A DNA stretch of 64,000 nt from the NCBI RefSeq assembly GCF_023238205.1, contig NZ_CP096659.1, forward strand, positions 372,001 to 436,000, written 5' to 3'. The notes under the pieces were generated by a model. That model was not told the DNA's origin. It made no database searches and saw only the letters and a list, made by a program, of their open reading frames with translations. Both the position numbers and the translations under genes were made by a program. Source of the DNA: Halorussus limi (lineage in GTDB: Archaea > Halobacteriota > Halobacteria > Halobacteriales > Haladaptataceae). Below, piece after piece: positions 1-64,000 of the stretch; the stretch's first letter is position 1, and each line of letters starts with the position of its first letter.

Positions 1-1293
1 GGCGACCATCGCCTCGCTGCGACTCTCGGTATCGACCCGGACCGAGAGGTCGCCGTCCGCGGCGCCGTTCATCACGTCCTCGTAGTGGCTGGCCTTCGAT
101 TCGAGGTGCGACGAGAGGGCTTCGGCCTCCTCGCGACGGCTCTCGGCCTCGCGGCGCGCGGCCTCCGCGCTCTCGCGGGCCTCCTCGGCCTCGTCGCGCG
201 CGGTCTCGGCGTCGCGTATCTGCTCGCGCAGCGAGTCGCGCATCCGGGCGAAGGAGTCGTACAGCGACCCGAACTCGTCGCGGCGCTTGGTCTCCAAGTC
301 GACTTGGAGGTCGCCGCCCGCCATCGCGTCGGCCTTCCGGGAGAGTTGTCGGAGCGAGATGACGGTGTTGCTCCCGATAGTCACGCCGACGAGCGCGAGG
401 CTCACGACCGCCAGCAGGATGAGACCGAGGATGTTCGAGGTCACGGCGTCGCTGAGCGCGTAGGCCTCGCTGGCGGGCGCGTGAACGACGACCACCCAGT
501 CGGTCGATTCCATCGGCGCGTACGCCATCAGCATCCCGCTGTCCATCTGGGTGAACCCGGAGTTCCCGGCGAGACCCTGCTGGAGGGCGGTAGTGTCTGC
601 GCCGCCGTGGTGGGTCGTCAGGAGTTTGCTCTCGTCCGGATGCGCGAGGTAACTCCCCGACGAGTTGAGGACGACGGTGTAGCCGCCCTCGACGCCGCCG
701 GTCAGCGAGCGCGTGTACTTCTCGATGTTGACCATGTAGATAACGCGCTTGTCGGGCGCGTCGGGGACCGGCGCGACGACCGCCACGACCGGGAAGTCGA
801 CGGCCGGAACCGTGAACGGTTCCGAGACGTGAACGTCCTTCCCGTCGAAGTTCGGCGGGTCGGTGGCGAACGGCGCGCCCTGCGCGGCGGGACTGACCCC
901 GACCAGTTTCTCGCTCAAACTCGTCACGATGGTCTTCTCGGCGGCGTCGTAGTAGTGGACCGCGACCACGCCGTCGGGGACGTTCCCGTCGGCGACCAGT
1001 CCGTTCAGGCGGTCGCGGATGCGGTCACGGTCGCCGCTCTGGAACACCGGATGCTGAGCGGTCACCTGCGTCTGGGTCTTCACGCTCGACAGCCACGCGT
1101 CCAAGCTTTCGGCCCGCGAGTTCGATACGGTCTTCAACTCCTCTTGGGCGTCGTTTCGCACCTGCTCGGCGGTCTGTGCATGCACTATCGCACCGACTGC
1201 GACGGTGATAGCGACGACCGACACCAGCGCGATAGCGAGTTTGAGCGCATAGCTTCGTCGTATCCGCTCCAGAGATGGCGTTCGTTCTCCCAT
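1..1293 (-). CDS. Methyl-accepting chemotaxis transducer (3' end outside window)
   Basis: Membrane-bound sensory transducer that would pass an extracellular signal to CheA/CheW at the flagellar (archaellum) control system. The 431 visible residues begin at the ATG complementary to 1291-1293. They show a short cytoplasmic N-terminus with basic residues, a first membrane segment at about residues 15-38, an extracellular Cache-like sensor of about 250 residues, a second membrane segment near 295-317, a HAMP domain containing SRKADAMAGGDLQVDLETK, a coiled Asp/Glu-Ala stretch, and the start of a second HAMP-like unit (NGAADGDLSVRVDTESRS). The methylation helices and signalling tip lie beyond position 1, so the call rests on the Cache-TM-HAMP architecture, which is typical of haloarchaeal Htr proteins. 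The ligand cannot be inferred. Confidence 0.9.
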   Translation of the reverse strand, partial: MGERTPSLERIRRSYALKLAIALVSVVAITVAVGAIVHAQTAEQVRNDAQEELKTVSNSRAESLDAWLSSVKTQTQVTAQHPVFQSGDRDRIRDRLNGLVADGNVPDGVVAVHYYDAAEKTIVTSLSEKLVGVSPAAQGAPFATDPPNFDGKDVHVSEPFTVPAVDFPVVAVVAPVPDAPDKRVIYMVNIEKYTRSLTGGVEGGYTVVLNSSGSYLAHPDESKLLTTHHGGADTTALQQGLAGNSGFTQMDSGMLMAYAPMESTDWVVVVHAPASEAYALSDAVTSNILGLILLAVVSLALVGVTIGSNTVISLRQLSRKADAMAGGDLQVDLETKRRDEFGSLYDSFARMRDSLREQIRDAETARDEAEEARESAEAARREAESRREEAEALSSHLESKASHYEDVMNGAADGDLSVRVDTESRSEAMVA

Positions 1294-1695
1294 TTTGGTT
1301 TTTCTCGGAAACGGATAAGTATTCGAGAAAAATAAGCGTAGGTGCTGGTATCAACGATGATAACCGATGTTTCGAATCTGCCACTCTACGTTTGTCAGAA
1401 AACTGTAATGCCAACTACCGCGGGGGCCCGCGTGGCGCGGGTCGGACGCCAGCGGCGGTTCAATTAGCCGCACCCGGAGGGTCGGCTGTCGGGGCCGGTT
1501 GGCCGCGGCCCGTCTCCGCCGAGAACCGTCGCGTGACCGTTGCTCCGGCAACCGTCAAGGGTTGTTGAAACCCGGCGGACACGTGATTCAAGTTGAACGG
1601 AGGGGTTTTAATATTATCCCTTTCGGTGAACGTCGGCTCGCCGACCGGTTCCGCCGGACCGTCAACGATACCTGTGTCGAGAGATAACCTTCCGC
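1294..1695. other. 402-base intergenic region between transducer and small membrane gene
   Basis: Divergent spacer without a convincing gene. It holds the probable transducer promoter near its left end (A/T-rich stretch about 1300-1340) and a TATA-like stretch with the run TTTTAATATTA near 1610-1620 that could serve the downstream small gene. At 1419-1441 three short G+C arms (CGCGGG, CCCGCG, CGCGGG) can form two mutually exclusive 6-bp hairpins. No RNA gene was recognised. Confidence 0.5.
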
Positions 1696-1959
1696 ATGGT
1701 GTCTACCACCGGCCCGGCCAAGCAGGTGACGATACTCGTCGTCGTCGGTATTCTCGCCCTCGTCGCCCTGCTGTTCGTCGGGTTAGTCCAGTTACTCGGA
1801 CTCGCCGGAGTCGCGGTGTTTCTCGGCGTCCTCGTCGTCCTCGTTCTGGTGGCGGCGGTCGCGGGCGTGACTTTCGAGGTCGCGTTCGAAGTGGTCGCGT
1901 ACGCCGTGGGCGCGGCGCTGGCCGCGGTCGGTCGCGTCGGCGAGCGACTCGGCAGGTAA
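1696..1959 (+). CDS. Small hydrophobic membrane protein, unknown function
   Basis: An 87-residue protein starting MVSTTGPAKQ. It has one long hydrophobic stretch of about 45 residues (residues 11-55) rich in Val, Leu and Ala, probably two tight membrane helices, then a second hydrophobic part and a basic C-terminus (GRVGERLGR). I do not recognise the family. The gene is preferred over overlapping reading frames because its composition is that of a membrane protein and not the Arg/Pro/Ser-rich pattern of shadow frames in G+C-rich DNA. It stands alone, divergent from the transducer and convergent with the ATP-grasp gene. Location in the cytoplasmic membrane is inferred from hydrophobicity only. 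Confidence 0.55.
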   Translation: MVSTTGPAKQVTILVVVGILALVALLFVGLVQLLGLAGVAVFLGVLVVLVLVAAVAGVTFEVAFEVVAYAVGAALAAVGRVGERLGR

Positions 1960-2049
1960 GACGAGACCGAGTGTCCGGCCCGAACCGGTCGCTCGCCGGT
2001 TCGGACGTTCACCCGACGCCTCGATTCCGTGTCGGGAGTTCGCTTCGCG

Positions 2050-3366
2050 CTACGTCTCGGGTCCGAGGTACCCCCACGCTTGGAGTCGGTCGCCGTCGCC
2101 GTCCATCCACCGCTCGCCGATGTCGTCTCGGAAGTAGAGGTTCGGGACGATGACGTCGTCGACGCGCTCGTAACACTGCTCCCGCGCTTTCTGCATCGTC
2201 TCTCCCTTGCCCGTTACGACGAGCGGCATTCCGTTGTCGCCCGCGACGCGCCACTGGCCCTCGACGTTCTTCGCGTCTTCGAGGTGAATCCCCTCACGGC
2301 TGTCCGTCTCGAAGACGACCGCGGCGTTCCGGGAACTCTCGTCGTAGGTCTTCTCGTCGTCGAAGGGGAACGGCGGGAGAACGATTCGGACCGCTATCTG
2401 GTAGCCCTCGTGGACCTCCGGCTCCGGACTGTTCCCGTGGGCGAGGTCGTAGAAGAACTGCCCGGTCGAGGACTCGAGCGACTCCTCCTGGAGCGTAATC
2501 GTCGGGTAGCCGAACCGCGGCGTGAACTCCAGCGGGTGAATCCCGCTTTCGTTGACGATGCAGTTGACGTCGATACTGCCGACGTAGCCCTCGTCGGCGA
2601 GCCAGCCTTCTAGTTTGCCGAGCGTCTCCGCGAACAGTTTGTTGCGACCGGCCCAGAACATCGACGTTCCCATTTCGCCCGTCGACGGGCCGATGTTTCC
2701 CGGGAACAGCTTCTTGTGTTCGAAGTTGAAGTTCACCCGGTCGACGAACTCCTCGCCGTCGAAGAACCCGCAGATGGCGATTTCTACGCCCTCGACTTTC
2801 CGTTGGAGCTGGAACCCCTTCATGCGATGCCCCCACGCTTTCTTGTAGGCACGAAGGACATCGACCACATCGCTGCCGTCGTCCTCGTTTCCAACGTAGA
2901 GGAGTCGCTTGACGTTCTGGACCTCCCCGAGCGGCTTGATGACGTATGGTGCGGGGTTTTCTCGGACGTGCTGGATGCCGGCGTCGAAGTCCTCGAAGAC
3001 GTGGTGCTCGATGGTGTTGACGCCGTGTTCCTCCAGCACGTCCATCGCGTATCCGCGGTCCTCTTCGAGACGGTCGGTGTTCGGCGACCCACCGACGACG
3101 GCCTTTCCCCGCTCGCGGAGTTCCCGGGCGAGTTCCCCGGTTCCGACGTCGTCGCCCACCCAGATGTCGTCGAAGATTATCACGTCGGCCCACTCGATTT
3201 CCCCTCGCCAGTCGTCGGTTTTCGGAACGAACCCGTCCCCGATTTCTCGGTCGTTCTCGGCCTCAATGTAGTACTTCACGTCGTGACCCTCCCCGTGGAC
3301 TTGCCACGCGAGGTCGGTGACGAGCGCCGCGTCGGCAGAAACGAAGAGGAAGTTGTGGGAACTCAC
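2050..3366 (-). CDS. PurD-like ATP-grasp ligase
   Basis: A 438-residue soluble protein with a GTG start. The order of parts resembles phosphoribosylamine-glycine ligase: an N-terminal Rossmann-like domain (about 1-110, with the acidic patch WADVIIFDDIWVG), an ATP-grasp B/C region (PYVIKPLGE near 145, FQLQRKVEGVEIAICGFFDG near 200), and a metal/ATP site (GSIDVNCIVNESGIHPLEFTPRFGYP near 300), where conserved Asn and Glu residues would bind Mg-ATP. C-terminal ATP-grasp residues follow. Haloarchaeal copies of this type are often labelled PurD. However, the motifs differ from canonical PurD (no clear GGPEAPL- or HAGT-type signature), and the gene stands alone with no purine gene next to it. An amide-forming ligase of unknown substrate is the safer reading. 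Confidence 0.7.
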   Translation of the reverse strand: MSSHNFLFVSADAALVTDLAWQVHGEGHDVKYYIEAENDREIGDGFVPKTDDWRGEIEWADVIIFDDIWVGDDVGTGELARELRERGKAVVGGSPNTDRLEEDRGYAMDVLEEHGVNTIEHHVFEDFDAGIQHVRENPAPYVIKPLGEVQNVKRLLYVGNEDDGSDVVDVLRAYKKAWGHRMKGFQLQRKVEGVEIAICGFFDGEEFVDRVNFNFEHKKLFPGNIGPSTGEMGTSMFWAGRNKLFAETLGKLEGWLADEGYVGSIDVNCIVNESGIHPLEFTPRFGYPTITLQEESLESSTGQFFYDLAHGNSPEPEVHEGYQIAVRIVLPPFPFDDEKTYDESSRNAAVVFETDSREGIHLEDAKNVEGQWRVAGDNGMPLVVTGKGETMQKAREQCYERVDDVIVPNLYFRDDIGERWMDGDGDRLQAWGYLGPET

Positions 3367-3508
3367 AGTCGTGTTTCAGATAGCAGCGACTTGAGTATGG
3401 CTACCGACGATTGGCCCGAGAGTCCAGTGCGTCGCTCCGAGCGGTACTCGAAGCCGACTGCGTCGAGCGCGGCGGTTAACTCCCTCCGCGACGAAGACGC
3501 CCCCGACC

Positions 3509-3895
3509 GTGATAGAACGCATCTGGCACGGATGGACGACGCCCGAGAACGCCGACGAGTACGAGCGACTCCTGCGCGAGGAGATATTCCCGGGCTTCGC
3601 CGACCGGAACATCGAGGGGTACCGCGGGTTCCGCGTCCTGCGACGCGAGAGCGATGTGGGAGGTGCCGAAGACAGGAACGGCGGAAACCGCGAGGGCGGT
3701 AGGGACGGCGAGACCGACGACGCGGCGGAAGTCGAGTTCGTCACCGCGATGCGGTTCGACTCGCTGGACGCCGTGCGGGAGTTCGCCGGCGAGGACTACG
3801 AGCGGGCCCACGTTCCCGACGTCGCGAGGGAAGTCCTCTCGCGATGGGACGACCGGGCGCGACACTACGAGGTTCGGGAGCGCGACGAGTTCTGA
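3509..3895 (+). CDS. ABM-superfamily (dimeric ferredoxin-like fold) protein
   Basis: A 128-residue protein beginning MIERIWHGWTTPENADEYERLL, matching the first strand and helix of antibiotic-biosynthesis-monooxygenase-like domains. The second half (EVEFVTAMRFDSLDAVREFAGEDYERAHVPDVAREVLSRWD) has the usual strand-helix pattern ending in the Pro-x-x-Ala-x-x-x-Leu helix. A hydrophilic insertion of about 25 residues rich in Gly, Asn, Arg and Asp (residues 52-76) separates the halves and looks like a loop expansion. Members of this superfamily bind haem or small aromatics or act as simple dimerisation domains, so the substrate cannot be assigned. Its 3' end overlaps the convergent DUF488 gene by 31 bases. 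Confidence 0.65.
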   Translation: MIERIWHGWTTPENADEYERLLREEIFPGFADRNIEGYRGFRVLRRESDVGGAEDRNGGNREGGRDGETDDAAEVEFVTAMRFDSLDAVREFAGEDYERAHVPDVAREVLSRWDDRARHYEVRERDEF

Positions 3896-4308
3896 GACCC
3901 TTCTCTCCGGTCCCGCTCTCGAAGCACGTCCCGCAGAATCGTCCGGTGACACCGCTTCTCGTCGGTGTTCTCGTAGCAGACCAGCCACACGTCCTGCGAT
4001 TCGAGTTCGGCGAGCAGGTCGTCCATCGCGGCCTGCGCTTCGGCCGTCCCGAGTTGGTCGCGGTAGCGTTCGCCGAAGTTCACCTCGTCCCAGACCTCGT
4101 CGTGGGTCGCGTCGTCGCGCTCGTTCACGCGCTCCTCGAACTCGCGCAGGAGGTCGTCGGGCGGCGCGAGCGCCGGGACGTTCCGGTCGAGGTAATTCTC
4201 GATACCGTAGGAGGGCCGCCGGACGACGCCGACCACGAGGGCCGACTCGTCGGGGGTCGCGTGGCCGTGCTGGAGCGCGGCGTGGTAGGTGTCGCGGAGT
4301 TCCGGCAT
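3865..4308 (-). CDS. DUF488-family protein
   Basis: A 147-residue cytoplasmic protein starting at the ATG of MPELRDTYHAALQH. This start is preferred over an upstream in-frame one because it lies just after the stop of nif3, 14 bases away. The diagnostic C-terminal motif VWLVCYENTDEKRCHRTIL is present around residues 113-131. The Cys of VCYE and the Cys-His pair of the CHR motif are the conserved features of DUF488, a family of unknown biochemical function sometimes compared to nucleases or metal-binding proteins. The C-terminus is a polar tail (SQNSSRSRTS) that runs into the overlap with the convergent ABM gene. Likely co-transcribed with nif3. Confidence 0.75.
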   Translation of the reverse strand: MPELRDTYHAALQHGHATPDESALVVGVVRRPSYGIENYLDRNVPALAPPDDLLREFEERVNERDDATHDEVWDEVNFGERYRDQLGTAEAQAAMDDLLAELESQDVWLVCYENTDEKRCHRTILRDVLRERDRREGSQNSSRSRTS

Positions 4309-4322
4309 AGGGTGTTCCCTCG

Positions 4323-5090
4323 TTACAGTCCGGTCGGCGCGTCGATGTACGTCGTCTCGAGACCCCACTCGTCGGCGAGCGCCTGCAGGGACTGCACGCC
4401 GAACGTCTCGGTGGCGTAGTGGCCGCCGAGGAAGACGGTGAGTCCGGCCTCGCGCGCCTCGTGGTACGCCTTCTGCTTGCCTTCGCCCGTAATCAGGGCG
4501 TCAGCGCCCGATTCGACCGCCTCGTCGAGCCAATCGACGCCGCTCCCGGTCACGACGGCCACGTCCTCGATTCGCTCGGGACCGAAGTCGAGGACGCGCA
4601 CGCCCTGCCCGAAGTGGTCGAGTTCCGCCTCCAGCGTCTCGCGAACGCGGTCGGTCGGAATCGGGTCTGGCGCGCGGCCCCGCTGGCCGACGTGTTCCGG
4701 TCCCAACTCGCCGAACGACTCGCGGTCCTCCAGTCCGAGCAGGTCGGCGATTCCGGCGGCGTTGCCCAGTTGCGGGTGGGCGTCGAGCGGCAGGTGGGAG
4801 ACGTACAGCGCCACGTCGTTCTCCACCAGCGGCGCGATGCGGTCGTACTGGCGACCGGTCACGCGCTCGATGCCGCCCCACGAGAGGCCGTGGTGAGTGA
4901 CGAGCAGGTCCGCACCCCTGTCGGCCGCGGCTTCGACGGTCTGTTCGGCGGCGTCCACCGCGAACGCGACCGATTCGACCTCGCGGTGGTCCGGGCCGAC
5001 CTGCAAGCCGTTGGCGCTGGCGTCCACGTCGGCGAAGTCGTCGGTTCGGAGTCGGTCGTCGTATCGGGAGACGAGTTCGGCGAGGTCCAT
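4323..5090 (-). CDS. Nif3-like dinuclear metal centre protein (DUF34)
   Basis: A 255-residue protein of the Nif3/YbgI/DUF34 family, which forms toroidal hexamers holding two metal ions. Conserved parts are visible in order: the N-terminal segment (NGLQVGPDHREV), the metal-binding THHGLSWGG (first His pair, near residue 66), VSHLPLDAHPQLGNAAGIADLLGL (His and Asp ligands near 98-106), and the C-terminal GEGKQKAYHEAREAGLTVFLGGHYATET, with a His-containing GGHYATE motif that completes the site. Family members are sometimes called GTP cyclohydrolase I type 2, a name with weak support. The gene heads a probable two-gene operon with the DUF488 gene. Length is normal for single-domain archaeal members. 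Confidence 0.88.
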   Translation of the reverse strand: MDLAELVSRYDDRLRTDDFADVDASANGLQVGPDHREVESVAFAVDAAEQTVEAAADRGADLLVTHHGLSWGGIERVTGRQYDRIAPLVENDVALYVSHLPLDAHPQLGNAAGIADLLGLEDRESFGELGPEHVGQRGRAPDPIPTDRVRETLEAELDHFGQGVRVLDFGPERIEDVAVVTGSGVDWLDEAVESGADALITGEGKQKAYHEAREAGLTVFLGGHYATETFGVQSLQALADEWGLETTYIDAPTGL

Positions 5091-5185
5091 GGTTCTCGTT
5101 TCGACCTGTGGGGCGGCAGGGGTTTGTATCTGTATCTCCGGTCGTCCCAGCGGGGTCGAAGACGATTTCCGAAAAGAGAGTCCGC

Positions 5186-6586
5186 TTACCGAGACTGGAC
5201 CGCACCGAGCGGGTCGACGAAACCGTGCCCGTAGTAGGCTTTGTCGTAGCCGTCCGGCACCGAGGCGGTCTGTTCCAGCGCGTTCTGCACCTGATTGGCG
5301 TTCAGGTCGGCGGCGCTGCTCTTGACCAGCGCGGCGGCGCCCGTAACCTGCGGCGCGGCCATGCTCGTCCCGGCCGCGTAGCCGTAGCCGTACTCGGCAC
5401 CCTCGTACTCGCCGTCGTCGCCGTAGGAGGGGACCGCAATCGTACTCAGAACCAGGTCGTGGTACGCCGCACCGCCGTAGTTCCCGAGCGCGCTCAGGTC
5501 GGCGTCACCGCCGGGCGCGCCCACGTTGACGGCGTTCGTCCCGTAGTTGGTGTAGAACGCCGGACTCTTCGGTGAGTCTTCCACGCCGTCTTCGCCCCAC
5601 TCGAAGCCGATTGGACCTGTCGCGCTGATGCTCATCACGCTCGCGGCCTCGTTCGGGACGCTGATGGGGTTGAAACACACCGTCTCCCCGGCGTCGTTCT
5701 CGTAGCAGTACGGCGTGTCGTGCTGGAGGTCCGCGCTGTCGTTGCCCGCAGACATCACCAACAGGGTGCCCTGCCGGTCGATGTACGTCGTCGTGCGGTT
5801 GAGCACTTTGCCGTAGAAACTGCCGTAGCCCTCGCGGGAGACCGGATAGGCTCCGAGGCTGAGGTTCGCCGCGTCCGCGCCGATTTCGGCGCTGTAGAGC
5901 ATCGCGGCCAAGATGTCGCCCCAGTAGGCGTACGGTCCCGTCGAGAACACCCGGCAGTCGACGACTTCCGTCTCGGGTGCCGACCCCAGCACGCCGAAGT
6001 CGTTGTCGCCTGCCGCGATGATGCCCGCGACGTGGGTCCCGTGATAGCCGCCGTAGGGGCCGGCCGCGCCGTAATCGTCCGCCGTGAAGTTGCGAGACAG
6101 GTCTTCGTTGACGGCGTGGGCCAAGTCCGGGTGGTCCGCGGCCACGCCGGAGTCGATGACGGCCACGCGGGTCTGCTCGCCTTTGGTCTCCTCGTGGACC
6201 TCGCGGATGTCCTGAACCTGCTTGTCCCACTGGTACTCGTACAGCGACTCCTCGGAGCCGTCTTTCTCGTGCGCGTCCGGCCCGACCCGCTCGACCGGTT
6301 CGTTCCGCGAGATTCGAACGTCCGGCGCGTAGGCGTCGGTGACAGACGCCACGTCGTCTTCCGCGCCGCGGACCACCGCCGCGTCGATAGCGTCGAGGTC
6401 GTGGGTCACTGTCAGGTCCGTCCCCTCGAACGCGCCCTGTCCGGCCTTCTTCGTGTCTACGACGAACCGATTCGCCGCCGGACCGCTCCGGGCCGCTCCG
6501 GCGACGTGGCTTCCGAAAGCGAGGGTGCCGACCGCGGCGCCGCTGTACTTCAGCAGTTCTCGCCTGCTTGTGGTATGTCGAGTCAC
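5186..6586 (-). CDS. Tat-exported subtilisin-like serine protease (S8, halolysin type)
   Basis: Secreted endopeptidase of about 466 residues. The chosen GTG start (VTRHTTSRRELLK) places the twin-arginine motif SRRELLK at residues 7-13, followed by a hydrophobic stretch and an Ala-rich cleavage region, as in halolysins exported folded through the Tat pathway. An N-terminal propeptide of about 95 residues precedes the catalytic domain. The triad is intact: Asp in VAVIDSGVAADHPDL, His in HGTHVAGIIAAGDND, Ser in AAGTSMAAPQVTGAAAL. The oxyanion Asn lies in LVMSAGNDSADL. The protein ends soon after the catalytic domain (VDPLGAVQSR) and has no C-terminal extension. A TATA-like element about 30 nt upstream suggests a leaderless transcript. 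Confidence 0.92.
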   Translation of the reverse strand: MTRHTTSRRELLKYSGAAVGTLAFGSHVAGAARSGPAANRFVVDTKKAGQGAFEGTDLTVTHDLDAIDAAVVRGAEDDVASVTDAYAPDVRISRNEPVERVGPDAHEKDGSEESLYEYQWDKQVQDIREVHEETKGEQTRVAVIDSGVAADHPDLAHAVNEDLSRNFTADDYGAAGPYGGYHGTHVAGIIAAGDNDFGVLGSAPETEVVDCRVFSTGPYAYWGDILAAMLYSAEIGADAANLSLGAYPVSREGYGSFYGKVLNRTTTYIDRQGTLLVMSAGNDSADLQHDTPYCYENDAGETVCFNPISVPNEAASVMSISATGPIGFEWGEDGVEDSPKSPAFYTNYGTNAVNVGAPGGDADLSALGNYGGAAYHDLVLSTIAVPSYGDDGEYEGAEYGYGYAAGTSMAAPQVTGAAALVKSSAADLNANQVQNALEQTASVPDGYDKAYYGHGFVDPLGAVQSR

Positions 6587-6610
6587 ACCATATATCAAAG
6601 CGGACTGTCC

Positions 6611-6620
6611 GATTAAGTAT
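6611..6620 (-). promoter_or_regulatory. Probable TATA element of the subtilisin gene
   Basis: On the minus strand the stretch reads ATACTTAATC and is centred about 30 nt upstream of the GTG chosen as the protease start. That spacing predicts transcription starting within a few bases of the start codon, the usual leaderless arrangement in haloarchaea, and it supports the GTG at 6586 over the TTG further upstream. No experimental support is available. Confidence 0.4.
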
Positions 6621-6854
6621 GAAGCCTTTACTGCCTGTTTCGTCGGGTTCAGGCAACGCCTGTAGTCATAGGTCTGATGTGTTCGCCCGGCTTTCGAGTC
6701 ATCTGAGGGTCCCGTCGAGACGAGAGTGTTCGGGAGCGACGAGAGTCACGGGACGCCTCGCAAGCAATAAAAAGAACCCTCTCAGAAATAAATCTGTACC
6801 TTTAACAAACAATTTTATTGCCGGACGTGAGATTCGGCGCCGATGCTCGACGAC

Positions 6855-7679
6855 TCAGTCGTCCGAGTCCGCGACCGCTGCGTCCGCGAAGACGAACTCA
6901 CGGAGCAACTTCCCGCCGAGCGCGGCGGCCTGCCCGTCGTCGCGGTCGTTGACTTCCACCACGTCGAAGCCCTCGACCGCGCCCGTGTCGGCCACGTCGC
7001 GGACCGCGTCGCGCATCTCCCGGGGCGTCAGGCCGAACGGTTCCATCGTGCCCGTCCCGGGCGCGAATCCGGGGTCCGCGCCGTCGATGTCCACGCTGAG
7101 GTAGACCGACTCGTCGGCGTCGAACTCCGGGGACCACTCGCCCACCGATTCGGGGGGAACGACGGTCACGTCCGCCTCGGCGGCGCGCTCGTACTCGGCC
7201 TCGCTCCCGGTCCTCGCGCCCAGAATCAGGGCCTCGTCGGCCGCGTCGAGCGCGTGGCGGGTCACGGTCGCGTGACTCAACTCGTTGCCGTCGTACTCCT
7301 CGCGGAGGTCGAGGTGGGCGTCGAGGCAGACGAAGACGTCCGGGTCGACCGCTCGCACGCCCGCTATCGTGACCGTATGCTCGCCACCGAGCGTGAGCGG
7401 AACGGCGTCGTCCCACCGCACGTCCGTCAGCACGCCCTCGAGATACTCCAGATATTCCGCGGCGTCATCCCACGCGCGCACGTCGCCGTGGTCGTGGACT
7501 CCGAGGTCGGAAAAGTGTCGGTCGGTGCGCGCGTCGTAGTCGTCGTAGGTCCGGGCGAAGCGGCGAATCCGCTCCGGGCCGAACCGCGCACCGGGTTGGA
7601 ACGTCGTGGAAACGTCGAGCGGCGCGCCGACGACCACGTACTCGGCTTCCTCGCGGTCGGCGGACGCGCCGGGGAACAT
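6855..7679 (-). CDS. speB: Agmatinase-like ureohydrolase (deoxyhypusine pathway candidate)
   Basis: A 274-residue member of the arginase/agmatinase family. Mn-binding residues are intact: His101 in LGGEHTV, Asp120, His122 and Asp124 in LDAHLDLR, and Asp197 and Asp199 in SVDIDGADP, followed by the family signature APGTGTMEPFG. The family releases urea from agmatine-type guanidines. The ATG follows the TAG stop of the aIF5A gene with no base between them, so translation is probably coupled. In Haloferax volcanii an agmatinase-like gene next to the aIF5A gene is needed for deoxyhypusine formation on that factor through an agmatine-based route. By synteny the same role is inferred here, acting on an aminobutyl-agmatine-type intermediate and not only on free agmatine. 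Confidence 0.88.
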   Translation of the reverse strand: MFPGASADREEAEYVVVGAPLDVSTTFQPGARFGPERIRRFARTYDDYDARTDRHFSDLGVHDHGDVRAWDDAAEYLEYLEGVLTDVRWDDAVPLTLGGEHTVTIAGVRAVDPDVFVCLDAHLDLREEYDGNELSHATVTRHALDAADEALILGARTGSEAEYERAAEADVTVVPPESVGEWSPEFDADESVYLSVDIDGADPGFAPGTGTMEPFGLTPREMRDAVRDVADTGAVEGFDVVEVNDRDDGQAAALGGKLLREFVFADAAVADSDD

Positions 7680-8060
7680 CTATTCGAGAATCTTGCGCTG
7701 CTCTTCCATCTCGAGGTACTCGATCTCGTCGTCGGGGGACAGCGAGACGTCACCGGGGGTCTTGATGGTGATGGTGTCGTAGGTCTCGAGGTCCATGACC
7801 TGCGCCACGTCGTCGCTCTCGACGGAGACGACCTGACCCTGTTTGCGGTTGATGATGGGGACCCAAATCTTGGCGTCGACCGGCTGGGAGAGACTGCGCT
7901 TCTTGCCGTCGAAGACGCCCTCGGCCTCGATGCGTGCCTTGGCGCTGCCGTGCTTGCCCGGCTTGGCCGTGCTGTAGGCGTTGATTTCGCACGCCGCGTC
8001 GTCGATCATCACGTAGTTGCCTTCCTGCAGGTCCCGCACTTCCTTCTGCTCTTTTGCCAT
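7680..8060 (-). CDS. eif5A: Translation factor aIF5A
   Basis: A 126-residue archaeal IF5A (bacterial EF-P relative), which binds the ribosome and relieves stalling at difficult peptide bonds. The start is the ATG of [14 protein letters not shown]. Upstream in-frame residues are ignored because they do not resemble the family. The modification loop reads [11 protein letters not shown], with Lys36 as the (deoxy)hypusine site. The N-terminal SH3-like domain spans about residues 1-70 and the C-terminal OB-fold domain ([18 protein letters not shown] onward) about 72-126. The gene is immediately upstream of the agmatinase-like gene with zero spacing (TAG then ATG). The modifying deoxyhypusine synthase is not in this window. 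Confidence 0.96.
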
Positions 8061-8167
8061 ATGGCCGGATAGCAGATGCGACGGTATAAACAGTTTGGAA
8101 TGGGTTTTCCCCGGGTTCCCGTCATTTCGACCGAGCGATTCTTCGGGCGAGCGGTCAGTTCGACCGC

Positions 8168-8440
8168 TCACTCCGACCGGTAGCCGTGGCCCGCGACGAG
8201 CGCGACGGCGTGAGCGACCAGCAGGGCGCCCAGCGACGCGCGCTCGACGCCGGGTATCGCTCCGGGCAGCACCGGGACGTAGAGCAGGGGGAACAGGACC
8301 GCGGACCAGAACCCGGCGAACTGGAAGGGCTTGGCCAGCGCGTCGAGCGCCGACTGGCCGAGTCCGAGCGCGTCGGCGAGTCGGTCGTCGGACAGTTCGT
8401 CCGCGAGCGGGGTGTCGAGGGTGGAGGGAGCGTTCGACAT
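8168..8440 (-). CDS. Small membrane protein, unknown function
   Basis: A 90-residue protein from the ATG of [19 protein letters not shown]. The N-terminal 35 residues are acidic and soluble ([17 protein letters not shown]). Two hydrophobic helices follow, [17 protein letters not shown] (about 44-60) and [17 protein letters not shown] (about 70-86), so the protein is probably a two-pass membrane protein with the N-terminus in the cytoplasm. No family is recognised. The TATA-like CTTTATA on the minus strand at 8481-8487 lies about 41-47 nt upstream and suggests its own promoter. The aIF5A gene begins 107 bases downstream, so read-through is possible but not required. Confidence 0.65.
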
Positions 8441-8724
8441 TGGGGAGGTCACGTATCTCCCGCTTGGACCCCCAGTCCCATATAAAGGGATGAGCGTTAG
8501 CGGAAATTCGCGTCTTTTACCCCCGACGGAGAGGTTTTCGCCGGTTTCACGCGGGCCGAGAGACGTTTTATAACCGGTCCAGAAACCTCTAGAAGTTTTA
8601 AAGCCGGACGAGATGGCGTTTCGCCAGAAAATCTGAATCGCGGTGCGCTCCCGCACTCCGACGGTGCGAACCGGGTCGGACTCGGGACCGACCGCGACGG
8701 AGTCCTCTCCCGCGACCCGAACGC

Positions 8725-9795
8725 TCAGTCGCGGCGCTCGATGCAGTCGCCGACCCGCGCGAGGCCCTCCTCCAGTTCGTCGGTCGGCAGACCGAACCCG
8801 ATGCGGAAGTAGTCGTCGTAGCCGAACAGTTCCCCCGGCGCGAGGACGACGCTCTCCTCCTCGACGACCGACCGGCAGAACTCCACGCTCCCGTCGAACC
8901 CGTCGGGAACCGAGACGAACCCGTTGACGCCCACCGGGTCGTACCACGAGAGGTCGTGTTCGGCGACGAACTCCCGGACGCGCTCGCAGTTGTGGGCCGC
9001 GAGTTCGCGGTTCTCGGCCAGAATCGACGCCTCGCGCTCGCCGAGCGCCTGCCGCGCGAGGTGCTGGCCGAAGATGGACGGCGAGATGGTGGTGTAGTCC
9101 TTCCACTGCCACGCCTCTTCCACGACCTCCGAGGGGCCCGCAATCCACCCGAACCGCAGGCCGGCGAGACCGTAGGCCTTCGTGAGACTGGTCGTGCTGA
9201 TGCCGTACTCGCCCATGCTCGCTGCGGGCGGCAGGGGGTCCGACGACAGCAGGCGGTACACCTCGTCGCAGAGCAGGTAGGCGTCGTTGTCCGCAGCGAG
9301 GTCGTAGAGAGCCCGGACCTTCTCTTCGGGGTGGTAGCGCCCGGTCGGGTTGTTCGGGTTGTTTAGGACGACGACCGAAGTCTCGGGTCGAATCGCGTCG
9401 GCCACCGCGTCCACGTCGAGTTCCCAGTTCGGCGGTTCGAGAGCGACTCTGGTCACGTCGCCTATCGCCTCCGGCACGGCGTGGAGCGCCTGATACGTCG
9501 GCGTGACGACCACCGCGTGGCTGTTCTGGTCGAGAACGGACAAGAACGCAAGAAAGTTGGCCTCTTGGGCTCCGCAAGTGAACAGTACCTCGTCGGCCCT
9601 TCGGTCGTATCGCTCCGCGACTTCGGCCCGGAGTTCGGGGTCGCCGTTCGTCGGGATGACGTAGTCGAGTTTGCCGGGGTCGAGGTCGAAGCGGTCGGCA
9701 CGGAGGCTCCGAATCCCGCTCTCGGCGAGCATGATGTCGGCCTCGTGTTCGTACTCCGCGAACCAGCGTTCGAGTTCGAAGGGCGCGATGTCCAT
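8725..9795 (-). CDS. PLP-dependent aminotransferase, class I/II
   Basis: A 356-residue fold-type I pyridoxal-phosphate enzyme. Visible hallmarks are TCGAQEANFLAF (phosphate-binding turn and start of the large domain, near residue 73), VLNNPNNPTGRYHP (Asn contacting the PLP O3', near 145), LLCDEVYRLL (Asp pairing with the pyridine nitrogen), and SLTKAYGLAGLRFGWIAG with the Schiff-base Lys near residue 208. The C-terminal substrate arginine region is FRIGFGLPTDELEEGL. The family covers aspartate, aromatic and alanine aminotransferases, and residues that set specificity are not clear enough to choose. The gene is monocistronic: 8441-8724 downstream contains only promoter-like A/T stretches. Confidence 0.85.
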   Translation of the reverse strand: MDIAPFELERWFAEYEHEADIMLAESGIRSLRADRFDLDPGKLDYVIPTNGDPELRAEVAERYDRRADEVLFTCGAQEANFLAFLSVLDQNSHAVVVTPTYQALHAVPEAIGDVTRVALEPPNWELDVDAVADAIRPETSVVVLNNPNNPTGRYHPEEKVRALYDLAADNDAYLLCDEVYRLLSSDPLPPAASMGEYGISTTSLTKAYGLAGLRFGWIAGPSEVVEEAWQWKDYTTISPSIFGQHLARQALGEREASILAENRELAAHNCERVREFVAEHDLSWYDPVGVNGFVSVPDGFDGSVEFCRSVVEEESVVLAPGELFGYDDYFRIGFGLPTDELEEGLARVGDCIERRD

Positions 9796-9856
9796 GCGGA
9801 GGGGTACGTCGGGAGGAGGGTAAAGTCAGGGGAAGCCGGAAATTCGGACCCGGCGG

Positions 9857-10120
9857 TCACCGACACGTCCACGCCGCGAGTCCCAGCAGAAAGAGACCGC
9901 CGAGGTACGCAGGTCCGAGAGGTGCGATTACCCGACAACCCGCCCAGTCGAGGTGGACGGTCCAGACGCCCAACTCCACGACTCCGTAGGCGTCGGCCGG
10001 GACCGCCACCGGACAGTTCCGGTACGACAGTCGCCTCGCGGCGAGAACGACCGCGAAGCCGACGAAGACCGACGCGAGCAGCGACACGGCGAGTTCGTCC
10101 TTTCGTACGGAACTGCTCAC
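9857..10120 (-). CDS. Small two-helix membrane protein, unknown function
   Basis: An 87-residue protein with a GTG start (MSSSVRKDELAVSLLASVF). Hydrophobic segments occur at about 10-28 and 62-84. The loop between them holds two cysteines (RNCPVAV and AGCRVIAP) with a third near the end (AWTCR), so a disulfide or metal contact outside the membrane is possible. No family is recognised. It lies between the aminotransferase and the ZIP transporter on the same strand, with 39 bases to the ZIP stop codon, so it may be transcribed with the transporter. Confidence 0.55.
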   Translation of the reverse strand: MSSSVRKDELAVSLLASVFVGFAVVLAARRLSYRNCPVAVPADAYGVVELGVWTVHLDWAGCRVIAPLGPAYLGGLFLLGLAAWTCR

Positions 10121-10159
10121 GTCGAACCGAATTAGCTCCGAGAAGTTACGTCTACTGAA

Positions 10160-11095
10160 TCACACGTACATCAGCGGGACCATCGCGGCAATCCCGACGG
10201 CCAGTCCGGCCAGCAGTTCCTTGTAGCCGTCGCCGGGAAGGTCCTCGCCGGTTTCGAGCGCCTCCGGCACGAACTCAGTGGCGACCAGATATATCATCGC
10301 GCCGGCGGCGAACCCGAACCCGAAGGGGAGGAACGATTCGGCCCACCGGACGAACGCGAAGGCGATGACCGCGCCGATGGGTTGGGGGAGACTGGAGAAG
10401 ACCGCCGCGCCGACCATCCGCCACTTGCTCACGTCCATCGCGCGCATCGGAATGGAGATGGCCAGTCCCTCCGGAACGTTGTGAATCGAGATGGCCGCGG
10501 TCATGAACACCGCGAGCAGCGGCACGGTGAACCCCAGAACCGGAACGCCGCCCTCCAGCCCCAACTCGGCGAACGAGACGCCGACCGCGACGCCCTCGGG
10601 GAAACTGTGGACCGTCAGGATGCCGAGGATGAGGACGAGTTTCTTGAGGTCGCCCTCCGCGAACGCCTCGGCCTCCATCGCGTGGTCGCCGTGGCCGCCG
10701 TCGGCGTGGACCGCGCCATCGCGCTCGTCGCCGTCGGAACCGCGGTCGGCGTCGTGGCGCGGGCCGGCGTCCCGATGGGAGTCGTGGGCGTCCTCGTCGC
10801 CGCCGATGTCGACGGCGTCGAGCGCCCGGTCGGCGACCTCCACGAGGACGACGCCCGCGAGCAGACCGCCGACCATCAGGGTCGGGACTCCCCCGGAGGT
10901 GTAGGCCAGTCCCTCGTTTATCAGGCCGAACAGCGACGCGGCGACCATGATGCCCGACGCGAGTCCCCACAGCGCCACGTTCCAGCGGTCGCTGAAGTCG
11001 TCGACCACGAAAAACGGGAGCGCGCCGAGCCCCGTCGCCAGCGCCGTCACGAGGCCCGCGACGAACACCAACACGAGGTTCTCGAGTAGTGCCAT
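10160..11095 (-). CDS. ZIP-family divalent metal transporter
   Basis: A 311-residue cytoplasmic-membrane transporter that would carry Zn2+ or related divalent cations into the cell. The ATG at 11095 (MALLENLVLV) is preferred to a TTG two codons earlier. It has about eight membrane helices. The metal pathway is marked by LTVHSFPEGVAVG in helix 4 and SIHNVPEGLAISIP in helix 5, the two classic HxxPEG signatures. The loop between helices 3 and 4 (about residues 105-145) is rich in His and Asp (DAHDSHRDAGPRHDADRG, then HADGGHGDHAM), a metal-binding cytoplasmic loop typical of ZIP proteins. No regulator is adjacent. Confidence 0.92.
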   Translation of the reverse strand: MALLENLVLVFVAGLVTALATGLGALPFFVVDDFSDRWNVALWGLASGIMVAASLFGLINEGLAYTSGGVPTLMVGGLLAGVVLVEVADRALDAVDIGGDEDAHDSHRDAGPRHDADRGSDGDERDGAVHADGGHGDHAMEAEAFAEGDLKKLVLILGILTVHSFPEGVAVGVSFAELGLEGGVPVLGFTVPLLAVFMTAAISIHNVPEGLAISIPMRAMDVSKWRMVGAAVFSSLPQPIGAVIAFAFVRWAESFLPFGFGFAAGAMIYLVATEFVPEALETGEDLPGDGYKELLAGLAVGIAAMVPLMYV

Positions 11096-11223
11096 GTCCA
11101 ATCGTTCTCACCACTGGCAAAAAAGAGTTTCCAAAATACGAATCTGTTTTTGGCTATCCTAAACTAGGTGGCGGGGACGGACCCCGCGGGACGGCTCTGA
11201 CGGGCGACTCCGCCGGAAGCGAC

Positions 11224-11339
11224 TCACGGAACGCCGACGTAGTTGTGTCGTCGATAGAGTGCAGCGAGCGGAACGCCGATACCGACCCACATCGCCACGC
11301 CGAGCAGGAGGTACTCAGAGCGACTCCCTCGGGCGACAT
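11224..11339 (-). pseudogene. Broken or frameshifted small membrane ORF after ubiB
   Basis: Starting 16 bases downstream of the ubiB-family stop codon, an ATG (MSPEG) opens a frame that does not look like protein. The neighbouring frame encodes EYLLLGVAMWVGIGVPLA followed by ALYRRHNYVGVP and a stop, which has the look of a real single-helix membrane microprotein. The two frames can be joined only by a shift within the first dozen codons. A 14-base stretch bounded by a repeated GAG triplet near the start would restore the frame if removed. Either a recent frameshift inactivated the gene, or it starts at an unusual codon, or there is a sequencing error. No homologue could be searched. Confidence 0.35.
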
Positions 11340-11355
11340 TGGGAGGCGGTCGTCG

Positions 11356-13029
11356 TCACTCTCCGCCTCGCCGCTGGCGCATCTCGTGGCGGGTGAACTG
11401 CGGGGTCACTCTGGTCCCCTTGCGCTCGCGGAAGGTCCGGTAGAGCAGGGCCGCGATGACGAGCGAGAAGGCCGCCGCGACCGCCGCGGCCTCGACGGAG
11501 GTCAGGGCGTAGAGGAACGCGGTCGAGAACGCGCCCGAGGCCAGCAACATGCCGTAGACGAGTCGCTTGGCCAGTTTCGCGAACACGTCGTTGCCGTCCT
11601 CCACGTCGGCCCGGACGTAGAAGTCGTCGCGCTCGATGCGGTCCAGCGCGCTCTCCAACTTCGGCGGGACCCGGACCGACGACTGTATCGAGCGCTGAAT
11701 CTGGTCGCCGGTCTCGCTGGCGAACTGCTTTATCGACTCCTCGCGGTAGCCCTGCGCCGACAGGTAGTCGGTCGCGACCGAGATGAAGTCGAAGTCGGGG
11801 TCGAGCGTGACGCAGACGCCCTCCACGACGGTCGCCACCCGCAGGACCAGCGCGAGGTTCGAGGGCAGGCGCAGGGGGAACTCGTAGATGGTGTCCTCGA
11901 CCTGCTCGACTATCTGCTGGACCCGGTAGGTCTCGATGTCCTCGCCCCGGGCGTCCTCGATGGCGAGTTCCATCACCTTCCCCATCGTCGCGCGGTCGGC
12001 GTCCGGCGAGAGAGTGCCCATCTCGATGAGCGCGTCCAGAATCCCGTCGATGTCCTGGTTCGCGACGGCGATGTAGAAGTCGATTATCTTGTTCTGAATG
12101 AACTCGTCCACCCGGCCCGACATGCCGAAGTCGTAGAAGACGATGGTGCCGTCGTCCCGAACCGCGAGGTTACCGGGATGGGGGTCGGCGTGGAAGACGC
12201 CGTCTTCCAGCAGCATCTGGAGGTACGCCTCCTGCAAGTTGACCGCGAGTTGGTGGCGGTCGATACCCACCGCGTCGAGTTCCTCCACGTCGTTTATCTT
12301 CGTGCCGGTGACGTACTCCATCGTCAGCACGCGCCGCCCGGAGTGAGAGTCGATTACCGCGGGAATCGCCACGTCGTCGTTGCCCTCGAAGTTCGACCGA
12401 ATCTCTTCGAGCATGGCGGCCTCGCGGTCGTAGTCCATCTCTTGGCGAATCGTCCGGCCGAACTCGTCGGCGAGGTTCTCCAGCGAGAACGCCCGGGCCT
12501 GTCCGAGAAACCGGAGCAGAATCGGGAGCGACCACCGGATGACTCGCAGGTCGGCGTTGACCAGTTCCTCGATGTTCGGCCGTCGGACCTTCACGGCGAC
12601 CGCCTCGCCGTCGATTTCGGCGGTGTAGACCTGCCCGAGACTCGCGCCGGAGATAGCGTCGGTGTCGAACTCGTCGAACCGCTCCTCGATGGGTCCGACC
12701 TCGTCTTCGAGGACCGCCCGCGCCTCGGCCCAGTCGGCGGGCGGCACCTCGTCCTGTAGCTTCGACAGCACGTCGACGTACTCCGGCGGTAGAACGTCCG
12801 GCCGCGTCGAGAGCAGTTGGCCGAGTTTGATGAACGTCGGGCCTAGCGTGAGCAGCGACTCCAGCAGGGTGTTGGCTCGCTCGACGCGCGTCCGGCTATC
12901 GACTCGGCGGCGACTGCCGAACAGCAGGTACCGGCGGCGGTCGCGGGCGTAACTCAGCAACAGCGGCAGGAAGTGGTACGCGACGACGAAGAACCGCCGG
13001 TACGCACGGAGGTTAGCCAGTGTGACCAC
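11356..13029 (-). CDS. ABC1/UbiB/ADCK-family atypical protein kinase
   Basis: A 557-residue membrane-associated kinase-like ATPase of the UbiB family, linked in bacteria and mitochondria to isoprenoid-quinone synthesis. GTG start. Family marks in order: FIKLGQLLSTRPDVLP (KxGQ motif, near residue 65), the nucleotide-binding VAVKVRRP (near 123), VFHADPHPGNL (catalytic loop, near 279), and VFYDFGMSGRV (metal-binding DFG, near 296). Two hydrophobic helices near the C-terminus (about 480-525, including GMLLASGAFSTAFLYAL) provide the membrane anchor. An Hsp20 gene begins upstream on the same strand and ends 9 bases before this start, so the two are probably co-transcribed. A link to menaquinone synthesis is an inference from the family. 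Confidence 0.9.
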   Translation of the reverse strand: MVTLANLRAYRRFFVVAYHFLPLLLSYARDRRRYLLFGSRRRVDSRTRVERANTLLESLLTLGPTFIKLGQLLSTRPDVLPPEYVDVLSKLQDEVPPADWAEARAVLEDEVGPIEERFDEFDTDAISGASLGQVYTAEIDGEAVAVKVRRPNIEELVNADLRVIRWSLPILLRFLGQARAFSLENLADEFGRTIRQEMDYDREAAMLEEIRSNFEGNDDVAIPAVIDSHSGRRVLTMEYVTGTKINDVEELDAVGIDRHQLAVNLQEAYLQMLLEDGVFHADPHPGNLAVRDDGTIVFYDFGMSGRVDEFIQNKIIDFYIAVANQDIDGILDALIEMGTLSPDADRATMGKVMELAIEDARGEDIETYRVQQIVEQVEDTIYEFPLRLPSNLALVLRVATVVEGVCVTLDPDFDFISVATDYLSAQGYREESIKQFASETGDQIQRSIQSSVRVPPKLESALDRIERDDFYVRADVEDGNDVFAKLAKRLVYGMLLASGAFSTAFLYALTSVEAAAVAAAFSLVIAALLYRTFRERKGTRVTPQFTRHEMRQRRGGE

Positions 13030-13038
13030 CCCGCGACG

Positions 13039-13395
13039 TCACCGACTCTCGATGGGAATGCTCCGTTCCGGAGTCGCCTCGCGCTTCGGCAGGCGAATCT
13101 CCAGCACGCCGCGGTCGATGGTCGCCTCCGCGTCCGCGCCGGTGGCGTCCGGCGGGAGGGGCAGGTCGGCGTCGAGGAACAGCGAGCGGTCCTCTCGGAG
13201 GTACGAGAACTCCATCGGTACGTCCTTCTCGCGGCGCGCCTCGATTTCGAGTCGCCCGTCGGTGACGCCTACGTCCACCGTCTCCTCGTTGGCCCCCGGC
13301 AGGTCGATGACCAGCAGGTAGGCGTCGTCGCTCTCCAGCAGGTCGGCGAACACCGCGTCCGGCAACTCCCGCATGGCCTCACGAAGCGCTGACAT
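13039..13395 (-). CDS. Hsp20/alpha-crystallin small heat-shock protein
   Basis: A 118-residue small chaperone. The alpha-crystallin domain covers roughly residues 20-110: the strand pair DDAYLLVIDLPGANEETVDVGV, the DGRLEIEARRE segment, and the closing GVLEIRLPKRE, which carries the family A/G-x-L-x-V/I-type pattern as GVLEIRLP. The C-terminal tail contains the I-x-I oligomerisation motif (SIPIESR). The protein would hold unfolded proteins in soluble form in the cytoplasm. The gene is divergent from moeA, with 95 bases between starts shared by both promoters, and directly precedes the UbiB-family gene. Confidence 0.88.
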   Translation of the reverse strand: MSALREAMRELPDAVFADLLESDDAYLLVIDLPGANEETVDVGVTDGRLEIEARREKDVPMEFSYLREDRSLFLDADLPLPPDATGADAEATIDRGVLEIRLPKREATPERSIPIESR

Positions 13396-13490
13396 ACCTC
13401 CGTGTTAGGACGGCGGGGCGAAAAAGGGTGTGGTCGCGGTCTGCGGGGCCTTCCCACACGTTTTTGGCCGCGGACGGCCGATTTCCACCT

Positions 13491-14768
13491 ATGAGCGAAG
13501 AACAACCGGACCGGAAGCAGTCCGGGTTCAAGGACAAGACCCGCGTCGGCGAGGCCCGCGAGCGCCTCCTCGACGCGATTGCGCCCCACGACCGGACCGA
13601 GACGGTCCCGCTGCGGGCCGCGGACGGTCGGGCGCTCGCCGAGGAGGTCGTCGCAGAGCGCAACGTCCCTCACTACCCCAGAGCCGCGATGGACGGCTAC
13701 GCGGTCCGCGCCGCCGACACCTTCGGCGCGAGCGACCGGTCGCCCGAGGTGCTTCGGAGCGCCGAGGAGATGGGTCCCGAGAGCGCGGTCCGCGTCCACA
13801 CCGGGAGCGAACTCCCCGAGGGCGCGGACAGCGTGGTGATGATAGAGCAGGTAGACGAGTTCGGTGACGACGTGGAGGTCTTCGACGCCGTGGCCGAGGG
13901 CGAGAACGTCGCGCCGGTCGGCGAAGACGTAGAGTCCGGCCAGCACCTCTACGACCCCGGCCACCGCCTTCGGCCCTCGGACCTCGGCCTGCTCAAGTCC
14001 GTGGGCGTCGATACCGTCGAAGTCCGCGAGCGCCCGACGGTCGGGGTGATTCCCACGGGCGAGGAACTGGTCCAGTCCGACCCCGACCCCGGCGAAGTCG
14101 TCGAGACGAACGGACTGACGGTCTCTCACTACGTCGAGCGGTGGGGCGGCCGAGCGACCTACCGCGACGTGGTGACCGACGACCGCGACGCGCTCCGGGC
14201 GGCCGTCCAGCGCGACCTGACGAAGGACGTGGTGGTCACGACCGGCGGGTCCTCCGTCGGGGAACGCGACCTGCTCCCCGAAGTCGTCGCGGACCTCGGC
14301 GAGATTCTGTTCCACGGGGTCGCGCTCAAGCCCGGCCACCCCGTCGCGGTAGGTATCGTGGAGGAGACGCCCGTCATCATGTTGCCGGGGTATCCCGTGG
14401 CCTGCATCGTCAACGCGGTCCAGTTCCTCCGGCCCGCGCTGAAGGCGGTCGGCGGCCTTCCCGACGAGGGGTTCCCGACCACCGACGCGCGACTCGACCG
14501 GAAGATCCGGAGCGAACCGGGCGTCCGGACCTTCGCGCGGGTGCAACTGGAGACGGACGCAGACGGCGAGCGCGAGGCGAAGCGTGCCTCGGAGGACGCG
14601 AGCAGTGACGAACCGCGAGCGAAGGTAGCGACGCCGACCAGAGCCTCCGGGTCGGGCGTGCTGTCGAGCGTGGCGCTCGCCGACGGATGGGTCGAGGTAC
14701 CCGAGGGCCGCGAGGGGATTCCGGAGGGCGAGACCGTCGCGGTGCAGGACTGGGAGTGGTCTGCGTGA
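13491..14768 (+). CDS. moeA: Molybdopterin molybdenumtransferase MoeA, first copy
   Basis: A 425-residue enzyme that inserts molybdate (or tungstate) into adenylylated molybdopterin. The start is the ATG of MSEEQPDRK, about 40 bases after a T-rich promoter stretch. Domain order is standard: N-terminal domains I and II with PRAAMDGYAVRAADTFGA (residues about 65-82) and GADSVVMIEQVDEF, the MogA-like domain III (GVIPTGEELV, then TTGGSSVGERD near residue 250 and HGVALKPGHPVAVG), and the C-terminal beta domain IV. Within domain IV an in-frame hydrophilic insert (EREAKRASEDASSDEPRAK) interrupts the conserved path from FARVQLE to GSGVLSSVALADGWVEVPEG. Followed by a second moeA 91 bases downstream. 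Confidence 0.94.
   Translation: MSEEQPDRKQSGFKDKTRVGEARERLLDAIAPHDRTETVPLRAADGRALAEEVVAERNVPHYPRAAMDGYAVRAADTFGASDRSPEVLRSAEEMGPESAVRVHTGSELPEGADSVVMIEQVDEFGDDVEVFDAVAEGENVAPVGEDVESGQHLYDPGHRLRPSDLGLLKSVGVDTVEVRERPTVGVIPTGEELVQSDPDPGEVVETNGLTVSHYVERWGGRATYRDVVTDDRDALRAAVQRDLTKDVVVTTGGSSVGERDLLPEVVADLGEILFHGVALKPGHPVAVGIVEETPVIMLPGYPVACIVNAVQFLRPALKAVGGLPDEGFPTTDARLDRKIRSEPGVRTFARVQLETDADGEREAKRASEDASSDEPRAKVATPTRASGSGVLSSVALADGWVEVPEGREGIPEGETVAVQDWEWSA
14552..14626 (+). repeat. Palindromic in-frame insert in moeA (candidate dispersed element)
   Basis: Between two conserved parts of MoeA domain IV the DNA turns repetitive. GCGAGGCG starts at 14572, and an inverted repeat at 14573-14591 pairs CGAGGC with GCCTCG across a 7-base loop, followed by CTCGGAGGACGCGAGC. 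Related words occur at the same relative place in inserts of the second moeA and of larC. The boundaries are approximate and were chosen from the protein context. The encoded residues are Ala, Ser, Glu and Asp rich. Confidence 0.4.
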
Positions 14769-14859
14769 ATCGTTTCCCTCCGTGTCCTACGGTCGATGGG
14801 AACCGCTCGACAGTAACGCAGCCACCGACTCCACGGACGAAACTGGGAGCTGATAGCCG

Positions 14860-16797
14860 ATGACCGACCGAAAGGAGTTCAGGGACCTCGCGGACCCCGA
14901 CGACGCCAGAGACGCCATCGCATCGCTCGACCTCGCGCCCGAACCGGAAGCGGTCCCGCTCGCCGAGGCCCGCGGCCGCGTCCTCGCCGAGCGCATCGAC
15001 GCTGGCCTCGACGTGCCGGGGTTCGACCGCGCGAGCATGGACGGCTACGCGGTGCGCGCCCGCGACACCTTCGGCGCGGACGAGACCGACCCCGCGAGCC
15101 TCGACCTCGTAGGAACCGTCCACGCGGGCGAGGAACCCGACGTGGAAGTGAGCGAGGGCCGAGCCGTCGAAATCTCGACCGGCGCGGTGATGCCGCCGGG
15201 CGCGGACAGCGTGGTGATGGTCGAGCGCACCGAGGAGTCGGAAGATGGCGACTCGGTTCTCGTCCGGGCCGCCGTCGCGCCCGGAGACAACGTGATGCTC
15301 GCGGGCGCGGACGTGGCCGCCGGCGAGAGCGCGCTCGGCCCCGGAACTCGACTCACGGCCCGCGAAATCGGCCTGTTGTCGGCGCTCGGCGTCGACTCCG
15401 TGCCGGTCCGGGGGACGCCGACGGTCGGTATCGTCTCGACCGGCGACGAGTTGGTCCGGCCCGGCGAAGCGGTCGATAGCGCGGCGGGCCAGATTTACGA
15501 CGTCAACAGCTACACCATCGCGGCCGCAGTGGAGGAGGCGGGCGGCGAGCCGAAACTCTACCCGCACGCCGGCGACGACTACGACGAGATGGAGGAGATT
15601 CTGCGGTCGGCCGCCGACGAGTGCGACCTCGTCCTCTCGTCGGGGTCTACGAGCGCGAGCGCGGTGGACGTCATCTATCGGGTCATCGAGGAGCGGGGCG
15701 AACTGCTCCTCCACGGCGTCGCGGTCAAGCCCGGAAAACCGATGCTGGTCGGGCGAGTGGGCGACTCCGCCTACGTCGGCCTGCCGGGCTATCCCGTCTC
15801 GGCGCTGACCATCTTCCGGACGTTCGTCGCGCCCGCGATTCGGCGGGCCGCCGGGGTTCCGGAACCCGCGACGGCGACCGTCGAGGCCCGGATGGCGACC
15901 GAGGAGCGCTACGGCGAGGGGCGGATGCGGATGATGCCGGTGGGGCTGACCGAGACTGGCGAGGCGCAAAGCGCTTCGAACGCGAGTAGCGCGGAGCGAG
16001 ACTCCGCGAGCGGCGACCTGCTGGCCTACGTCGTGGACAAGGGCAGCGGCGCGACGACGAGCCTCGTGGAGGCCGACGGCGTGGTCGAGGTTCCGGCCGA
16101 CACCGCCTACGTCGCCGAGGGCGAGACCGTCGAGGTGCAACTGTTCTCGCCCGACGTTCGCCCGCCGACGGTGCTGGGCGTCGGCGAGGACGACCCCGCG
16201 CTCGCCCGCCTGCTCGATACGCTGGAGCGCCCGCGCTACCTCTCGGTCGGGTCGCGCGAGGGCCTACGCCGACTCCGGGACGGCGTGCCGGACTTCGCGG
16301 TCACGTCGGCCGACGACCGGGGCGTCGACGCGACCGAACTCGGCGCGTACTCCCGCGAGTGGGGACTGGTCGTGCCCGCCGGGAACCCCGAGGAAATCGC
16401 GGGACTCGCGGACCTCGTGGACCGCGACCTCCGATTCGTCAACCGGGGGTCGGACTCGGGCCTGCGGACCAATCTCGGTAACGCGTTCGCGGCCCTCGCC
16501 GACGAGCGCGGGACGACGCGCCACGACCTCGTGGAGTCCATCGACGGCTTCGAGTTGGCCGCCAAGGCCCACGAGAGTCCCGCCAGAAAAGTCGCCGCCG
16601 GGCGGGCCGACGCCGGACTCGGCTTGCGCGCCACCGCCGAGAAGTTGGGACTGGGTTTCGTTCCGGTCGGCACCGAGACGGTCCGGGTGCTGGCGAACCC
16701 CGACCGCGCGGAGAAGTCCGGCGTCCGAGAACTCGACGCCGCGCTGGGCGAGCGACTGGACGCCGTCCTCGCGGACCTGCCGGGGTTCGACCGGTAA
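14860..16797 (+). CDS. moeA2: MoeA-like molybdopterin biosynthesis protein with C-terminal PBP-like domain
   Basis: A 645-residue fusion. Residues 1-420 are a complete MoeA: RASMDGYAVRARDTFGA, PPGADSVVMVERTEE, GIVSTGDELVRPG, LVLSSGSTSASAVDVIY, LHGVAVKPGKPMLVG and GATTSLVEADGVVEVP. Residues about 430-645 form a periplasmic-binding-protein-like (LysR-substrate-type) domain containing GSREGLRRLRDGVPDFAVTS, FVNRGSDSGLRTNL and AAGRADAGLGLRATAEKLGL. This is the archaeal MoeA-PBP architecture. The PBP part resembles molybdate or tungstate sensor domains and may bind the oxyanion, which is an inference. An insert (EAQSASNASSAERDSASGD) splits domain IV near residue 370. The copy probably divides labour with the first moeA, for example Mo against W. 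Confidence 0.92.
   Translation: MTDRKEFRDLADPDDARDAIASLDLAPEPEAVPLAEARGRVLAERIDAGLDVPGFDRASMDGYAVRARDTFGADETDPASLDLVGTVHAGEEPDVEVSEGRAVEISTGAVMPPGADSVVMVERTEESEDGDSVLVRAAVAPGDNVMLAGADVAAGESALGPGTRLTAREIGLLSALGVDSVPVRGTPTVGIVSTGDELVRPGEAVDSAAGQIYDVNSYTIAAAVEEAGGEPKLYPHAGDDYDEMEEILRSAADECDLVLSSGSTSASAVDVIYRVIEERGELLLHGVAVKPGKPMLVGRVGDSAYVGLPGYPVSALTIFRTFVAPAIRRAAGVPEPATATVEARMATEERYGEGRMRMMPVGLTETGEAQSASNASSAERDSASGDLLAYVVDKGSGATTSLVEADGVVEVPADTAYVAEGETVEVQLFSPDVRPPTVLGVGEDDPALARLLDTLERPRYLSVGSREGLRRLRDGVPDFAVTSADDRGVDATELGAYSREWGLVVPAGNPEEIAGLADLVDRDLRFVNRGSDSGLRTNLGNAFAALADERGTTRHDLVESIDGFELAAKAHESPARKVAAGRADAGLGLRATAEKLGLGFVPVGTETVRVLANPDRAEKSGVRELDAALGERLDAVLADLPGFDR
15957..16016 (+). repeat. 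Palindromic in-frame insert in moeA2 (candidate dispersed element)
   Basis: The insert begins with GCGAGGCGCAAAGCGCT at 15959-15975. Fifteen of these 17 bases match the minus-strand word in the larC insert (complement of 40604-40620). Further on, CGCGGAG pairs with CTCCGCG across a 5-base loop at 15990-16008. It interrupts the sequence between RMMPVGLTETG and LLAYVVDKGSGATTSL without breaking the frame. Ends are estimated from the protein. Confidence 0.42.
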
Positions 16798-16810
16798 CGC
16801 CCGGCGGCCC

Positions 16811-17512
16811 TCACTTCGAGTTCGCCGTCGCGAGCAGTTCGTCGAACGTTTCGACGCGGTAGTCGCCGAGGACGCACTGCTCGCGGCGGTGGTGGCCGTG
16901 GCGCTCGACGTGGATGGCGTCGAGGCCCGCGTTCCACGCCGCGCCCACGTCGCTCGCGCCGTCGCCCGCGTAGACACCGTCGGACCGGAGGTCCGACGAG
17001 CCTCCGCTCGCCTTGCTCGCGGAGACCCCCTCGTGTCCGTTCTCGCGGACCCCCATCTGCTCTATGGCGTGGTGGAGCGGCGCGGGGTCGGGCTTCCAGC
17101 CTAGTTCCTCGTCGCAGCAGATGATCGTGTCGAACCAGTCGCGGATGCCGAGTTCGTCAAGCACGGGGTCGGCGAGGAACGGCTGGCAGTGGGTGACGAG
17201 TCCGACCGGACAGTCCAACTCGCCGACGAACGCGGCGTCGTCGTAGAGGTAGGTCTCCTCGGCCCGGCGCTGGGGGTCCTCGATGTCGTGGAACACCGGC
17301 CAGAAGTCCTCGGGGTCGATGCCCCACTCGCGCAACTGGTCGTTGCGGTTCCCGCCGAGACCGTGCCAGAGGATTTCGGCCTCGCGGTCGGAGAACTCCC
17401 GGCCGAGACGGTCGCCGACCCTGTCGAACACCGAGCGGGGATACGACCAGTCCACGTCGATGAGGGTGCCGTCCAAGTCGAGCAGCCAGTAATCGTACTC
17501 ACGGGCGACCAT
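16811..17512 (-). CDS. HAD-superfamily phosphatase
   Basis: A 233-residue haloacid-dehalogenase-fold hydrolase, probably a small-molecule phosphatase of the phosphoglycolate-phosphatase type. Motif I is LLDLDGTLIDVDW (nucleophile Asp at about residue 12, acid Asp two residues on). A helical C1 cap follows to about residue 90. Motif II is VGLVTHCQPF (Thr), motif III is the Lys of LGWKPDPAPLHH, and motif IV is VYAGDGASDVGAAWNAG. Between motifs III and IV lies an unusual insert of about 22 residues (ENGHEGVSASKASGGSSD and onward), whose DNA holds a perfect 8-bp palindrome. The substrate is unknown. The gene converges with moeA2, leaving 13 bases. Confidence 0.85.
   Translation of the reverse strand: MVAREYDYWLLDLDGTLIDVDWSYPRSVFDRVGDRLGREFSDREAEILWHGLGGNRNDQLREWGIDPEDFWPVFHDIEDPQRRAEETYLYDDAAFVGELDCPVGLVTHCQPFLADPVLDELGIRDWFDTIICCDEELGWKPDPAPLHHAIEQMGVRENGHEGVSASKASGGSSDLRSDGVYAGDGASDVGAAWNAGLDAIHVERHGHHRREQCVLGDYRVETFDELLATANSK
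16979..17044 (-). repeat. Palindromic in-frame insert in the HAD gene (candidate dispersed element)
   Basis: A perfect inverted repeat at 16979-16997 pairs GTCGGACC with GGTCCGAC across a GGA loop. Its centre CCGGAGG is also the centre of the palindrome at 44161-44185. The rest reads as GCGAGC-rich sequence, including CTCCGCGAGC, which is shared with the moeA2 insert. It lies between catalytic motifs III and IV of the phosphatase and keeps the frame. Boundaries are approximate. Confidence 0.38.
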
Positions 17513-17574
17513 AGGGACAACGGAGTAAGCGCTCGGGTAATTTAAACGTTTTCCGAATTCGTTACTTCTGACAC

Positions 17575-17949
17575 CTATCCCGACTGCACCTCGACGGAAC
17601 TGCCGAGGTACTTGTTCAACACCGCCGACACCGAGTCGTCGTTGAACGTCTCTAAATCCGCCCGAATCTCGTCCTTCAGCGCTTCCAGATACTCCTCGTC
17701 GGTCTCCAGCGCGCGGTACTCGACCGACAGCACGGTCACGTCCAGCGCCTCCTCGGTCAGTCGCCGGAAGTGGCGCTCGTCGTTTATCTCCCCGCGCCAG
17801 AGGTTGTCACGGAAGAACAGCCACCCTTCCTCGCCCGGCGGGTCGGCGTCGCGGGCGAGTCGGGTCTCGAACTCGTTCGGTTCGACCGAGACGCCCCCGA
17901 CCGCGGGGTCGAGGCGGAACCGCACCGCGAAGACGTAGCGGGCGTCCAT
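17575..17949 (-). CDS. LWR-salt family protein
   Basis: A 124-residue soluble acidic protein starting MDARYVFAVRFRLDP. The central motif WLFFRDNLWRGEINDERHFR (about residues 43-62) carries the Leu-Trp-Arg triplet for which this haloarchaeal family of unknown function is named. The N-terminal half looks like a small beta-rich fold and the C-terminal third is a helix-rich acidic region ending in NKYLGSSVEVQSG. The gene follows the pterin dehydratase with only 5 bases between stop and start on the same strand, so the two are probably an operon. No catalytic residues are evident. Confidence 0.75.
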   Translation of the reverse strand: MDARYVFAVRFRLDPAVGGVSVEPNEFETRLARDADPPGEEGWLFFRDNLWRGEINDERHFRRLTEEALDVTVLSVEYRALETDEEYLEALKDEIRADLETFNDDSVSAVLNKYLGSSVEVQSG

Positions 17950-17954
17950 GCTCG

Positions 17955-18230
17955 TCAGCGCAGGTCGTCGGTCAGTTCCGCCATGTTCAGGTCGTCCTCG
18001 GTGATGCCGCCCGCCTCGTGGCTGGTGAACCGGACCTCGACCTCGTCGTACCGAATCTCGATGGTCGGGTGGTGGAACTCCTCCTCGGCGAGTTCACCGA
18101 CCTCGCTGGCGAACGCGACGCCTTCGAGGTAGTCGTCGAACTCGTACACGCGGACGATTTCGTCGTCCACGCGCTCCCACTCGTCGGGCAGTCCGGACTC
18201 TATCTCGTCGTCGGAAAGCAGGTCTGCCAT
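17955..18230 (-). CDS. 4a-hydroxytetrahydrobiopterin dehydratase (PCD/DCoH)
   Basis: A 91-residue pterin-4a-carbinolamine dehydratase, starting at the ATG of MADLLSDDEIESGL. An in-frame upstream extension lacks family similarity. The conserved core reads FASEVGELAEEEFHHPTIEIRYDEVEVRFTSHEAGGITEDDLNMA. The active-site motif is EFHHP with two adjacent His near residues 53-54, and a third His in TSHEAGG (near 70). The enzyme regenerates pterin cofactors after aromatic hydroxylation or repairs related hydrates. No phenylalanine hydroxylase is nearby, so the partner pathway is open, and a role in molybdopterin metabolism is possible given the moeA genes 1.2 kb away. Co-transcribed with the LWR-salt gene. 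Confidence 0.9.
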   Translation of the reverse strand: MADLLSDDEIESGLPDEWERVDDEIVRVYEFDDYLEGVAFASEVGELAEEEFHHPTIEIRYDEVEVRFTSHEAGGITEDDLNMAELTDDLR

Positions 18231-18293
18231 GGGTAGCGGTTCGGGGTTCTCGGTCAAAAAGGTCGGTGCCGAGACGGACTGCCGGGACGCAGG

Positions 18294-19679
18294 TCAGTCG
18301 TCGTCGGCGATTATCTCTCGCACGTCCTCGGGCATCTGTTCGGCCGCCTCGTCGGGAATCTCGCCGCCGAACTGCTCGCGGACGAACTCCGGGGGCGCTC
18401 GGCCGTTCGATCCCTCCGAGTCGCCTCGCTCGCCGAAGTCGGGGTCGAACAACTGGAGCGCCGTGTTGATGGTTCCCCAGTCGTCGTCCGCGGCGGCGTC
18501 GCGCAGGCTCTTCGTCGGCGGCGCGAGGAGTTGCGAGACCAGCGCGTCGGCCATCGAGGCGACGACGTCCCGCTGGTCGTCCGAGAGGTCGCCGTGGGCG
18601 TCGAGTTTCGAGAGGGCCTCCGAGAGTTCCTGCTCCTTGACGCGCTCGGCGCTCTCGTACATCGCCGAGATGACCTCGTCGGCGCGCTTGCGCTTGTAGC
18701 TCTCCAGCAGGTGTTCGAACTCCCGGTCTATCATCGCCTCGACCGACTCGGCGGCCGTCCGGCGACGGCGCTCGGTCTCGTCGGTCACCGACTCCAGCGC
18801 CGCCATGCCGTAGACGGTTACGCCGTCGACCGCGTCCGCGGCGGGCGAGACGTCCCGCGGTTGGGCGATGTCCACGACGACGGTCTCGCCGGTCTCCCGG
18901 AGGTCGTCGGCGCCGAGGACGTGACCCTCGCTCCCGGTCGCCGTGACGACCACGTCGGCCGCGTCGAGCGCGGAGGGGAGTCCGTCGAGCGCGACCGCCA
19001 GCGCCTCGTCGTGGGCCACCGTCTCCGTGAGTTCGGTCGCGCTGTCGAGCGACCGGTTCGCGACGTACAGCGTCTCGACGGGGGCGTCGGCGAGCGCGTG
19101 GGCCGCGATGGTGCCCATCTCGCCCGCGCCGACGACCAGCGCCGTCGCGCCGTCGAGGACGGTCCGCTCGTCCAGCAGTTTCACCGCCGCGCTCCCGACC
19201 GACACCGCGCCGTCGTTGATGGCGGTCTCGGTTCGGGCGCGCTCGCCCACGTGGATGGCCTTGGTCACCGCGTCGTCGAGCATCGGGCCGACCGCGCCGG
19301 CCTCGCGGGCCGACTCGTAGGCGTCACGGACCTGTCCGAGAATCTGGTCCTCGCCGAGGACGAGCGATTCGAGTCCGGCCGCGACCCGCATGAGGTGGCG
19401 GAGGCTCTCGCCGTGGCCCATCTCCACGACCGAGTGGTCGCCCACGTCGGGCGCGAAGTCCGCCAGCACGGCCCGGCCGGTCGCGGCCGCGCCGGTCACG
19501 ACGTAGGCCTCGAAGCGATTGCACGTCTGAAGCGCGAACGCCTCTTGGACGCCCGGCACGTCCACGAGTCGGCGGAGGACCGCGGACTCGTCGGCGTGAC
19601 AGGCCGCCTCCACGTCGTCCAGACTCGCGCGGTCGTGGCTGATTCGAATCCCGGAGACGACGCCGGTCGCCGCGCTCAC
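18294..19679 (-). CDS. hemA: Glutamyl-tRNA reductase HemA
   Basis: First committed enzyme of tetrapyrrole synthesis by the C5 route: it reduces Glu-tRNA(Glu) with NADPH to glutamate-1-semialdehyde. The GTG of VSAATGVVSGIRISHDRA is chosen as start because conserved sequence begins there. The GTGs a few codons upstream are less likely. The catalytic domain has LQTCNRFEAYVV, with the nucleophilic Cys near residue 53. GLESLVLGEDQILGQVRDAY and SVGSAAVKLL follow, then the NADPH domain GATALVVGAGEMGTIAAHAL and the dimerisation helices. The C-terminus extends about 60 residues past the usual end, with an acidic, Gly/Ser-rich linker (GERGDSEGSNGRAPPEF). No other hem genes are adjacent. Confidence 0.93.
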   Translation of the reverse strand: MSAATGVVSGIRISHDRASLDDVEAACHADESAVLRRLVDVPGVQEAFALQTCNRFEAYVVTGAAATGRAVLADFAPDVGDHSVVEMGHGESLRHLMRVAAGLESLVLGEDQILGQVRDAYESAREAGAVGPMLDDAVTKAIHVGERARTETAINDGAVSVGSAAVKLLDERTVLDGATALVVGAGEMGTIAAHALADAPVETLYVANRSLDSATELTETVAHDEALAVALDGLPSALDAADVVVTATGSEGHVLGADDLRETGETVVVDIAQPRDVSPAADAVDGVTVYGMAALESVTDETERRRRTAAESVEAMIDREFEHLLESYKRKRADEVISAMYESAERVKEQELSEALSKLDAHGDLSDDQRDVVASMADALVSQLLAPPTKSLRDAAADDDWGTINTALQLFDPDFGERGDSEGSNGRAPPEFVREQFGGEIPDEAAEQMPEDVREIIADDD

Positions 19680-19840
19680 GGGCACCGCCTCCTCCACCGC
19701 GTGCCAGAGAGAGAGATTCCGAGAGTCATGTTGTCACCCTTTGAGTGTAGCCGTCGCACCGCTCTTATCGAGAGGTTTGTCCGGCCAGTACGTAAACCCT
19801 TCCAAACGAGACACGTCTGCGGGTACCTGCAACGGGCGAG

Positions 19841-20242
19841 TCACCCCTCGACGCCGGTCACTTCGAAGCCGAGTTCGCGCACGTCGTCGAGGATGGCCTC
19901 GTGGTCGGCGCTGGCCTCGTAGTAGAACACCACGTCGAAGGTGCCCTCGCGGAGGAGTTGCTGACACTCCCAGACGAACGACTCGTCGTCCAGCGTCAGG
20001 CCCTGATGCTGATTCGAGGCGAAGTCGGTGTCGTCGGTGCCGGAGTAGACGAAAGTGTCCGTCGGGTCGTGGCCCGCGTGTTCGGCGATGACCTCGCCCA
20101 CGTCCACGGTCGCTTGGTGCATCTCCGTCTCCTCGTCGCTCCCGAAGTCGGTGTGGACGACGGCCCCGTTGAGTTCGATGTCACCCGGTTCGAGCAACTG
20201 CTTCGTCCGCCGGTAGAGGTCCTCGTCGAGTGCGTCTTCCAT
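19841..20242 (-). CDS. DUF5778-like haloarchaeal protein
   Basis: A 133-residue soluble protein, with the start taken at the ATG of MEDALDEDLYRRTKQLLEPG. It consists of an N-terminal helix, a beta-rich middle (IELNGAVVHTDFGSDEETEM, then QATVDVGEVIAEHAGHDPTD) and a C-terminal part containing DDESFVWECQQLLREGTFDV and FYYEASADHEAILDDVREL. It matches my recollection of the haloarchaeal family DUF5778, which has no assigned function. The name is tentative. No metal or nucleotide motif is obvious apart from one Cys and several His residues. It is followed on the same strand, after about 160 bases, by hemA, which appears to have a separate promoter. Confidence 0.6.
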   Translation of the reverse strand: MEDALDEDLYRRTKQLLEPGDIELNGAVVHTDFGSDEETEMHQATVDVGEVIAEHAGHDPTDTFVYSGTDDTDFASNQHQGLTLDDESFVWECQQLLREGTFDVVFYYEASADHEAILDDVRELGFEVTGVEG

Positions 20243-20345
20243 ACTTCGAAGCAAGCCGACCACCGGTTAAACGCGCTACGGTTCGCCGGAGAGAGCGGTC
20301 GCTACCGAGTCGGCGTCAATAAAAGCTCAGTTCTACGCGATGCGT

Positions 20346-20540
20346 TTACAGGCGTTCGAGATTCTTCGCGCGCGGACCCTTGTCCGCCTGCTCTATCTCG
20401 AACTCGACTTCCTGCCCCTCTTCGAGGTCGGGACCGCCGATGTCTTCCATGTGGAAGAACACGTCTTCGTCCTCGTCCTCAGTGTCGATGAAACCGTAAC
20501 CGCCAGTGTCGTTGAAGAAATCAACCGTACCTTTCGCCAT
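20346..20540 (-). CDS. cspA: Cold-shock domain protein
   Basis: A 64-residue single OB-fold RNA/DNA-binding protein starting at the ATG of [20 protein letters not shown]. The RNP1-like motif is [10 protein letters not shown] (residues 13-22) and the RNP2-like motif is VFFHMEDI. Haloarchaeal copies carry the acidic stretch EDEDED between them, as seen here. The likely role is as an RNA chaperone in the cytoplasm. The gene is divergent from uppS. A TATA-like run (CTTTTTAAGC on the minus strand, about 20563-20572) lies 23-32 nt upstream, consistent with a leaderless or nearly leaderless transcript. Confidence 0.93.
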
Positions 20541-20675
20541 TGCATCTGTCCTAAGACGCTCCACGCTTAAAAAGGTATGCACCGAGATGGAGTTGAATGG
20601 CTGAAATTACTCGCGGAGAAGAAATTCCGTGGTCAAAAGGCTAATTGCCCTCGGCGGTGTCGGTTCGACTAACGG

Positions 20676-21611
20676 ATGTTACAGTGGGCACAGCGGCGAG
20701 TTCAGGCCGCCTACGAACGTCTTCTCAGGCGCGAAATCTCGGGCGCACCGACCCACGTCGCGGTGATTCAGGACGGCAATCGGCGCTACGCCAGCAAGCA
20801 GGGCGGCGATGCACCCGACGGCCACCGCGCCGGCGCACAGACCACCGAGCGCGTCATGGACTGGTGCAAGGAGATGGGCGTCGAGGAACTGACGCTGTAC
20901 ACTTTCTCGACCGAGAACTTCGACCGGCCCGACCACGAGAATCAGGCGCTGTTCGACCTGTTGGAGGAGAAACTCTACCAGTTCGGCGACGACGACCGAG
21001 TCCACGACGGGGAGGTCTGCATCAGGGTCATCGGGGAGCGCGACCGCCTCCCGGAGCGCGTCCGGGAGGCAGTCCGATACGCCGAGCGCCGGACTGCCGA
21101 CTACGACTCGTTCACGCTCAACGTCGCGCTGGCCTACGGCGGCCGGAACGAACTGCTCGGGGCTACCCGCGAGGTGGCGCGCGCGGTCGAAGACGGTGAA
21201 CTGGACCCCGACGACATCGACGTGTCGGAGATAGAGAACCGACTGTACGACAGTCCGGTCCGGGACGTGGACCTCATCATCCGGACCGGCGGCGACGAGC
21301 GCACGTCGAACTTCCTGCCGTGGCACGCCAACGGCAACGAGGCGGCGGTCTTCTTCTGTACGCCCTACTGGCCCGAGTTCTCGAAGATAGACTTCCTCCG
21401 CGGAATCCGAACGTACGAGTCGCGCGAACAGTCGTGGCGGCGCACGAGGGCCAACCGCGCGCTGGCGCTGGTGAAGGCGCTTGGCGGCGTCGAACTCGCC
21501 GAGGCCCGGAGCGTCATCGACCGCTTCCGCGAGAGTCTGCCCGAGGAGTCGAGCGTCGAGGAACTCGGCGTCGAGGAGTTAGAGGTCGAGAGCGAGTCGT
21601 CGGTGGAGTGA
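20676..21611 (+). CDS. uppS: Catalytic cis-prenyltransferase (polyprenyl diphosphate synthase)
   Basis: A 311-residue enzyme that adds isopentenyl units in cis configuration to make the polyprenyl carrier used as dolichol-type lipid in glycosylation. All catalytic regions are present: THVAVIQDGNRRYAS (Asp and Arg pair, near residues 26-40), GHRAGAQTTERVMDWCKEMG, LTLYTFSTENFDRPDHEN (Ser/Asn/Arg-Pro region), LAYGGRNELLGA and VDLIIRTGGDERTSNFLPW. The segment after SNFLPW contains a haloarchaeal-looking variant (HANGNEAAVFFCTPYWPEF). The C-terminus carries an acidic low-complexity tail of repeated VEELG/SVE units. A degenerate paralogue lies convergent 52 bases downstream. Confidence 0.93.
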   Translation: MLQWAQRRVQAAYERLLRREISGAPTHVAVIQDGNRRYASKQGGDAPDGHRAGAQTTERVMDWCKEMGVEELTLYTFSTENFDRPDHENQALFDLLEEKLYQFGDDDRVHDGEVCIRVIGERDRLPERVREAVRYAERRTADYDSFTLNVALAYGGRNELLGATREVARAVEDGELDPDDIDVSEIENRLYDSPVRDVDLIIRTGGDERTSNFLPWHANGNEAAVFFCTPYWPEFSKIDFLRGIRTYESREQSWRRTRANRALALVKALGGVELAEARSVIDRFRESLPEESSVEELGVEELEVESESSVE

Positions 21612-21663
21612 GCTATCGCCGAACCGGCGAAAGACTCCTGCTCTCCGTCTTTCGAGATTTGGC

Positions 21664-22272
21664 CTACCGGCCAAACCGCCGCTGTCGGTTCTTGTAGTCC
21701 AACAGCGCCCGGAGGTACTCGCGCTTCCGGAAGTCGCGCCAGTTCACGTCGGTGAAGTACAACTCGGAGTAGACCGACTGCCATATCATGAAGTCCGAGA
21801 GGCGCTCCGCGCCGGTCTTCAGCACCAAGTCCGGGTTCTCGGGGAACACCAGATGCTTCTCGACCTCCGACTCGTCGACCTGTCCGGCGGTCAGTTCGCC
21901 GTCCTGTACGTCTTTAGCGATCTTCCGAACTGCGCCCGCGAACTCGTGTTTGCCGCCCAAGCCGATGGAGACCTGAATCGGCGCGTCGGCGCGCTGAGTG
22001 TCCTCCGGCCCGCGGACCGCCAAGCGGCGCGGAACCGACACTCCTTCGAGTTCCCGCCGGAGGGTCGGGGCCGCCTCGGGGTCGAGGACGCTGACGTAGA
22101 CGGTGATGCGCTCGGCCCCGTACTCGAACGCCCACTCGAAGAAGGCTTCGAGCGTCGCGTACGCGCCCTGTTCCAGCAGGTCGCGCTCGGTGATGATGAC
22201 CGCGATGTGGTCGGGCGTGTCGGCGTCGTGTCTGCGGAGGCGGGCGGCGAGATAGCGGTCGTAGACTCCCAC
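21664..22272 (-). CDS. Degenerate cis-prenyltransferase paralogue (non-catalytic subunit candidate)
   Basis: A 202-residue protein with a GTG start, clearly related to UppS in its second half: QVSIGLGGKHEFAGAVRKIA aligns with the GGRNE region, and PDLVLKTGAERLSDFMIWQ with the IRTGGDERTSNF region, then SVYSELYFTDVNW. The first half has lost the active site. Where UppS has the DGNRR motif this protein reads HIAVIITERDLLEQGAY, and the STENFDRP region is replaced by VSVLDPEAAP. It is therefore probably not an enzyme alone. A role as partner of the neighbouring UppS is inferred by analogy with NgBR/Nus1 in eukaryotes and with a heteromeric enzyme described in Methanosarcina. Confidence 0.82.
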   Translation of the reverse strand: MGVYDRYLAARLRRHDADTPDHIAVIITERDLLEQGAYATLEAFFEWAFEYGAERITVYVSVLDPEAAPTLRRELEGVSVPRRLAVRGPEDTQRADAPIQVSIGLGGKHEFAGAVRKIAKDVQDGELTAGQVDESEVEKHLVFPENPDLVLKTGAERLSDFMIWQSVYSELYFTDVNWRDFRKREYLRALLDYKNRQRRFGR

Positions 22273-22708
22273 GCCATTCGGCTTCGACGGCCACCGTCCT
22301 AAACGTCACGGACTGCGACTCGCCCCCGAACGCCGTCCGGCGTAGACGGGTCGTTCGGGGAGGTCAGTCGTCGTCTCGGAACGCGCCGGAGGTGCGAGTG
22401 TTTGGCTGGCGCGTTCGAGTCTGGGCCGGGTCGGACACCACGATAGCATCGGACGGAACACGGAATCTACCGCATTGCGCCGGAACGGACCGAAATGGAA
22501 AACCCTCCGTTTCACGCAGAAGTCGTGAGCCGAATCGCTGATTCTCGGGGTCAAAAATTCGTCGATGGCGAGCCGACAGAAAACGGCTCGAGTCCGCAGA
22601 CCCCGTCGCCGTCCGGCGATTGTCGGACACCCGTCTGACGATTCGACGCCCGCGGACGCCCACTGCTTCGGGAGGATTAAGTGGGCGTCGGCGGAACGGG
22701 GGGATAAC
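22273..22708. other. 436-base spacer between divergent cis-prenyltransferase paralogue and DUF92 gene
   Basis: No gene is supported here. Upstream in-frame codons of the DUF92 frame are Arg/Pro rich and unlike protein. A strong hairpin at 22324-22360 pairs CCCCGAACG with CGTTCGGGG and encloses a second small stem, ACGCC/GGCGT. It sits 50-90 bases upstream of the paralogue start. Just before the DUF92 start there is a TATA-like ATTAAGTG and a G-rich run that may act as a ribosome site. Confidence 0.5.
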
Positions 22709-24022
22709 GTGACCACCAGAGTTCGGCGTGCGGCGGCATACGCCGTCGTCTCGACGCTGGCGCTCGCCGCCCCGACGCTGGGGTGGGCGACCGCCGTGGC
22801 GTTCGGTGCGGTCGCCGTGGGCGCGCTCTCGGTCACCGACGGACCGGTGTTCGAGTGGTTCGCCCGACCCGCAGACCGACAGGAGGGACGCCTCCACGGA
22901 CTCGCGGCCTTCGGTTTCGCCGCGACCGGAATCGCGCTCCTCACGACGTTCGCGGGCTTGCCCGAACACGTCCTCGTCGCCAGCGTCCTCGTCGTGGGTT
23001 ACGGCAACCTCGCCCAGCAGGTGGCGTGGAAGTTCGACGCCGAACCGATACTCCGCACCGGCGCGTTCGTCGCGGGCGGCATCGTGGCGGCCGCGGCCGG
23101 ACAGGCCGTCGCGCTGAGCCTCGTCGGCATGCCGGTCGCGCCGGTCCTGCCCGAAATCGTCTTTCTGGCGTCCAGCGGTGCGCTCCTCGCGGGTCTCCTG
23201 CGGTCGGTGCTGTTCGCCCGCGACGACCCGCTGGTCATGCTCTCGGTCGCCTTCCTGCTGTGGTTGTTCGCCGACCTCGCGGTACAGGTGACCGTCGAGG
23301 GCATCGCGGTCGCGCTGGCTGTCACCGCGCTGTTCGGCTACGTCTCGTGGGCGCTCGACGCCGCCTCGATTCCGGGGATGATGACCGGCGCGCTGTTAGC
23401 CATGCTGACCATCGTCCTCGGCGGTTACGCGTGGTTCGCGGTCCTCATCGCCTTCTTCGGCATCGGGAGCCTCTCGACCAAGTTCCGCTACGAGGAGAAG
23501 GAGGCCCGGGGCGTCGCCGAGGAGAACGAGGGCGCACGCGGGACCGGTAACGTCCTCGGAAACGCCGCGGTGGCGCTCGCCGCCGTCCTCGCCTACGCCG
23601 CGCGCACGAAGTTCCCCGCCGTCGGCGGTGAGGTGTTCCTGTTCGCGTTCGCCGGGTCCATCGCCACCGCGATGAGCGACACCCTCTCGTCGGAAATCGG
23701 CGGCGTGTTCGACGACCCGCGACTCATCACCACGCTCCAGCGCGTCGAACCCGGCACCGACGGCGCGGTGACGTGGCAGGGCGAACTCGCCGGCGCGGCG
23801 GGCGCGGTAGTCGTCGCGGCCATCGCGGCGGCCCTCTTCGGGAACGTCGGCGCGACCGGTGCCGCGGTGGTCGCCGTCGCGGGCGTCAGCGGCATGACGA
23901 TGGACAGTCTGCTCGGCGCGACCCTCGAAGGCGACGCGCTCGGCAATCAGGGCGTCAACTTCCTCGCCACCCTGACCGGTGCGCTCGTCGGCGCGGGTCT
24001 CGCGGTGGTCGTCCTGCCGTGA
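22709..24022 (+). CDS. DUF92-family integral membrane protein
   Basis: A 437-residue membrane protein. The chosen GTG (VTTRVRRAAAYAVV) follows a GGGGGG run that can act as Shine-Dalgarno, and an upstream extension is rejected because it is Arg/Pro rich. There are about eleven hydrophobic helices. The second half carries the DUF92 signature elements FFGIGSLSTKFRYEEKEARG, the GTGNVLGNAAVALAAVLAYA helix, AMSDTLSSEIGGVF, and the closing VSGMTMDSLLGATLEGD with GNQGVNFLATLTGA. In eukaryotes and cyanobacteria related proteins (VTE6, VTE5-like) handle phytyl phosphate, so a polyprenol or phytol phosphate kinase role is plausible near the cis-prenyltransferases but unproven. Overlaps the next gene by 4 nt. 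Confidence 0.82.
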   Translation: MTTRVRRAAAYAVVSTLALAAPTLGWATAVAFGAVAVGALSVTDGPVFEWFARPADRQEGRLHGLAAFGFAATGIALLTTFAGLPEHVLVASVLVVGYGNLAQQVAWKFDAEPILRTGAFVAGGIVAAAAGQAVALSLVGMPVAPVLPEIVFLASSGALLAGLLRSVLFARDDPLVMLSVAFLLWLFADLAVQVTVEGIAVALAVTALFGYVSWALDAASIPGMMTGALLAMLTIVLGGYAWFAVLIAFFGIGSLSTKFRYEEKEARGVAEENEGARGTGNVLGNAAVALAAVLAYAARTKFPAVGGEVFLFAFAGSIATAMSDTLSSEIGGVFDDPRLITTLQRVEPGTDGAVTWQGELAGAAGAVVVAAIAAALFGNVGATGAAVVAVAGVSGMTMDSLLGATLEGDALGNQGVNFLATLTGALVGAGLAVVVLP

Positions 24023-24441
24023 TTCGACTCGCCCGCCCGGACGACCGCGAGCGCCTGCGAGAGATACAGACGCACCTCGGCGAGCCGAATCCGGCCCTGC
24101 TCGCGTACGCCGTCGACGGCCCGCCGGTCGTCCTCGTCTCCGCGACCCCGGACGGTGACCTCGCGGGCTATCTCGTCGCGCTCCACGACGCGGAGACGAG
24201 TTACGTCGCGGAAATCGTCGTCGCACCCGCGTACCGCCGGGAGGGACGCGCACGTCGCCTCCTCGCGGCCGCGTTCGACTACCTGCGCGAGCGAGACTGC
24301 GCCCGAGTCCGGCTCTCGGTCCACCCCGCGAACGACGCCGCGAGACGCCTCTACGAGTCGATGGGCTTCGAGGAAAGCGGGCGAGAGGGCGAGTACTACG
24401 ACGACGGGAGCGACGCGATTACGATGAGCCGAGAGCTCTGA
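24019..24441 (+). CDS. GNAT-family N-acetyltransferase
   Basis: A 140-residue acyltransferase whose GTG start overlaps the DUF92 stop in a GTGA junction, indicating translational coupling. The GNAT fold is evident: N-terminal IRLARPDDRERLREIQ, strand beta4 TSYVAEIVVAPAYRREGRARRLL with the acetyl-CoA pyrophosphate-binding Q/RxxGxA-type loop RREGRAR (about residues 75-81), and the C-terminal ARVRLSVHPANDAARRLYESMGFEESGREGEYY. The architecture resembles RimI-type protein N-terminal acetylases, but the substrate cannot be fixed from sequence. The length is normal for a single domain. Confidence 0.88.
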   Translation: MIRLARPDDRERLREIQTHLGEPNPALLAYAVDGPPVVLVSATPDGDLAGYLVALHDAETSYVAEIVVAPAYRREGRARRLLAAAFDYLRERDCARVRLSVHPANDAARRLYESMGFEESGREGEYYDDGSDAITMSREL

Positions 24442-24540
24442 GGTCGATTTCTTTCCGAGAAACGTCGGCGGTTCCGACCGGAAGGTGAGGCGTCTTCACC
24501 CGACCGCGGTGTTCCGAACGTCCGGCCGGTAGCCCGGCGT

Positions 24541-26007
24541 TCAGAACTGGTCGGCGGTCCGAACTCGCACGTTCGCGGGTCGCTTGACGAACTCGCCGAG
24601 GTCGCGCGCGACGACCTGTCCGACCCCGCGCTGGGCCGACACGTCGAGGAGTCGCTGGTCGAGCGTCCCGTCGAGCACGACCGCGAATGGAGCCTCGTCG
24701 GCCGACTCCACGGCGTCGAAGGCGTTCTCGCCCGCGACTTCCGCGAGCGTGGCGAACGACTCGTCCAGCAGACGGGCGGTCCCCGTCTCGCCGTCCACGA
24801 CCGCCTCGACGTGGCCCTGCATGGTCGCGGGTTCTCGGGGCGACTCCGTCGCCGACGCCGCGGCCTCCGCGGCGTCGGCCGTCGCGTCGTCGGACGCCGC
24901 CCCGGCAAGCGACTCGGCGTCGTCTATCGTCTCGGCCTCCACTTCCGCCTCGATGCCGTCGAAGAGGTCCGACTCCGAAATCTCCTCGGCGTCCGTCGCG
25001 GCGTCCGGGTCGGCCGACGCGGACGCCCCGCTACTCTCTCGGTCCGCGTCGGGCGTCGCGGGACCGTCCGGTCCGGCGTCGTCGCTCTCGGGCGCGGGCC
25101 GGGCGCTCCCGTCGGTCGCCGCGGGACCGGCCTCGGCGTCGGCCGGGGTCGCCTCGGCGTCGGTCGGGGTCGCGTCCGACTCGTCGGTCTCGCCCTCCTC
25201 GCCGACCATCGACTCGTCGAACGGTCGCTTGCTCCGGAGCGCCGACATGACCTCGTGGCGCGCGAGGTCCTCGACCGACTGGTTGGCTGGCGCGAACGCC
25301 ACGTAGTCGATGTCGCCGACCTGCGCGAGTTCCTTCCGGATGAGGTCGCCGCCCCGGTCACCGTCGAGGAACGCGGTGACGGTCCGGTTCTGGGTCAGGT
25401 CGGCCACCGCGTCGGGGACGTTGGTTCCCTCGACCGCGACGGCGTTCTTGACGCCGTACCGGAGGAGGTTCAGCACGTCCGACCGGCCCTCGACCACGAT
25501 GATGGCGTCGCTGTCCTCGACCCGCGGCCCCGCGGGCAGACCCTCGTACTCCGCGATGTCCTCGACGCGGACGCTCTGGCGGACCTCCTCGAGAATCTCC
25601 CGAGAGGTCATCACGTCCTCGTCGAACGAGTCGGTCAGCAGTTCCTTGGCGCGCTCGACCACTTTCCGGCGCTTGGCGGCGCGCACGTCCTCGATGCCCG
25701 CGACGGCGACGGTGGCCCGGCAGGGGCCGACCCGACTGATGGTTTCGAGGGCCGCCGCGAGGATGGAGGTCTCTACCTTGTCGAGACTCGACGCGATGGT
25801 GATGGTCCCGAACGACTGTCCGTTCTCGCTGTCGACGTCCACGTCGATGCGACCGAGTTTCGACGACTGCTGGAGGTCTCGGAGGTCTAAGTCGTCGCCG
25901 AGCAGGCCTTCGGTCTGGCCGAAGACCGCGCCGACGACGTCACTCCGTTCTACCACCCCGTCGGCCGTGATGTCCGCGTGAATGACGTATTTTGCTGTAT
26001 CGTCCAT
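24541..26007 (-). CDS. dnaG: Archaeal DnaG (TOPRIM primase-like protein)
   Basis: A 488-residue archaeal DnaG, a bacterial-primase-like protein that in archaea is found with the exosome and may contribute to RNA decay or primer synthesis. The ATG of [17 protein letters not shown] is the start. The N-terminal domain (1-165) is followed by the TOPRIM domain with the catalytic Glu in [14 protein letters not shown] and the Asp pair in [14 protein letters not shown], then [14 protein letters not shown]. Residues about 280-405 form a long acidic Ala/Asp/Pro/Glu linker, longer than in non-halophiles. A conserved C-terminal domain follows (about 415-488). TATA-like GATTTTAAAG about 65-75 nt upstream. 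Confidence 0.93.
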
Positions 26008-26217
26008 GAGTGATGAACTGCCCCGGAGAGGGGCGTGATGGTGATGAGTCCATGAACTGCGCGGCCATGGATACTTTAAAATCGTACGGCCCAACTGAAA
26101 TACCTGTCGTCAGCAGAACTGTTTACGGGAGTTCCTTTACCGAAATTTGATAGGTGGGGCGCTGGCTCGGCCGTCACGGTGAAGACGGTCTCGGCCGTCG
26201 GTTCGCCGGTACAGACG

Positions 26218-27612
26218 ATGCGCGTCCTCGTCGTTCCCGAACTCTACCGACCGGACGACGCGACCGCGAACGGCACGCTCAACGACGCCGTGGCGCTGGT
26301 CGCCGACTGGCTAGACCGCGACGACGGTCTGCACGTTTACTGGCTTCTGTCGCCGCCGGAGGTCGCCGACTACGACCCGGAGTACGTCCACGCCGACCGC
26401 GAGCGCGTGACCCTCGTCGAGGCCGAACCGTTCATGCACGGCCACGAACACGAAGACGCCTTCTCCGAGACGGGATACACCGAGGACCAGTTCCGGGCCA
26501 TCGAGGCCGAAATCTTCGACGAGTCGGGCTACGTGGACGTGGTCGTCGACCAGCAGGTGACGGGCCGGTACGACCTCTACAAGTGGCTCCACCGACTCGG
26601 CGGGGGCCGGGAGGCCGCGGTCCAACCGACCGAACTCGTCGGCTACGTCCACGACCTGCGACTCCCGTTCAAGCGCCACGGCCGGGAGATGCCCGACGGC
26701 GCCGCCACGAAGGCCGAGATGGCGGCGATGACCTACACCGACGGCCTCTGGTTCAAGGCCGGGGTGGACGCCGAGCGACTGGGCGAGTACGGCACCGGCG
26801 TCCTCGGTGAGGAGTTGCTGAACGAACTCGTTACCGACGCGCTCGAAACCGGGAGTCCGCTCGACTTCGCCGACTTCGAGGAGCGGTACGCCGACGCCCC
26901 CGAGCGACTCCACGTCGCGGGGTCGGGATGGGGCAAGAAGAACCTCGACGTGGTGCTGGACGCGGCCGAACGGCTCCACGACGAGTTCGGGATTCGGACG
27001 CTGATGACGAACATGGACCCGATTCCCGACGGGATGGCCGCTCGCGAGTTCGTGGACGCCTATCCCGAGTGTTCCCGGGAGCGCTACGAGGCCGCGCTCG
27101 AAGCGGGCGACCTCGCCATCGTCGCTTCAGACCACGAGACGATGCCCCGAACGCCCTTCGAGCAGGCCGCCAGCGGACAGGTCCTCGTAGTTCGGGACGA
27201 ACCGTGGGCCTACGACTGCGTGCCCGAGGACTACCGACTCGCCGGGGACCTCGCCGACCTCGAAGCGCTCGCGGTCCGAGCGGTTCGGAACTGGGACGAG
27301 GCGGTCGCCGAGAACCGCCGGATGGTCCGACACGTCCGCGACGTTCGCGGGCCGGCGCAGTGCGGCCGCCGGACCTACCGGGACCTCGCCGAGCGCGTGG
27401 ACCGGCGGGTCGCTGCGTTCGAGAGAGAGGCCGACGAGTGTCGGGACGTGGTGGAGCGAGTCGTTTCGGAAACCGACGGCGGCGTTTCGCTGGACGAACT
27501 CGCAGACCGAGTCGCCGACGCCGCGATTACCGACCTCGTGTACGCGCTCCGGTCGCTCGGCTACGAGGACGCCGGAAACGCGGGGACGCCGGTGTTCCGT
27601 CCGCCCGAGTGA
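26218..27612 (+). CDS. GT-B glycosyltransferase-like protein, paralogue 1
   Basis: A 464-residue protein. The start is taken at the ATG of MRVLVVPELYRPDD, which matches the start of its paralogue at 32363. The N-terminal Rossmann-like half contains LSPPEVADYDPEYVHADRER and VTLVEAEPFMHG. The C-terminal half has the donor-site features of GT-B enzymes: LHVAGSGWGKKNLDVVLDAA and an E-x7-E motif in ETMPRTPFEQAASGQVLVV. After residue 405 comes a separate domain (VSLDELADRVADAAITDLVY, then ALRSLGYEDAGNAGTPVF) that looks like a small winged-helix unit. No signal or membrane helix. The donor and acceptor are unknown. It may be a haloarchaeal glycosyltransferase acting in the cytoplasm. Confidence 0.7.
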   Translation: MRVLVVPELYRPDDATANGTLNDAVALVADWLDRDDGLHVYWLLSPPEVADYDPEYVHADRERVTLVEAEPFMHGHEHEDAFSETGYTEDQFRAIEAEIFDESGYVDVVVDQQVTGRYDLYKWLHRLGGGREAAVQPTELVGYVHDLRLPFKRHGREMPDGAATKAEMAAMTYTDGLWFKAGVDAERLGEYGTGVLGEELLNELVTDALETGSPLDFADFEERYADAPERLHVAGSGWGKKNLDVVLDAAERLHDEFGIRTLMTNMDPIPDGMAAREFVDAYPECSRERYEAALEAGDLAIVASDHETMPRTPFEQAASGQVLVVRDEPWAYDCVPEDYRLAGDLADLEALAVRAVRNWDEAVAENRRMVRHVRDVRGPAQCGRRTYRDLAERVDRRVAAFEREADECRDVVERVVSETDGGVSLDELADRVADAAITDLVYALRSLGYEDAGNAGTPVFRPPE

Positions 27613-27675
27613 CGGCGGGGCGCGACCGGGAGACGCACCCCCGTCGCCCGCCTGCCTACCGAGGCGACGCCGGCG

Positions 27676-30171
27676 TCACCCTCCGTCGGGGCCGAACGTC
27701 CGCACCGTCTCGCCGTCGACGAGTCGCCGCTGGCGGTATCCGAGCGCGTTGGTCAACACGAGCGTACCGAAGAACGACAGCGTGTGGTCGACCATCCCGA
27801 ACGGGTGCAGGTGGGTCTGCTTGGCGGGCGGGAGCAGCGTCCCGACGACGTGAACCCCGGCCGACCCATCGCTCGACGTTATCGACCCCGCGGCGACTCG
27901 CCCGCTCGTCCGGGCCGCGACGTCCCCGCCCGCCCCGGTGAACGCGTCGGGGTCGACGAGCGTGATGGGCGCTTCGCCCGCGTTCGGCTGAATCGCGTAG
28001 CCCAGCGGCGCGAGCTTCCATATCTCGTCGTTGAACTCCCGCGTGTCCGTCAGGAGTCGGTGCGGATAGTTGTCCTCCTCGAAGATAGCGAAGAGGGTCT
28101 GCTCGGTCCGGACGTCCGCCGGGGCGATTCCCTGCGCCAACCCGTTGGTCATCCGACCGAGGAGGTGGACTCCGGTGTCGGTCAGGACGAGGTTCCCGCC
28201 GCTCTCGACGAACGCGTCCAGCGAGTCGACGTACGCCTGATTGTCGATGCCTTCGTCGTGCGTGACCACCACGTTCGCGTGGGTCGGACTGCCGTCCTCG
28301 CCGACGAGTCCGGCGTTGGCGATGCGACCCACCGAGAGGTTGACGAAGGTGTCCTCGTCGTCGGGAGTGAACTGCTCCGTCCGCTCGAAGAAGACGAACG
28401 GAGAGACGGCGTACGACCGCTGTTCGTAACCGATCACCTCGGTCGGGTCCGGCGTGAGCGCCTTCCGCGCGCCGTCGACCTCGACGACCGAACCGGTCAG
28501 TGCGGTCTCGCGGGTCGCCTCCGAGACGGTGAGCGACTCCCGGCCGACGTGAATCAGGTCCCGAGACGTGCGCGTCAGCGAGTCCGTCGTCGAGACGGCC
28601 GTCGACCGACCACTCGTCTCGATTCGGGCCGAGTGGTCGCGCGCCGCGTGTTCCGCGAACGTCCGGATGACGGTCCCGTACCCGTCGACGAACAGGTCGA
28701 CGAGTTGGGACACGTCGGCGTCGAACTCCTCGGTCGGCCGCCACGTTCGCGGCGTCTCGTCGTTCGAGTAGGCCATCTCGTGGGCCATCGCTTTCATTCC
28801 GAGGCCGCCTTGGTCCACCGGCTGTGCCATCCAACTCACGAGGATGCCCGAGGTGGAGTACTCCAGCGTGTCGTACACCGTGCCGTAGTTGAAACTGCTC
28901 TGGGGAGTCGGCAGTTCCTCGTCGCTGTCGGCCTGCGCGTTCAGTTGCTCGAAGAGCCGCTGCCGGTTCTGGACCTTCTGGCCGATGGCCTCCTCCAGTC
29001 GCTTCTGCGTCGTCCGGTTGACCTCGTAGAGGTCGTGGAGTTCCCCGACGCTGAACTGGTCGTTTATCAGGAGCCCCTCTATCATGTGCTCGGACGCGTA
29101 CATCCCGTGGAGGTCCGAACCGTAGTTCAGGTTGTCGTAGCTCCGGAAGTGTTCGACGATGCCGAGCGCGTCGGGGACTCGTTCGGTGTACTCGCTACCG
29201 ACGTCTGCGTCGATGCCGGGGTAGTCGTCTGCGAGGTTCGACCCGGCCGTCTCCGCGGGGAAGTGAGTCGCGTCCAGCCATCCGACGGTCGGGTACGAGC
29301 GGTTCGTGTCCTCGACGCCGGCGCTCCCTCGCTGGTATCCCGTTCCCCCGTCGTTGTACTGGGGGTACTTCGCGACCCAGCCGTCTGGGTTCGTGAAGAC
29401 GAACAGGAGCGCCACGTCGTCGAGCAGTCCCCCGACCGTCTGCTCCTCGCCCGCGAGCAGCGACTCTATGAACCGGCACCCGGCCTCCGCGCCGGCCCGC
29501 TCGTCGCCGTGGATGGACAGACTGAACAGCACCTTCTCCTTCTGCTGGAAGCTCGCTTGGTCGCCCACGGCGTTCGTGACCTCCGCCACCCAGACGGGCT
29601 TCGGTTCCTCGCGGCCGCTGACGAGGTTGAAGTAGCCGGGGCTCTCGCCGACGGACCGGAACCGGAGTCGGTCCGAGTGCTGGTCCTGTAACCGCTCCAT
29701 CCCCTGAATCATCTCCTGAAAGTCGATGAAGCCGACAGCGTCGGAGGGGTCCGGGAATATCCCGTCGGCGTAGGCTTCGAGTTTCCAGAAGGGGTTGGAA
29801 CCGGGCGAGAACTGCAGTTCCGAGAGTGCATCGATTTCGGCCGCTCGCTGGGCCTGCTCGGTCGTCAGTCGGCCGTACGCGGCCGCCGTGGGCGAAGTCG
29901 TCGTCGTGGGACTGTCCGCCACCTGCGAGAAGGCTTCGATTCCCGACCGGCCGTCGAACGTCGCGAGCGTCGGAATCCGCTCGTCTTTTGGAGTGTGGTT
30001 GACGACGAACCGGTACGTCTCGGTCATCTTCTCCGAGTCCGCCTGCGCCGTCGCCGCTCCGGGAAGTGCGAGCGTTCCCGCCGTCGCCGCGGCGAGTCGC
30101 ACGAACTGTCTTCGGTCGATGTCTACGCCGTCGAATCGCTGTCGTGTGCCGTTTTGGTCCCGTTCGGTCAT
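27676..30171 (-). CDS. Tat-exported M14 zinc carboxypeptidase, multidomain
   Basis: An 831-residue secreted metallopeptidase. The N-terminus carries the Tat motif DRRQFVRLAAATAGTLALPG (about residues 19-38) and an AQA-type cleavage site. The M14 domain spans about 150-510: Zn ligands in SIHGDERAGAE (His and Glu of HxxE, near residue 221) and the third ligand His in YGSDLHGMYA (near 357). An acidic catalytic candidate follows near LGMKAMAHEMAYSNDE. Residues about 540-831 form extra domains, including a Rossmann-like part with VVVTHDEGIDNQAYVDSLDA and GNLVLTDTGVHLLGRM, similar to glutamine-amidotransferase-like folds seen in surface hydrolases. It degrades peptides outside the cell. Confidence 0.9.
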   Translation of the reverse strand: MTERDQNGTRQRFDGVDIDRRQFVRLAAATAGTLALPGAATAQADSEKMTETYRFVVNHTPKDERIPTLATFDGRSGIEAFSQVADSPTTTTSPTAAAYGRLTTEQAQRAAEIDALSELQFSPGSNPFWKLEAYADGIFPDPSDAVGFIDFQEMIQGMERLQDQHSDRLRFRSVGESPGYFNLVSGREEPKPVWVAEVTNAVGDQASFQQKEKVLFSLSIHGDERAGAEAGCRFIESLLAGEEQTVGGLLDDVALLFVFTNPDGWVAKYPQYNDGGTGYQRGSAGVEDTNRSYPTVGWLDATHFPAETAGSNLADDYPGIDADVGSEYTERVPDALGIVEHFRSYDNLNYGSDLHGMYASEHMIEGLLINDQFSVGELHDLYEVNRTTQKRLEEAIGQKVQNRQRLFEQLNAQADSDEELPTPQSSFNYGTVYDTLEYSTSGILVSWMAQPVDQGGLGMKAMAHEMAYSNDETPRTWRPTEEFDADVSQLVDLFVDGYGTVIRTFAEHAARDHSARIETSGRSTAVSTTDSLTRTSRDLIHVGRESLTVSEATRETALTGSVVEVDGARKALTPDPTEVIGYEQRSYAVSPFVFFERTEQFTPDDEDTFVNLSVGRIANAGLVGEDGSPTHANVVVTHDEGIDNQAYVDSLDAFVESGGNLVLTDTGVHLLGRMTNGLAQGIAPADVRTEQTLFAIFEEDNYPHRLLTDTREFNDEIWKLAPLGYAIQPNAGEAPITLVDPDAFTGAGGDVAARTSGRVAAGSITSSDGSAGVHVVGTLLPPAKQTHLHPFGMVDHTLSFFGTLVLTNALGYRQRRLVDGETVRTFGPDGG

Positions 30172-30351
30172 TTGTCGTCGGCCCCCTTGTGACCGATTAC
30201 CACAGATACGCGGAGATATAAGAAAATTAATTATAATTACCTATGGTACCGGGTTTGGCGGCACGAGATGGATACGTTAACACACGTCACTCTAACGGAT
30301 GACTAAAATCGGACGGCCTCTCGGAGTCGGCCGTGGTCGCGCGACGCCGTC

Positions 30352-31074
30352 TCAGTCGAGTAGCGACGACAGCGTCTCCGCTCCGTGTTCCAGCGATTCC
30401 TCGGGGTCGGTCGGTTGGTCGTGTTCGTAGACCAGCCACTCGGTCCCGGCCTCGCGGGCGGCCCGGACGCAGGCCTCGATGTCGATGTCGCCCTCGCCGA
30501 GTTCGACCGGCGTTGTGTCGGCCACGTCCTTGAGGTGGACCAGCGGCACCCGACTCCGGAGGTGCCCGAGCAGCGCCACGGGGTCGTGACCGGCGGCGTT
30601 CGCCCACCCGACGTCGAGTTCGAGGTCGAAGTCCGTCTCGTCGGCGAGCAGGTCGAAGGCCGACCGGTCGCCGAGGTCGGCGAACTCGTGGTCGTGGTTG
30701 TGATAGCCCATCGCGGCGCCCGCCTCGTCCAGTCGGCCGGCGAGCGTCTGGAGGCGGCGCGCGGTGTCGGTGGTAGCGGTCTCGCTGGCGAACTCGGCGT
30801 CGTCGAGATACGGGACGACGAGTCGGTCGCAGTCGAGCGACCGGTAGGTCTCGGCGACACCTTCGGGGTCGGCTTCGAGGTCCTCGATGCCGACGTGGGC
30901 CCCGGCCGCGTCGAGTCCGGCGTCGTCCAGCGCGTCGCGGATTTCGGCGGGGTCGGCGTCGCCCAGACCCGCGAACTCGACGCCCTCGAACGCGGTGTCG
31001 CCGACGCGCCGGAGGAGTTCGGGGAGCGAGTCGTCCAGTTCTCGGAGCGTGTAGAGTTGAATCGCCGGTCGCAT
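30352..31074 (-). CDS. Sugar phosphate isomerase/epimerase (AP endonuclease 2 fold)
   Basis: A 240-residue TIM-barrel protein of the xylose-isomerase-like/AP-endonuclease-2 superfamily. It begins MRPAIQLYTLRELDDSLPEL, the usual first strand (xxQLYxLR). Metal-site residues are visible along the barrel: FEGVEFAGLGD (Glu), AAGAHVGIEDLE (His), MGYHNHDHEF (His-Asn-His, near residue 120), LELDVGWANAAGHDP (Asp), PLVHLKDV (His) and YEHDQPTDPEESLE (Glu). Homologues isomerise or epimerise sugars or inositol derivatives, and the substrate is not evident. Length is slightly below the usual 260-290. Same strand as the upstream-facing M14 gene, with 180 bases between. Confidence 0.85.
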   Translation of the reverse strand: MRPAIQLYTLRELDDSLPELLRRVGDTAFEGVEFAGLGDADPAEIRDALDDAGLDAAGAHVGIEDLEADPEGVAETYRSLDCDRLVVPYLDDAEFASETATTDTARRLQTLAGRLDEAGAAMGYHNHDHEFADLGDRSAFDLLADETDFDLELDVGWANAAGHDPVALLGHLRSRVPLVHLKDVADTTPVELGEGDIDIEACVRAAREAGTEWLVYEHDQPTDPEESLEHGAETLSSLLD

Positions 31075-31182
31075 GGCGGAGGCTACGGCGCGGCGGTGTA
31101 AATCGATTGTTGCGCCGGCCGTCGCGTCGGTCGGTGTGACACGCGGAGTCTTCGGTGGGGCGAGCGACGATTGGCTCGCCGC

Positions 31183-31200
31183 AGAAATCTATATATTTCT
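31183..31200. promoter_or_regulatory. A/T palindrome in the divergent isomerase/dehydrogenase promoter region
   Basis: AGAAAT and ATTTCT flank a CTATAT centre, giving an 18-base palindrome in otherwise G+C-rich DNA. It lies between divergent genes, about 110 bases upstream of the isomerase start, next to a G+C inverted repeat (GGCGAGC/GCTCGCC at 31159-31180). It could be an operator or the core promoter of the isomerase. Confidence 0.35.
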
Positions 31201-31266
31201 ATAATAACGAAATATGTTTCTCTACCAGATGAATAGATTGCTCTCGCTACGAACCCGCGTCCGGCG

Positions 31267-31318
31267 AACGCGTCGGTGGACGCGTCCGACGCGTCACCGT
31301 GAGGGCGCCAGCTATTAA
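31267..31318 (+). promoter_or_regulatory. Promoter of D-2-hydroxyacid dehydrogenase with three ACGCGTC copies
   Basis: TATTAA at 31313-31318 lies 25-30 nt upstream of the ATG, predicting a leaderless transcript. Immediately upstream are three copies of the palindromic octamer, AACGCGTC at 31267-31274 and GACGCGTC at 31279-31286 and 31288-31295. Their placement just above the B-recognition region is what is expected of an activator or repressor site. Confidence 0.4.
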
Positions 31319-31342
31319 CCGCTCTCGACCGATGCGGAAGCC

Positions 31343-32299
31343 ATGACCGACCGTCCCGAACTGCTGATTCCCCACTACGTCTCGGACGAGGCGCGGGCCA
31401 GTCTCCGCGAGAGCCTCGCCGACCTGCTCCCGGACGCCGACCTCACGCTGGCCGCGACGCCGCCGGAGACCGACGAGGGCCTGTCGAGCGCCGAGGTGGT
31501 TCTGAGCGACCGCCTGCCCGCCGAGAAGGTGGACGCCGCGCCGAACCTCCGGTGGGTGCAGGCGCTCACCGCGGGCGTGGACCGCTTCCCCCACGAGGCG
31601 CTCTCGGACGCCGGCGTCGCGCTGACCAACGCCTCCGGCGTCCACGCCGAACCCATCGGCGAGCAGGTGCTGGCCTACCTGCTCGCGTTCGAGCGCAACG
31701 TCCAGAAAGGGATGGCCCAGAAGCATCGGGGCGTCTGGGAGAACTACGGCGGGCGGGAGTTGCGCGACGAGACGGTGGGGATTCTGGGCCTCGGCGCTAT
31801 CGGGGGCCGGGTCGCCGAACTCGCGTCGGCGTTCGGCACCCGGGTCGTCGGCACCAAGCGCGACCCCGAGACCGCACCCGACGCGGTGGACGAGGCGTAC
31901 GGTCCCGACGGCCTGTACGACGTGCTGGCTCGGTCCGACTACGTGGTCGTCACGGTTCCGCTGACCGACGAGACCCGCCGATTGGTCGGCGAGGACGAGA
32001 TTCGAACGATGAAGTCCTCCGCGGTCCTCGTCAACGTCGCTCGCGGCGAAATCGTAGACGAGAAGGCCCTGACCACCGCGCTCCAGCAGGGTCACCTCCG
32101 GGGTGCGGCCCTCGACGTGTTCGAGGAGGAACCGCTCCCCGGCGACTCGCCGCTCTGGGACCTCTCGAACGTCATTCTCACGCCCCACATGGCGGGTTCG
32201 ACGCCACACTACTACGACCGGTGTGCCGACCTGTTCGCCGAGAACTACGAACGGTTCGTCGCGGGCGAGTCCGAGGCGATGGACAACCGCGTCGTCTGA
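31343..32299 (+). CDS. D-2-hydroxyacid dehydrogenase, NAD(P)-dependent
   Basis: A 318-residue oxidoreductase of the D-isomer-specific 2-hydroxyacid dehydrogenase family, interconverting 2-keto acids and D-2-hydroxyacids. The nucleotide-binding motif is VGILGLGAIGGRVAELASAFG (GxGxxG near residue 148). Catalytic residues: Arg in NVARGEIVDEKAL (near 232), Glu in ALDVFEEEPLP (near 261), His in VILTPHMAGSTP (near 280). The substrate-binding N-terminal part includes VQALTAGVDRFP and ALTNASGVHAEPIGEQ. Haloferax has a well-studied D2-HDH of this kind. The precise substrate here is unknown. It lies 63 bases upstream of the second glycosyltransferase-like gene, possibly in one transcript. Confidence 0.92.
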   Translation: MTDRPELLIPHYVSDEARASLRESLADLLPDADLTLAATPPETDEGLSSAEVVLSDRLPAEKVDAAPNLRWVQALTAGVDRFPHEALSDAGVALTNASGVHAEPIGEQVLAYLLAFERNVQKGMAQKHRGVWENYGGRELRDETVGILGLGAIGGRVAELASAFGTRVVGTKRDPETAPDAVDEAYGPDGLYDVLARSDYVVVTVPLTDETRRLVGEDEIRTMKSSAVLVNVARGEIVDEKALTTALQQGHLRGAALDVFEEEPLPGDSPLWDLSNVILTPHMAGSTPHYYDRCADLFAENYERFVAGESEAMDNRVV

Positions 32300-32362
32300 A
32301 CCTCGCTCCGCGCCCCGGACGTAGTTTCAAGGGTCAGCCGCTCGTTTTCCGAGTATTCGCTC

Positions 32363-33787
32363 ATGCGCGTACTCATCGTTCCCGAACTCTATCGCCCGGA
32401 CGACGCGACGGCCAACGGCACGCTCAACGACGCGACCGTGTGGGTCGAGGAGTGGTTGGACATCGACCCGAACCTCCACGTCTACTGGCTCCTCTCCCCG
32501 CCCGAGGTGGCCAACTACGACCCCGAGTACGTCCTCGCCGACCGCGAGCGCGTGACCCTCGTCGAGGCCGAACCGTTCATGCACGGCCGTCGCCATCAGA
32601 ACGCGTTCACCGAGTCGGGCTACAGCGAGGAGCAACTCGAAGCGCTCGCGGAGGCGACGTACGACCGGTTGGGCTACGTGGACGTGGTAATCGACCAACT
32701 CCGGCGCGGCCGCGCGGACCTCGCCAAGTGGCTGTTCGCGCTCGACGGCCACCGAGTCGGCCACCCGTGGCCCGTCGACATCGTCACCAACGTCCACGAC
32801 CTCCAACTCCCGTTCAAGTACGCGGGCACGGGGTGGCGCGACGAGTTCCAGCGCCGGACCGAAATCGCCGACGCGGTCCTGAGCGACGGGATGTGGTTCA
32901 AGGCCGGGGTCGATTGGGAGGGACTGCGCGACCACGGCCACGAGTTCCTACAGGAGTCGGTGGTCGATTCGGCGCTCGACGACGCGGTCCAGACCGGCAG
33001 TCCCATCGACTTCTCGCAGTTCGAGGCCGAGTACGCCGACGAACCCGAGTACCTCCACATCGCTGGGTCCATCTGGGACAAGAAGCAGGTCGGGACCGTG
33101 ATGGGCATCGCCGAACTGCTCCACGACCGGTTCGGCATCCGGACCGTGATGACCAGCATGAGCAAGATTCCGGCCGAGTTCGCCGACCTGCCGTGGGTCG
33201 AGGCCTACCCGAAGGCCTCCCGGCGGGAGTTCGAGGCGGCGCTCGCGATGGGCGACCTCTGCATCTCGGCGACCGAGTACGAGACGCTGGCCCGGACGTG
33301 GTTCGAGCAGGCCGGGAGCGGGCAGGTCCTGATAGCCCGCAACCAGCCGTGGATTTACGACGCCATCCCCCGGGACTACGAGTTGGCCGGGACCATCGAG
33401 GAGCTACCCGACCTCGCGGTCTGGGCGGTCGAGAACTGGGACGAGGCGGTCGCGGAGAGCGAGCGCATGCTCGACTACGCCAAGGAGATTCGGGACCCCG
33501 AGCGGTCGGGGAGGCGCACTTACGACGACATGGCCGACCGCGTGACGGCGAAGGTCGAGGCCTACGCGCCCGACGAGAACGACGCGGTCGTCGGGGAGAC
33601 GCTGGAGCGCGTCGGCGAATCGGTCGCGCTCGACGACCTGAACCGCGAGACGGCCGCGCTCACCGACGACGGCGAGCCGATTCTGGACGGCGCGTGCGCC
33701 CTGAGCGAACTGGTGTTCGCGCTCCGCCGCCGGGGGTACGCCGACACCGGGGCCCCCGGAACGCCCGTCTTCGAGAAGCGCGAGTGA
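32363..33787 (+). CDS. GT-B glycosyltransferase-like protein, paralogue 2
   Basis: A 474-residue paralogue of the protein encoded at 26218-27612. The two are nearly identical over the first 20 residues (MRVLIVPELYRPDDATANGT against MRVLVVPELYRPDDATANGT) and similar throughout. Here the donor-site region reads LHIAGSIWDKKQVGTVMGIA, and the E-x7-E motif is in ETLARTWFEQAGSGQVLIA. The C-terminal winged-helix-like domain ends ALSELVFALRRRGYADTGAP followed by GTPVFEKRE. There is no export signal. The first two thirds of each protein differ in insertions around residues 150-170, so they probably act on different acceptors. The gene converges with the AI-2E transporter, with 2 bases between the stop codons. 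Confidence 0.7.
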   Translation: MRVLIVPELYRPDDATANGTLNDATVWVEEWLDIDPNLHVYWLLSPPEVANYDPEYVLADRERVTLVEAEPFMHGRRHQNAFTESGYSEEQLEALAEATYDRLGYVDVVIDQLRRGRADLAKWLFALDGHRVGHPWPVDIVTNVHDLQLPFKYAGTGWRDEFQRRTEIADAVLSDGMWFKAGVDWEGLRDHGHEFLQESVVDSALDDAVQTGSPIDFSQFEAEYADEPEYLHIAGSIWDKKQVGTVMGIAELLHDRFGIRTVMTSMSKIPAEFADLPWVEAYPKASRREFEAALAMGDLCISATEYETLARTWFEQAGSGQVLIARNQPWIYDAIPRDYELAGTIEELPDLAVWAVENWDEAVAESERMLDYAKEIRDPERSGRRTYDDMADRVTAKVEAYAPDENDAVVGETLERVGESVALDDLNRETAALTDDGEPILDGACALSELVFALRRRGYADTGAPGTPVFEKRE

Positions 33788-33789
33788 CG

Positions 33790-35085
33790 CTACGTCTTCG
33801 AGTCGTCCGCTCGCCCCGACTCGCCGTCGGGCGCGCGTCCCGACCCGTCGGTCGTGCGCTCGCGTCGCGAGAGCGCCCGGACGGGGGCGCGGACGCCGGC
33901 GCGGAGGGCCTCGGCGCGGCGCGTCCCCGACTCGCCGAGCACGCCCGACTCGGGCGTGTCGGGGTCAACGTCGAACTCGCCGCGCTCGACCAGTTCCGGC
34001 ACGATGACCCGGACGAAGTGGACGACCAGCACGAGCAACAGCGGTCCCAGAAACAGCCCGTACCAGCCGAACAGCACCGGTCCGAGGACGTACGCGAGCA
34101 GGACGAGACCGGTGTGGAGGTCCCGGCCGGAGACGTACGGCCGCAGGACGAGTTCCGGAATCGTATCGACCACGACGAACGCCACGAGCAGGAACGCGGC
34201 CGGGAACCACAGCGCGCCGGGGTCGGTGACGGCCGTGACGACCCCGAGGACGATGCCGAGCGGGACGTACACTAACTTCATCCCGACGACGGGGACGAGG
34301 CTGGCGAGGCCGCTGAGCAGTCCGAGGAGCGTCGGCGAGGGGACCGAGACCGCGGCGGGAGCGACGAGGTCCAGCAGGTTGTAGCTGACCGCGGCGACGA
34401 CGCCGATGACGAAGGCCGTCAGGATGTTGCCGAAGTAGACGGTTTCGAGGTCGTCGTCCACGGCCCGCGCGAACGCGACCGTCGGACTGTCCTCGTCGGC
34501 GACCTCCGTCCGGAACCACTCCGCGAGTCGGTGGTCGTCCCGGAGCAGGTAGAACGCGACGACGAGCGTGATGACGATGCCCAGCGCGGTACTGGCGAGG
34601 ACGCCGAGCAGGGTGAACAGCGACCCCAGAATCTCGCGGGCCGTCTCGGCCCCGCGTTGAGCGGCGAACTGCTGGATGTCCGCCTGCAGTTGTTGGGGCG
34701 TCGTCTCGAGGAGCGCGGGCAGTTGCTGGGGGTCGAACAACTGCGACAGGTCCACGCCGGGGCCGAGGACGCCTTCGAGTTCCTCGACACCGACTCCGGC
34801 GAGCGAACTCAGTTCGCTGACGCTCACGACCACGGTGTAGCCCAGCAGGACGAGACCGGGAAACGCCAGTCCGAGCAGTGCGGTCGCGGCGGCCAGCGTC
34901 GGTTGGTGCATGCGGCCGAGTAGCCGCCGGTACATCGGCCGAGTCGCGTAGTAGACGAACAGTCCCAGCAGGAAGGTCCCGAGGAACGACGACACGACGT
35001 AGCCCAGCGCGACGAGCAGCGCGACGGCGACCAGCCACCACGCGATTCGCTCGCGGTCGAACGAGAACTCTCGTACCCAGCCCAT
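33790..35085 (-). CDS. AI-2E-family (PerM-like) membrane transporter
   Basis: A 431-residue membrane protein starting MGWVREFSFDRERIAWW. There are about eight membrane helices with the family layout: three N-terminal helices (with YYATRPMYRRLLGRM in the first loop), a large mid-protein extracellular or cytosolic segment (about 100-160, containing VDLSQLFDPQQLPALLETTPQ), then further helices with LASLVPVVGMKLVYVPLGIVLG and VLRPYVSGRDLHTGLVLLAYVLG, and the closing FGWYGLFLGPLLLVLVVHFV. The C-terminal tail of about 65 residues is hydrophilic and Arg/Gly rich. Family members export AI-2 or act as Na+/H+ antiporters in halophiles, and the substrate here is undetermined. Confidence 0.87.
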   Translation of the reverse strand: MGWVREFSFDRERIAWWLVAVALLVALGYVVSSFLGTFLLGLFVYYATRPMYRRLLGRMHQPTLAAATALLGLAFPGLVLLGYTVVVSVSELSSLAGVGVEELEGVLGPGVDLSQLFDPQQLPALLETTPQQLQADIQQFAAQRGAETAREILGSLFTLLGVLASTALGIVITLVVAFYLLRDDHRLAEWFRTEVADEDSPTVAFARAVDDDLETVYFGNILTAFVIGVVAAVSYNLLDLVAPAAVSVPSPTLLGLLSGLASLVPVVGMKLVYVPLGIVLGVVTAVTDPGALWFPAAFLLVAFVVVDTIPELVLRPYVSGRDLHTGLVLLAYVLGPVLFGWYGLFLGPLLLVLVVHFVRVIVPELVERGEFDVDPDTPESGVLGESGTRRAEALRAGVRAPVRALSRRERTTDGSGRAPDGESGRADDSKT

Positions 35086-35166
35086 GCCAGAGTGTTCGGC
35101 GCGCGAACAATAAGTCGTCGGGGGCGCCATGGCGAAATCGCGGCAACCGCGAGGGCGACGCCGGTT

Positions 35167-36636
35167 TCAGAACAGCGGTTCGCCCATCGTCTCGCGGCCG
35201 AAGGCGAAGACGACCAGTCCGCCGAGGACGAACGCGACCGCGAGGGGCGCGAGCGCGGCGAGGTAGCCGGGCTCTATCACCGGGAGGAGTTCGGTCAGCG
35301 AACTCGGTTCGACCAGCGCGCCCGCCAGAATCGGACCGAGGACCGCGCCGATTTTGCCGACGCCGCCGGCGAAGCCGTTGCCGGTCGCCCGGACCTCGGT
35401 GGGGAACAGTTCCGGCGTGTAGGCGTAGATGGCGCCCCACGCGCCGAGCGTGAAGAAACTCGCGCCGAGCAGGCCGCCGAAGAACGGCCAGAACCCCGAG
35501 AGGCCCGCCCCGAACAGCGAGACGCCGGGCATCGAGGCCGCGAAGACGAAGGTAAAGAGCCCCGAAAGCGCGAGATAGCTCCCGAGGGTGGGCTTGCGCC
35601 CGACCTTCTCCACGAGGTAGGCCGCGCTGAAGTAGCCGGGGAACTGGACCAGCGCGATGAGCAGGAAGTAGACGTAGATGCCCTCTATCGTCGCTCCGGC
35701 CACCGAGAAGCTCCCGACGACGCCCGCCGCGCCGACCGTGTCTGGGAGCCAGATGAACACGCCGTAGTAGCCGAAGTTGATAGCGAACCACGCGAGGGCT
35801 ATCGTCACGGTGCGCTTGCGGAGGTCGGTCTCGAAGAGTCGCGCGTAACTCGGCGACTCCCCGGTCTCGACGGACGCCGCCGTAATAGGCGTGAACTCCT
35901 CGCCGTTCTCCTCCGCGATTTCCCGGATGCGGTCGTTCGCGCCCTCCACGTCGCCCGTCCGGGCGAGGTAGTAGGGCGTCTCGCGGAGTTGGCTCCGGAT
36001 GACGAACACCAGCAGGGCCGGGAACGCCGCGCTGGCGAACAGGAGTCGCCAGCCAGCGACCGCGCCGACGAGTGGCACCGCGACGGTCCCGCCGGTCGAG
36101 AGCGCCGAGAGGTACAGCCACGCCAGCGCGACCGCGAAGACGTTGCCGAGCGGCCAGAAGGCGTCGAGGTAGACGAGGTAGCGTCCGCGCCGGTCGGTCG
36201 GCAGGTGTTCCGAGAGGTAGGAGGTGTCGACCGCGAGCGCGCCGCCCAACCCGACGCCGGTCAGGAACCGGAGCGCGAACCCGGAGTAGAATCCGGTGGC
36301 GAACGCGGTCAGGCCGGCGAACACCGAGTAGGTCAGCACCGTCCACTGGAAGGCGTCGATGCGCCCGCGTTCGTCGGCGTACCGCCCCCACGCCCAGTTG
36401 CCCGCTATCATGCCCATCAGACTCGCGCTCCCGAGGAGACCGGCCGCGAGACCGGTCAGCCCCCACGCCGAGATGAGGACCGGAAGCGTGAAGCTGATGA
36501 TGATGACCTCCATCCCGTCGAAGGCCCACGCGCTCCCGCAGATGGCCAGCAGTCTGCGGTGGAATCGCCCGACCGGAATTCGGTCCATCACCTGCGAGAC
36601 GCTCACTCGCTCGTCCGTCGCCGCGCCCTTTGCCAT
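35167..36636 (-). CDS. MFS transporter (sugar/aromatic acid:H+ symporter type)
   Basis: A 489-residue major facilitator with 12 predicted helices. Start at the ATG of MAKGAATDERVSVSQVMDRI. MFS motif A appears as GRYADERGRIDAFQW between helices 2 and 3. The loop after helix 4 (YLSEHLPTDRRGRYLVYLDAFWPLGN) and the matching loop of the second half (YTPELFPTEVRATGNGFAGGVGKIGAVLGP) carry the sugar/organic acid porter signatures. The N-terminus has IPVGRFHRRLLAICGSAWAFDGMEV, which resembles the SV2/YceI and AAHS branch. A large cytoplasmic loop between helices 6 and 7 is acidic. The substrate is unknown. Separate promoter, divergent from rps8e. Confidence 0.9.
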   Translation of the reverse strand: MAKGAATDERVSVSQVMDRIPVGRFHRRLLAICGSAWAFDGMEVIIISFTLPVLISAWGLTGLAAGLLGSASLMGMIAGNWAWGRYADERGRIDAFQWTVLTYSVFAGLTAFATGFYSGFALRFLTGVGLGGALAVDTSYLSEHLPTDRRGRYLVYLDAFWPLGNVFAVALAWLYLSALSTGGTVAVPLVGAVAGWRLLFASAAFPALLVFVIRSQLRETPYYLARTGDVEGANDRIREIAEENGEEFTPITAASVETGESPSYARLFETDLRKRTVTIALAWFAINFGYYGVFIWLPDTVGAAGVVGSFSVAGATIEGIYVYFLLIALVQFPGYFSAAYLVEKVGRKPTLGSYLALSGLFTFVFAASMPGVSLFGAGLSGFWPFFGGLLGASFFTLGAWGAIYAYTPELFPTEVRATGNGFAGGVGKIGAVLGPILAGALVEPSSLTELLPVIEPGYLAALAPLAVAFVLGGLVVFAFGRETMGEPLF

Positions 36637-36851
36637 CTTGTGACACCCTCTGTTCGAGACTGAGTATCGAACGTACTTAAAAATGAGGAAATCAGACAAC
36701 AGACGCGGCGATTGGAGAACTTTTCTCTTCGAACGGGCGGGTCGATTCGATTCGTCGTTCCACGGCCCGGCGTTCGGTCGCGCGACGACCGGGCGACGAC
36801 CGCGGCCCGGATAGAAAGGATATAAGTACGCCCGAGGCCGATTTCTCGGGT

Positions 36852-37226
36852 ATGAAAGACCAAGGACGTTCCACGCGGAAGCGTACCGGCGGCCGACTCC
36901 GACCTTCCCACAAGAAGAAGAAGCACGAACTGGGCCGCGAACCCACCGAGACCACGGTCGGCGAGACCAAACTCCGAACCATCGACGCCCACGGGAACAC
37001 CGAGAAGGTCCGCGCGCTCTCGACCGACGTGGCCAGCGTCGCTACGGACGGCGAGACGGTGCAGGCCGAGATTCAGGACGTCGTGGAGAACGACGCCAAC
37101 CCGAACTACGTCCGACGGAACATCGTCACCAAGGGCGCGCTCATCGAGACCAGCGAGGGCCGTGCCCGCGTCACCTCCCGTCCGGGCCAGACCGGTAACG
37201 TGAACGCCGTCCTCGTGGACGAATAA
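36852..37226 (+). CDS. rps8e: 30S ribosomal protein S8e
   Basis: A 124-residue archaeal/eukaryotic ribosomal protein of the small subunit. The basic N-terminus MKDQGRSTRKRTGGRLRPSH followed by KKKKHELGREPTETTVGETK is the S8e signature. The central KLRTIDAHGNTEKVRALSTD and C-terminal NDANPNYVRRNIVTKGALIE followed by GRARVTSRPGQTGNVNAVLV complete the beta-barrel. Length is standard for haloarchaea. TATA-like GGATATAAGTAC (about 36818-36829) lies roughly 25-30 nt upstream of the ATG, so the transcript is probably leaderless. Stands alone between an MFS gene and a lipoprotein gene. Confidence 0.96.
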   Translation: MKDQGRSTRKRTGGRLRPSHKKKKHELGREPTETTVGETKLRTIDAHGNTEKVRALSTDVASVATDGETVQAEIQDVVENDANPNYVRRNIVTKGALIETSEGRARVTSRPGQTGNVNAVLVDE

Positions 37227-37247
37227 TCGTACTCGCGGCGCGATTTC

Positions 37248-37835
37248 TCACTCGCATCCGACCGACTCGGCGACCGCGCGCAACTCCGACTCGCCGAACT
37301 CGTCGGTGAACTGCTGGACGCTCACTCGATAGACGTAGCCGTTGCATTGCCAGAGGAACTTCCCGTCCGAATCCTCGGCGACGTAGCGCGCGTCTCGGTC
37401 GCCGACCGTCGTCGCGTTTCCGGCGGTCGAGTCGTAGTGTGATTCGTTTACGGCCTTCCGAATCGAGACGACGTTTTCGAGGCTCCCGTTCTCCGTGTCG
37501 TGGTAGGCCATCGCGACGTACTCCCCGTTGGCGAGGTCCACCGCGACACCGCTCTCGAACGCGAAGGGTTCGGAGACGTTCGGTTCGGGCACCGTGAACG
37601 AGGCGTTTGCCGCGAGCGCCTCGCGGGTGTCGTACGTGCGGTGGCGCGGCCGTTCGGCGGTCGTCGTGGGGTCGGTCGTCTCGGCGGTCCTAGTCGTCTC
37701 GGTCGCCGCCGTCGTCGTCTGCGTCGTCGCAGTCGTTTCGACGGTCGTGGAGTCCGGCGAGCCCGCGGACCCGCCGAGGCAACCGGCGAGGACGAGCGAA
37801 CACGCGAGCGCGGCGACCGTGAGTCGGCGATTCAT
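37248..37835 (-). CDS. Secreted lipoprotein, unknown function
   Basis: A 195-residue protein with an N-terminal lipoprotein signal: MNRRLTVAALACSLVLAGCL, with the lipobox LAGC placing the anchored Cys at residue 19. A Thr-rich linker follows (about 28-62, TTTAATETTRTAETTDPTTT), typical of O-glycosylated haloarchaeal surface stalks. The C-terminal globular domain (about 75-195) includes VAVDLANGEYVAMAYHDTEN and FLWQCNGYVYRVSVQQFTDE with one Cys, and a terminal Cys-Glu (SVGCE), so one disulfide is possible. The domain is not recognised. It converges with rps8e, with 21 bases between ends. Confidence 0.65.
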   Translation of the reverse strand: MNRRLTVAALACSLVLAGCLGGSAGSPDSTTVETTATTQTTTAATETTRTAETTDPTTTAERPRHRTYDTREALAANASFTVPEPNVSEPFAFESGVAVDLANGEYVAMAYHDTENGSLENVVSIRKAVNESHYDSTAGNATTVGDRDARYVAEDSDGKFLWQCNGYVYRVSVQQFTDEFGESELRAVAESVGCE

Positions 37836-38040
37836 CGCCTCACCTCGCGCAGAGGGCGCAGTTTCGGTCGCGGGGTCGATTCGACGGCGCGATGCGGTCG
37901 AGCGGGGTTCAGGACGTTCATCTGTCGAACCTCGCTCGCACTTCGCCGGTACCGCACATGTTAGGTCCGCCAGTTTTGGTTCGCCGGGAATCGGGGCGAC
38001 GATTTATATGTTAGAAGAGAGTAGTTTTCGAGTTGTTGTT

Positions 38041-38760
38041 TTAGACGCCGACGCCGTCCTCGACCGACTCCAGTCCGGTGTCCGTGATTCGGAACTGGAC
38101 TTTCTCGCCGGCGGACTTGGCGCGGTGCTTTTCGAGCGTCGCGCGCCGGTTGCCCCCGCGGAACCGCTCGACGCGGACCACCGTGCCGGTCCAGTGTTCG
38201 AGGGTGTGCCCGCCGAGCGGTCGGGCGCGGTCGCCGTCGGGGTCGGTGTAGACCTGATTGGTCAATACGACCGCGAGGTCGTGTTTGCGCGCCAGCGACA
38301 GCAGGTGCGTGACCTGACTGGCGACTTCGCGGAGCGCCTCCCCGCCCTCCTCGTCCTCGCTCCGCTTGAGGCGGTAGAACCCGGTCGCGCTGTCGAGGAC
38401 CACGAGGTCGGCCCGCTCGGCGAGTTCCGCGGTGTCCCGGACGGCCTCCTCCTGTTCCTCGAAATCGTAGGCCTCCTTGACGATGATGCGAGAGGTCAGT
38501 TCCTCCACGTCGTCCGCGTCGCTCGCGGCGTCCACGCGGGCTTCGGCGACCTGCTGGAAGCGCGACAGCGACAGGCCCTCGGTGTCGATGTAGACCGCGG
38601 TCCCGCCGCTCGCGGCGACTTCGACCGCCGCGCCGAGCGCCACGTTGGTCTTGCCCGCCGCGGGCGGGCCGTACACCTGCGTGACGGTCCCGGCCTCGAA
38701 CCCGCCGCCCAGCAAGTCGTCGAGCGGCCCGCACCCGGTCGGAATGGACTCCTGATTCAC
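38041..38760 (-). CDS. radB: DNA repair and recombination protein RadB
   Basis: A 239-residue RecA-family paralogue of RadA lacking the N-terminal DNA-binding domain, which is what distinguishes RadB. GTG start (MNQESIPTGCGPLDDLLGGG). Walker A is YGPPAAGKTNVALG (near residues 30-43). The Walker B region is LVVLDSATGFYRL. Also visible: VYIDTEGLSLSRFQQVAEAR and VLTNQVYTDPDGDRARPLGG followed by HTLEHWTGTVVRVER. RadB assists RadA in homologous recombination, as shown genetically in Haloferax volcanii. Monocistronic, with its promoter in the 157-base spacer shared with the divergent CPxCG gene. Confidence 0.94.
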   Translation of the reverse strand: MNQESIPTGCGPLDDLLGGGFEAGTVTQVYGPPAAGKTNVALGAAVEVAASGGTAVYIDTEGLSLSRFQQVAEARVDAASDADDVEELTSRIIVKEAYDFEEQEEAVRDTAELAERADLVVLDSATGFYRLKRSEDEEGGEALREVASQVTHLLSLARKHDLAVVLTNQVYTDPDGDRARPLGGHTLEHWTGTVVRVERFRGGNRRATLEKHRAKSAGEKVQFRITDTGLESVEDGVGV

Positions 38761-38917
38761 GACCGAGGGTTGGGCCTACCCGGTCAAAAGGTCCCGGATT
38801 CGCGTCTGCGCGTCGGTTCGCCGTCCGCCGCGGGCGGCCCGAACCGAGACGGGATTGGTAAGCGAGACAACGACTATCGTATTACTTATGTTCTCGAACG
38901 ATGATATCGTCTGTGGC

Positions 38918-39064
38918 ATGATTGTCGCGACCGTCTTGGAGTGTCCCCAGTGCGGCGAGGACGACCACGCGGAGTTCACGGGGGAACTGGTAGACGGCGA
39001 CGGCGTCTGGCGGATGCGATGCTGCGGCACGCTCGCCGACGGTCCGCACCCGGAGGCGGCCTGA
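38918..39064 (+). CDS. CPxCG-type zinc-ribbon microprotein
   Basis: A 48-residue protein starting MIVATVLECPQCGEDDHAEF. It has a CPxCG knuckle (Cys9 and Cys12) and a second Cys pair in RMRCCGTLAD, the arrangement of one-domain zinc-finger microproteins common in haloarchaea. The start is chosen because the TATA-like TATTACTT about 38880-38887 lies some 30-40 nt upstream. An in-frame ATG at 38888 would overlap that element. The second half of the ribbon is CC and not CxxC, which may weaken metal binding. Function unknown, but several such proteins in Haloferax affect stress responses or biofilm. Confidence 0.6.
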   Translation: MIVATVLECPQCGEDDHAEFTGELVDGDGVWRMRCCGTLADGPHPEAA

Positions 39065-39279
39065 ATCGAGTCCGGAGCGGCGGTTTCGCGGACCGACAGC
39101 GGACGCGCTCTGGGACGCTGGCTACGGAATCACTTGGTTTGCCCCCGGGCGCGTGCGGCGAGCGAAATTTCTGCGTTCGGTCGATTCATCCGCGTTCAGT
39201 CGATTCTCGCGCTCCACCGCCGACGAACCGGCGCGAACCGGAGAGAAACTTTTCACCCCCGGTCGCGAAACACCGACTC

Positions 39280-40062
39280 GTGACAGTCGTCGTCGCCACA
39301 GCGGACTTCGAGGTGTATCACGGCGTGGTCAACGAGTTGCGCGACCGGGGCGTGACCTTCACCACGGTCGAACCCGGCGACCCGCTCCCCGACGGAGCGA
39401 GGATACTCGTCCGCGCCGAGAGCGACGCCCCTCCCGACGCCGACGAGAGCGCGGAGACCGACACCGACGAAATCGGGGACGAGAGCGTCGAAACCGTCGT
39501 CGCGGACCCCGAGAACCCCCGGCGCGCGGTGGACGAGGCACTGGCCCGCCTGCGCGGCGGCGACGGTCGGACCGTCGTCGGAATCGACCCCGGAACCAGA
39601 CCCGGCATCGCGGTCCTCTCGGGCGACGTGGTGGTCGCGGCGTTCCACGTTCCGCTGGCCGACGTGGCCGAGACCATGCGTCGGGAGGTGGCCGACGCCG
39701 TGGACCCCGTGGTCCGCATCGGCGACGGCGCGCGCCTGCAGGGGTCCCAACTCGTCCGCGAACTGGAGGACGTGCCGGTCGAACTCGTGGACGAGACCGG
39801 GACGACGCCCTACCTCGGCACCGGCGCGCGGGGGATGGGCGACGTGCTGGCCGCGGTGAACATCGCCCGACTGGAGGGCGAACTCGTCGAGGGCCGGGAC
39901 GTGCAACCGACCGCCGGAGAGCTACAGGTCATCAAGAACCGGTCGCGCGAACGGGCCGACGACAACCGCGAAATCGACGAGGAACTGGCCCGTCGAGTCG
40001 CGTCGGGCGACCTGACGCTCGAAGAAGCGATGGACGAGCATCGGAACGGCGACGAAGATTAG
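39280..40062 (+). CDS. RuvC/RNase H-like fold protein, haloarchaeal
   Basis: A 260-residue protein with a GTG start (VTVVVATADFEVYHGVVNEL). The N-terminal 80 residues form a small alpha/beta unit with an acidic insert (DADESAETDTDEIGDESVET). The second part begins RTVVGIDPGTRPGIAVLSGD, the first strand and acidic residue of the RuvC/YqgF-type RNase H fold (DPGTRPG near residue 105). It continues AAFHVPLADVAETMRREVAD, VVRIGDGARLQGSQLVREL (second acidic residue) and VELVDETGTTPYLGTGARGM with GDVLAAVNIA. This is the arrangement of DUF460-like archaeal proteins. Whether it cleaves nucleic acid is unknown. A helical C-terminus follows. Confidence 0.65.
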   Translation: MTVVVATADFEVYHGVVNELRDRGVTFTTVEPGDPLPDGARILVRAESDAPPDADESAETDTDEIGDESVETVVADPENPRRAVDEALARLRGGDGRTVVGIDPGTRPGIAVLSGDVVVAAFHVPLADVAETMRREVADAVDPVVRIGDGARLQGSQLVRELEDVPVELVDETGTTPYLGTGARGMGDVLAAVNIARLEGELVEGRDVQPTAGELQVIKNRSRERADDNREIDEELARRVASGDLTLEEAMDEHRNGDED

Positions 40063-40093
40063 AGGAACGAAAATATTTCTCTGAGAAAGAATT

Positions 40094-41548
40094 TTATTCC
40101 TCTCGCACCGCGCTCTCCGCCCGCCGCATCACCTCGCGGACGGCCACGCTCGCTTCCCGCGCCACCGCGGCGCAGTCGTCGTACTCCGCGCTCACGTCGT
40201 ACACCTCGCCGTCGTCGTCGCTGGCGATTTTCACCGTGACCTCGTAGCGCTCGCCGTCGAGCGAGACGACGACGTCCTCGAACTCCCGGTTGGCTATCCA
40301 GCGGTGGGCCGCACCCGCTTGACGAACCCCGAGCGTGCCGGTCTCCTCGGCGAGTCGGCGCGCGACCCGCTGGGCGTCGTCGGGCTTGCAGACGACCTTC
40401 ACGAGGTGGCCCGGCCGGGACTTCTTCATCGTCAGCGGGACGACGGACACGTCTCGCGCACCGACCTCGGCGAGCGACTCCTGCAGACCGCCCAGAATCT
40501 CGGGCGGCGCGTCGTCGAGATTCGTTTCGAGGACGGCCACGTCGTCGTAGACTAACTCTCCGGAGCCTTCCTCGTTCGCGGTTTCACCGCCCGCGTCTTC
40601 CGGGGCGCGTTGCGCCTCGCTCTCCCCGACCATCGCCCGGAGGACGTTGGGATGCGCCGGGAAGTCGTACCCGCCCGCGCCGTAGCCAGACGCCTCGACG
40701 CGGAGCGACGGGAGCGACTCGACGCCCTCGGCGTAGTGAGCGAGAATCGCCGCGCCGGTGGGCGTCAGCAGTTCGGCCTCTACGGGTCCGCCCCGGAGCG
40801 ACCACTCGGCGCGCTCGGCGAGTTCCACCACGGCGGGCGTCGGAACCGGATAGACGCCGTGGCTCATCTCCACTTCGCCGCCGCCCGTCGCCAGCGGCGT
40901 CGTCACGACGCGCTCGGGGTCCAAATCGTCTACGAGGAGCGCCGCGCCGACCACGTCGGCGACGGCGTCGTCCGCGCCGACCTCGTGGAAGTGGGTCGAT
41001 TCGAGGTCAGTCCCGTGGACGCTCGACTCGGCCTCGCCGAGCAACTCGAAAATCGCCAGCGCGTCGGCCTCGACGCTCTCGGGCAGGCCCATCGACGTCA
41101 CGAGTTCCACGACTTCGGAGTAGGTCCGGAGCGGTCCCGAGCCTTCGGCGTGGGTGTGGTCGTGCGAGTGTTCGTGCGAGTGTTCGTGCGAGTGTTCGTG
41201 AGTGTGGTCGTCGTGGGGGTGGTCGTGTTCCTCCTCGTCGGTGTGGTCGTGGCCGTGCCCCTCGTCGTGGGAATGTCCGTGGTCGTGGTCGTCTCCGTGA
41301 GCGTGGTTCGTGTCGCCGTCGACGGTATCGGAGTCGTCGGTTTCCCCGTCGTTCCCTTCGTCTTCGAGGAGTACCGAGACGGTCGTCGCGGAGATGCCGT
41401 TTTTGCTGGTCTCGCCGACCTCGTAGCGCATCGGAAGCGCGTCTTCGACCGGCGCGAGCGCGTCGGGGTTAGCGCCCGCCGCGAGCAGGGACGCGAGTAT
41501 CATGTCGCCACTCGCGCCCATCCGACCGTCGAATGCGAGCGTCTTCAT
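40094..41548 (-). CDS. larC: LarC-type nickel-pincer cofactor protein
   Basis: A 484-residue LarC, which uses CTP to insert nickel into the pyridinium dithiocarboxylate precursor of the nickel-pincer nucleotide. The ATG gives MKTLAFDGRMGASGDMILAS, the family N-terminus. Residues about 82-137 are His/Asp/Glu rich (HGDDHDHGHSHDEGHGHDHT, then repeated EHSH units), a metal-storage stretch typical of LarC. Conserved parts follow: ESTHFHEVGADDAVADVVGA, TPLATGGGEVEMSHGVYPVP, LLTPTGAAILAHYA and VLETNLDDAPPEILGGL with VPLTMKKSRPGHLVKVVCKP. It is one continuous reading frame. No larA, larB or larE is in the window, so the nickel enzyme served is unknown. An insert interrupts it near residue 315. Confidence 0.9.
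   Translation of the reverse strand: MKTLAFDGRMGASGDMILASLLAAGANPDALAPVEDALPMRYEVGETSKNGISATTVSVLLEDEGNDGETDDSDTVDGDTNHAHGDDHDHGHSHDEGHGHDHTDEEEHDHPHDDHTHEHSHEHSHEHSHDHTHAEGSGPLRTYSEVVELVTSMGLPESVEADALAIFELLGEAESSVHGTDLESTHFHEVGADDAVADVVGAALLVDDLDPERVVTTPLATGGGEVEMSHGVYPVPTPAVVELAERAEWSLRGGPVEAELLTPTGAAILAHYAEGVESLPSLRVEASGYGAGGYDFPAHPNVLRAMVGESEAQRAPEDAGGETANEEGSGELVYDDVAVLETNLDDAPPEILGGLQESLAEVGARDVSVVPLTMKKSRPGHLVKVVCKPDDAQRVARRLAEETGTLGVRQAGAAHRWIANREFEDVVVSLDGERYEVTVKIASDDDGEVYDVSAEYDDCAAVAREASVAVREVMRRAESAVREE
40570..40620 (-). repeat. Palindromic in-frame insert in larC (candidate dispersed element)
   Basis: On the minus strand the insert opens with GCGAGGCGCAACGCGCC, which matches the moeA2 insert at 15 of 17 bases, then CCCGGAAGACGCG, close to CTCGGAGGACGCG in the first moeA. 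Two small hairpins are present: GGCGC/GCGCC at 40604-40616 and GCGGT/ACCGC at about 40578-40590, each with a 3-base loop. It codes for EAQRAPEDAGGETANEEGSG between conserved LarC segments. Confidence 0.42.
41161..41208 (-). repeat. 12-base tandem repeat in the His-rich region of larC
   Basis: The unit CGTGCGAGTGTT (plus strand) occurs three times in a row at 41161-41196, followed by a degenerate fourth copy CGTGAGTGTGGT. On the coding strand each unit gives a His-Glu-His-Ser tetrapeptide. Whole-codon units allow length change by slippage without a frameshift, so the number of His residues probably varies between strains. Confidence 0.75.
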
Positions 41549-41909
41549 GGAGTAGCGTGGGTCGCTCGCGGCGAAAAAGACCGCGGTTGCGGTCGGAACT
41601 GCGACGGTCGCCGTCGGTTCCGGACCTCCCCGGGGTCGGTGAGGTGGTAGGTTCGCGTCACAGGGTGCGTCTGGAGTCCCCGAGAGGTACCTGCGATTCG
41701 AAGGCCGGCGGCCCCGAACGAACGTCCGGTCTAGCCACAAAGTACACCCGGAGGCCAAACGGCTTTGTAGCGCGAACACGTATGCAAAGCCATAGCATGC
41801 GCCCCCGTCGCGACGACCTCGTCGGCCGCGTCGATGGAGGAACCCCCGGTAGCAAAGGACTTATCCTTCGCGGGCGCGCATCGACAAACAATCCCCGTAT
41901 CACTAAATC
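41549..41909. other. 361-base divergent promoter region of larC and cdc48
   Basis: No gene is supported. The larC side has a T-run (TCTTTTTCG on the minus strand) about 25-35 nt before the start, suggesting a leaderless transcript. The cdc48 side has ACTTATCC about 41858-41866, 45-50 nt upstream of the ATG, implying a short leader. An inverted pair ACAAAG/CTTTGT (about 41738-41771) could be a protein site or a weak stem. Confidence 0.45.
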
Positions 41910-44135
41910 ATGAATGAAGTCCAACTAGAGGTGGCAAAGGCGTACCCGAACGATTCGGGTCGCGGTATCGCCCGTCTCGACCCGGACACGCTGTTGCATC
42001 TGAAGCTCAGTCCGGGCGACATCATCGAAATCGAAGGCGGTGACACGACCGCCGCGAAGGTCTGGCGCGCGGACCGTCAGGACTGGAACACCGACACGGT
42101 TCGCATCGACGGGTTCACCCGACAGAACGCCGACGTGGGCATCGGCGAGCGCGTCGAGATTCGGAAGGCCGAGGCCGAGAAGGCCGACAAACTGGTCCTC
42201 GCGCCGCCCGAGGAGGCCAGCGTGCAGTTCGGTTCCGACGCCGCAGGGATGGTCAAGCGCCAGATTCTCAAGCGCCCGGTGGTCGAGCGCGACATCGTCC
42301 CCGTGATGTCCTCGACCAACCACCCGTTCATGCGGTCGCCCGGACAGGCGATTCCGCTCATCGCGGTCGAGACCGACCCCGACGGCGTCTGTCTCATCAC
42401 CGAGGACACCGAGGTCGAGTTGCGAGAAGAACCCATCTCTGGCTTCGAGAAGACCGGCGGCGGCATCACCTACGAGGACATCGGCGGTCTCGAAAACGAG
42501 ATTCAACGCGTCCGGGAGATGGTCGAACTCCCGATGAAGCACCCCCAGATTTTCAAGAAACTGGGCATCGAACCGCCGCAGGGTGTCCTGCTCCACGGCC
42601 CGCCCGGCACGGGCAAGACCCTGCTCGCCAAGGCGGTCGCCAACGAGACGTCCGCGAGTTTCTTCTCCATCGCGGGCCCGGAGATAATCTCTAAGTACTA
42701 CGGCGAGTCCGAGCAACAACTCCGGGAAATCTTCGAGGACGCCACCGAGGAGTCGCCCTCTATCATCTTCATCGACGAGTTGGACTCCATCGCACCCAAG
42801 CGCGAGGACGTGACCGGCGAGGTCGAACGCCGCGTCGTGGCCCAACTGCTGACCATGATGGACGGTCTCGAATCCCGCGGGCAGGTCATCGTCATCGCGG
42901 CGACCAACCGCGTGGACTCGGTCGACCCCGCGCTCCGGCGTCCGGGTCGGTTCGACCGCGAAATCGAAATCGGCGTGCCGGACGAGACCGGCCGCGAGGA
43001 GATTCTCCAGATTCACACCCGGGGGATGCCCCTCTCGGACGACGTGGCGCTGGACTCGCTGGCCAACGACACCCACGGCTTCGTCGGCGCGGACATCGAG
43101 AGCCTGACGAAGGAGGCCGCGATGAAGGCCCTGCGGCGCTACCTCCCCGAAATCGACCTCGACGAGGAGGACATTCCGCCGAGCCTCATCGACCGGATGA
43201 TAGTCAAGCGCGAGGACTTCAACGGCGCGCTCAACGAGGTCGAACCCTCCGCGATGCGCGAGGTCCTCGTGGAACTGCCCAAAATCTCGTGGGATGACGT
43301 GGGCGGTCTCGAAGAGGCCCAACAGCAGGTCAAAGAGAGCGTCGAGTGGCCCCTCTCGTCGCCCGAGCGGTTCCAACGGCTGGGTATCAACCCGCCGAGC
43401 GGCGTCCTGCTCTACGGCCCGCCCGGCACGGGTAAGACCCTGATGGCGAAGGCGGTGGCCAACGAGACCAACGCCAACTTCATCTCGGTCCGCGGCCCGC
43501 AACTCCTCAGCAAGTGGGTCGGCGAGTCCGAGAAGGCCATCCGCCAGACGTTCCGGAAGGCCCGGCAGGTCTCCCCGACCGTCATCTTCTTCGACGAGTT
43601 GGACAGCCTCGCGCCCTCCCGGAGTCAGGAGATGGGCAGTAACGTCTCCGAGCGCGTGGTCAACCAACTGCTCACGGAACTCGACGGACTGGAGGAGAAG
43701 GGCGACGTCATGGTCATCGGCGCGACCAACCGCCCGGACATGATAGACCCGGCGCTCATCCGGTCGGGCCGGTTCGACCGCCTCGTGATGATCGGTCAAC
43801 CCGACGAGGAGGGCCGCGAACAGATTCTGAAGATTCACACGGACGACACGCCGCTGTCGGCCGACGTGAGCCTGCGCGAACTCGCGGAAATCACCGACGG
43901 CTACGTGGGTAGCGACCTCGAATCCATCGCCCGCGAGGCCGCCATCGAGGCGCTCCGCGAGGACGACGACGCCACCGAGGTCGGCATGAGCCACTTCCGG
44001 CAGGCGATGGAGAACGTCCGGCCCACCATCACCGAAGACCTGCTCGACTACTACGAGCAGATGGAAGACGAGTTCAAGGGCGGGTCGTCGAGTCCGACGC
44101 AGGGTCGGCGCGGCGGCCGTATCGGCTTCCAATAA
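41910..44135 (+). CDS. cdc48: Cdc48/p97/VAT AAA+ unfoldase
   Basis: A 741-residue hexameric ATPase that extracts and unfolds proteins, feeding the archaeal proteasome. The N-terminal double-psi barrel and 4-fold domain cover about 1-185 ([20 protein letters not shown]). The D1 AAA domain has Walker [16 protein letters not shown] near residue 230, Walker [13 protein letters not shown], and sensor region [20 protein letters not shown]. The D2 domain has Walker [16 protein letters not shown] near 503, Walker [13 protein letters not shown], and [20 protein letters not shown]. Both arginine-finger regions are present. The C-terminus is a Gly/Ser/Arg tail ([18 protein letters not shown]). Haloarchaea often hold several paralogues. 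This is a full-length two-domain form. Confidence 0.96.
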
Positions 44136-44160
44136 ACCGTTACGACCTTTTCCAGCGGTC

Positions 44161-44185
44161 GAAGATTCGCCGGAGGCGAATCTTC
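44161..44185 (+). repeat. Palindrome 1 downstream of cdc48
   Basis: A perfect inverted repeat with 11-base arms, GAAGATTCGCC and GGCGAATCTTC, and a 3-base loop GGA. It begins 25 bases after the cdc48 stop and could end transcription as a stem, although no T-run follows on the plus strand. Thirteen of its bases (GATTCGCCGGAGG) recur on the minus strand just after pstB, at 52196-52208. Confidence 0.7.
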
Positions 44186-44222
44186 TCCCTTGCAAAAGCT
44201 CGACCAAAAACACGGCGTCACC

Positions 44223-44255
44223 CCCTCGGAAGCGCCTGCGGCGCTTCTTCGAGGG
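44223..44255 (+). repeat. Palindrome 2 downstream of cdc48
   Basis: An inverted repeat pairing CCCTCG plus GAAGCGCC with GGCGCTTC plus CGAGGG. The stem is 14 bp with a two-base bulge (TT) on the right arm and the loop TGC. It is the second of three stems spaced 40-60 bases apart in the cdc48 downstream region. Confidence 0.65.
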
Positions 44256-44282
44256 TTCCTTGGTCCGCTCGCTCGTCACGTA

Positions 44283-44303
44283 GCGCGGCGCTTCGCGCCG
44301 CGC
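44283..44303 (+). repeat. Palindrome 3 downstream of cdc48
   Basis: A perfect inverted repeat with 9-base arms, GCGCGGCGC and GCGCCGCGC, and loop TTC. Together with the two stems upstream it fills the 358-base gap between cdc48 and the DUF4097 gene with palindromic DNA. The gap (44136-44493) contains no convincing coding frame. A TATA-like element for the next gene may lie near 44460. Confidence 0.65.
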
Positions 44304-44493
44304 AGTCGTTCCTCGCTCGCGGTCGATTGCGGTGTTCGGTGCAAAGCCGAGGAGAGCGTTCGCCGATGGAACGTCGAGGCCATGCGCGGTCGTGAGCCGC
44401 GGACTCGGCATCATAATAAGCGTTTGGGGTAGCCGCTGGCCCTGCGAACCTGTTCCCTTCTTTAAGGTGGGCTGAACAGTATCTCGTAACGTC

Positions 44494-45327
44494 ATGAACG
44501 TGGACACGCAGCGCCGTCGCCTCCTCGGACTGGGCGCGACCGGCGCGCTCGCGGCTCTCTCGGGGTGTAGCGGCGCGACGCCGTTCGTCGGCAAGCGACT
44601 CGAAGACGCCAGAACCTTCGACGCCGGTTCAGTGGACACGGTGACGGTGAACGGTCAGAACGGCGAGGTTCGCGTTCGGCCGACCGACGCCGACCGCGTC
44701 CGGGTCGAGACCGTCAAGCAGTCGGGGTCGGTGTTCGCCGACCTGAGCGACGTGCGCGTCGAGATGAGCGTCGAGAGCGGCGAACTCGCCGTGAAGACGC
44801 GCCGGACCGGCGACGGGTCGTGGCTCGGGGGGCCGCCTTCCGTGAAGATACGCGTCGAACTCCCGTCGAGCGTCGGTCTCGGGCGACTCCGGACCGAGAA
44901 CGGGACCGTGGACGTTCGCGGCGTCGCGACCGACGCGACCCTCGTCACCGAGAACGGGCGCGTCGAGGCCCACGACATCGACGGGTTCGTCTCCGCCGAG
45001 AGCGAGAACGGGAGCGTGGCGATTCGCGGTGTCTCGGGCGTCGGCGACGTGCGGACCGAGAACGGAAGCGTCCAACTCGACGTTCCGGCGATACGCGGCG
45101 CGACGACCGTCGAGAGCGAGAACGGGAGCGTCGACGCCGCGGTCGCGTCCGACCTGAACGCGACCCTCTCGGCGAGAACCGACAACGGCGACCTCGACGT
45201 CCGACTGCCGAACTTCGAGGCCGACGTTCGGAGCGAGCATCTCGTCGAGGGAACGCTCGGCGACGGCGGCCCCGAACTCCGGTTCGCGACCGAGAACGGG
45301 AGCGTCGAACTGTCCGAACTGCAGTAG
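44494..45327 (+). CDS. Tat-exported DUF4097 beta-repeat lipoprotein
   Basis: A 277-residue exported protein. The N-terminus MNVDTQRRRLLGLGATGALA ends with the lipobox LSGC, so it is probably a Tat substrate anchored by a lipidated Cys near residue 26. The mature part is built of short beta repeats of the DUF4097 (adhesin-like, right-handed beta-helix) type, in which the phrase ENGSV or ENGTV recurs about every 20 residues (LRTENGTVDVRG, VTENGRVEAHD, ESENGSVAIRG, RTENGSVQLDV, ESENGSVDAAV, ATENGSVELSEL). The repeats are also visible at DNA level as GAGAACGGGAGCGT. Likely a surface-exposed structural protein. Partners unknown. Confidence 0.85.
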   Translation: MNVDTQRRRLLGLGATGALAALSGCSGATPFVGKRLEDARTFDAGSVDTVTVNGQNGEVRVRPTDADRVRVETVKQSGSVFADLSDVRVEMSVESGELAVKTRRTGDGSWLGGPPSVKIRVELPSSVGLGRLRTENGTVDVRGVATDATLVTENGRVEAHDIDGFVSAESENGSVAIRGVSGVGDVRTENGSVQLDVPAIRGATTVESENGSVDAAVASDLNATLSARTDNGDLDVRLPNFEADVRSEHLVEGTLGDGGPELRFATENGSVELSELQ

Positions 45328-45337
45328 TTCGCCGAGT

Positions 45338-46036
45338 TCAGTTCGCGCCGGTGAACTCGCCGGTCGCTCCGGCGGCGTCCGACCGGTCGAGCAGTGCCTC
45401 GGTGATGGTTCCGGAGAGTCGCGCGAGGCCGTTCAGCGCGTGGAGCGACGCGAGCGCGATTACCAGCCCGACGGCGGCGGCGACGACCGCTTCGCCGAAC
45501 GTGTCCACGGCGAATCGCACCGACTCGAACGGTCCGACGGCGGTCCCGAGGCGGAGGCCGACGTAGTAGCGCGACGAGTAGGTCAGCGGCGCGGCCAGCA
45601 GTCCGACGGCCAGCGACAGCAGGGTCGCGAGCGCGGCGAACGAGGCGGTTCCGAGTCCGAGTTTGACGATGAGGTAGCCGACGTCGAGCCACGTCCGGGC
45701 GTCGGTCACGAGGCGCTTGGCGGCCGCGACGACGCCACCGGAGGTGTCGAGCGAGTGCGTCCGAACGTCGGTACCGAGCAGGCGATTCGCGCGGCCGGCC
45801 TCGAACGTCGCGAGCAGGGTCGCGCCCGCCAGCGTCGCCAGCAGAATCGGAATCCCGACGACGGTGACGGCGAGTCCGACCCCGAGCGAGAGACCCACTG
45901 ACAGGAACACGAAGTACGTCAGTCCAAGCGGGAAGGCGAGACCGAGGTAGAGGAGGTTTCGGTACGTCTGTGGGCGTGCGGCGACGCCGACGAGTGCGCC
46001 CGCGGCGTCTCGAATCGTAGTCGTCACGTGTATCAC
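45338..46036 (-). CDS. Sensor-domain (PF13796-like) membrane protein, copy 1
   Basis: A 232-residue membrane protein with a GTG start. A second GTG three codons on is equally possible. The segment RPQTYRNLLYLGLAFPLGLT, then YFVFLSVGLSLGVGLAVTVV and GIPIL, is the start of the putative sensor domain found at the N-terminus of some bacterial histidine kinases, but no kinase follows. A cytoplasmic loop (about 75-110) and two further hydrophobic hairpins complete the domain. The C-terminus is short and polar. It converges with the DUF4097 gene. A close paralogue at 48180 lies in the opposite direction and shares 39 identical bases in a row. Function unknown. Confidence 0.75.
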   Translation of the reverse strand: MIHVTTTIRDAAGALVGVAARPQTYRNLLYLGLAFPLGLTYFVFLSVGLSLGVGLAVTVVGIPILLATLAGATLLATFEAGRANRLLGTDVRTHSLDTSGGVVAAAKRLVTDARTWLDVGYLIVKLGLGTASFAALATLLSLAVGLLAAPLTYSSRYYVGLRLGTAVGPFESVRFAVDTFGEAVVAAAVGLVIALASLHALNGLARLSGTITEALLDRSDAAGATGEFTGAN

Positions 46037-46206
46037 CGTACTCGGGGAGACGGCGGGCGGGCCCGTAAACCGGACAGGAGAGTCGCTGGCGCGGCAACTC
46101 GGGGAAGAATTTTTGTACGAGGACGGACCGTTCGGAACTGACTCCGCGACGCGGAGATGTCACGACGTGGAAAAGTATATGCCGCGTCGCGCTCCGCTTC
46201 GAGACG

Positions 46207-46992
46207 ATGCCCTCCAGACGCAAACTGCTACGCCGAGTCGGCGGAGTCGCCGCGGTCGGAACCGTCCTCGGCGGCGCGGCCCACCTCGACGTCGGATTCG
46301 TCCGCACGAAACTCGGCGGGAGTTTCGGCGGCGGTATCGACCTCGAATCGCCCGACGACGAGGCGTTCGTCCCGCCCGCCGAGTTCGCCGCCTACGCCGA
46401 CCGAACGCGCGAACGGTACGGCGACGCCGCGCTCCCGTGGACGGCCCCCGAGTCGCTCGCGGGCGAGTTCGTCGGCGCTTACACCCGGCGGGAGGCAGTC
46501 GTCCCCGACGAGCGATTCGCGGTGCAGGACGCCGCCGTCTTCGTCCATCGGTTAGACGGTGGCAACGGGACCGGCGACAGTGACGACACTCGGCGCGGCG
46601 CCGACGCTCGCTACCGACTCCGACTCTGGAGCGCCGGGCGTCTCCTCGGCAGGTCGTACGGCGTAGACCCGTGGGGCGTCTATCGGGAGGACCCGGCATT
46701 CACGTGGCTCACCCAAGAAGTCGAGGCCGAGCGCGACGACCAGCTCTCGGCGAACCGCGCGCTCTCGACCGGCGGCGGCCGGGTGAGCGTCGCGGGCGCG
46801 ACGGCGACAGTTCCGAACGGTTCCTACGAGATGGGACTCGAAAGCGACACCCGCTACCGGACGCGGTGGGACGGCTTCTACCGAGGAGCGATTCCGCTCG
46901 TCGGGACCTGCGAGGCGTCGTTCGCCGACGGCGAGGCGCGACGTCTCGACTGGACGCTCTCGAACGGCGTCGGGATTCGCACGCCCTTCTAA
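46207..46992 (+). CDS. Tat-exported protein of unknown function
   Basis: A 261-residue protein starting MPSRRKLLRRVGGVAAVGTV, a clear twin-arginine signal with a short hydrophobic core and a possible cleavage after GGAAH. No lipobox. The mature part begins with an acidic segment, then DARYRLRLWSAGRLLGRSYG, TWLTQEVEAERDDQLSANRA and the C-terminal RTRWDGFYRGAIPLVGTCEA with a lone Cys. It looks like an extracytoplasmic beta-rich domain. I do not recognise it. Its 3' end overlaps the convergent DUF7521-like gene by 4 bases, and it is divergent from the sensor-domain gene. Confidence 0.6.
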   Translation: MPSRRKLLRRVGGVAAVGTVLGGAAHLDVGFVRTKLGGSFGGGIDLESPDDEAFVPPAEFAAYADRTRERYGDAALPWTAPESLAGEFVGAYTRREAVVPDERFAVQDAAVFVHRLDGGNGTGDSDDTRRGADARYRLRLWSAGRLLGRSYGVDPWGVYREDPAFTWLTQEVEAERDDQLSANRALSTGGGRVSVAGATATVPNGSYEMGLESDTRYRTRWDGFYRGAIPLVGTCEASFADGEARRLDWTLSNGVGIRTPF

Positions 46993-47267
46993 TCGGCGTC
47001 GCCCCGGAGCGACCAGAGAATCGCCGCCAGTCCGGCGTTGTACGACGTGACGATGCCGAGAATCGTCAGCCCGTCCGACCACGCCAGCGCGGGCGCGACC
47101 ACAACTCGCACGGCGAACGGAATCGCGGTGAAACACGCGATACCGACCGCGAGCAGGCCCATGGTCGCGCTCCCGTGGCGTCGGTAGCCTCGGTACGCCT
47201 GATAGGCGACGAACAGGCCGAGGGCGGCCGGGAGCGACGCCGCCAGCGTGGTGATGTCAGGTGTCAT
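46989..47267 (-). CDS. DUF7521-like three-helix membrane protein, copy 2
   Basis: A 92-residue membrane protein (MTPDITTLAASLPAALGLFV). Three hydrophobic segments are separated by short loops. The YRGYRRHGSATMGLLAVGIA motif after the first helix also occurs, as FTGYRRNGTSPMLALAVGLA, in the adjacent upstream gene, so the two are paralogues by tandem duplication. The start overlaps the upstream stop by 11 bases, consistent with translational coupling. The small, conserved GYRR-x-G-(S/T) turn suggests a structural or signalling role in the membrane. The DUF name is from memory of haloarchaeal annotations. Confidence 0.6.
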   Translation of the reverse strand: MTPDITTLAASLPAALGLFVAYQAYRGYRRHGSATMGLLAVGIACFTAIPFAVRVVVAPALAWSDGLTILGIVTSYNAGLAAILWSLRGDAD

Positions 47268-47604
47268 AGATTGCGTACAGGATGGCCGCGAGGCCGAGCA
47301 GTTCGGAGGCGCTCGTGGCGAGCGACCGCGTCGCGGGCGATACGGCGACGAGATTGGCGAACGCGAGGCGCAGGAAGATGGGGCCGGTCACGAGGAGCGC
47401 GAGGCCGACCGCCAGCGCCAGCATCGGCGACGTACCGTTCCGGCGGTAGCCCGTGAACAGTTTGTAGACGACCACCAGCGACAGCGCCGCCGCGGTCAGC
47501 AGTCCGGCGAGCGCCAGGACGACGACCGTCTCGGGACCGCCGGTGGCCGTCTGGAGGGCGACGAGTCCGGACTCGGAGACCGGAAGGAGCGCGCCGGTCG
47601 TCAT
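47257..47604 (-). CDS. DUF7521-like three-helix membrane protein, copy 1
   Basis: A 115-residue membrane protein starting MTTGALLPVSESGLVALQTA. Helices occur at about 26-50, 60-80 and 92-112, with the shared loop FTGYRRNGTSPM between the first two. The ATG overlaps the stop of the upstream HTH regulator in an ATGA junction. The order HTH, DUF7521-like, DUF7521-like with overlaps at both junctions marks a tight three-gene operon. A small regulator with small membrane partners is a recurrent haloarchaeal layout and may form a membrane-linked signalling unit, which is an inference. Confidence 0.6.
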   Translation of the reverse strand: MTTGALLPVSESGLVALQTATGGPETVVVLALAGLLTAAALSLVVVYKLFTGYRRNGTSPMLALAVGLALLVTGPIFLRLAFANLVAVSPATRSLATSASELLGLAAILYAIYDT

Positions 47605-47942
47605 TTGAACCCCTCGTAGAGTCTGGTGAAGCGGTCGACCGCGTCCTCGTCGCGGTCCACGTCGATTTCGATGCCGTCCTCGGTCAGTTCGACGGTGACC
47701 CGCTGGAGGCACGCGGCGTACACCTCGTAGTGGTGGCCGTCCGGGTCGAGACGCTGCTCGGCGTCCAGCAGGCGCTGGTCTTCGAGTCGTTCGACTCGCC
47801 GGTAGATGGTCGAGGGCGAGGCGTCGCAGACCTCCGCCAGCGCGTCGGCGGACTTGGGTTCTCGGTAGGTCGCCACGAGGATGTCGCGGGCGTACTCGTC
47901 GTCGAGCAACTCGAACATCGCCCCGGCGTCCGTCTCGGTCAC
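47601..47942 (-). CDS. Winged-helix HTH transcriptional regulator (ArsR-like)
   Basis: A 113-residue DNA-binding protein. The GTG start (VTETDAGAMFELLDDEYARD) is preferred because GGGAGGG lies 6-7 bases upstream and because the residues before it are Arg/Ser/Thr rich and not conserved-looking. The wHTH is clear: MFELLDDEYARDILVATYRE, PKSADALAEVCDASPSTIYR with the recognition helix ASPSTIYRRVERLEDQ, then the wing LLDAEQRLDPDGHHYEVYAA. A C-terminal beta segment (CLQRVTVELTEDGIEIDVDR) follows. No metal or sensor cysteines stand out apart from two single Cys. It probably controls its own operon and perhaps the divergent sensor-domain gene 238 bases away. Confidence 0.8.
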   Translation of the reverse strand: MTETDAGAMFELLDDEYARDILVATYREPKSADALAEVCDASPSTIYRRVERLEDQRLLDAEQRLDPDGHHYEVYAACLQRVTVELTEDGIEIDVDRDEDAVDRFTRLYEGFK

Positions 47943-48179
47943 GGCGAGGCCCTCCCGTGCGGTCGGCGCTGTCGTCGCCGACCTGCGGCGGTGAGTCGCG
48001 GACTCTGCGCTCCGGGTCGGGGTCTGGTCCGAGAGCGAGCGCCGAGCGAGTCGAGCCAACGTTGCATTCCCGTCCGACCGTCGGTTCGAAGGCGGACGTG
48101 TAAAATACTACGGAGGGTCGCCGACTGCGCAAATGTCCGAAAATTTATTGTGTCGGCCCAAGAAGTTCGGCGTATCTCG

Positions 48180-48929
48180 ATGTCGACCGACCACCGAAGC
48201 GAGCGTCCAGCGAGTCGGCTCTGGGCCGTCCTCGGCGTCCCGTTCAGACTCCAGACCTACCGGAACCTGCTGTATCTCGTGCTGGCGTTCCCGCTCGGAC
48301 TGGCGTACTTCGTGTTCCTGTCGGTCGGCCTCTCGCTCGGGGTCGGTCTCGCCGTCACCGTCGTCGGGATTCCGATTCTGCTGGCGGTGTTGGCGATTTC
48401 GACCGGTCTCGCGAGCGTCGAGCGGGAGATGGCGACGCTCCTGCTCGGCGTCGACGTTGAGTCGCCCGGGTGGGTCGTGACCGAGTCGGGGCCGATAACC
48501 GAGCGCGCCAAGCGCCTCGTGACCGACCTCGGGACGTGGAAGGCGCTGGTCTACCTCGGGTCGAAACTGGTCATCGGCGTCGCCGCGTTCGTGACCGTGA
48601 CGACGTTGCTCGTGACGTCGGTCAGCCTGCTCGCAGTTCCGCTCGTCTACGACCACCCCGGCGTGTACGTCGGTATCGTGACCGACGCGCCGATTCAGTT
48701 GCATCCCTCGCTGTACGTGGTCTGGCGGAACCTGCTCGTGGGCGTCGAGACGGTCGTCGAAATCGGGTCGTGGCAGGTCACGACGCTCCCGGCCGCGCTC
48801 GGCGTGGCGGGCCTCGGCGTCCTGCTCGGGGTCGCCTCGCTCCACCTTCTCAACGGTCTCGCGCGGTTCTCGGCGTGGTACACCAAGCTGATGCTCGGAG
48901 CGAACGCCGGGACGCCGTCCCCGCGGTAA
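48180..48929 (+). CDS. Sensor-domain (PF13796-like) membrane protein, copy 2
   Basis: A 249-residue membrane protein starting MSTDHRSERPASRLWAVLGV. It repeats the architecture of the protein at 45338-46036: RLQTYRNLLYLVLAFPLGLA, YFVFLSVGLSLGVGLAVTVV, then GIPILLAVLA, a cytoplasmic loop, and C-terminal hydrophobic hairpins ending LHLLNGLARFSAWYTKLML. A TATA-like AATTTATTG lies about 30-40 nt upstream. It is divergent from the HTH/DUF7521-like operon. The near identity of the domain core with copy 1 at DNA level suggests recent duplication or gene conversion. Signal and partners unknown. Confidence 0.75.
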   Translation: MSTDHRSERPASRLWAVLGVPFRLQTYRNLLYLVLAFPLGLAYFVFLSVGLSLGVGLAVTVVGIPILLAVLAISTGLASVEREMATLLLGVDVESPGWVVTESGPITERAKRLVTDLGTWKALVYLGSKLVIGVAAFVTVTTLLVTSVSLLAVPLVYDHPGVYVGIVTDAPIQLHPSLYVVWRNLLVGVETVVEIGSWQVTTLPAALGVAGLGVLLGVASLHLLNGLARFSAWYTKLMLGANAGTPSPR

Positions 48930-48965
48930 CGCCGGGTCCGTTCGGCCGACTTGACGGCGCGACGC

Positions 48966-50342
48966 TCAGGCGTCGCGCTCGGCGTGGAACAGTTCCACGA
49001 GGAGTTCCGTCGCGCGCTTCTCGGTGCCGTGGGGGACGAAGACGAACGGAATCGGACTGTCGAACGCCCGGTCGCCGTACAGTCCCCACTCGCCGACCGA
49101 CCGAGTCGTTCCACCGTAGGCGATGGGAATGTCCCGAAGTTGGGCGGGTTCGTACTCGGGGACGTACGACTGCTCTATCCAGACCTCGTGGCGCGGCACG
49201 TCGAGGTCGGCGGCGAGCGTGCGTTCGAGGCGGTCGTCGTGTTCGAGCAACCACTCGCCGAACGCGTCGAGGTCCGCGTCCACCCGGTCGGCGTAGGCGA
49301 TGCGGTGCTTCCAGCAGGACTCGGGGAACTGGCGCGACCGGAAGCGGTCGTAGAGCGTCGCCAGCGTGGAGTCGGGTCGGTCGCGGGCCGTCACCCGGAG
49401 ACGCTCCATCAGCGTGTTGTCGTCGATTTCCTCCTCGAGCACGCCCTCTGCGGTGACGGGCGGAGCGTCGGCGTGGTCGGCGAGTTCGTCGAGGAGCGCC
49501 CGAAGCAGGACGTTGGCGTACACCGACTTGTGGTGCTGAGTCACCCACATGTAGAGCGCGATGCGGCCTTCGAGGTAGTTGCCGACGGTGCTGAGCGCCT
49601 TGTCCGAGAGCGCGAGTCCCTCGTCGGGGTGGGCGGTGTAGGCGTCGACCATCCGGTGGGTGTCGAAACTCAGCACGTCCGCCCCGGTCATCTGGTTGTC
49701 CCGGGTGATGTAGTCGAGGCGGTCCACGTCGATGGGCGAGTGGAGAATCTGGGCGCCGACGCCGTACTGCCAGCGGCCTCCTCGCTCGAAGACGAGGCTG
49801 TAGCCGAGGATGTACGCGCACACCTCGTGGGGGTCCACGCCGAGGTCCCGGAGGCCGTCGGCGTACTCCCGGAGGACGATGAGACAGCCCAGCAGTTCGT
49901 GGGCGCTGGCCGACCGGAGCGGGTCCTCGATGCCGGCCTCCTCGAAGGCCGCGACGAGGCCGCGGTCGGCGAGGCGCGCTCGGAGGTCCTCGGTGTCGAT
50001 GAATCGCTCGCCGAGGTGAGAGAACGGCGGATGCCCGACGTCGTGGAGCAGGCAGGCGCATTCGAGCGTCCGCTGAATCTCGTCGAGGTCCGACTCCGGG
50101 GTGTCGCGCGTGAAGTACGACTGCGTGCGGAGGTTCTCGAAGACGGTGCGCCCGAGGTGGTAGACGCCGAGGCTGTGTTCGAACCGGGTGTGGTTGGCGC
50201 CGGGGTACACCAAGTTCGTCGCCGACAGTTGGCGCACGTACCGCAGGCGCTGGAACGGGCGCGTGTCGACGATGTAGTCCAGAAGCGACTGTTCGAGTTC
50301 GACGTAGCCGTGAACGGGGTCTTTAATCTGTGTCTCGGTCAT
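48966..50342 (-). CDS. HD-domain phosphohydrolase (dNTPase/SAMHD1-like)
   Basis: A 458-residue metal-dependent phosphohydrolase. It starts MTETQIKDPVHGYVELEQSL, a typical beginning of the archaeal/bacterial SAMHD1-like subfamily. The HD motif is complete: His in NHTRFEHSLGVYHL (near residue 56), His-Asp in CLLHDVGHPPFSHLGER (near 99-100), Asp in HSPIDVDRLDYITRD. The following helical part (DALLSDKAL-like region, YMWVTQHHKSVYANVLLRAL) matches the family oligomerisation region. Related proteins hydrolyse dNTPs to nucleosides and triphosphate, affecting dNTP pools. The actual substrate is not known. Monocistronic, with its promoter facing the phoU gene. Confidence 0.88.
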   Translation of the reverse strand: MTETQIKDPVHGYVELEQSLLDYIVDTRPFQRLRYVRQLSATNLVYPGANHTRFEHSLGVYHLGRTVFENLRTQSYFTRDTPESDLDEIQRTLECACLLHDVGHPPFSHLGERFIDTEDLRARLADRGLVAAFEEAGIEDPLRSASAHELLGCLIVLREYADGLRDLGVDPHEVCAYILGYSLVFERGGRWQYGVGAQILHSPIDVDRLDYITRDNQMTGADVLSFDTHRMVDAYTAHPDEGLALSDKALSTVGNYLEGRIALYMWVTQHHKSVYANVLLRALLDELADHADAPPVTAEGVLEEEIDDNTLMERLRVTARDRPDSTLATLYDRFRSRQFPESCWKHRIAYADRVDADLDAFGEWLLEHDDRLERTLAADLDVPRHEVWIEQSYVPEYEPAQLRDIPIAYGGTTRSVGEWGLYGDRAFDSPIPFVFVPHGTEKRATELLVELFHAERDA

Positions 50343-50568
50343 GGAGCGAGCTATCGGGGGAGGTCGGTCGTCTCGGGGACGGGTCGTGGGCGTCGGGACG
50401 GTGGCTCTCTCCGCCTTTCGGTTCCGCCTAGGAGTCGAGCGCCAGCAGTTGTACCGTGACGCCCCGACCGGGCGACCACCGGAACGAAGCGGCGGGAGAA
50501 GTGTCGCGATTGGAGTCGAGCGTTCGGCGGGCGAGGCTTCCGTGCGAGGACCGCCGAAAGCGCTCGTC

Positions 50569-51246
50569 TCAGTAGATGAGTTCGTCGTCGTTCTCGACCA
50601 TGTAGAGGGTCCGGGCGGCGATGTTGACCGCGTGGTCGCCGATGCGTTCGAGGTCCCGAACCGTCAGCAGGAGGCGGGAGACGTCCTGCAGGAGTTGCTC
50701 GACTTCCTCCTCGGTGTTGCTCTCCAGTTCGGTCTCGATGAGGTCGCGGACGACGATTTCGCTGGCGCGCTCGCACCGGGCGTCGAGTTCGTCGTCCCGG
50801 TCGGCGATGCCGTAACAGCCCTCGGCGTCCTCGTCGGCGTAGGCGGTCATCGAGTCCTCTATCATGTCGAGAGTCAAGGTGCCGAGTTCCTGAATGTCGA
50901 CCTCGGGGAACACGTCGTGGTTGGCTTCGAGGGTGTACTCGCCGAGGTTGGTCGCGAGGTCGCCGATGCGTTCGAGGTCGGTGATAATCTTGAACGACGC
51001 CGCTATCATGCGGAGGTCGGAGGCGACCGGCTGTTGGAGCGCGAGCAGGTCGATGCACTCCTGTTCGAGGTCGAGGTACAGCTGGTTTACCTCCTCGTCG
51101 CCGTCGATGACCTCCCACGCGAGGTCGGTGTCTTTCTGTTCGAGCGCGTCCAGACCCATTCGGAGTCGCTCCATCACGACCTCGCTCATGTAGAGGACGT
51201 TCTCGCGGAGGTCGAGGAGCTTCTGTTGATAGTCCTCTCGGGGCAT
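50569..51246 (-). CDS. phoU: PhoU phosphate regulator, copy 2
   Basis: A 225-residue PhoU with two three-helix bundles (about 10-105 and 115-215), each carrying the E(D)xxxD metal-binding type motif: ITDLERIGDLATNLGEYTLE in the first bundle and TVRDLERIGDHAVNIAARTL in the second. In bacteria PhoU tunes the Pst transporter and the kinase of the Pho regulon by binding Mn/Mg clusters. Haloarchaea lack PhoR/PhoB, so this copy probably acts directly on Pst or on a transcriptional regulator. It ends the phosphate cluster and is 64 bases downstream of its paralogue on the same strand. Confidence 0.93.
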   Translation of the reverse strand: MPREDYQQKLLDLRENVLYMSEVVMERLRMGLDALEQKDTDLAWEVIDGDEEVNQLYLDLEQECIDLLALQQPVASDLRMIAASFKIITDLERIGDLATNLGEYTLEANHDVFPEVDIQELGTLTLDMIEDSMTAYADEDAEGCYGIADRDDELDARCERASEIVVRDLIETELESNTEEEVEQLLQDVSRLLLTVRDLERIGDHAVNIAARTLYMVENDDELIY

Positions 51247-51310
51247 AGTTACGAATGCGCGTGTCCCCCTGTTGTACCTTTCGCCCGCGCTAGCTGACCG
51301 CTCGCCGACG

Positions 51311-51991
51311 TTACTCGATGAGGCTGTCGTCGCTCTCGACCATGTAGAGGGTCCGGGCGGCGATGTTGACCGCGTGGTCGCCCACGCGCTCCAAGTCTCG
51401 AACCGTCAGTAACACGCGCGATACGTCCTGCAAGAACAGTTCGACCTCTTCGCTGTCGGCCTCGGAGGGGAGTTCGGTATCGATGAGGTCGCGGACGACG
51501 CGTTCGCTGGCGCGCTCGCACCGGGCGTCGAGGTCGTCGTCCCGGTCGGCCAGCGCCTCGCAGGCCGCGGCGTCGGCCGTCTCGTAGGCCGTCACCGCGT
51601 CGGAGACGAGTTCCGCGGCGCGCTCGCCGAGGCTCCGGAGGTCGACGTCCGAGACCACGTCTCGGTCGGCGTACAGCGCGTACTCGCCGAGGTTGGCGGC
51701 GAGGTCCGCGACGCGTTCGAGGTCGGTGATAATCTTGAACGACGCGGCGACGAGGCGGAGGTCCGAGGCGACCGGTTGTTGGAGCGCGAGCAGGTCGATG
51801 CAGTCTCGTTCGATGTCGAGGTAGAGTCGATTAATTTCCTCGTCGCCCTCGATGACGTCCCACGCGAGTTCGTGGTCCTGTCGGTCGAGCGCGACGAGAC
51901 TCGCCCGGAGTCGCGTGACGACGAGGTCCCCCATTCGGACCACGTTCTCGCGGAGGGCTTCGAGTCGGTTCCGATAGCCGGTTCGAGACAT
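51311..51991 (-). CDS. phoU: PhoU phosphate regulator, copy 1
   Basis: A 226-residue PhoU starting MSRTGYRNRLEALRENVVRM, about 65-70 percent similar to the copy downstream. Metal-site helices read IITDLERVADLAANLGEYAL and LTVRDLERVGDHAVNIAART. Upstream in-frame residues are not PhoU-like and were excluded. The gene is 237 bases downstream of pstB. That gap holds REP-like sequence (52196-52208), so transcription may reach it from pstS or from its own promoter. Two PhoU copies, plus the PhoU-domain regulator at 57199, give three PhoU-type proteins in one locus. Confidence 0.92.
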   Translation of the reverse strand: MSRTGYRNRLEALRENVVRMGDLVVTRLRASLVALDRQDHELAWDVIEGDEEINRLYLDIERDCIDLLALQQPVASDLRLVAASFKIITDLERVADLAANLGEYALYADRDVVSDVDLRSLGERAAELVSDAVTAYETADAAACEALADRDDDLDARCERASERVVRDLIDTELPSEADSEEVELFLQDVSRVLLTVRDLERVGDHAVNIAARTLYMVESDDSLIE

Positions 51992-52228
51992 GGCAGTCGA
52001 AGTTCTTTCGTTCGCTGTGGTGATGAGTCTGTTGCGCGTGGCAGTACGACGGTCGGCGAGTCTGACTGCCGACCTGCTCCGGAAACCCTCGAAACCCCGC
52101 GACCCACCGTAGTACACCGTGAGCGAACGACCGCTCGGAAGACGTGGTCCGTCTCCCGGCGTGTTTCCGCGAACGTTTCACCGGCGAGGGTAGCCCCTCC
52201 GGCGAATCTCCGAGCGCAGCGAAAGCCG

Positions 52229-53146
52229 CTATCCGAACTTCCCGGTGATGTAGTCCTCGACGCGCTGACTGTTGGGGTTCTCGAATATCTGGTCGGTCTC
52301 GCCGTACTCCACGAGTTCGCCGCCGGTCAGGAACACCGCGGTCTGGTCGGAGATGCGAGCGGCCTGTTGCATGTTGTGCGTGACGACGACCACGGTGTAG
52401 TCCTTCGAGAGTTCCTCGATGAGGTCCTCGATTTTCGCGGTGGCGATGGGGTCGAGCGCGGACGCGGGTTCGTCCATCAGGATGACCTCGGGGTCGACCG
52501 CGAGGCACCGACCGATGCAGAGGCGCTGCTGTTGGCCGCCCGAGAGACCGAGCGCGTTGTCGTCGAGTCGGTCGCTGACCTCGTCCCAGAGCGCGGCCTG
52601 TCGGAGCGAGCGCTCGACGATTTCGTCCTCCTTGTCGGGGTCGGCACGGCCGAGGAGTTTGTCGAGCAGTCCGTCGTTGATGTCGCCGTGCTTGCGCGGG
52701 CCGTAGGCGATGTTGTCCCGAATCGACTTCGGGAAGGGGTTGGGCGCCTGAAACACCATGCCGACGCGCTTGCGGAGTTCCACGAGGTTCACGCCGTCTT
52801 GGTATATCTCTTCGCCGTCGATTTCGACCGATCCCTCGACTCGCGCCGAGTTGATGCGGTCGTTCATCCGGTTGAGACACCGGAGGAACGTGGACTTCCC
52901 GCATCCGGAGGGGCCGATGAGCGCGGTGACGCTGTTCTCGGGAACGTCCATCGACACCGACTGGATGGCGTGGTCCTCGCCGTAGTAGACGTCGAGGTCC
53001 TCGACCGAAATCTTGGGCGCGCCCTCGAAGTCGTACTCGGTCCACTCGTCTTTGAGTTGCTCTTGGCTCTCGCCGCTGACCGTCGTGGGCTGGCTCGCTG
53101 TCTGTTCGTCGGCTTGCTCGCTCGGTTTGAATTCTGCGTTGCTCAT
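52229..53146 (-). CDS. pstB: Phosphate ABC transporter ATP-binding protein PstB
   Basis: A 305-residue ATPase that powers phosphate import. The ATG of [15 protein letters not shown] overlaps the pstA stop (ATGA). An acidic N-terminal extension of about 45 residues (up to [13 protein letters not shown]) is typical of halophiles. ABC motifs: Walker [18 protein letters not shown]-loop [19 protein letters not shown], signature [15 protein letters not shown], Walker [15 protein letters not shown]-loop [12 protein letters not shown]. Following residues match PstB closely (ITGKFG C-terminus). Last of the four overlapping pst genes. Confidence 0.97.
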
Positions 53147-54768
53147 TGTTCGAGTTTCCTCCGGAAGTAGATTCGAGAGACGATGCCGACCGCGTAGAAC
53201 GACATGACCACGATGAGGAGTATCAGCGCGGTCGCCCACCCGAACGCGGGGTCGGTACTCACGACGCCCGCCGTGATGGTCGCGTAGAGTTTGTAGGGCA
53301 GGGCGCTGATGCTGTCCAGCAGGACCGGGTTCGCCACGAAGGGCGGACTCGCCGTGAACCGGAAGCCCGATAGGACCGCGGGGCCGGAACTGGCCTGCAG
53401 GTTACCGGTCGCCACCAGCAGGATGGGCGCGGTCTCGCCCGCGATGCGGCCGACGCCGAGTATGACGCCGGTGATGACGCCGGGCATCGCGGCCGGGAGG
53501 ACCACGCTCTTGATGGTCTCCCACTGGCTGACGCCGAGGGCGGCGCTGGCGTCGCGGTACTCCTTGGGAACCGTCTGGATGGCCTCTCGACTGGTGATGA
53601 GAACCAGCGGCAGGAGCATGAACCCGAGGACCAACTGGCCCGCCATCAGCGAGGTAGTGTTGCCCAGACGCGGCACGAGGAAGGCGTAGCCGAACAGGCC
53701 GTAGACGATGCTCGGCGTGCTCCAGAGGCCGTTGGTCGCTATCTCGACCGCGCGGGTGAACCCGCCCTGTTCGGCGTACTCGGTGAGGAAGACGGCCGCA
53801 CCGACGCCGAGCGGAACCGCGAACAGCACCGCCCCGATGACCAACCAGACCGTGCCGACGATGGAGGGCAGGACGCCGTTGACGACGTCTTTGGACAGCG
53901 AGTAGCCGTTCATCGTGAACGGCCAGTAGAACCACACGCCGGGAATCTCGAAGATGAGATACTGGTCGAGACCCGGCACGTGGAACCAGAACGCGGGTTC
54001 GCTGAACAGGCCGAACTTCAGGCCCTCGACCATGCGCGACCAGCCCTTGGTCGCGACGAAGACGACGAGCAGGAGCAAGACTCCGAGCATCCCGAAGGCG
54101 TTCAGGCCGACCAGCAGGTAGGCCCCGGCCTGTCGTCCCCGCGTCCCGAAGCCCTCGTGGGACTTGGCGGCGGCCCACGCGCAGACGAGACCTGCGAAGA
54201 TGGTCAGCGCCGGGACGACGACCGGCCCGGTGAACGCCGCCGAGAAGCCCTCGGGTTCCCACTCCCACTCGACCGTGAGGACGTTGAGCAGGAAGAGCGC
54301 GCCGACGAGAATCGACAGCGCGCCCGCGGGGAGCGTCGAACCGATGTCCTCGCGCGGCAGGACCGTCGCCGCGCCGACGCCCGCGCCGACGAGGAGCCCG
54401 ACCGGAAGCCACAGGACGACGCTGCTCAGACCGAGCGTCTGGGACGCGACCAGCGCGCCCGCGACGACGCCGACGAGACCGAACAGGCTCCCCGTCAGCA
54501 GTCCGGCGCTCCGGTTCGGCGCCGTGTCCACGAGGCCGGTGCGGGAGGCCAGTCCGAGTGCGACGACGGCGACGCCCGCGAGGACGAGGCTGGCCCCGTA
54601 GAGGTTGAAGAGGCTCACGCCGAAGAAGTCGCTCTCGACCTCGGTCCACTGGAAGATGGCCGCGAAGCCCATGACGACCGACAGCACGTTCAGACCGACG
54701 ACGCTGGCGGCGACTCGCTCGGCCAGCGACGACTCCTCGGCGACCAGATTGCTCGACTCGTAGCTCAT
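53143..54768 (-). CDS. pstA: Phosphate ABC transporter permease PstA
   Basis: A 541-residue permease, longer than the 280-300 residues of bacterial PstA. The N-terminal 250 residues form about seven extra hydrophobic helices without ABC-permease motifs, an extension seen in some haloarchaeal PstA proteins. The C-terminal half is canonical: [24 protein letters not shown]-type region with [20 protein letters not shown], and the EAA loop near [20 protein letters not shown] followed by [20 protein letters not shown]. It overlaps pstC and pstB by 4 nt on either side, so translation is coupled along the operon. Confidence 0.92.
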
Positions 54769-55838
54769 TGGCTTCCACCCAGTTTACGCTCCATGTGCGC
54801 TTCGACCAGTTGCGAGGCGATGCTGAGTCCGAGGACGGTCACGAACAGCACGACCCCGGCCGCGAACAGCGCCGACATCTGGTTGCCCGAGGCGACGCCG
54901 TACTGGCCCGCGATGACGCTGGTCAGGGTCTCGGTCCCCTTGAACACGTCGTAGAGCGGGTCCGGCAGGACCTGCTGGTGGGGGAGCATCACGGTCACGG
55001 CCATGGTCTCGCCGACCGCCCGGCCGACGCCGAGCAGGACCGCGGCCGAGACCCCCGAGAACGACGCCGGGATGGTGACGCTCTTGATGGTCTGCCAGTC
55101 GGTCGCGCCGAGCGCGAGCGACCCGCTCTTCATAGACTCGGGCACGCTGTCGATGGCGTCCTCGGCGACCGAGACCACCGTCGGGAGCGCCATCACGCCG
55201 ATGACGAGTCCGGCCGCGAACAGGCTCCCGAAGTTGGCCAACTCGAACTCCTCCATCATGTACGTGTTGATGATGACGTAGCCGATGAAGCCGTAGACGA
55301 TGGAGGGGACGCCGGCCAGAATCTCGATGCCGGGCTTGATGACCTCGCGGGCCCACCCCGGCGCGATTTCGCTGATGAACAGCGCACCGGCCACGCCGAG
55401 CGGTGCGGCGATGGCCATCGCCAGCAGGGTGGTGACGAGGGTGCCCCACATCATCGGAACCAGCGAGTAGATTCCCTGACTGGTGCTCCAGAGCGGTTGG
55501 CTGGTCTTGAGGACGATGTCGAGACCCATCGCCTGGAACACCGGAATCGACCGGAGTATCAGATATACCGTGATGAGTCCGAGGATGACGATGGTCGAGG
55601 CGGTCATCAGGAACATCAGGAGTTTCGCGGTGTTGGCCTGATGGGCCTTCCAGCCGTACGTGACGACGCCGAAGAACGCGAGGAGCGGGAACACCGTGTA
55701 GGCGGGCGCGACGAGGAACGCCAACAGCGCACCCAGCACCGACGCGACCGCGACGCCGTTCACGAACTGCTCCCCGCGGTCCATCTCCTCGACGGTCGTG
55801 CGAGCGGACCGAACGCGGGCGTCGACGCTACCGATCAT
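54765..55838 (-). CDS. pstC: Phosphate ABC transporter permease PstC
   Basis: A 357-residue permease with about eight helices. The first 60 residues are polar plus one early hydrophobic pair, then the permease core: VPMMWGTLVTTLLAMAIAAP, IEILAGVPSIVYGFIGYVII, and the EAA loop EDAIDSVPESMKSGSLALGA followed by TDWQTIKSVTIPASFSG, which contacts PstB. The C-terminus ends with [10 protein letters not shown]. It pairs with PstA as a heterodimeric channel for phosphate. Overlaps both neighbours by 4 nt. Second gene of the operon, after pstS. Confidence 0.94.
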   Translation of the reverse strand: MIGSVDARVRSARTTVEEMDRGEQFVNGVAVASVLGALLAFLVAPAYTVFPLLAFFGVVTYGWKAHQANTAKLLMFLMTASTIVILGLITVYLILRSIPVFQAMGLDIVLKTSQPLWSTSQGIYSLVPMMWGTLVTTLLAMAIAAPLGVAGALFISEIAPGWAREVIKPGIEILAGVPSIVYGFIGYVIINTYMMEEFELANFGSLFAAGLVIGVMALPTVVSVAEDAIDSVPESMKSGSLALGATDWQTIKSVTIPASFSGVSAAVLLGVGRAVGETMAVTVMLPHQQVLPDPLYDVFKGTETLTSVIAGQYGVASGNQMSALFAAGVVLFVTVLGLSIASQLVEAHMERKLGGSQ

Positions 55839-56929
55839 TTGGCGTCGGGGAGCTTTTCGAGTTGGTTCTTTCGCCGTTCTTTCGTCAGCATCGAGTAGCC
55901 CTCGGGCTTGACGAAGTTCTGCTGTCCGTACTCGCTGATTATCATGCGGAGGTACGCCGCCTCCTTCTTCGAGGTGCCCCCGTAGGTGTAGCAGTGGAGG
56001 TCACGCGAGAGCGGATAGTTCTCGTCGGCGAGGTTCTTGCCGGGTTCGTACACCGTCCCGTCGAACGAGAGTTTGACCGGCGGGGTCTGGTCGGTGACGA
56101 ACGCCAGCGCCATGTACGCGATGGCGTTGCTCGATTGGGCGACGATGGTCTTGACCTGCTGATTCTGACCCTTGCGCACGTCCACGCCCGACATCGAGGC
56201 GTTCGGGTCGCCGAGCATGTTCGCCCGGAACGCGGTGTCGGTCCCCGACCCCTCGGCACGACCGACCGCCTGAATATCCTTGTCTTCGCCCTCGTAGGAC
56301 GGAATCTCCGACCAGTTCGTAATCTTGCCGGTGTATATCTTCCGGACCTGTTCGGCAGTCAGCTTCGTCACGCCCGCCTCGTAAATCTCCTTGCTGACGA
56401 CGATGGGTTGGGCGTCCACGCCCACGACGTGGTCTTTGAACTTCTCGAGTTCCTCCTCGCTCAGGTCGGTGAGTTCGGCGGCGACGGGTGCGCTCGCGTT
56501 GCCGATGTCGATGAGACCGTTCTTGAGTTTCTCCAGTCCGGTCCCGGAGTGGCTCAGGCCGACGTTGACCTTGTACGGCGGCGTCGTGTCGCCTCCGCCG
56601 TCGAACCCGTACATGCTGGCCCAGTAGTTGGCCAGTCGTTCGTCGGTGTCGATGCCGTAGTTGCTCGGCCCCCAGTACTCCTCGTCGTCGGCGGGTGGGT
56701 TGGAGTTCCACACCGACGCGGCCGTACTCGTAATCGGATACACAGTCGAGGAACCGCCCGCCTTTAGCTGTTCCAAAGACGAGTCGTCCGATGCTCCGGA
56801 CTCGGTGGTCGTTCCCCCACGACCACCGGGAGGCGTCGGACTCGTGCTGATACAGCCAGCCAGTCCGGCGATGGCGGTCCCCCCTCCGAGCAAAACAGTT
56901 CGACGATCCACAGAGGGTCTTTCCCGCAT
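55835..56929 (-). CDS. pstS: Phosphate-binding lipoprotein PstS
   Basis: A 364-residue substrate-binding protein anchored outside the membrane. The N-terminus MRERPSVDRRTVLLGGGTAI continues to the lipobox LAGC, so export is probably by Tat with lipid attachment at Cys 31. A Gly/Pro/Ser linker leads to the binding domain beginning LKAGGSSTVYPITSTAASVW, with the phosphate loop GGSSTVYPI. Other contacts: VGLSHSGTGLEKLKNGLIDI, VSKEIYEAGVTKLTAEQVRK and AVGRAEGSGTDTAFRANMLG, where the R-x-E-G-S-G-T segment holds the anion. The gene heads the pst operon. The promoter region contains a perfect 12-base A/T palindrome. Confidence 0.95.
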   Translation of the reverse strand: MRERPSVDRRTVLLGGGTAIAGLAGCISTSPTPPGGRGGTTTESGASDDSSLEQLKAGGSSTVYPITSTAASVWNSNPPADDEEYWGPSNYGIDTDERLANYWASMYGFDGGGDTTPPYKVNVGLSHSGTGLEKLKNGLIDIGNASAPVAAELTDLSEEELEKFKDHVVGVDAQPIVVSKEIYEAGVTKLTAEQVRKIYTGKITNWSEIPSYEGEDKDIQAVGRAEGSGTDTAFRANMLGDPNASMSGVDVRKGQNQQVKTIVAQSSNAIAYMALAFVTDQTPPVKLSFDGTVYEPGKNLADENYPLSRDLHCYTYGGTSKKEAAYLRMIISEYGQQNFVKPEGYSMLTKERRKNQLEKLPDAK

Positions 56930-57198
56930 TGGAATGGATTTACCTCAGGCCAAGTAAATACCCTTCTATTATATCTATATAGATGTACGTACCCATCAGT
57001 ATTCACGTTCGGCATCACCTCCGGGATGTCAGCAAAGTCCAATAGGAGCAGTCTCAGGCCGAGAGGGCAGAGAGGAGAACTCGAGAGCGTCGAGACCTTC
57101 CGGAGAACACGCACGATTCCCCGTCGGGTTTCCGCAGAGAACTCGACTCGTATATAGATTTGAATAGATTTATTGTGCATCGACTCTCGCTTCGTGAC
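56930..57198. promoter_or_regulatory. Divergent phosphate control region (pstS and AbrB-PhoU gene)
   Basis: A 269-base spacer. On the pstS side the palindrome ATCTATATAGAT (56973-56984) lies 44-55 nt before the ATG and includes a TATA-like core. On the regulator side TATATAGATT begins at 57151, and ATAGATTT is repeated at 57154-57161 and 57164-57171, exactly 10 bases apart. The word TATATAGAT occurs at both promoters. This is a good candidate for a phosphate-responsive operator, comparable in idea to the P-box described for Halobacterium pst operons, although I cannot confirm a consensus match. Confidence 0.5.
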
Positions 57199-58200
57199 AT
57201 GGAGACGCGGAAAGTCCAAGTCACGGGCGGATCCACGTTCACCGTCTCGATTCCGAAGGGATGGGCCACCGAGAACGGTATCGAGGCGGGGGACCGCGTC
57301 GAGTTCCACCCCGAGGGAGACTCGCTGTTACTCTCTCCCCGGACGGCGGAGGACACGGTGGAGGGCACCGTAGACATCACCGACCTCGAAGGGGCCGAAC
57401 TCATGCGGACGGTGTTCACGCTCTACGTCAGCGGCTTCGACATCATCAACCTCGAAGCGACGCGCGTGACCCCCGACCAGCGTCGGACGGTCCGGGACGC
57501 CACGCAGGGACTGGTCGGACTGGAAGTCATCGAGGAGACCAGCGACCGAGTGGTCCTGCAGGACCTGCTCGACTCCTCGGAACTGTCGATTCACAACGCC
57601 ATCACGCGCATGCGACTCGTCGCGATAACGATGCTACAGGACGCCGTGACCGCACTGGTCGAGAACGACGACGACCTCGCCACGGACGTCATCGAACGCG
57701 ACGACGACGTGGACCGACTCTGGTTCATGATTTCGCGGGTGTTCCGGTCGGCGCTCCGCAACCCGAGTACCGCCGCCGACATCGGCCTCCCGCGCGAAAC
57801 GTGTTTCGACTACCACTCCAGCGCACGCCAACTGGAGCGTATCGCCGACCACGCCGCGAAGATCGGCAACCACGCGCTGGAACTCGGCGAGATTCCCGAC
57901 GAAGTCTCCGAAGCCCTCGAGGAACTCCACGCCGAGTCGGCCGACGTCGTCGAGATGGCGATGGACGCCCTGCTCGAAGAGGACGGTTCCGAGGCGACCC
58001 GCCTCGGGAACAGCGCGCGCGAACACGTCCGACAGATAGACGAACACACCCGCGCGGTGGACGACCTCATCCGCGAGATGGACGCCGAACGCGCCCAGCA
58101 ACTCAGTCTCGTCGTCGACTCGCTGTCACGGAGCGCCGACTACGGCGGCAACATCGCCGAGACCGCCCTCCAGAAGGCCGCGCCGCGACCCGAAAATTAG
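57199..58200 (+). CDS. AbrB/SpoVT-PhoU fusion, phosphate regulator
   Basis: A 333-residue protein. The start at the ATG of METRKVQVTGGSTFTVSIPK is chosen because the upstream residues overlap the promoter. Residues 1-50 form a SpoVT-AbrB-like swapped-hairpin DNA-binding domain (PKGWATENGIEAGDRVEFHP). Residues about 120-325 are a PhoU-like helical domain with SARQLERIADHAAKIGNHAL and DSLSRSADYGGNIAETALQK. Such fusions are archaeal phosphate regulators that can sense the Pst state through the PhoU part and bind DNA through the AbrB part. Divergent position from pstS strongly suggests control of the pst operon and of itself. Confidence 0.92.
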   Translation: METRKVQVTGGSTFTVSIPKGWATENGIEAGDRVEFHPEGDSLLLSPRTAEDTVEGTVDITDLEGAELMRTVFTLYVSGFDIINLEATRVTPDQRRTVRDATQGLVGLEVIEETSDRVVLQDLLDSSELSIHNAITRMRLVAITMLQDAVTALVENDDDLATDVIERDDDVDRLWFMISRVFRSALRNPSTAADIGLPRETCFDYHSSARQLERIADHAAKIGNHALELGEIPDEVSEALEELHAESADVVEMAMDALLEEDGSEATRLGNSAREHVRQIDEHTRAVDDLIREMDAERAQQLSLVVDSLSRSADYGGNIAETALQKAAPRPEN

Positions 58201-58322
58201 ATTTCGTCGCGTTCTTCACCCGACTTACTGCTTCCACCTTTGACCGGACGTTCGGGAGACGACGTGATTCCGCCGAACCCGCCACTCACCGCGAGGTAGC
58301 CGAGCGGTTGAACGGAGAACAC
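58197..58322 (-). CDS. Possible 41-residue leaderless microprotein
   Basis: A short frame beginning with GTG: VFSVQPLGYLAVSGGFGGIT, then a polar tail SSPERPVKGGSSKSGEERDE and I before TAA. The first half is a mildly hydrophobic segment with several Gly residues, and the second half is charged, unlike the Arg/Pro/Ser-only pattern of shadow frames. A TATA-like stretch on the minus strand (complement of ATAAAATAGATA at 58345-58356) is centred about 27 nt upstream of the GTG, the spacing expected for a leaderless transcript. It overlaps the 3' end of the regulator gene by 4 bases. No homology check was possible. Confidence 0.35.
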   Translation of the reverse strand: MFSVQPLGYLAVSGGFGGITSSPERPVKGGSSKSGEERDEI

Positions 58323-58438
58323 ACCAACGGTTCGCTCATCTTCGATAAAATAGATATCAGACGGCCTACACGACGGACCGCTCGCCACTACTTCGGTCGG
58401 CAGCGAAGCGTCGAGGGGTGACGTGACCGCCCCGCTAC

Positions 58439-59581
58439 TCAGAGTTCGCCCAGTTTTCGGAGGAGTTGGCCCTCGTACTCCCGGTCGCTCTCGACGCCCT
58501 TCATCTCGAGGACGTTGCGCTCCAGTTTGTCGCGGGCGACGCTGAACGCCTGTTCGGCGCCGTAGCCTTCGCCGGACCCGGCGACCTGCCCGCGGTTGGT
58601 TCGGAGTCGAATCTTGCACTGGAGGAGCGGCGTGCCCCGGAGTTTCTCCTTGTGTTCGTGGAAGCGCACGTGCGCGTGTCGAACTTGCATCTTCTGGTAC
58701 TTGTCCGAAATCTCCGCGATGGACGAGCGAATCGACTCCCGCGAGAGGGTGTCGAGCAGGTTCACGTTGGTGATTTGCACGTCCATCACGTCCTCCTCAG
58801 TGTACGAGAGCGCACGCAACACGTCGGTCTTGGTGATGACGCCGCCGACCACTCGGTCGTCGTCCTTGGGGGTGACGACGAGTCCCGAGTAGTCGTTGTC
58901 GAGCATGCGTTCGACCGCGTCGCGCACGCTCTCGTCCAAGTTCGTGGTGATGGCCGGACTCGACATCACGTCGTAGACCGGGAGGTCGAGGAGTCGGTCG
59001 CCCTCGCCCGACCGGTCGCCCCGAGTCGTCTTCTCGACGCTCCGGGTCGCGAACTCCACCACGTCCTGGGTCGTGACGACGCCGGTCAGGAACCCGTCGT
59101 CGTCCACGACCGGAAGCCGGGAGACGCCGTGTTCGCGCAGGCGGTTGATGGCCTGTCCGAGCGTGGCGTCCTCCGCGATGGAGACGACGTTCTCCGTGTA
59201 TATCTGTTCGACCGTGAGCGTGTCGAGATTTTCGAGCACCGCCTCGAGGATGAGGTCTTGGTCCACGACGCCCCAGAGGGTGCCCGACTCGAAGACGGGC
59301 GCGACCTTGGTGCCGCCCTCGACCAAGGCGCGGGCGACGTCACGGACGTTGTCGGTCCGGTCGACGCGGGGTGCCGACTTGGTCAGAGTGTCGACTTTGG
59401 TGTGGTCCTCGATGTGCGAGCGCAGCAGTTGTTTCTGGGTGATGACACCCTCGTAGTCGCCCGCACGCGTCACGATGATTCCCTTGGGATTCTCCTCCTC
59501 GAAGATAGAACGGGCCTTCCCGACGTTCGATTCGGCGTCTAACTCGATGTAGTCCGTCGTTGCGATATCGGCGATGTCCAT
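58439..59581 (-). CDS. Four-CBS-domain protein with HPF-like C-terminal domain
   Basis: A 380-residue cytoplasmic protein starting MDIADIATTDYIELDAESNV. Four CBS repeats are visible, each with the G-(V/I)-(V/I)-(T/D) pattern: AGDYEGVITQKQLLRSHIED, SGTLWGVVDQDLILEAVLEN, DGFLTGVVTTQDVVEFATRS and DRVVGGVITKTDVLRALSYT. CBS pairs usually bind adenine nucleotides. The last 95 residues contain HAHVRFHEHKEKLRGTPLLQ and GSGEGYGAEQAFSVARDKLE, which resemble the ribosome-hibernation-factor/RaiA-type (HPF) domain. The combination suggests an energy-sensing protein acting on ribosomes, and this is an inference. An upstream in-frame extension was excluded. Confidence 0.8.
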   Translation of the reverse strand: MDIADIATTDYIELDAESNVGKARSIFEEENPKGIIVTRAGDYEGVITQKQLLRSHIEDHTKVDTLTKSAPRVDRTDNVRDVARALVEGGTKVAPVFESGTLWGVVDQDLILEAVLENLDTLTVEQIYTENVVSIAEDATLGQAINRLREHGVSRLPVVDDDGFLTGVVTTQDVVEFATRSVEKTTRGDRSGEGDRLLDLPVYDVMSSPAITTNLDESVRDAVERMLDNDYSGLVVTPKDDDRVVGGVITKTDVLRALSYTEEDVMDVQITNVNLLDTLSRESIRSSIAEISDKYQKMQVRHAHVRFHEHKEKLRGTPLLQCKIRLRTNRGQVAGSGEGYGAEQAFSVARDKLERNVLEMKGVESDREYEGQLLRKLGEL

Positions 59582-59699
59582 CGTCGTCCGAACGTAGGCC
59601 GCCAGCGATAATGAAACTTGGCCGAGTTGTCGGACTACGAGACTGACCGGTACCCCTTTGAACCGTGTTTTTTTGCCGCGAGCGCCCGTATCGCCGGAG

Positions 59700-59999
59700 G
59701 TGATACCCGACATCGGCGCGGTCTTCGGCGAGTACACGTACCTCGTGAGCGAGGTGGTCTTCGGAACGGTCGCGGTAGGACTTCTTTACCGGGCCGACGC
59801 GCTGGTTCAAGCCCTCCGGACTATCGCCGTCCTGTATCCAATCGCCTATTTGTGGGACTGGTACACGCTCCATATCGGCGTGTTCGCTATCCGACTTCGA
59901 ACTGGCGTCAACCTACTCGGTATTCCGATAGAGGAACACGTCTTCATGGTGGTCGTTCCGGCGTTCGTCCTCGGTCTCCACGAGACCCTGCGCGACTAG
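59700..59999 (+). CDS. Single-unit lycopene-cyclase-domain membrane protein
   Basis: A 99-residue membrane protein from the GTG of VIPDIGAVFGEYTYLVSEVV. There are three hydrophobic helices, and the motif LLGIPIEEHVFMVVVPAF near the C-terminus corresponds to the PxE(E)-type signature of the CrtYc/CrtYd lycopene cyclase family. Full haloarchaeal CrtY proteins contain two such units in about 240 residues, so this is a half-size form. It might pair with itself or with another half, or have another isoprenoid-related role. No carotenoid genes lie beside it. A T-run at about 59667-59674 may belong to the promoter. Confidence 0.7.
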   Translation: MIPDIGAVFGEYTYLVSEVVFGTVAVGLLYRADALVQALRTIAVLYPIAYLWDWYTLHIGVFAIRLRTGVNLLGIPIEEHVFMVVVPAFVLGLHETLRD

Positions 60000-60190
60000 A
60001 GGTGAGCAGTACGTCTGAGGCCGCCGAAATCGAACGGTAAGCGGGGGTTACCGCAGGACTGCAACGGGATGAAACAGAGCCGCAACTGTTCGTAAGCAAC
60101 CATTGTCAGTGGGTAAATGGTGAATAACAAAGGCTAATCCGGGCGATGTGTTCAATCCATGCTGGGTTACGAGCAAGGGGTGGCATATTA

Positions 60191-60862
60191 ATGAGCACCA
60201 TTGGTGACTCATCCGGAACCGGAAGTACCGAACCGGAGGAGACTCCGGACCAGCAGGAATCGGCTGTAGCGGAACAGCAGGTCTCTGACATCGTCGAATC
60301 CGAGAGCGAGGAGGAGGAGTCCGAACCTGAACTCTCTCGCGACCTCGTCTTCGACGTTCTGAAAAACCGACGACGGCGATACGCGCTCCATTATCTGAGA
60401 CGCGCCGAAGGGTCGGTCCAGCTGTCCGAACTCGCCGAACAAGTGGCGGCGTGGGAGAACGACATCGCGGTCGACGCGATATCCGCGGCCGAGCGCAAGC
60501 GCGTCTACACCGCGCTCTACCAGTCACACCTCCCGAAGTTAGACGACGCGGGCATCGTGGACTACAACCAGAACCGCGGTATCGTGGACCTCTCGGGCGC
60601 GGCCGAGCAACTCGACGTGTATCTGGACCTCGAATCCCAGCCCGACATTCCGTGGTGTAACTGGTATCTCGGACTCGCGGTCGGAGGACTCGGCCTGCTG
60701 ACGGGCGCGTGGCTCGGACTACCGCCCTTCTCGCTGGTCGCCGACGTGCTACTCGCGACCGCGGTCGTCGCCGCGTACGGCGCGGTCGCGGTCGCGCACA
60801 CGTACTACTCCCGCCATGCGGGTGGTGCCGGCGAGACGCCCCCGGAGATTCAGGAGTCCTGA
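60191..60862 (+). CDS. DUF7344-type HTH protein with membrane anchor
   Basis: A 223-residue protein starting MSTIGDSSGTGSTEPEETPD. An acidic disordered N-terminus of about 50 residues leads to a winged-helix domain: LSRDLVFDVLKNRRRRYALH (the RRRYAL pattern of DUF7344), YLRRAEGSVQLSELAEQVAA, then RVYTALYQSHLPKLDDAGIV and DYNQNRGIVDLSGAAEQL. Two C-terminal hydrophobic helices (about 155-205) anchor it to the membrane. Such proteins are abundant in haloarchaea and are thought to be membrane-linked regulators. The next gene starts 2 bases after its stop. Confidence 0.75.
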   Translation: MSTIGDSSGTGSTEPEETPDQQESAVAEQQVSDIVESESEEEESEPELSRDLVFDVLKNRRRRYALHYLRRAEGSVQLSELAEQVAAWENDIAVDAISAAERKRVYTALYQSHLPKLDDAGIVDYNQNRGIVDLSGAAEQLDVYLDLESQPDIPWCNWYLGLAVGGLGLLTGAWLGLPPFSLVADVLLATAVVAAYGAVAVAHTYYSRHAGGAGETPPEIQES

Positions 60863-60864
60863 CG

Positions 60865-61431
60865 ATGGACGAGGCGGCGCGGTCTAGAGACGGTGCACTC
60901 GGACGCGAGGACCCGACGCCGGGTGCGTTCGCCCCCGGCGGGTCCCAGACGCTCGTCCGGACGCCGACCGACGCCGACCCGCTGGCCGCCCTGCCGGAAC
61001 GCGCGTACGGCAATCTACTGGTGGTCTCGGCACGCGACCATCCGAAGCGACTCGAAGCGCGACTCGAACGGGGCGGTCACGACCCCGCGAACGTGGGCGT
61101 CGTGCCGGTAGTTCCCGCGACCTGCGACTACGACGGCGACCTGTGGACGACCGACTCCGTGAGTCCGAACGACCTGACCGGTATCGCCATGCGGTTCTCC
61201 GACGCGATTCGGCACGTCGAGTCCGGAACCGGATGGGTCGTTCTCGACGCCCTCGGCGTCCTGCTGATGTACGCGGACGCCGACCGGGTCTGTCGGTTCT
61301 TCCAGACGCTGACCAACCGGGTGCGAGCGCGGGAGGTCAACGGGATGTACGGCGCGAACCCCGACGCCATCGCCGACGAGACCTACGAGCGACTGCGGTC
61401 GATGTGCGACGCCGAGCGCGAACTCGGATAG
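60865..61431 (+). CDS. DUF7504-like degenerate RecA/KaiC-fold protein
   Basis: A 188-residue soluble protein starting MDEAARSRDGALGREDPTPG. After an acidic N-terminus the core has strand-helix units YGNLLVVSARDHPKRLEARL, VGVVPVVPATCDYDGDLWTT and GTGWVVLDALGVLLMYADAD, the last like a Walker B strand (VVLDALGVLL) of RecA/KaiC proteins. No Walker A (GxxxxGKT) is present, so ATP hydrolysis is unlikely. This matches haloarchaeal DUF7504 as I remember it. It is encoded 2 bases after the DUF7344-type gene and so is probably co-expressed as a regulator/partner pair. Confidence 0.65.
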   Translation: MDEAARSRDGALGREDPTPGAFAPGGSQTLVRTPTDADPLAALPERAYGNLLVVSARDHPKRLEARLERGGHDPANVGVVPVVPATCDYDGDLWTTDSVSPNDLTGIAMRFSDAIRHVESGTGWVVLDALGVLLMYADADRVCRFFQTLTNRVRAREVNGMYGANPDAIADETYERLRSMCDAERELG

Positions 61432-61680
61432 CGGAATCAGGTCCTCGATTTCGGTTTCAGGCGTCCCTTACCCTCTCTTCAGGGACTGCTTTTGGGTGAT
61501 TCGACGAGTAGCGTACTGCAAACCGAGAGCCGGAAACCGACGAGTGGTACGACCTCCGAGACGGAGGAGAATCAGCGGTCGATACGATATGTCAGAACCT
61601 AAACTTTGGGGTCGTTCTCAGATATTGGAAACAATTCATAAATAATACAATAGTTAGGCCCGAATAGCCACTCGGTCCCG

Positions 61681-62532
61681 ATGGACGAAGACAAGTATCC
61701 GCCCGAGAACGACCGGCGACGATTCGTGAAAGGCGTGGTCGGTTCAGCGACGCTCACGAGCGCCGGCACCGCCGCCACCGCCGCCCTGGACGCGACGACG
61801 TCTCCCACCGGTGGCACCGGCGGTCCGACCGATTACGTCGGCATCAAGAACACCGACGGCCCCGCGCCGCGCGGGATGCCGGTCATTCCGCTGACTATCG
61901 ACGACGAGGGGTTTCTGAAGGGTATCTGGCCCGACGTGAAGGAGAAGAAACTGAAAGACGGCAGTACCATCACGATCACCGAACAGGAGATCGGCGGCGT
62001 AACCTACACCGGTCGGTGGTTCCAGTACTGCGGCGTCCAGAACGCGGAGGGGTTGATCCCGGACGCCGATCAGGACAACTACTTTCGGTCCAAGCCCGGT
62101 CTCTACGACTGGCAGTCCGACCACGACCGAGGGCAGAAGCTCCACGTGGACGACTTCGACGACTACAAGACGTGGAGCAACGGCATCGGGTCTGCCGGCG
62201 CCGGGAAGCCAGCCCAGACGACGTGGCGCTCGCAGTCCGACGGCGGCGACGTGACCGAGCTTCCGGTACAGGTGCTGCGCTCGCCGAAGGTTGCGGACCT
62301 CCCCGCCGAGAGCGAGAACCCCGAGTTCCTCCGAGCGGCCACCGAGTCGAACTTCATCGCGTGGCTCGACAAGTGCACCCACTTCTGTTGCACGCCCGGA
62401 TTCAACGCCTCGCAGGACGCCTCGAAGTTCGACGCGACCGACGCGGTGTACTGCCAATGTCACCAGTCAGTTTACGACCCGTTCGCGCCGGTCGAACTGT
62501 CGTTCAACGCCTTCCCGCGGCCGGACGACTGA
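61681..62532 (+). CDS. Tat-exported Rieske iron-sulfur protein
   Basis: A 283-residue membrane-anchored electron-transfer protein. The N-terminal DRRRFVKGVVGSATLTSAGT is a twin-arginine signal that is probably retained as an anchor. The [2Fe-2S] site is near the C-terminus: C-x-H in DKCTHFCCTPGF and C-x2-H in VYCQCHQSVYDPF, with extra cysteines for the stabilising disulfide. An insert of about 130 residues precedes the cluster, including TYTGRWFQYCGVQNAEGLIP. In haloarchaea such proteins belong to cytochrome bc-like complexes, but no cytochrome b gene is adjacent here. TATA-like CATAAATAAT lies about 40 nt upstream. Confidence 0.9.
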   Translation: MDEDKYPPENDRRRFVKGVVGSATLTSAGTAATAALDATTSPTGGTGGPTDYVGIKNTDGPAPRGMPVIPLTIDDEGFLKGIWPDVKEKKLKDGSTITITEQEIGGVTYTGRWFQYCGVQNAEGLIPDADQDNYFRSKPGLYDWQSDHDRGQKLHVDDFDDYKTWSNGIGSAGAGKPAQTTWRSQSDGGDVTELPVQVLRSPKVADLPAESENPEFLRAATESNFIAWLDKCTHFCCTPGFNASQDASKFDATDAVYCQCHQSVYDPFAPVELSFNAFPRPDD

Positions 62533-62702
62533 CGCAGGGACGCGAGAACCCCGTCAACGAACGGTGGACCACGGCGTGACCCCTGTTTCCTTCATCAGAC
62601 TCTGTCCACGCGACTGATGCCGAGAAGACGGTGAGGCTTATCGACGACTCACTACTGCTAATATGTAGGAAACGGTGGGAACGTGTCCCCGTAAAATTGG
62701 AG

Positions 62703-62776
62703 TGGGTTTGGGCAGATTTGAACTGCCGGCCTCCTCCATGTCAAGGAGGTGTCATAACCAACTAGACCACAAACCC
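62703..62776 (-). tRNA. tRNA-Val (anticodon GAC)
   Basis: A complete cloverleaf on the minus strand. The acceptor stem pairs GGGTTTG with CAAACCC, followed by discriminator A. The D-arm region is GGTCTAGTTGGTTATGACA. The anticodon stem CCTCC/GGAGG encloses the loop TTGACAT with anticodon GAC, reading GUC and GUU valine codons. The T-arm is GGCAG, loop TTCAAAT, CTGCC. No intron is seen and CCA is not encoded. A T-run (AATTTTAC on the minus strand) a few bases downstream can end transcription, and a TATA-like GATAAACG lies 30-40 nt upstream. Confidence 0.95.
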
Positions 62777-63071
62777 ATTTCGGTGCGGTCTTCGTCGGAC
62801 GCATTTCTTCGTTTATCGGGGATACAATTGAACCTTTCGGATTCGGTCGCAGTCACGCGGTTTCTCAAGCGGAGTCGGCCGAACGGTCTCCAGAAGCCAC
62901 CAGCGAGACGGAGTCACGCGGAGGAAGCGACTGCTGACGGCCTGTGTCGCTCTCGTGGAAGAAAGATAGTACACTGCAGGAGGTGCCGTCGCCGACCCGG
63001 CACCCCGACACCTTTAAGTTGATGTACGATTGTGTTCATTGTAAGACGAAGAAGTACATTGGTGATTCCAA

Positions 63072-64000
63072 ATGCAGGACTACATCGAACGCGTCACCGA
63101 GGGCGAGAATCTGACGCTCGACGAAGCGCGAGAGGCGGCCACGGCCGTCTTCGAGGGGGCGACCGAGGCGCAAATCGGCGCGCTGCTCACGGCACTCCGG
63201 GCGAAGGGCGAGACCGAGACCGAAATCGCCGGGTTCGCGCAGGGGATGCGCGAGGCCGCGCGGACCATCGACCCCGACCGGTCGCCGCTCGTGGACACCT
63301 GCGGGACCGGCGGCGACGACTACGACACCATCAACGTCTCGACCACCAGCGCCATCGTCGCCAGCGGTGCGGGGGTCCCGGTCGCCAAGCACGGTAACTA
63401 CTCGGTCTCCTCGTCGTCGGGAAGCGCGGACGTGCTGGAGGTCGCGGGCGTCGAAATCGACGCCGAACCCCCGGCCGTCGAGCAGGCCATCGAGGACGAC
63501 GGTATCGGGTTCATGCTCGCGCCCGTCTTCCACCCCGCGATGAAGGCCGTCATCGGCCCCCGGAAGGAACTCGGCATGCGGACCGTGTTCAACGTCCTCG
63601 GTCCGCTGACGAACCCCGCCGGGGCCGACGCGCAGGTCGTCGGCGTCTACGACCCCGACCTCGTGCCGGTCCTCGCGCGCTCGCTCGCCAAGATGGATGT
63701 CGAGCGCGCGCTCGTCGTCCACGGCGCCGGCATGGACGAGATTGCAGTCCACGACGAGACCACCGCCGCGGAAGTCCGCGGCGACGAAATCGAGGAGTAC
63801 ACCGTCGCGCCCGACGACCTCGGTCTCGCACGCCACGACGTGAGCGCGGTCGCGGGCGGCACCCCCGAGGAGAACGCCGAAGACATGCGCGCCATCGTGG
63901 AGGGCGAGGTGACCGGCGCGAAGCGCGACATCATCCTCGCCAACGCCGGGGCCGCCCTCTACGTCGCGGGCGAGGCCGACTCGCTCGAAGACGGCGCCGA
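63072..64000 (+). CDS. trpD: Anthranilate phosphoribosyltransferase TrpD (3' end outside window)
   Basis: The first 309 residues of TrpD, which joins anthranilate and PRPP in tryptophan synthesis. The ATG of MQDYIERVTEGENLTLDEAR follows GGTGATTCCAA, with a GGTGA ribosome site 6 bases upstream. The PRPP site is DTCGTGGDDYDTINVSTTSA, followed by VPVAKHGNYSVSSSSGSADV with the flexible-loop residues of the anthranilate tunnel. Also visible: FMLAPVFHPAMKAVIGPRKE and RTVFNVLGPLTNPAGADAQV. In Haloferax trpD heads a trpDFEG operon, and the same order to the right of the window is expected but not seen. TATA-like CTTTAAG near 63010. Confidence 0.96.
   Translation, partial: MQDYIERVTEGENLTLDEAREAATAVFEGATEAQIGALLTALRAKGETETEIAGFAQGMREAARTIDPDRSPLVDTCGTGGDDYDTINVSTTSAIVASGAGVPVAKHGNYSVSSSSGSADVLEVAGVEIDAEPPAVEQAIEDDGIGFMLAPVFHPAMKAVIGPRKELGMRTVFNVLGPLTNPAGADAQVVGVYDPDLVPVLARSLAKMDVERALVVHGAGMDEIAVHDETTAAEVRGDEIEEYTVAPDDLGLARHDVSAVAGGTPEENAEDMRAIVEGEVTGAKRDIILANAGAALYVAGEADSLEDGA

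Follow-up and report, generated by a model that had tools for sequence, protein, structure and literature searches.

The insert in the moeA2 gene analysed here is one of many dispersed copies of a short two-hairpin sequence, which is probably a non-autonomous insertion element of haloarchaea that resembles the Rickettsia palindromic elements (RPEs), prefers an in-frame (A/G)GCGAG target and is filtered by selection; we infer both its mobility and an enzyme acting on it. The window, meaning the whole stretch of 64,000 nucleotides that was analysed (G000:C1:372001-436000), comes from a chromosome of Halorussus, in a haloarchaeal genome of 4.62 Mb, and the closest named MoeA2 orthologues of the window gene are from Halorussus. 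Genes were called by open frame and codon score.

A word shared by moeA2 and larC

The preliminary description of the window had noted a 17-base word common to two genes, GCGAGGCGCAAAGCGCT at 15959-15975 (+) in moeA2 and GCGAGGCGCAACGCGCC on the complement of 40604-40620 in larC. The two words are indeed equal at 15 of 17 bases and encode, each in the frame of its gene, EAQSA in a 645-aa MoeA and EAQRA in a LarC-type nickel-insertion protein. The hairpins that it had described in both inserts were also found, with a first hairpin (H1) and a second hairpin (H2) in each copy (Table 1). Within the window alone this coincidence is mildly unusual: the 17-base word has 3 matches at up to 3 mismatches versus 0.49 expected, GAGGCGCAANGCGC has 2 matches at up to 1 mismatch versus 0.30 expected, and the number of perfect hairpins is barely above that in shuffled sequence. 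Because the match is weak at this scale, the search was extended to the genome and its relatives, and it is the whole genome that is decisive.

In addition to the two copies first described, the window contains a copy in moeA1, an insert resembling the element in the gene for a HAD-family hydrolase, and a cluster of intergenic hairpins (Table 1). The insert in the HAD-family gene is in frame relative to the genomes G007 and G015, is also carried by the relative G004, and has a fold z of -2.85. The perfect hairpins of the intergenic cluster have differing stems, such as GAAGATTCGCC(GGA)GGCGAATCTTC and GAAGCGCC(TGC)GGCGCTTC, and may be related intergenic elements or terminators. The moeA paralogues lie side by side at 13494-16797, each with an element shortly ahead of the MoeA C-terminal domain, apparently at the corresponding turn, and moeA2 has an additional C-terminal PBP_like domain. 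The confidence of the MoeA2 structure predicted by AlphaFold (pLDDT 61, pTM 0.43) is too low for locating the insert. At 41150-41360 larC also encodes a long His/Asp/Glu-rich stretch (HDHGHSHDEGHGHDH...EHSHEHSHEHSHDHTH), which is probably metal-binding and tandem-repetitive.

Table 1. Element copies, their hairpins and related features in the window
Feature	Position	Strand	Description and basis
Element copy in moeA2 (gene 14860-16797)	15957..16016	+	In-frame insert encoding EAQSASNASSAERDSASG; match to covariance model R1 at 15956-16012, E 5.3e-6
H1 of moeA2 copy, CGAGGCGC(AAA)GCGCTTCG	15960..15978	+	Sequence, fold; one G-T mismatch short of a perfect palindrome
H2 of moeA2 copy, CGCGGAG(CGAGA)CTCCGCG	15990..16008	+	Hairpin search, fold
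Element copy in larC (gene 40094-41548, minus)	40573..40623	-	Encodes ESEAQRAPEDAGGETANE; R1 E 5.3e-11; filled and empty orthologues
H1 of larC copy, CGAGGCGC(AAC)GCGCCCCG	40601..40619	-	Sequence, alignment
H2 of larC copy, GCGGT(GAA)ACCGC	40578..40590	-	Sequence, alignment
Element copy in moeA1 (gene about 13494-14768)	14569..14621	+	Encodes EREAKRASEDASSDEPRA; R1 E 4.2e-8; H1 partly decayed
Element-like insert in HAD-family hydrolase gene (16811-17512, minus)	16975..17032	-	Encodes EGVSASKASGGSSDLRSD; stem CGTCGGACC(GGA)GGTCCGACG at 16978-16998
Intergenic hairpin cluster downstream of cdc48 (41910-44135)	44140..44330		Includes CGCGGCGC(TTC)GCGCCGCG; R1 E 6.3e-5

Anatomy and distribution of the element

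The palindrome GCGAGGCGC-NNN-GCGCCTCG occurs at many unrelated sites in the genome, as seen in the sequence around the exact matches, and a second hairpin often comes after it. The element has the consensus AGCGAGGCGC-RNN-GCGCCTCG-(7-10 nt)-GCGAGCGGY-GAA-RCCGCGAGC and forms a unit of about 45-60 nt, in which H1 (8-bp stem, 3-nt loop) is joined by a linker of 7-10 nt to H2 (loop of 3-7 nt). In alignment A1 (21 copies), H1 reads CGAGGCGC(RNN)GCGCCTCG and H2 reads GCGGY(GAA)RCCGC, with GCGAG motifs ahead of H1, ahead of H2 and after H2. H1 is exactly CGAGGCGC/GCGCCTCG in 82 of 113 aligned copies. Alignments A1 and A2 contain no inverted repeat joining the two ends of the unit, which bear direct GCGAG motifs. 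The consensus folds better than all 200 shuffled sequences (z -3.27), while the copies in moeA2 (z -1.55) and larC (z -1.05) fold unremarkably because both are slightly decayed. One intergenic copy elsewhere in the genome (L008, G000:C1:1578335-1581349) has a 10-bp stem, CGCGAGGCGC(AGA)GCGCCTCGCG, and adjoins the repeated sequence TCCCACCGGAAGGTGCCGTTTCG.

The palindrome CGAGGCGCNNNGCGCCTCG, allowing up to 1 mismatch, has 17 matches in this genome and 241 in 18 Halorussus genomes, compared with 0 and 6, respectively, for a control consisting of the same pattern backwards, with identical composition; it is present in 45 of 59 relatives. These counts lie far above what composition would give; the preliminary description had named the codon use of Glu-Ala-Gln as a possible source of the shared word. 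Looser patterns were set aside: GAGGCGCAANGCGCC at 2 mismatches is uninformative across the genome (107 matches versus 149 for its reversed control), and the palindrome at 3 mismatches (350 versus 126) is mixed with codon-driven noise, so that the informative patterns are the closer matches and the palindrome in its full symmetric form.

The covariance model R1 identified 30 copies in this genome at E<=0.0025 and, at E<=0.001 and with no more than 20 candidates scored per genome, matched at least 261 of the 292 genomes of Halobacteria. In a sample of the phylum, R1 matched 29 of the 33 genomes from Halobacteria but not one of the roughly 164 from other Halobacteriota classes, a contrast that may be partly compositional because the other classes gave far fewer first-look candidates. 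The reversed-pattern control is free of this weakness. The element is restricted to Halobacteria in the genomes sampled. Copies occur on archaeal chromosomes, and four haloarchaeal plasmids also match; there was no match in the phage records searched. We came across no account of a haloarchaeal element of this kind in the literature that we searched, an incomplete set missing most subscription journals.

Many H1 palindromes in Haladaptatus genomes are intergenic (loci L202, L186 and L056), one of them adjoining an apparent tRNA gene. At locus L058 (G020:C1:1163556-1166574), in Haladaptatus-like DNA, two H1 palindromes are 179 bp apart, with the same 40 bases before each and T-runs after them, and resemble an intergenic unit that has been duplicated.

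Presence and absence of the insert among orthologues

Alignment of orthologues showed that the segment is not universal, with both filled and empty relatives for moeA2, larC, moeA1, purK and trpA. For moeA2, the filled relatives are G010, H. ruber and H. salinisoli, which like this species each have their own variant of the insert, and the empty ones include H. aquaticus, H. litoreus, H. halobius, H. amylolyticus, Haladaptatus and Halobellus. The larC insert occurs in G000 (the genome of the window), G010, G008, G012 and G014 and is absent in most others, while moeA1 is filled in G000 alone among five genomes and empty in four Halorussus relatives. PurK is filled in G000, G011, G017, G004 and G024 but in none of the others, and filled purK genes exist in both Halorussus and Haladaptatus. 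The genomes with a filled trpA are G006, G007, G008, G017, G018, G020, G023 and G058, whereas the site is empty in G000 and others. Aligned with PDB 5ey5, TrpA residues 104 and 123, which are adjacent in the template, are separated by 18 added residues with none lost, placing the insert at a turn. From these alignments, the insert reads as an insertion and not as an ancient loop. Together with the genome counts, the filled and empty orthologues bear out the earlier suggestion of a dispersed palindromic element that resides inside genes.

Counting matches that read as TrpA, about 40 of 392 Halobacteria genomes, spread over many genera, carry an element at this one trpA position, and carB is a further recurrent site. 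At trpA, carB and purK the same sites are occupied in distant genera and occupancy is patchy. On a tree of TrpA and PurK, the 7 filled trpA genomes require 7 changes (mean of 6.5 with shuffled labels) and the 5 filled purK genomes require 5 (mean of 4.8). Differences at purK and larC separate G004 from its sister genome G014, and the length of the linker, the loops and the H2 stem vary between species at one site. As the genomes compared are from separate species rather than strains, the events are old.

Each of the nine length differences between filled and empty sites that were examined is divisible by three. Such differences run from 42 to 96 nt, with the nested copies the longest. Every filled site examined has (A/G)GCGAG, (A/G)GCGA or (A/G)GCGCG at its left border. 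Some filled/empty pairs have sharp borders, while in others the borders are not clean and have been blurred by divergence. In two pairs only, purK of G000 and trpA of G017, the AGCGAG of the empty site flanks the insert at both ends, which is what target duplication would give. A second element is nested within the first in larC of G014 (54 nt, relative to G008) and in purK of G004 (51 nt), in both cases with precise borders and at the identical internal point of H2, GCGAG^CGGTGA.

Coding frame, strand and stem pairing

In a sample of 78 copies picked by the H1 palindrome alone, 49 are in a coding frame and 29 are not. Forty-five of the 49 share one frame, which reads (S/G)-E-A-x-x-A-S, and on the coding strand H2 is only downstream of H1 in 33 copies and only upstream in 3. 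Palindrome copies from Halorussus are mostly coding (25 of 28), and the 29 copies outside a coding frame are mostly from Haladaptatus. Coding copies on the sense strand and in the same frame make up 22 of the 27 R1 matches of this genome that were classified and 19 of the 20 highest-scoring copies drawn from a range of genera. The remaining frames and strand of the element encode basic or hydrophobic stretches. Of the 492 occurrences of RGCGAG in Halorussus genes, 225 are in sense orientation and in phase with the codons, far above one sixth. The phase of this presumed target, together with selection against the other frames and strand, can produce the observed bias; however, RGCGAG is also common antisense in genes, and therefore the target alone is insufficient to explain it.

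Among 109 distinct aligned copies, 98.2% of the pair cells are standard, compared with 90.8% for shuffled copies and 22-57% for slid controls, percentages that lean towards structure because the alignment was fitted to the model. Changes on both sides were detected in 9 of 13 pairs, for a total of 94 cells. At columns 7/31 of H1 there are 13 double changes of all kinds, no single change and one unpaired case; the commonest change, A-T to C-G, converts GAG to GCG (Glu to Ala) and TCG to GCG (Ser to Ala) together. Double changes at orthologous sites can be read directly. At the same site in moeA2, H. ruber has the compensated H1 variant CGAGGCAC(CCG)GTGCCTCG, with GAGGCAC/GTGCCTC in place of GAGGCGC/GCGCCTC, while larC of G008 has GCGGCGC/GCGCCGC instead. 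The stems are thus compensated even where both codons change, and therefore it is the hairpin that is kept and not the peptide. This pattern argues for selection or a copying process that acts on the nucleic acid and not on the peptide.

Possible origins of the copies

In the explanation that we favor, an enzyme or a repair process that acts on the folded strand would move or copy the element to new sites. Copies would enter at pre-existing (A/G)GCGA(G/C) sequences. In haloarchaeal genes these would mostly lie in phase and specify Ser/Gly-Glu/Asp in surface turns, and each insert would accordingly add a loop rich in acidic residues, Ser and Ala. Selection would mostly purge insertions that have another frame or lie on the opposite strand, leaving the acidic, small-residue loops that keep the frame, and copies would probably be lost again via deletion between flanking GCGAG repeats. 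A benefit to the host would not be required. A further proposal, which we put forward tentatively and with some doubt, is that the target preference makes genes, and not intergenic DNA, the usual home of the element by guiding entry on the sense strand and in the harmless frame, with the same loop repeatedly added and removed at the same positions of TrpA, CarB, PurK and MoeA throughout the class. Recurrent occupation of trpA, carB and purK could instead reflect inheritance with loss or exchange of alleles.

Haloarchaea recombine often, and the element could have been inserted ancestrally at shared sites, then kept or lost by lineage with alleles exchanged through homologous recombination and little recent mobility. 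The occupation of one trpA position across many genera and of purK in both Halorussus and Haladaptatus fits such a history. However, the linkers, loops and H2 stems are unlike between species at one site, the moeA1 copy is in this genome alone of the five compared, and the sisters G004 and G014 are unlike at purK and larC, making the history unlikely as the main explanation. Local mutation, in which template switching during replication at hairpins builds and re-perfects palindromes in tolerant surface loops with no mobile sequence, would explain why the stems vary and yet keep almost complete self-complementarity, G-T intermediates being few, as if one arm had been copied onto the other, and why quite different stems exist in the HAD-family gene and the 44140-44330 cluster. 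Local processes would give unrelated palindromes, though, whereas unrelated genes share the H1 sequence (exactly, in 82 of 113 copies), the order H1-linker-H2 and the spacing of GCGAG, and the nested copies have precise borders. We consider this origin improbable, but template switching may still account for stems remaining perfect after insertion.

That nearly all coding copies use one frame and one strand, that most Halorussus palindromes are in genes and that pairing is preserved would also be expected of a peptide linker or mRNA hairpin with a function for the host, either maintained or recruited. Such a module is, in our judgment, quite improbable: the paired changes at columns 7/31 alter both amino acids, so the peptide is not conserved; the host genes are unrelated and orthologues manage without the insert; many Haladaptatus copies are outside genes; and the scarcity of G-U pairs counts against pairing in RNA only. 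Chance, or the codon usage of Glu-Ala-Gln in GC-rich genes, would be compatible with a match that is only weakly unusual within 64 kb, but can be dismissed almost entirely given the 241 matches versus 6 for a reversed pattern of identical composition, the filled and empty orthologues, and the lack of matches in the other Halobacteriota genomes.

If the element is a selfish, RPE-like insertion, then in-frame palindromes inside conserved genes, for which Rickettsia and Wolbachia are known, would also be a feature of an archaeal class, and many 'hydrophilic inserts' of haloarchaeal proteins, which could be read as adaptations to salt, would be insertion scars instead. The trpA, carB and purK genes offer filled/empty pairs for studying how proteins accept inserts of 15-18 residues. 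Because genetic systems exist for haloarchaea, the mobility of the element, its translation and its fitness cost are directly testable.

Comparison with known elements

Several known types of sequence were considered and set aside. At gathering thresholds, Rfam has only a tRNA match in the window and the element matches no curated RNA family, so identity with an Rfam RNA was rejected. Haloarchaeal MITEs are likewise small, non-autonomous and multicopy, but a classical MITE does not fit an element with no terminal inverted repeats around the unit and no recognized parent transposon; signs of target duplication are limited to the two filled/empty pairs described above. The REP and REPIN sequences mobilised by RAYT are also short scattered palindromes that are sometimes paired; however, REPs are extragenic (PMC3733652), whereas most Halorussus copies are inside genes.

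RPEs are dispersed hairpin-forming repeats that are found between genes and in frame within unrelated conserved genes, and have been reported to lie where proteins are exposed to solvent (PMC3767692, PMC10969869). The preliminary description had likened the insert to them, and the likeness holds: the haloarchaeal element is dispersed, palindromic and hairpin-forming, and is both intergenic and in frame in unrelated genes. It is nevertheless not itself an RPE. RPEs are 100-150 bp long and belong to Rickettsia, with related ones in Wolbachia, whereas the haloarchaeal element is set apart by its shorter length and its taxon, having two separate hairpins, its own consensus and an occurrence only in Halobacteria among the genomes searched.

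Fungal and algal mitochondrial genomes contain double-hairpin elements which, like the GC clusters of yeast, consist of two linked short hairpins, are dispersed and have been inferred to be mobile. The haloarchaeal element shares with them, in a comparison of anatomy only, the two hairpins and a linker, although they are organellar, whereas it belongs to archaea and in Halorussus resides mainly within protein-coding genes of the chromosome, in frame. By analogy, the element therefore appears closest to RPEs in its behavior and closest to the mitochondrial double-hairpin elements in its anatomy.
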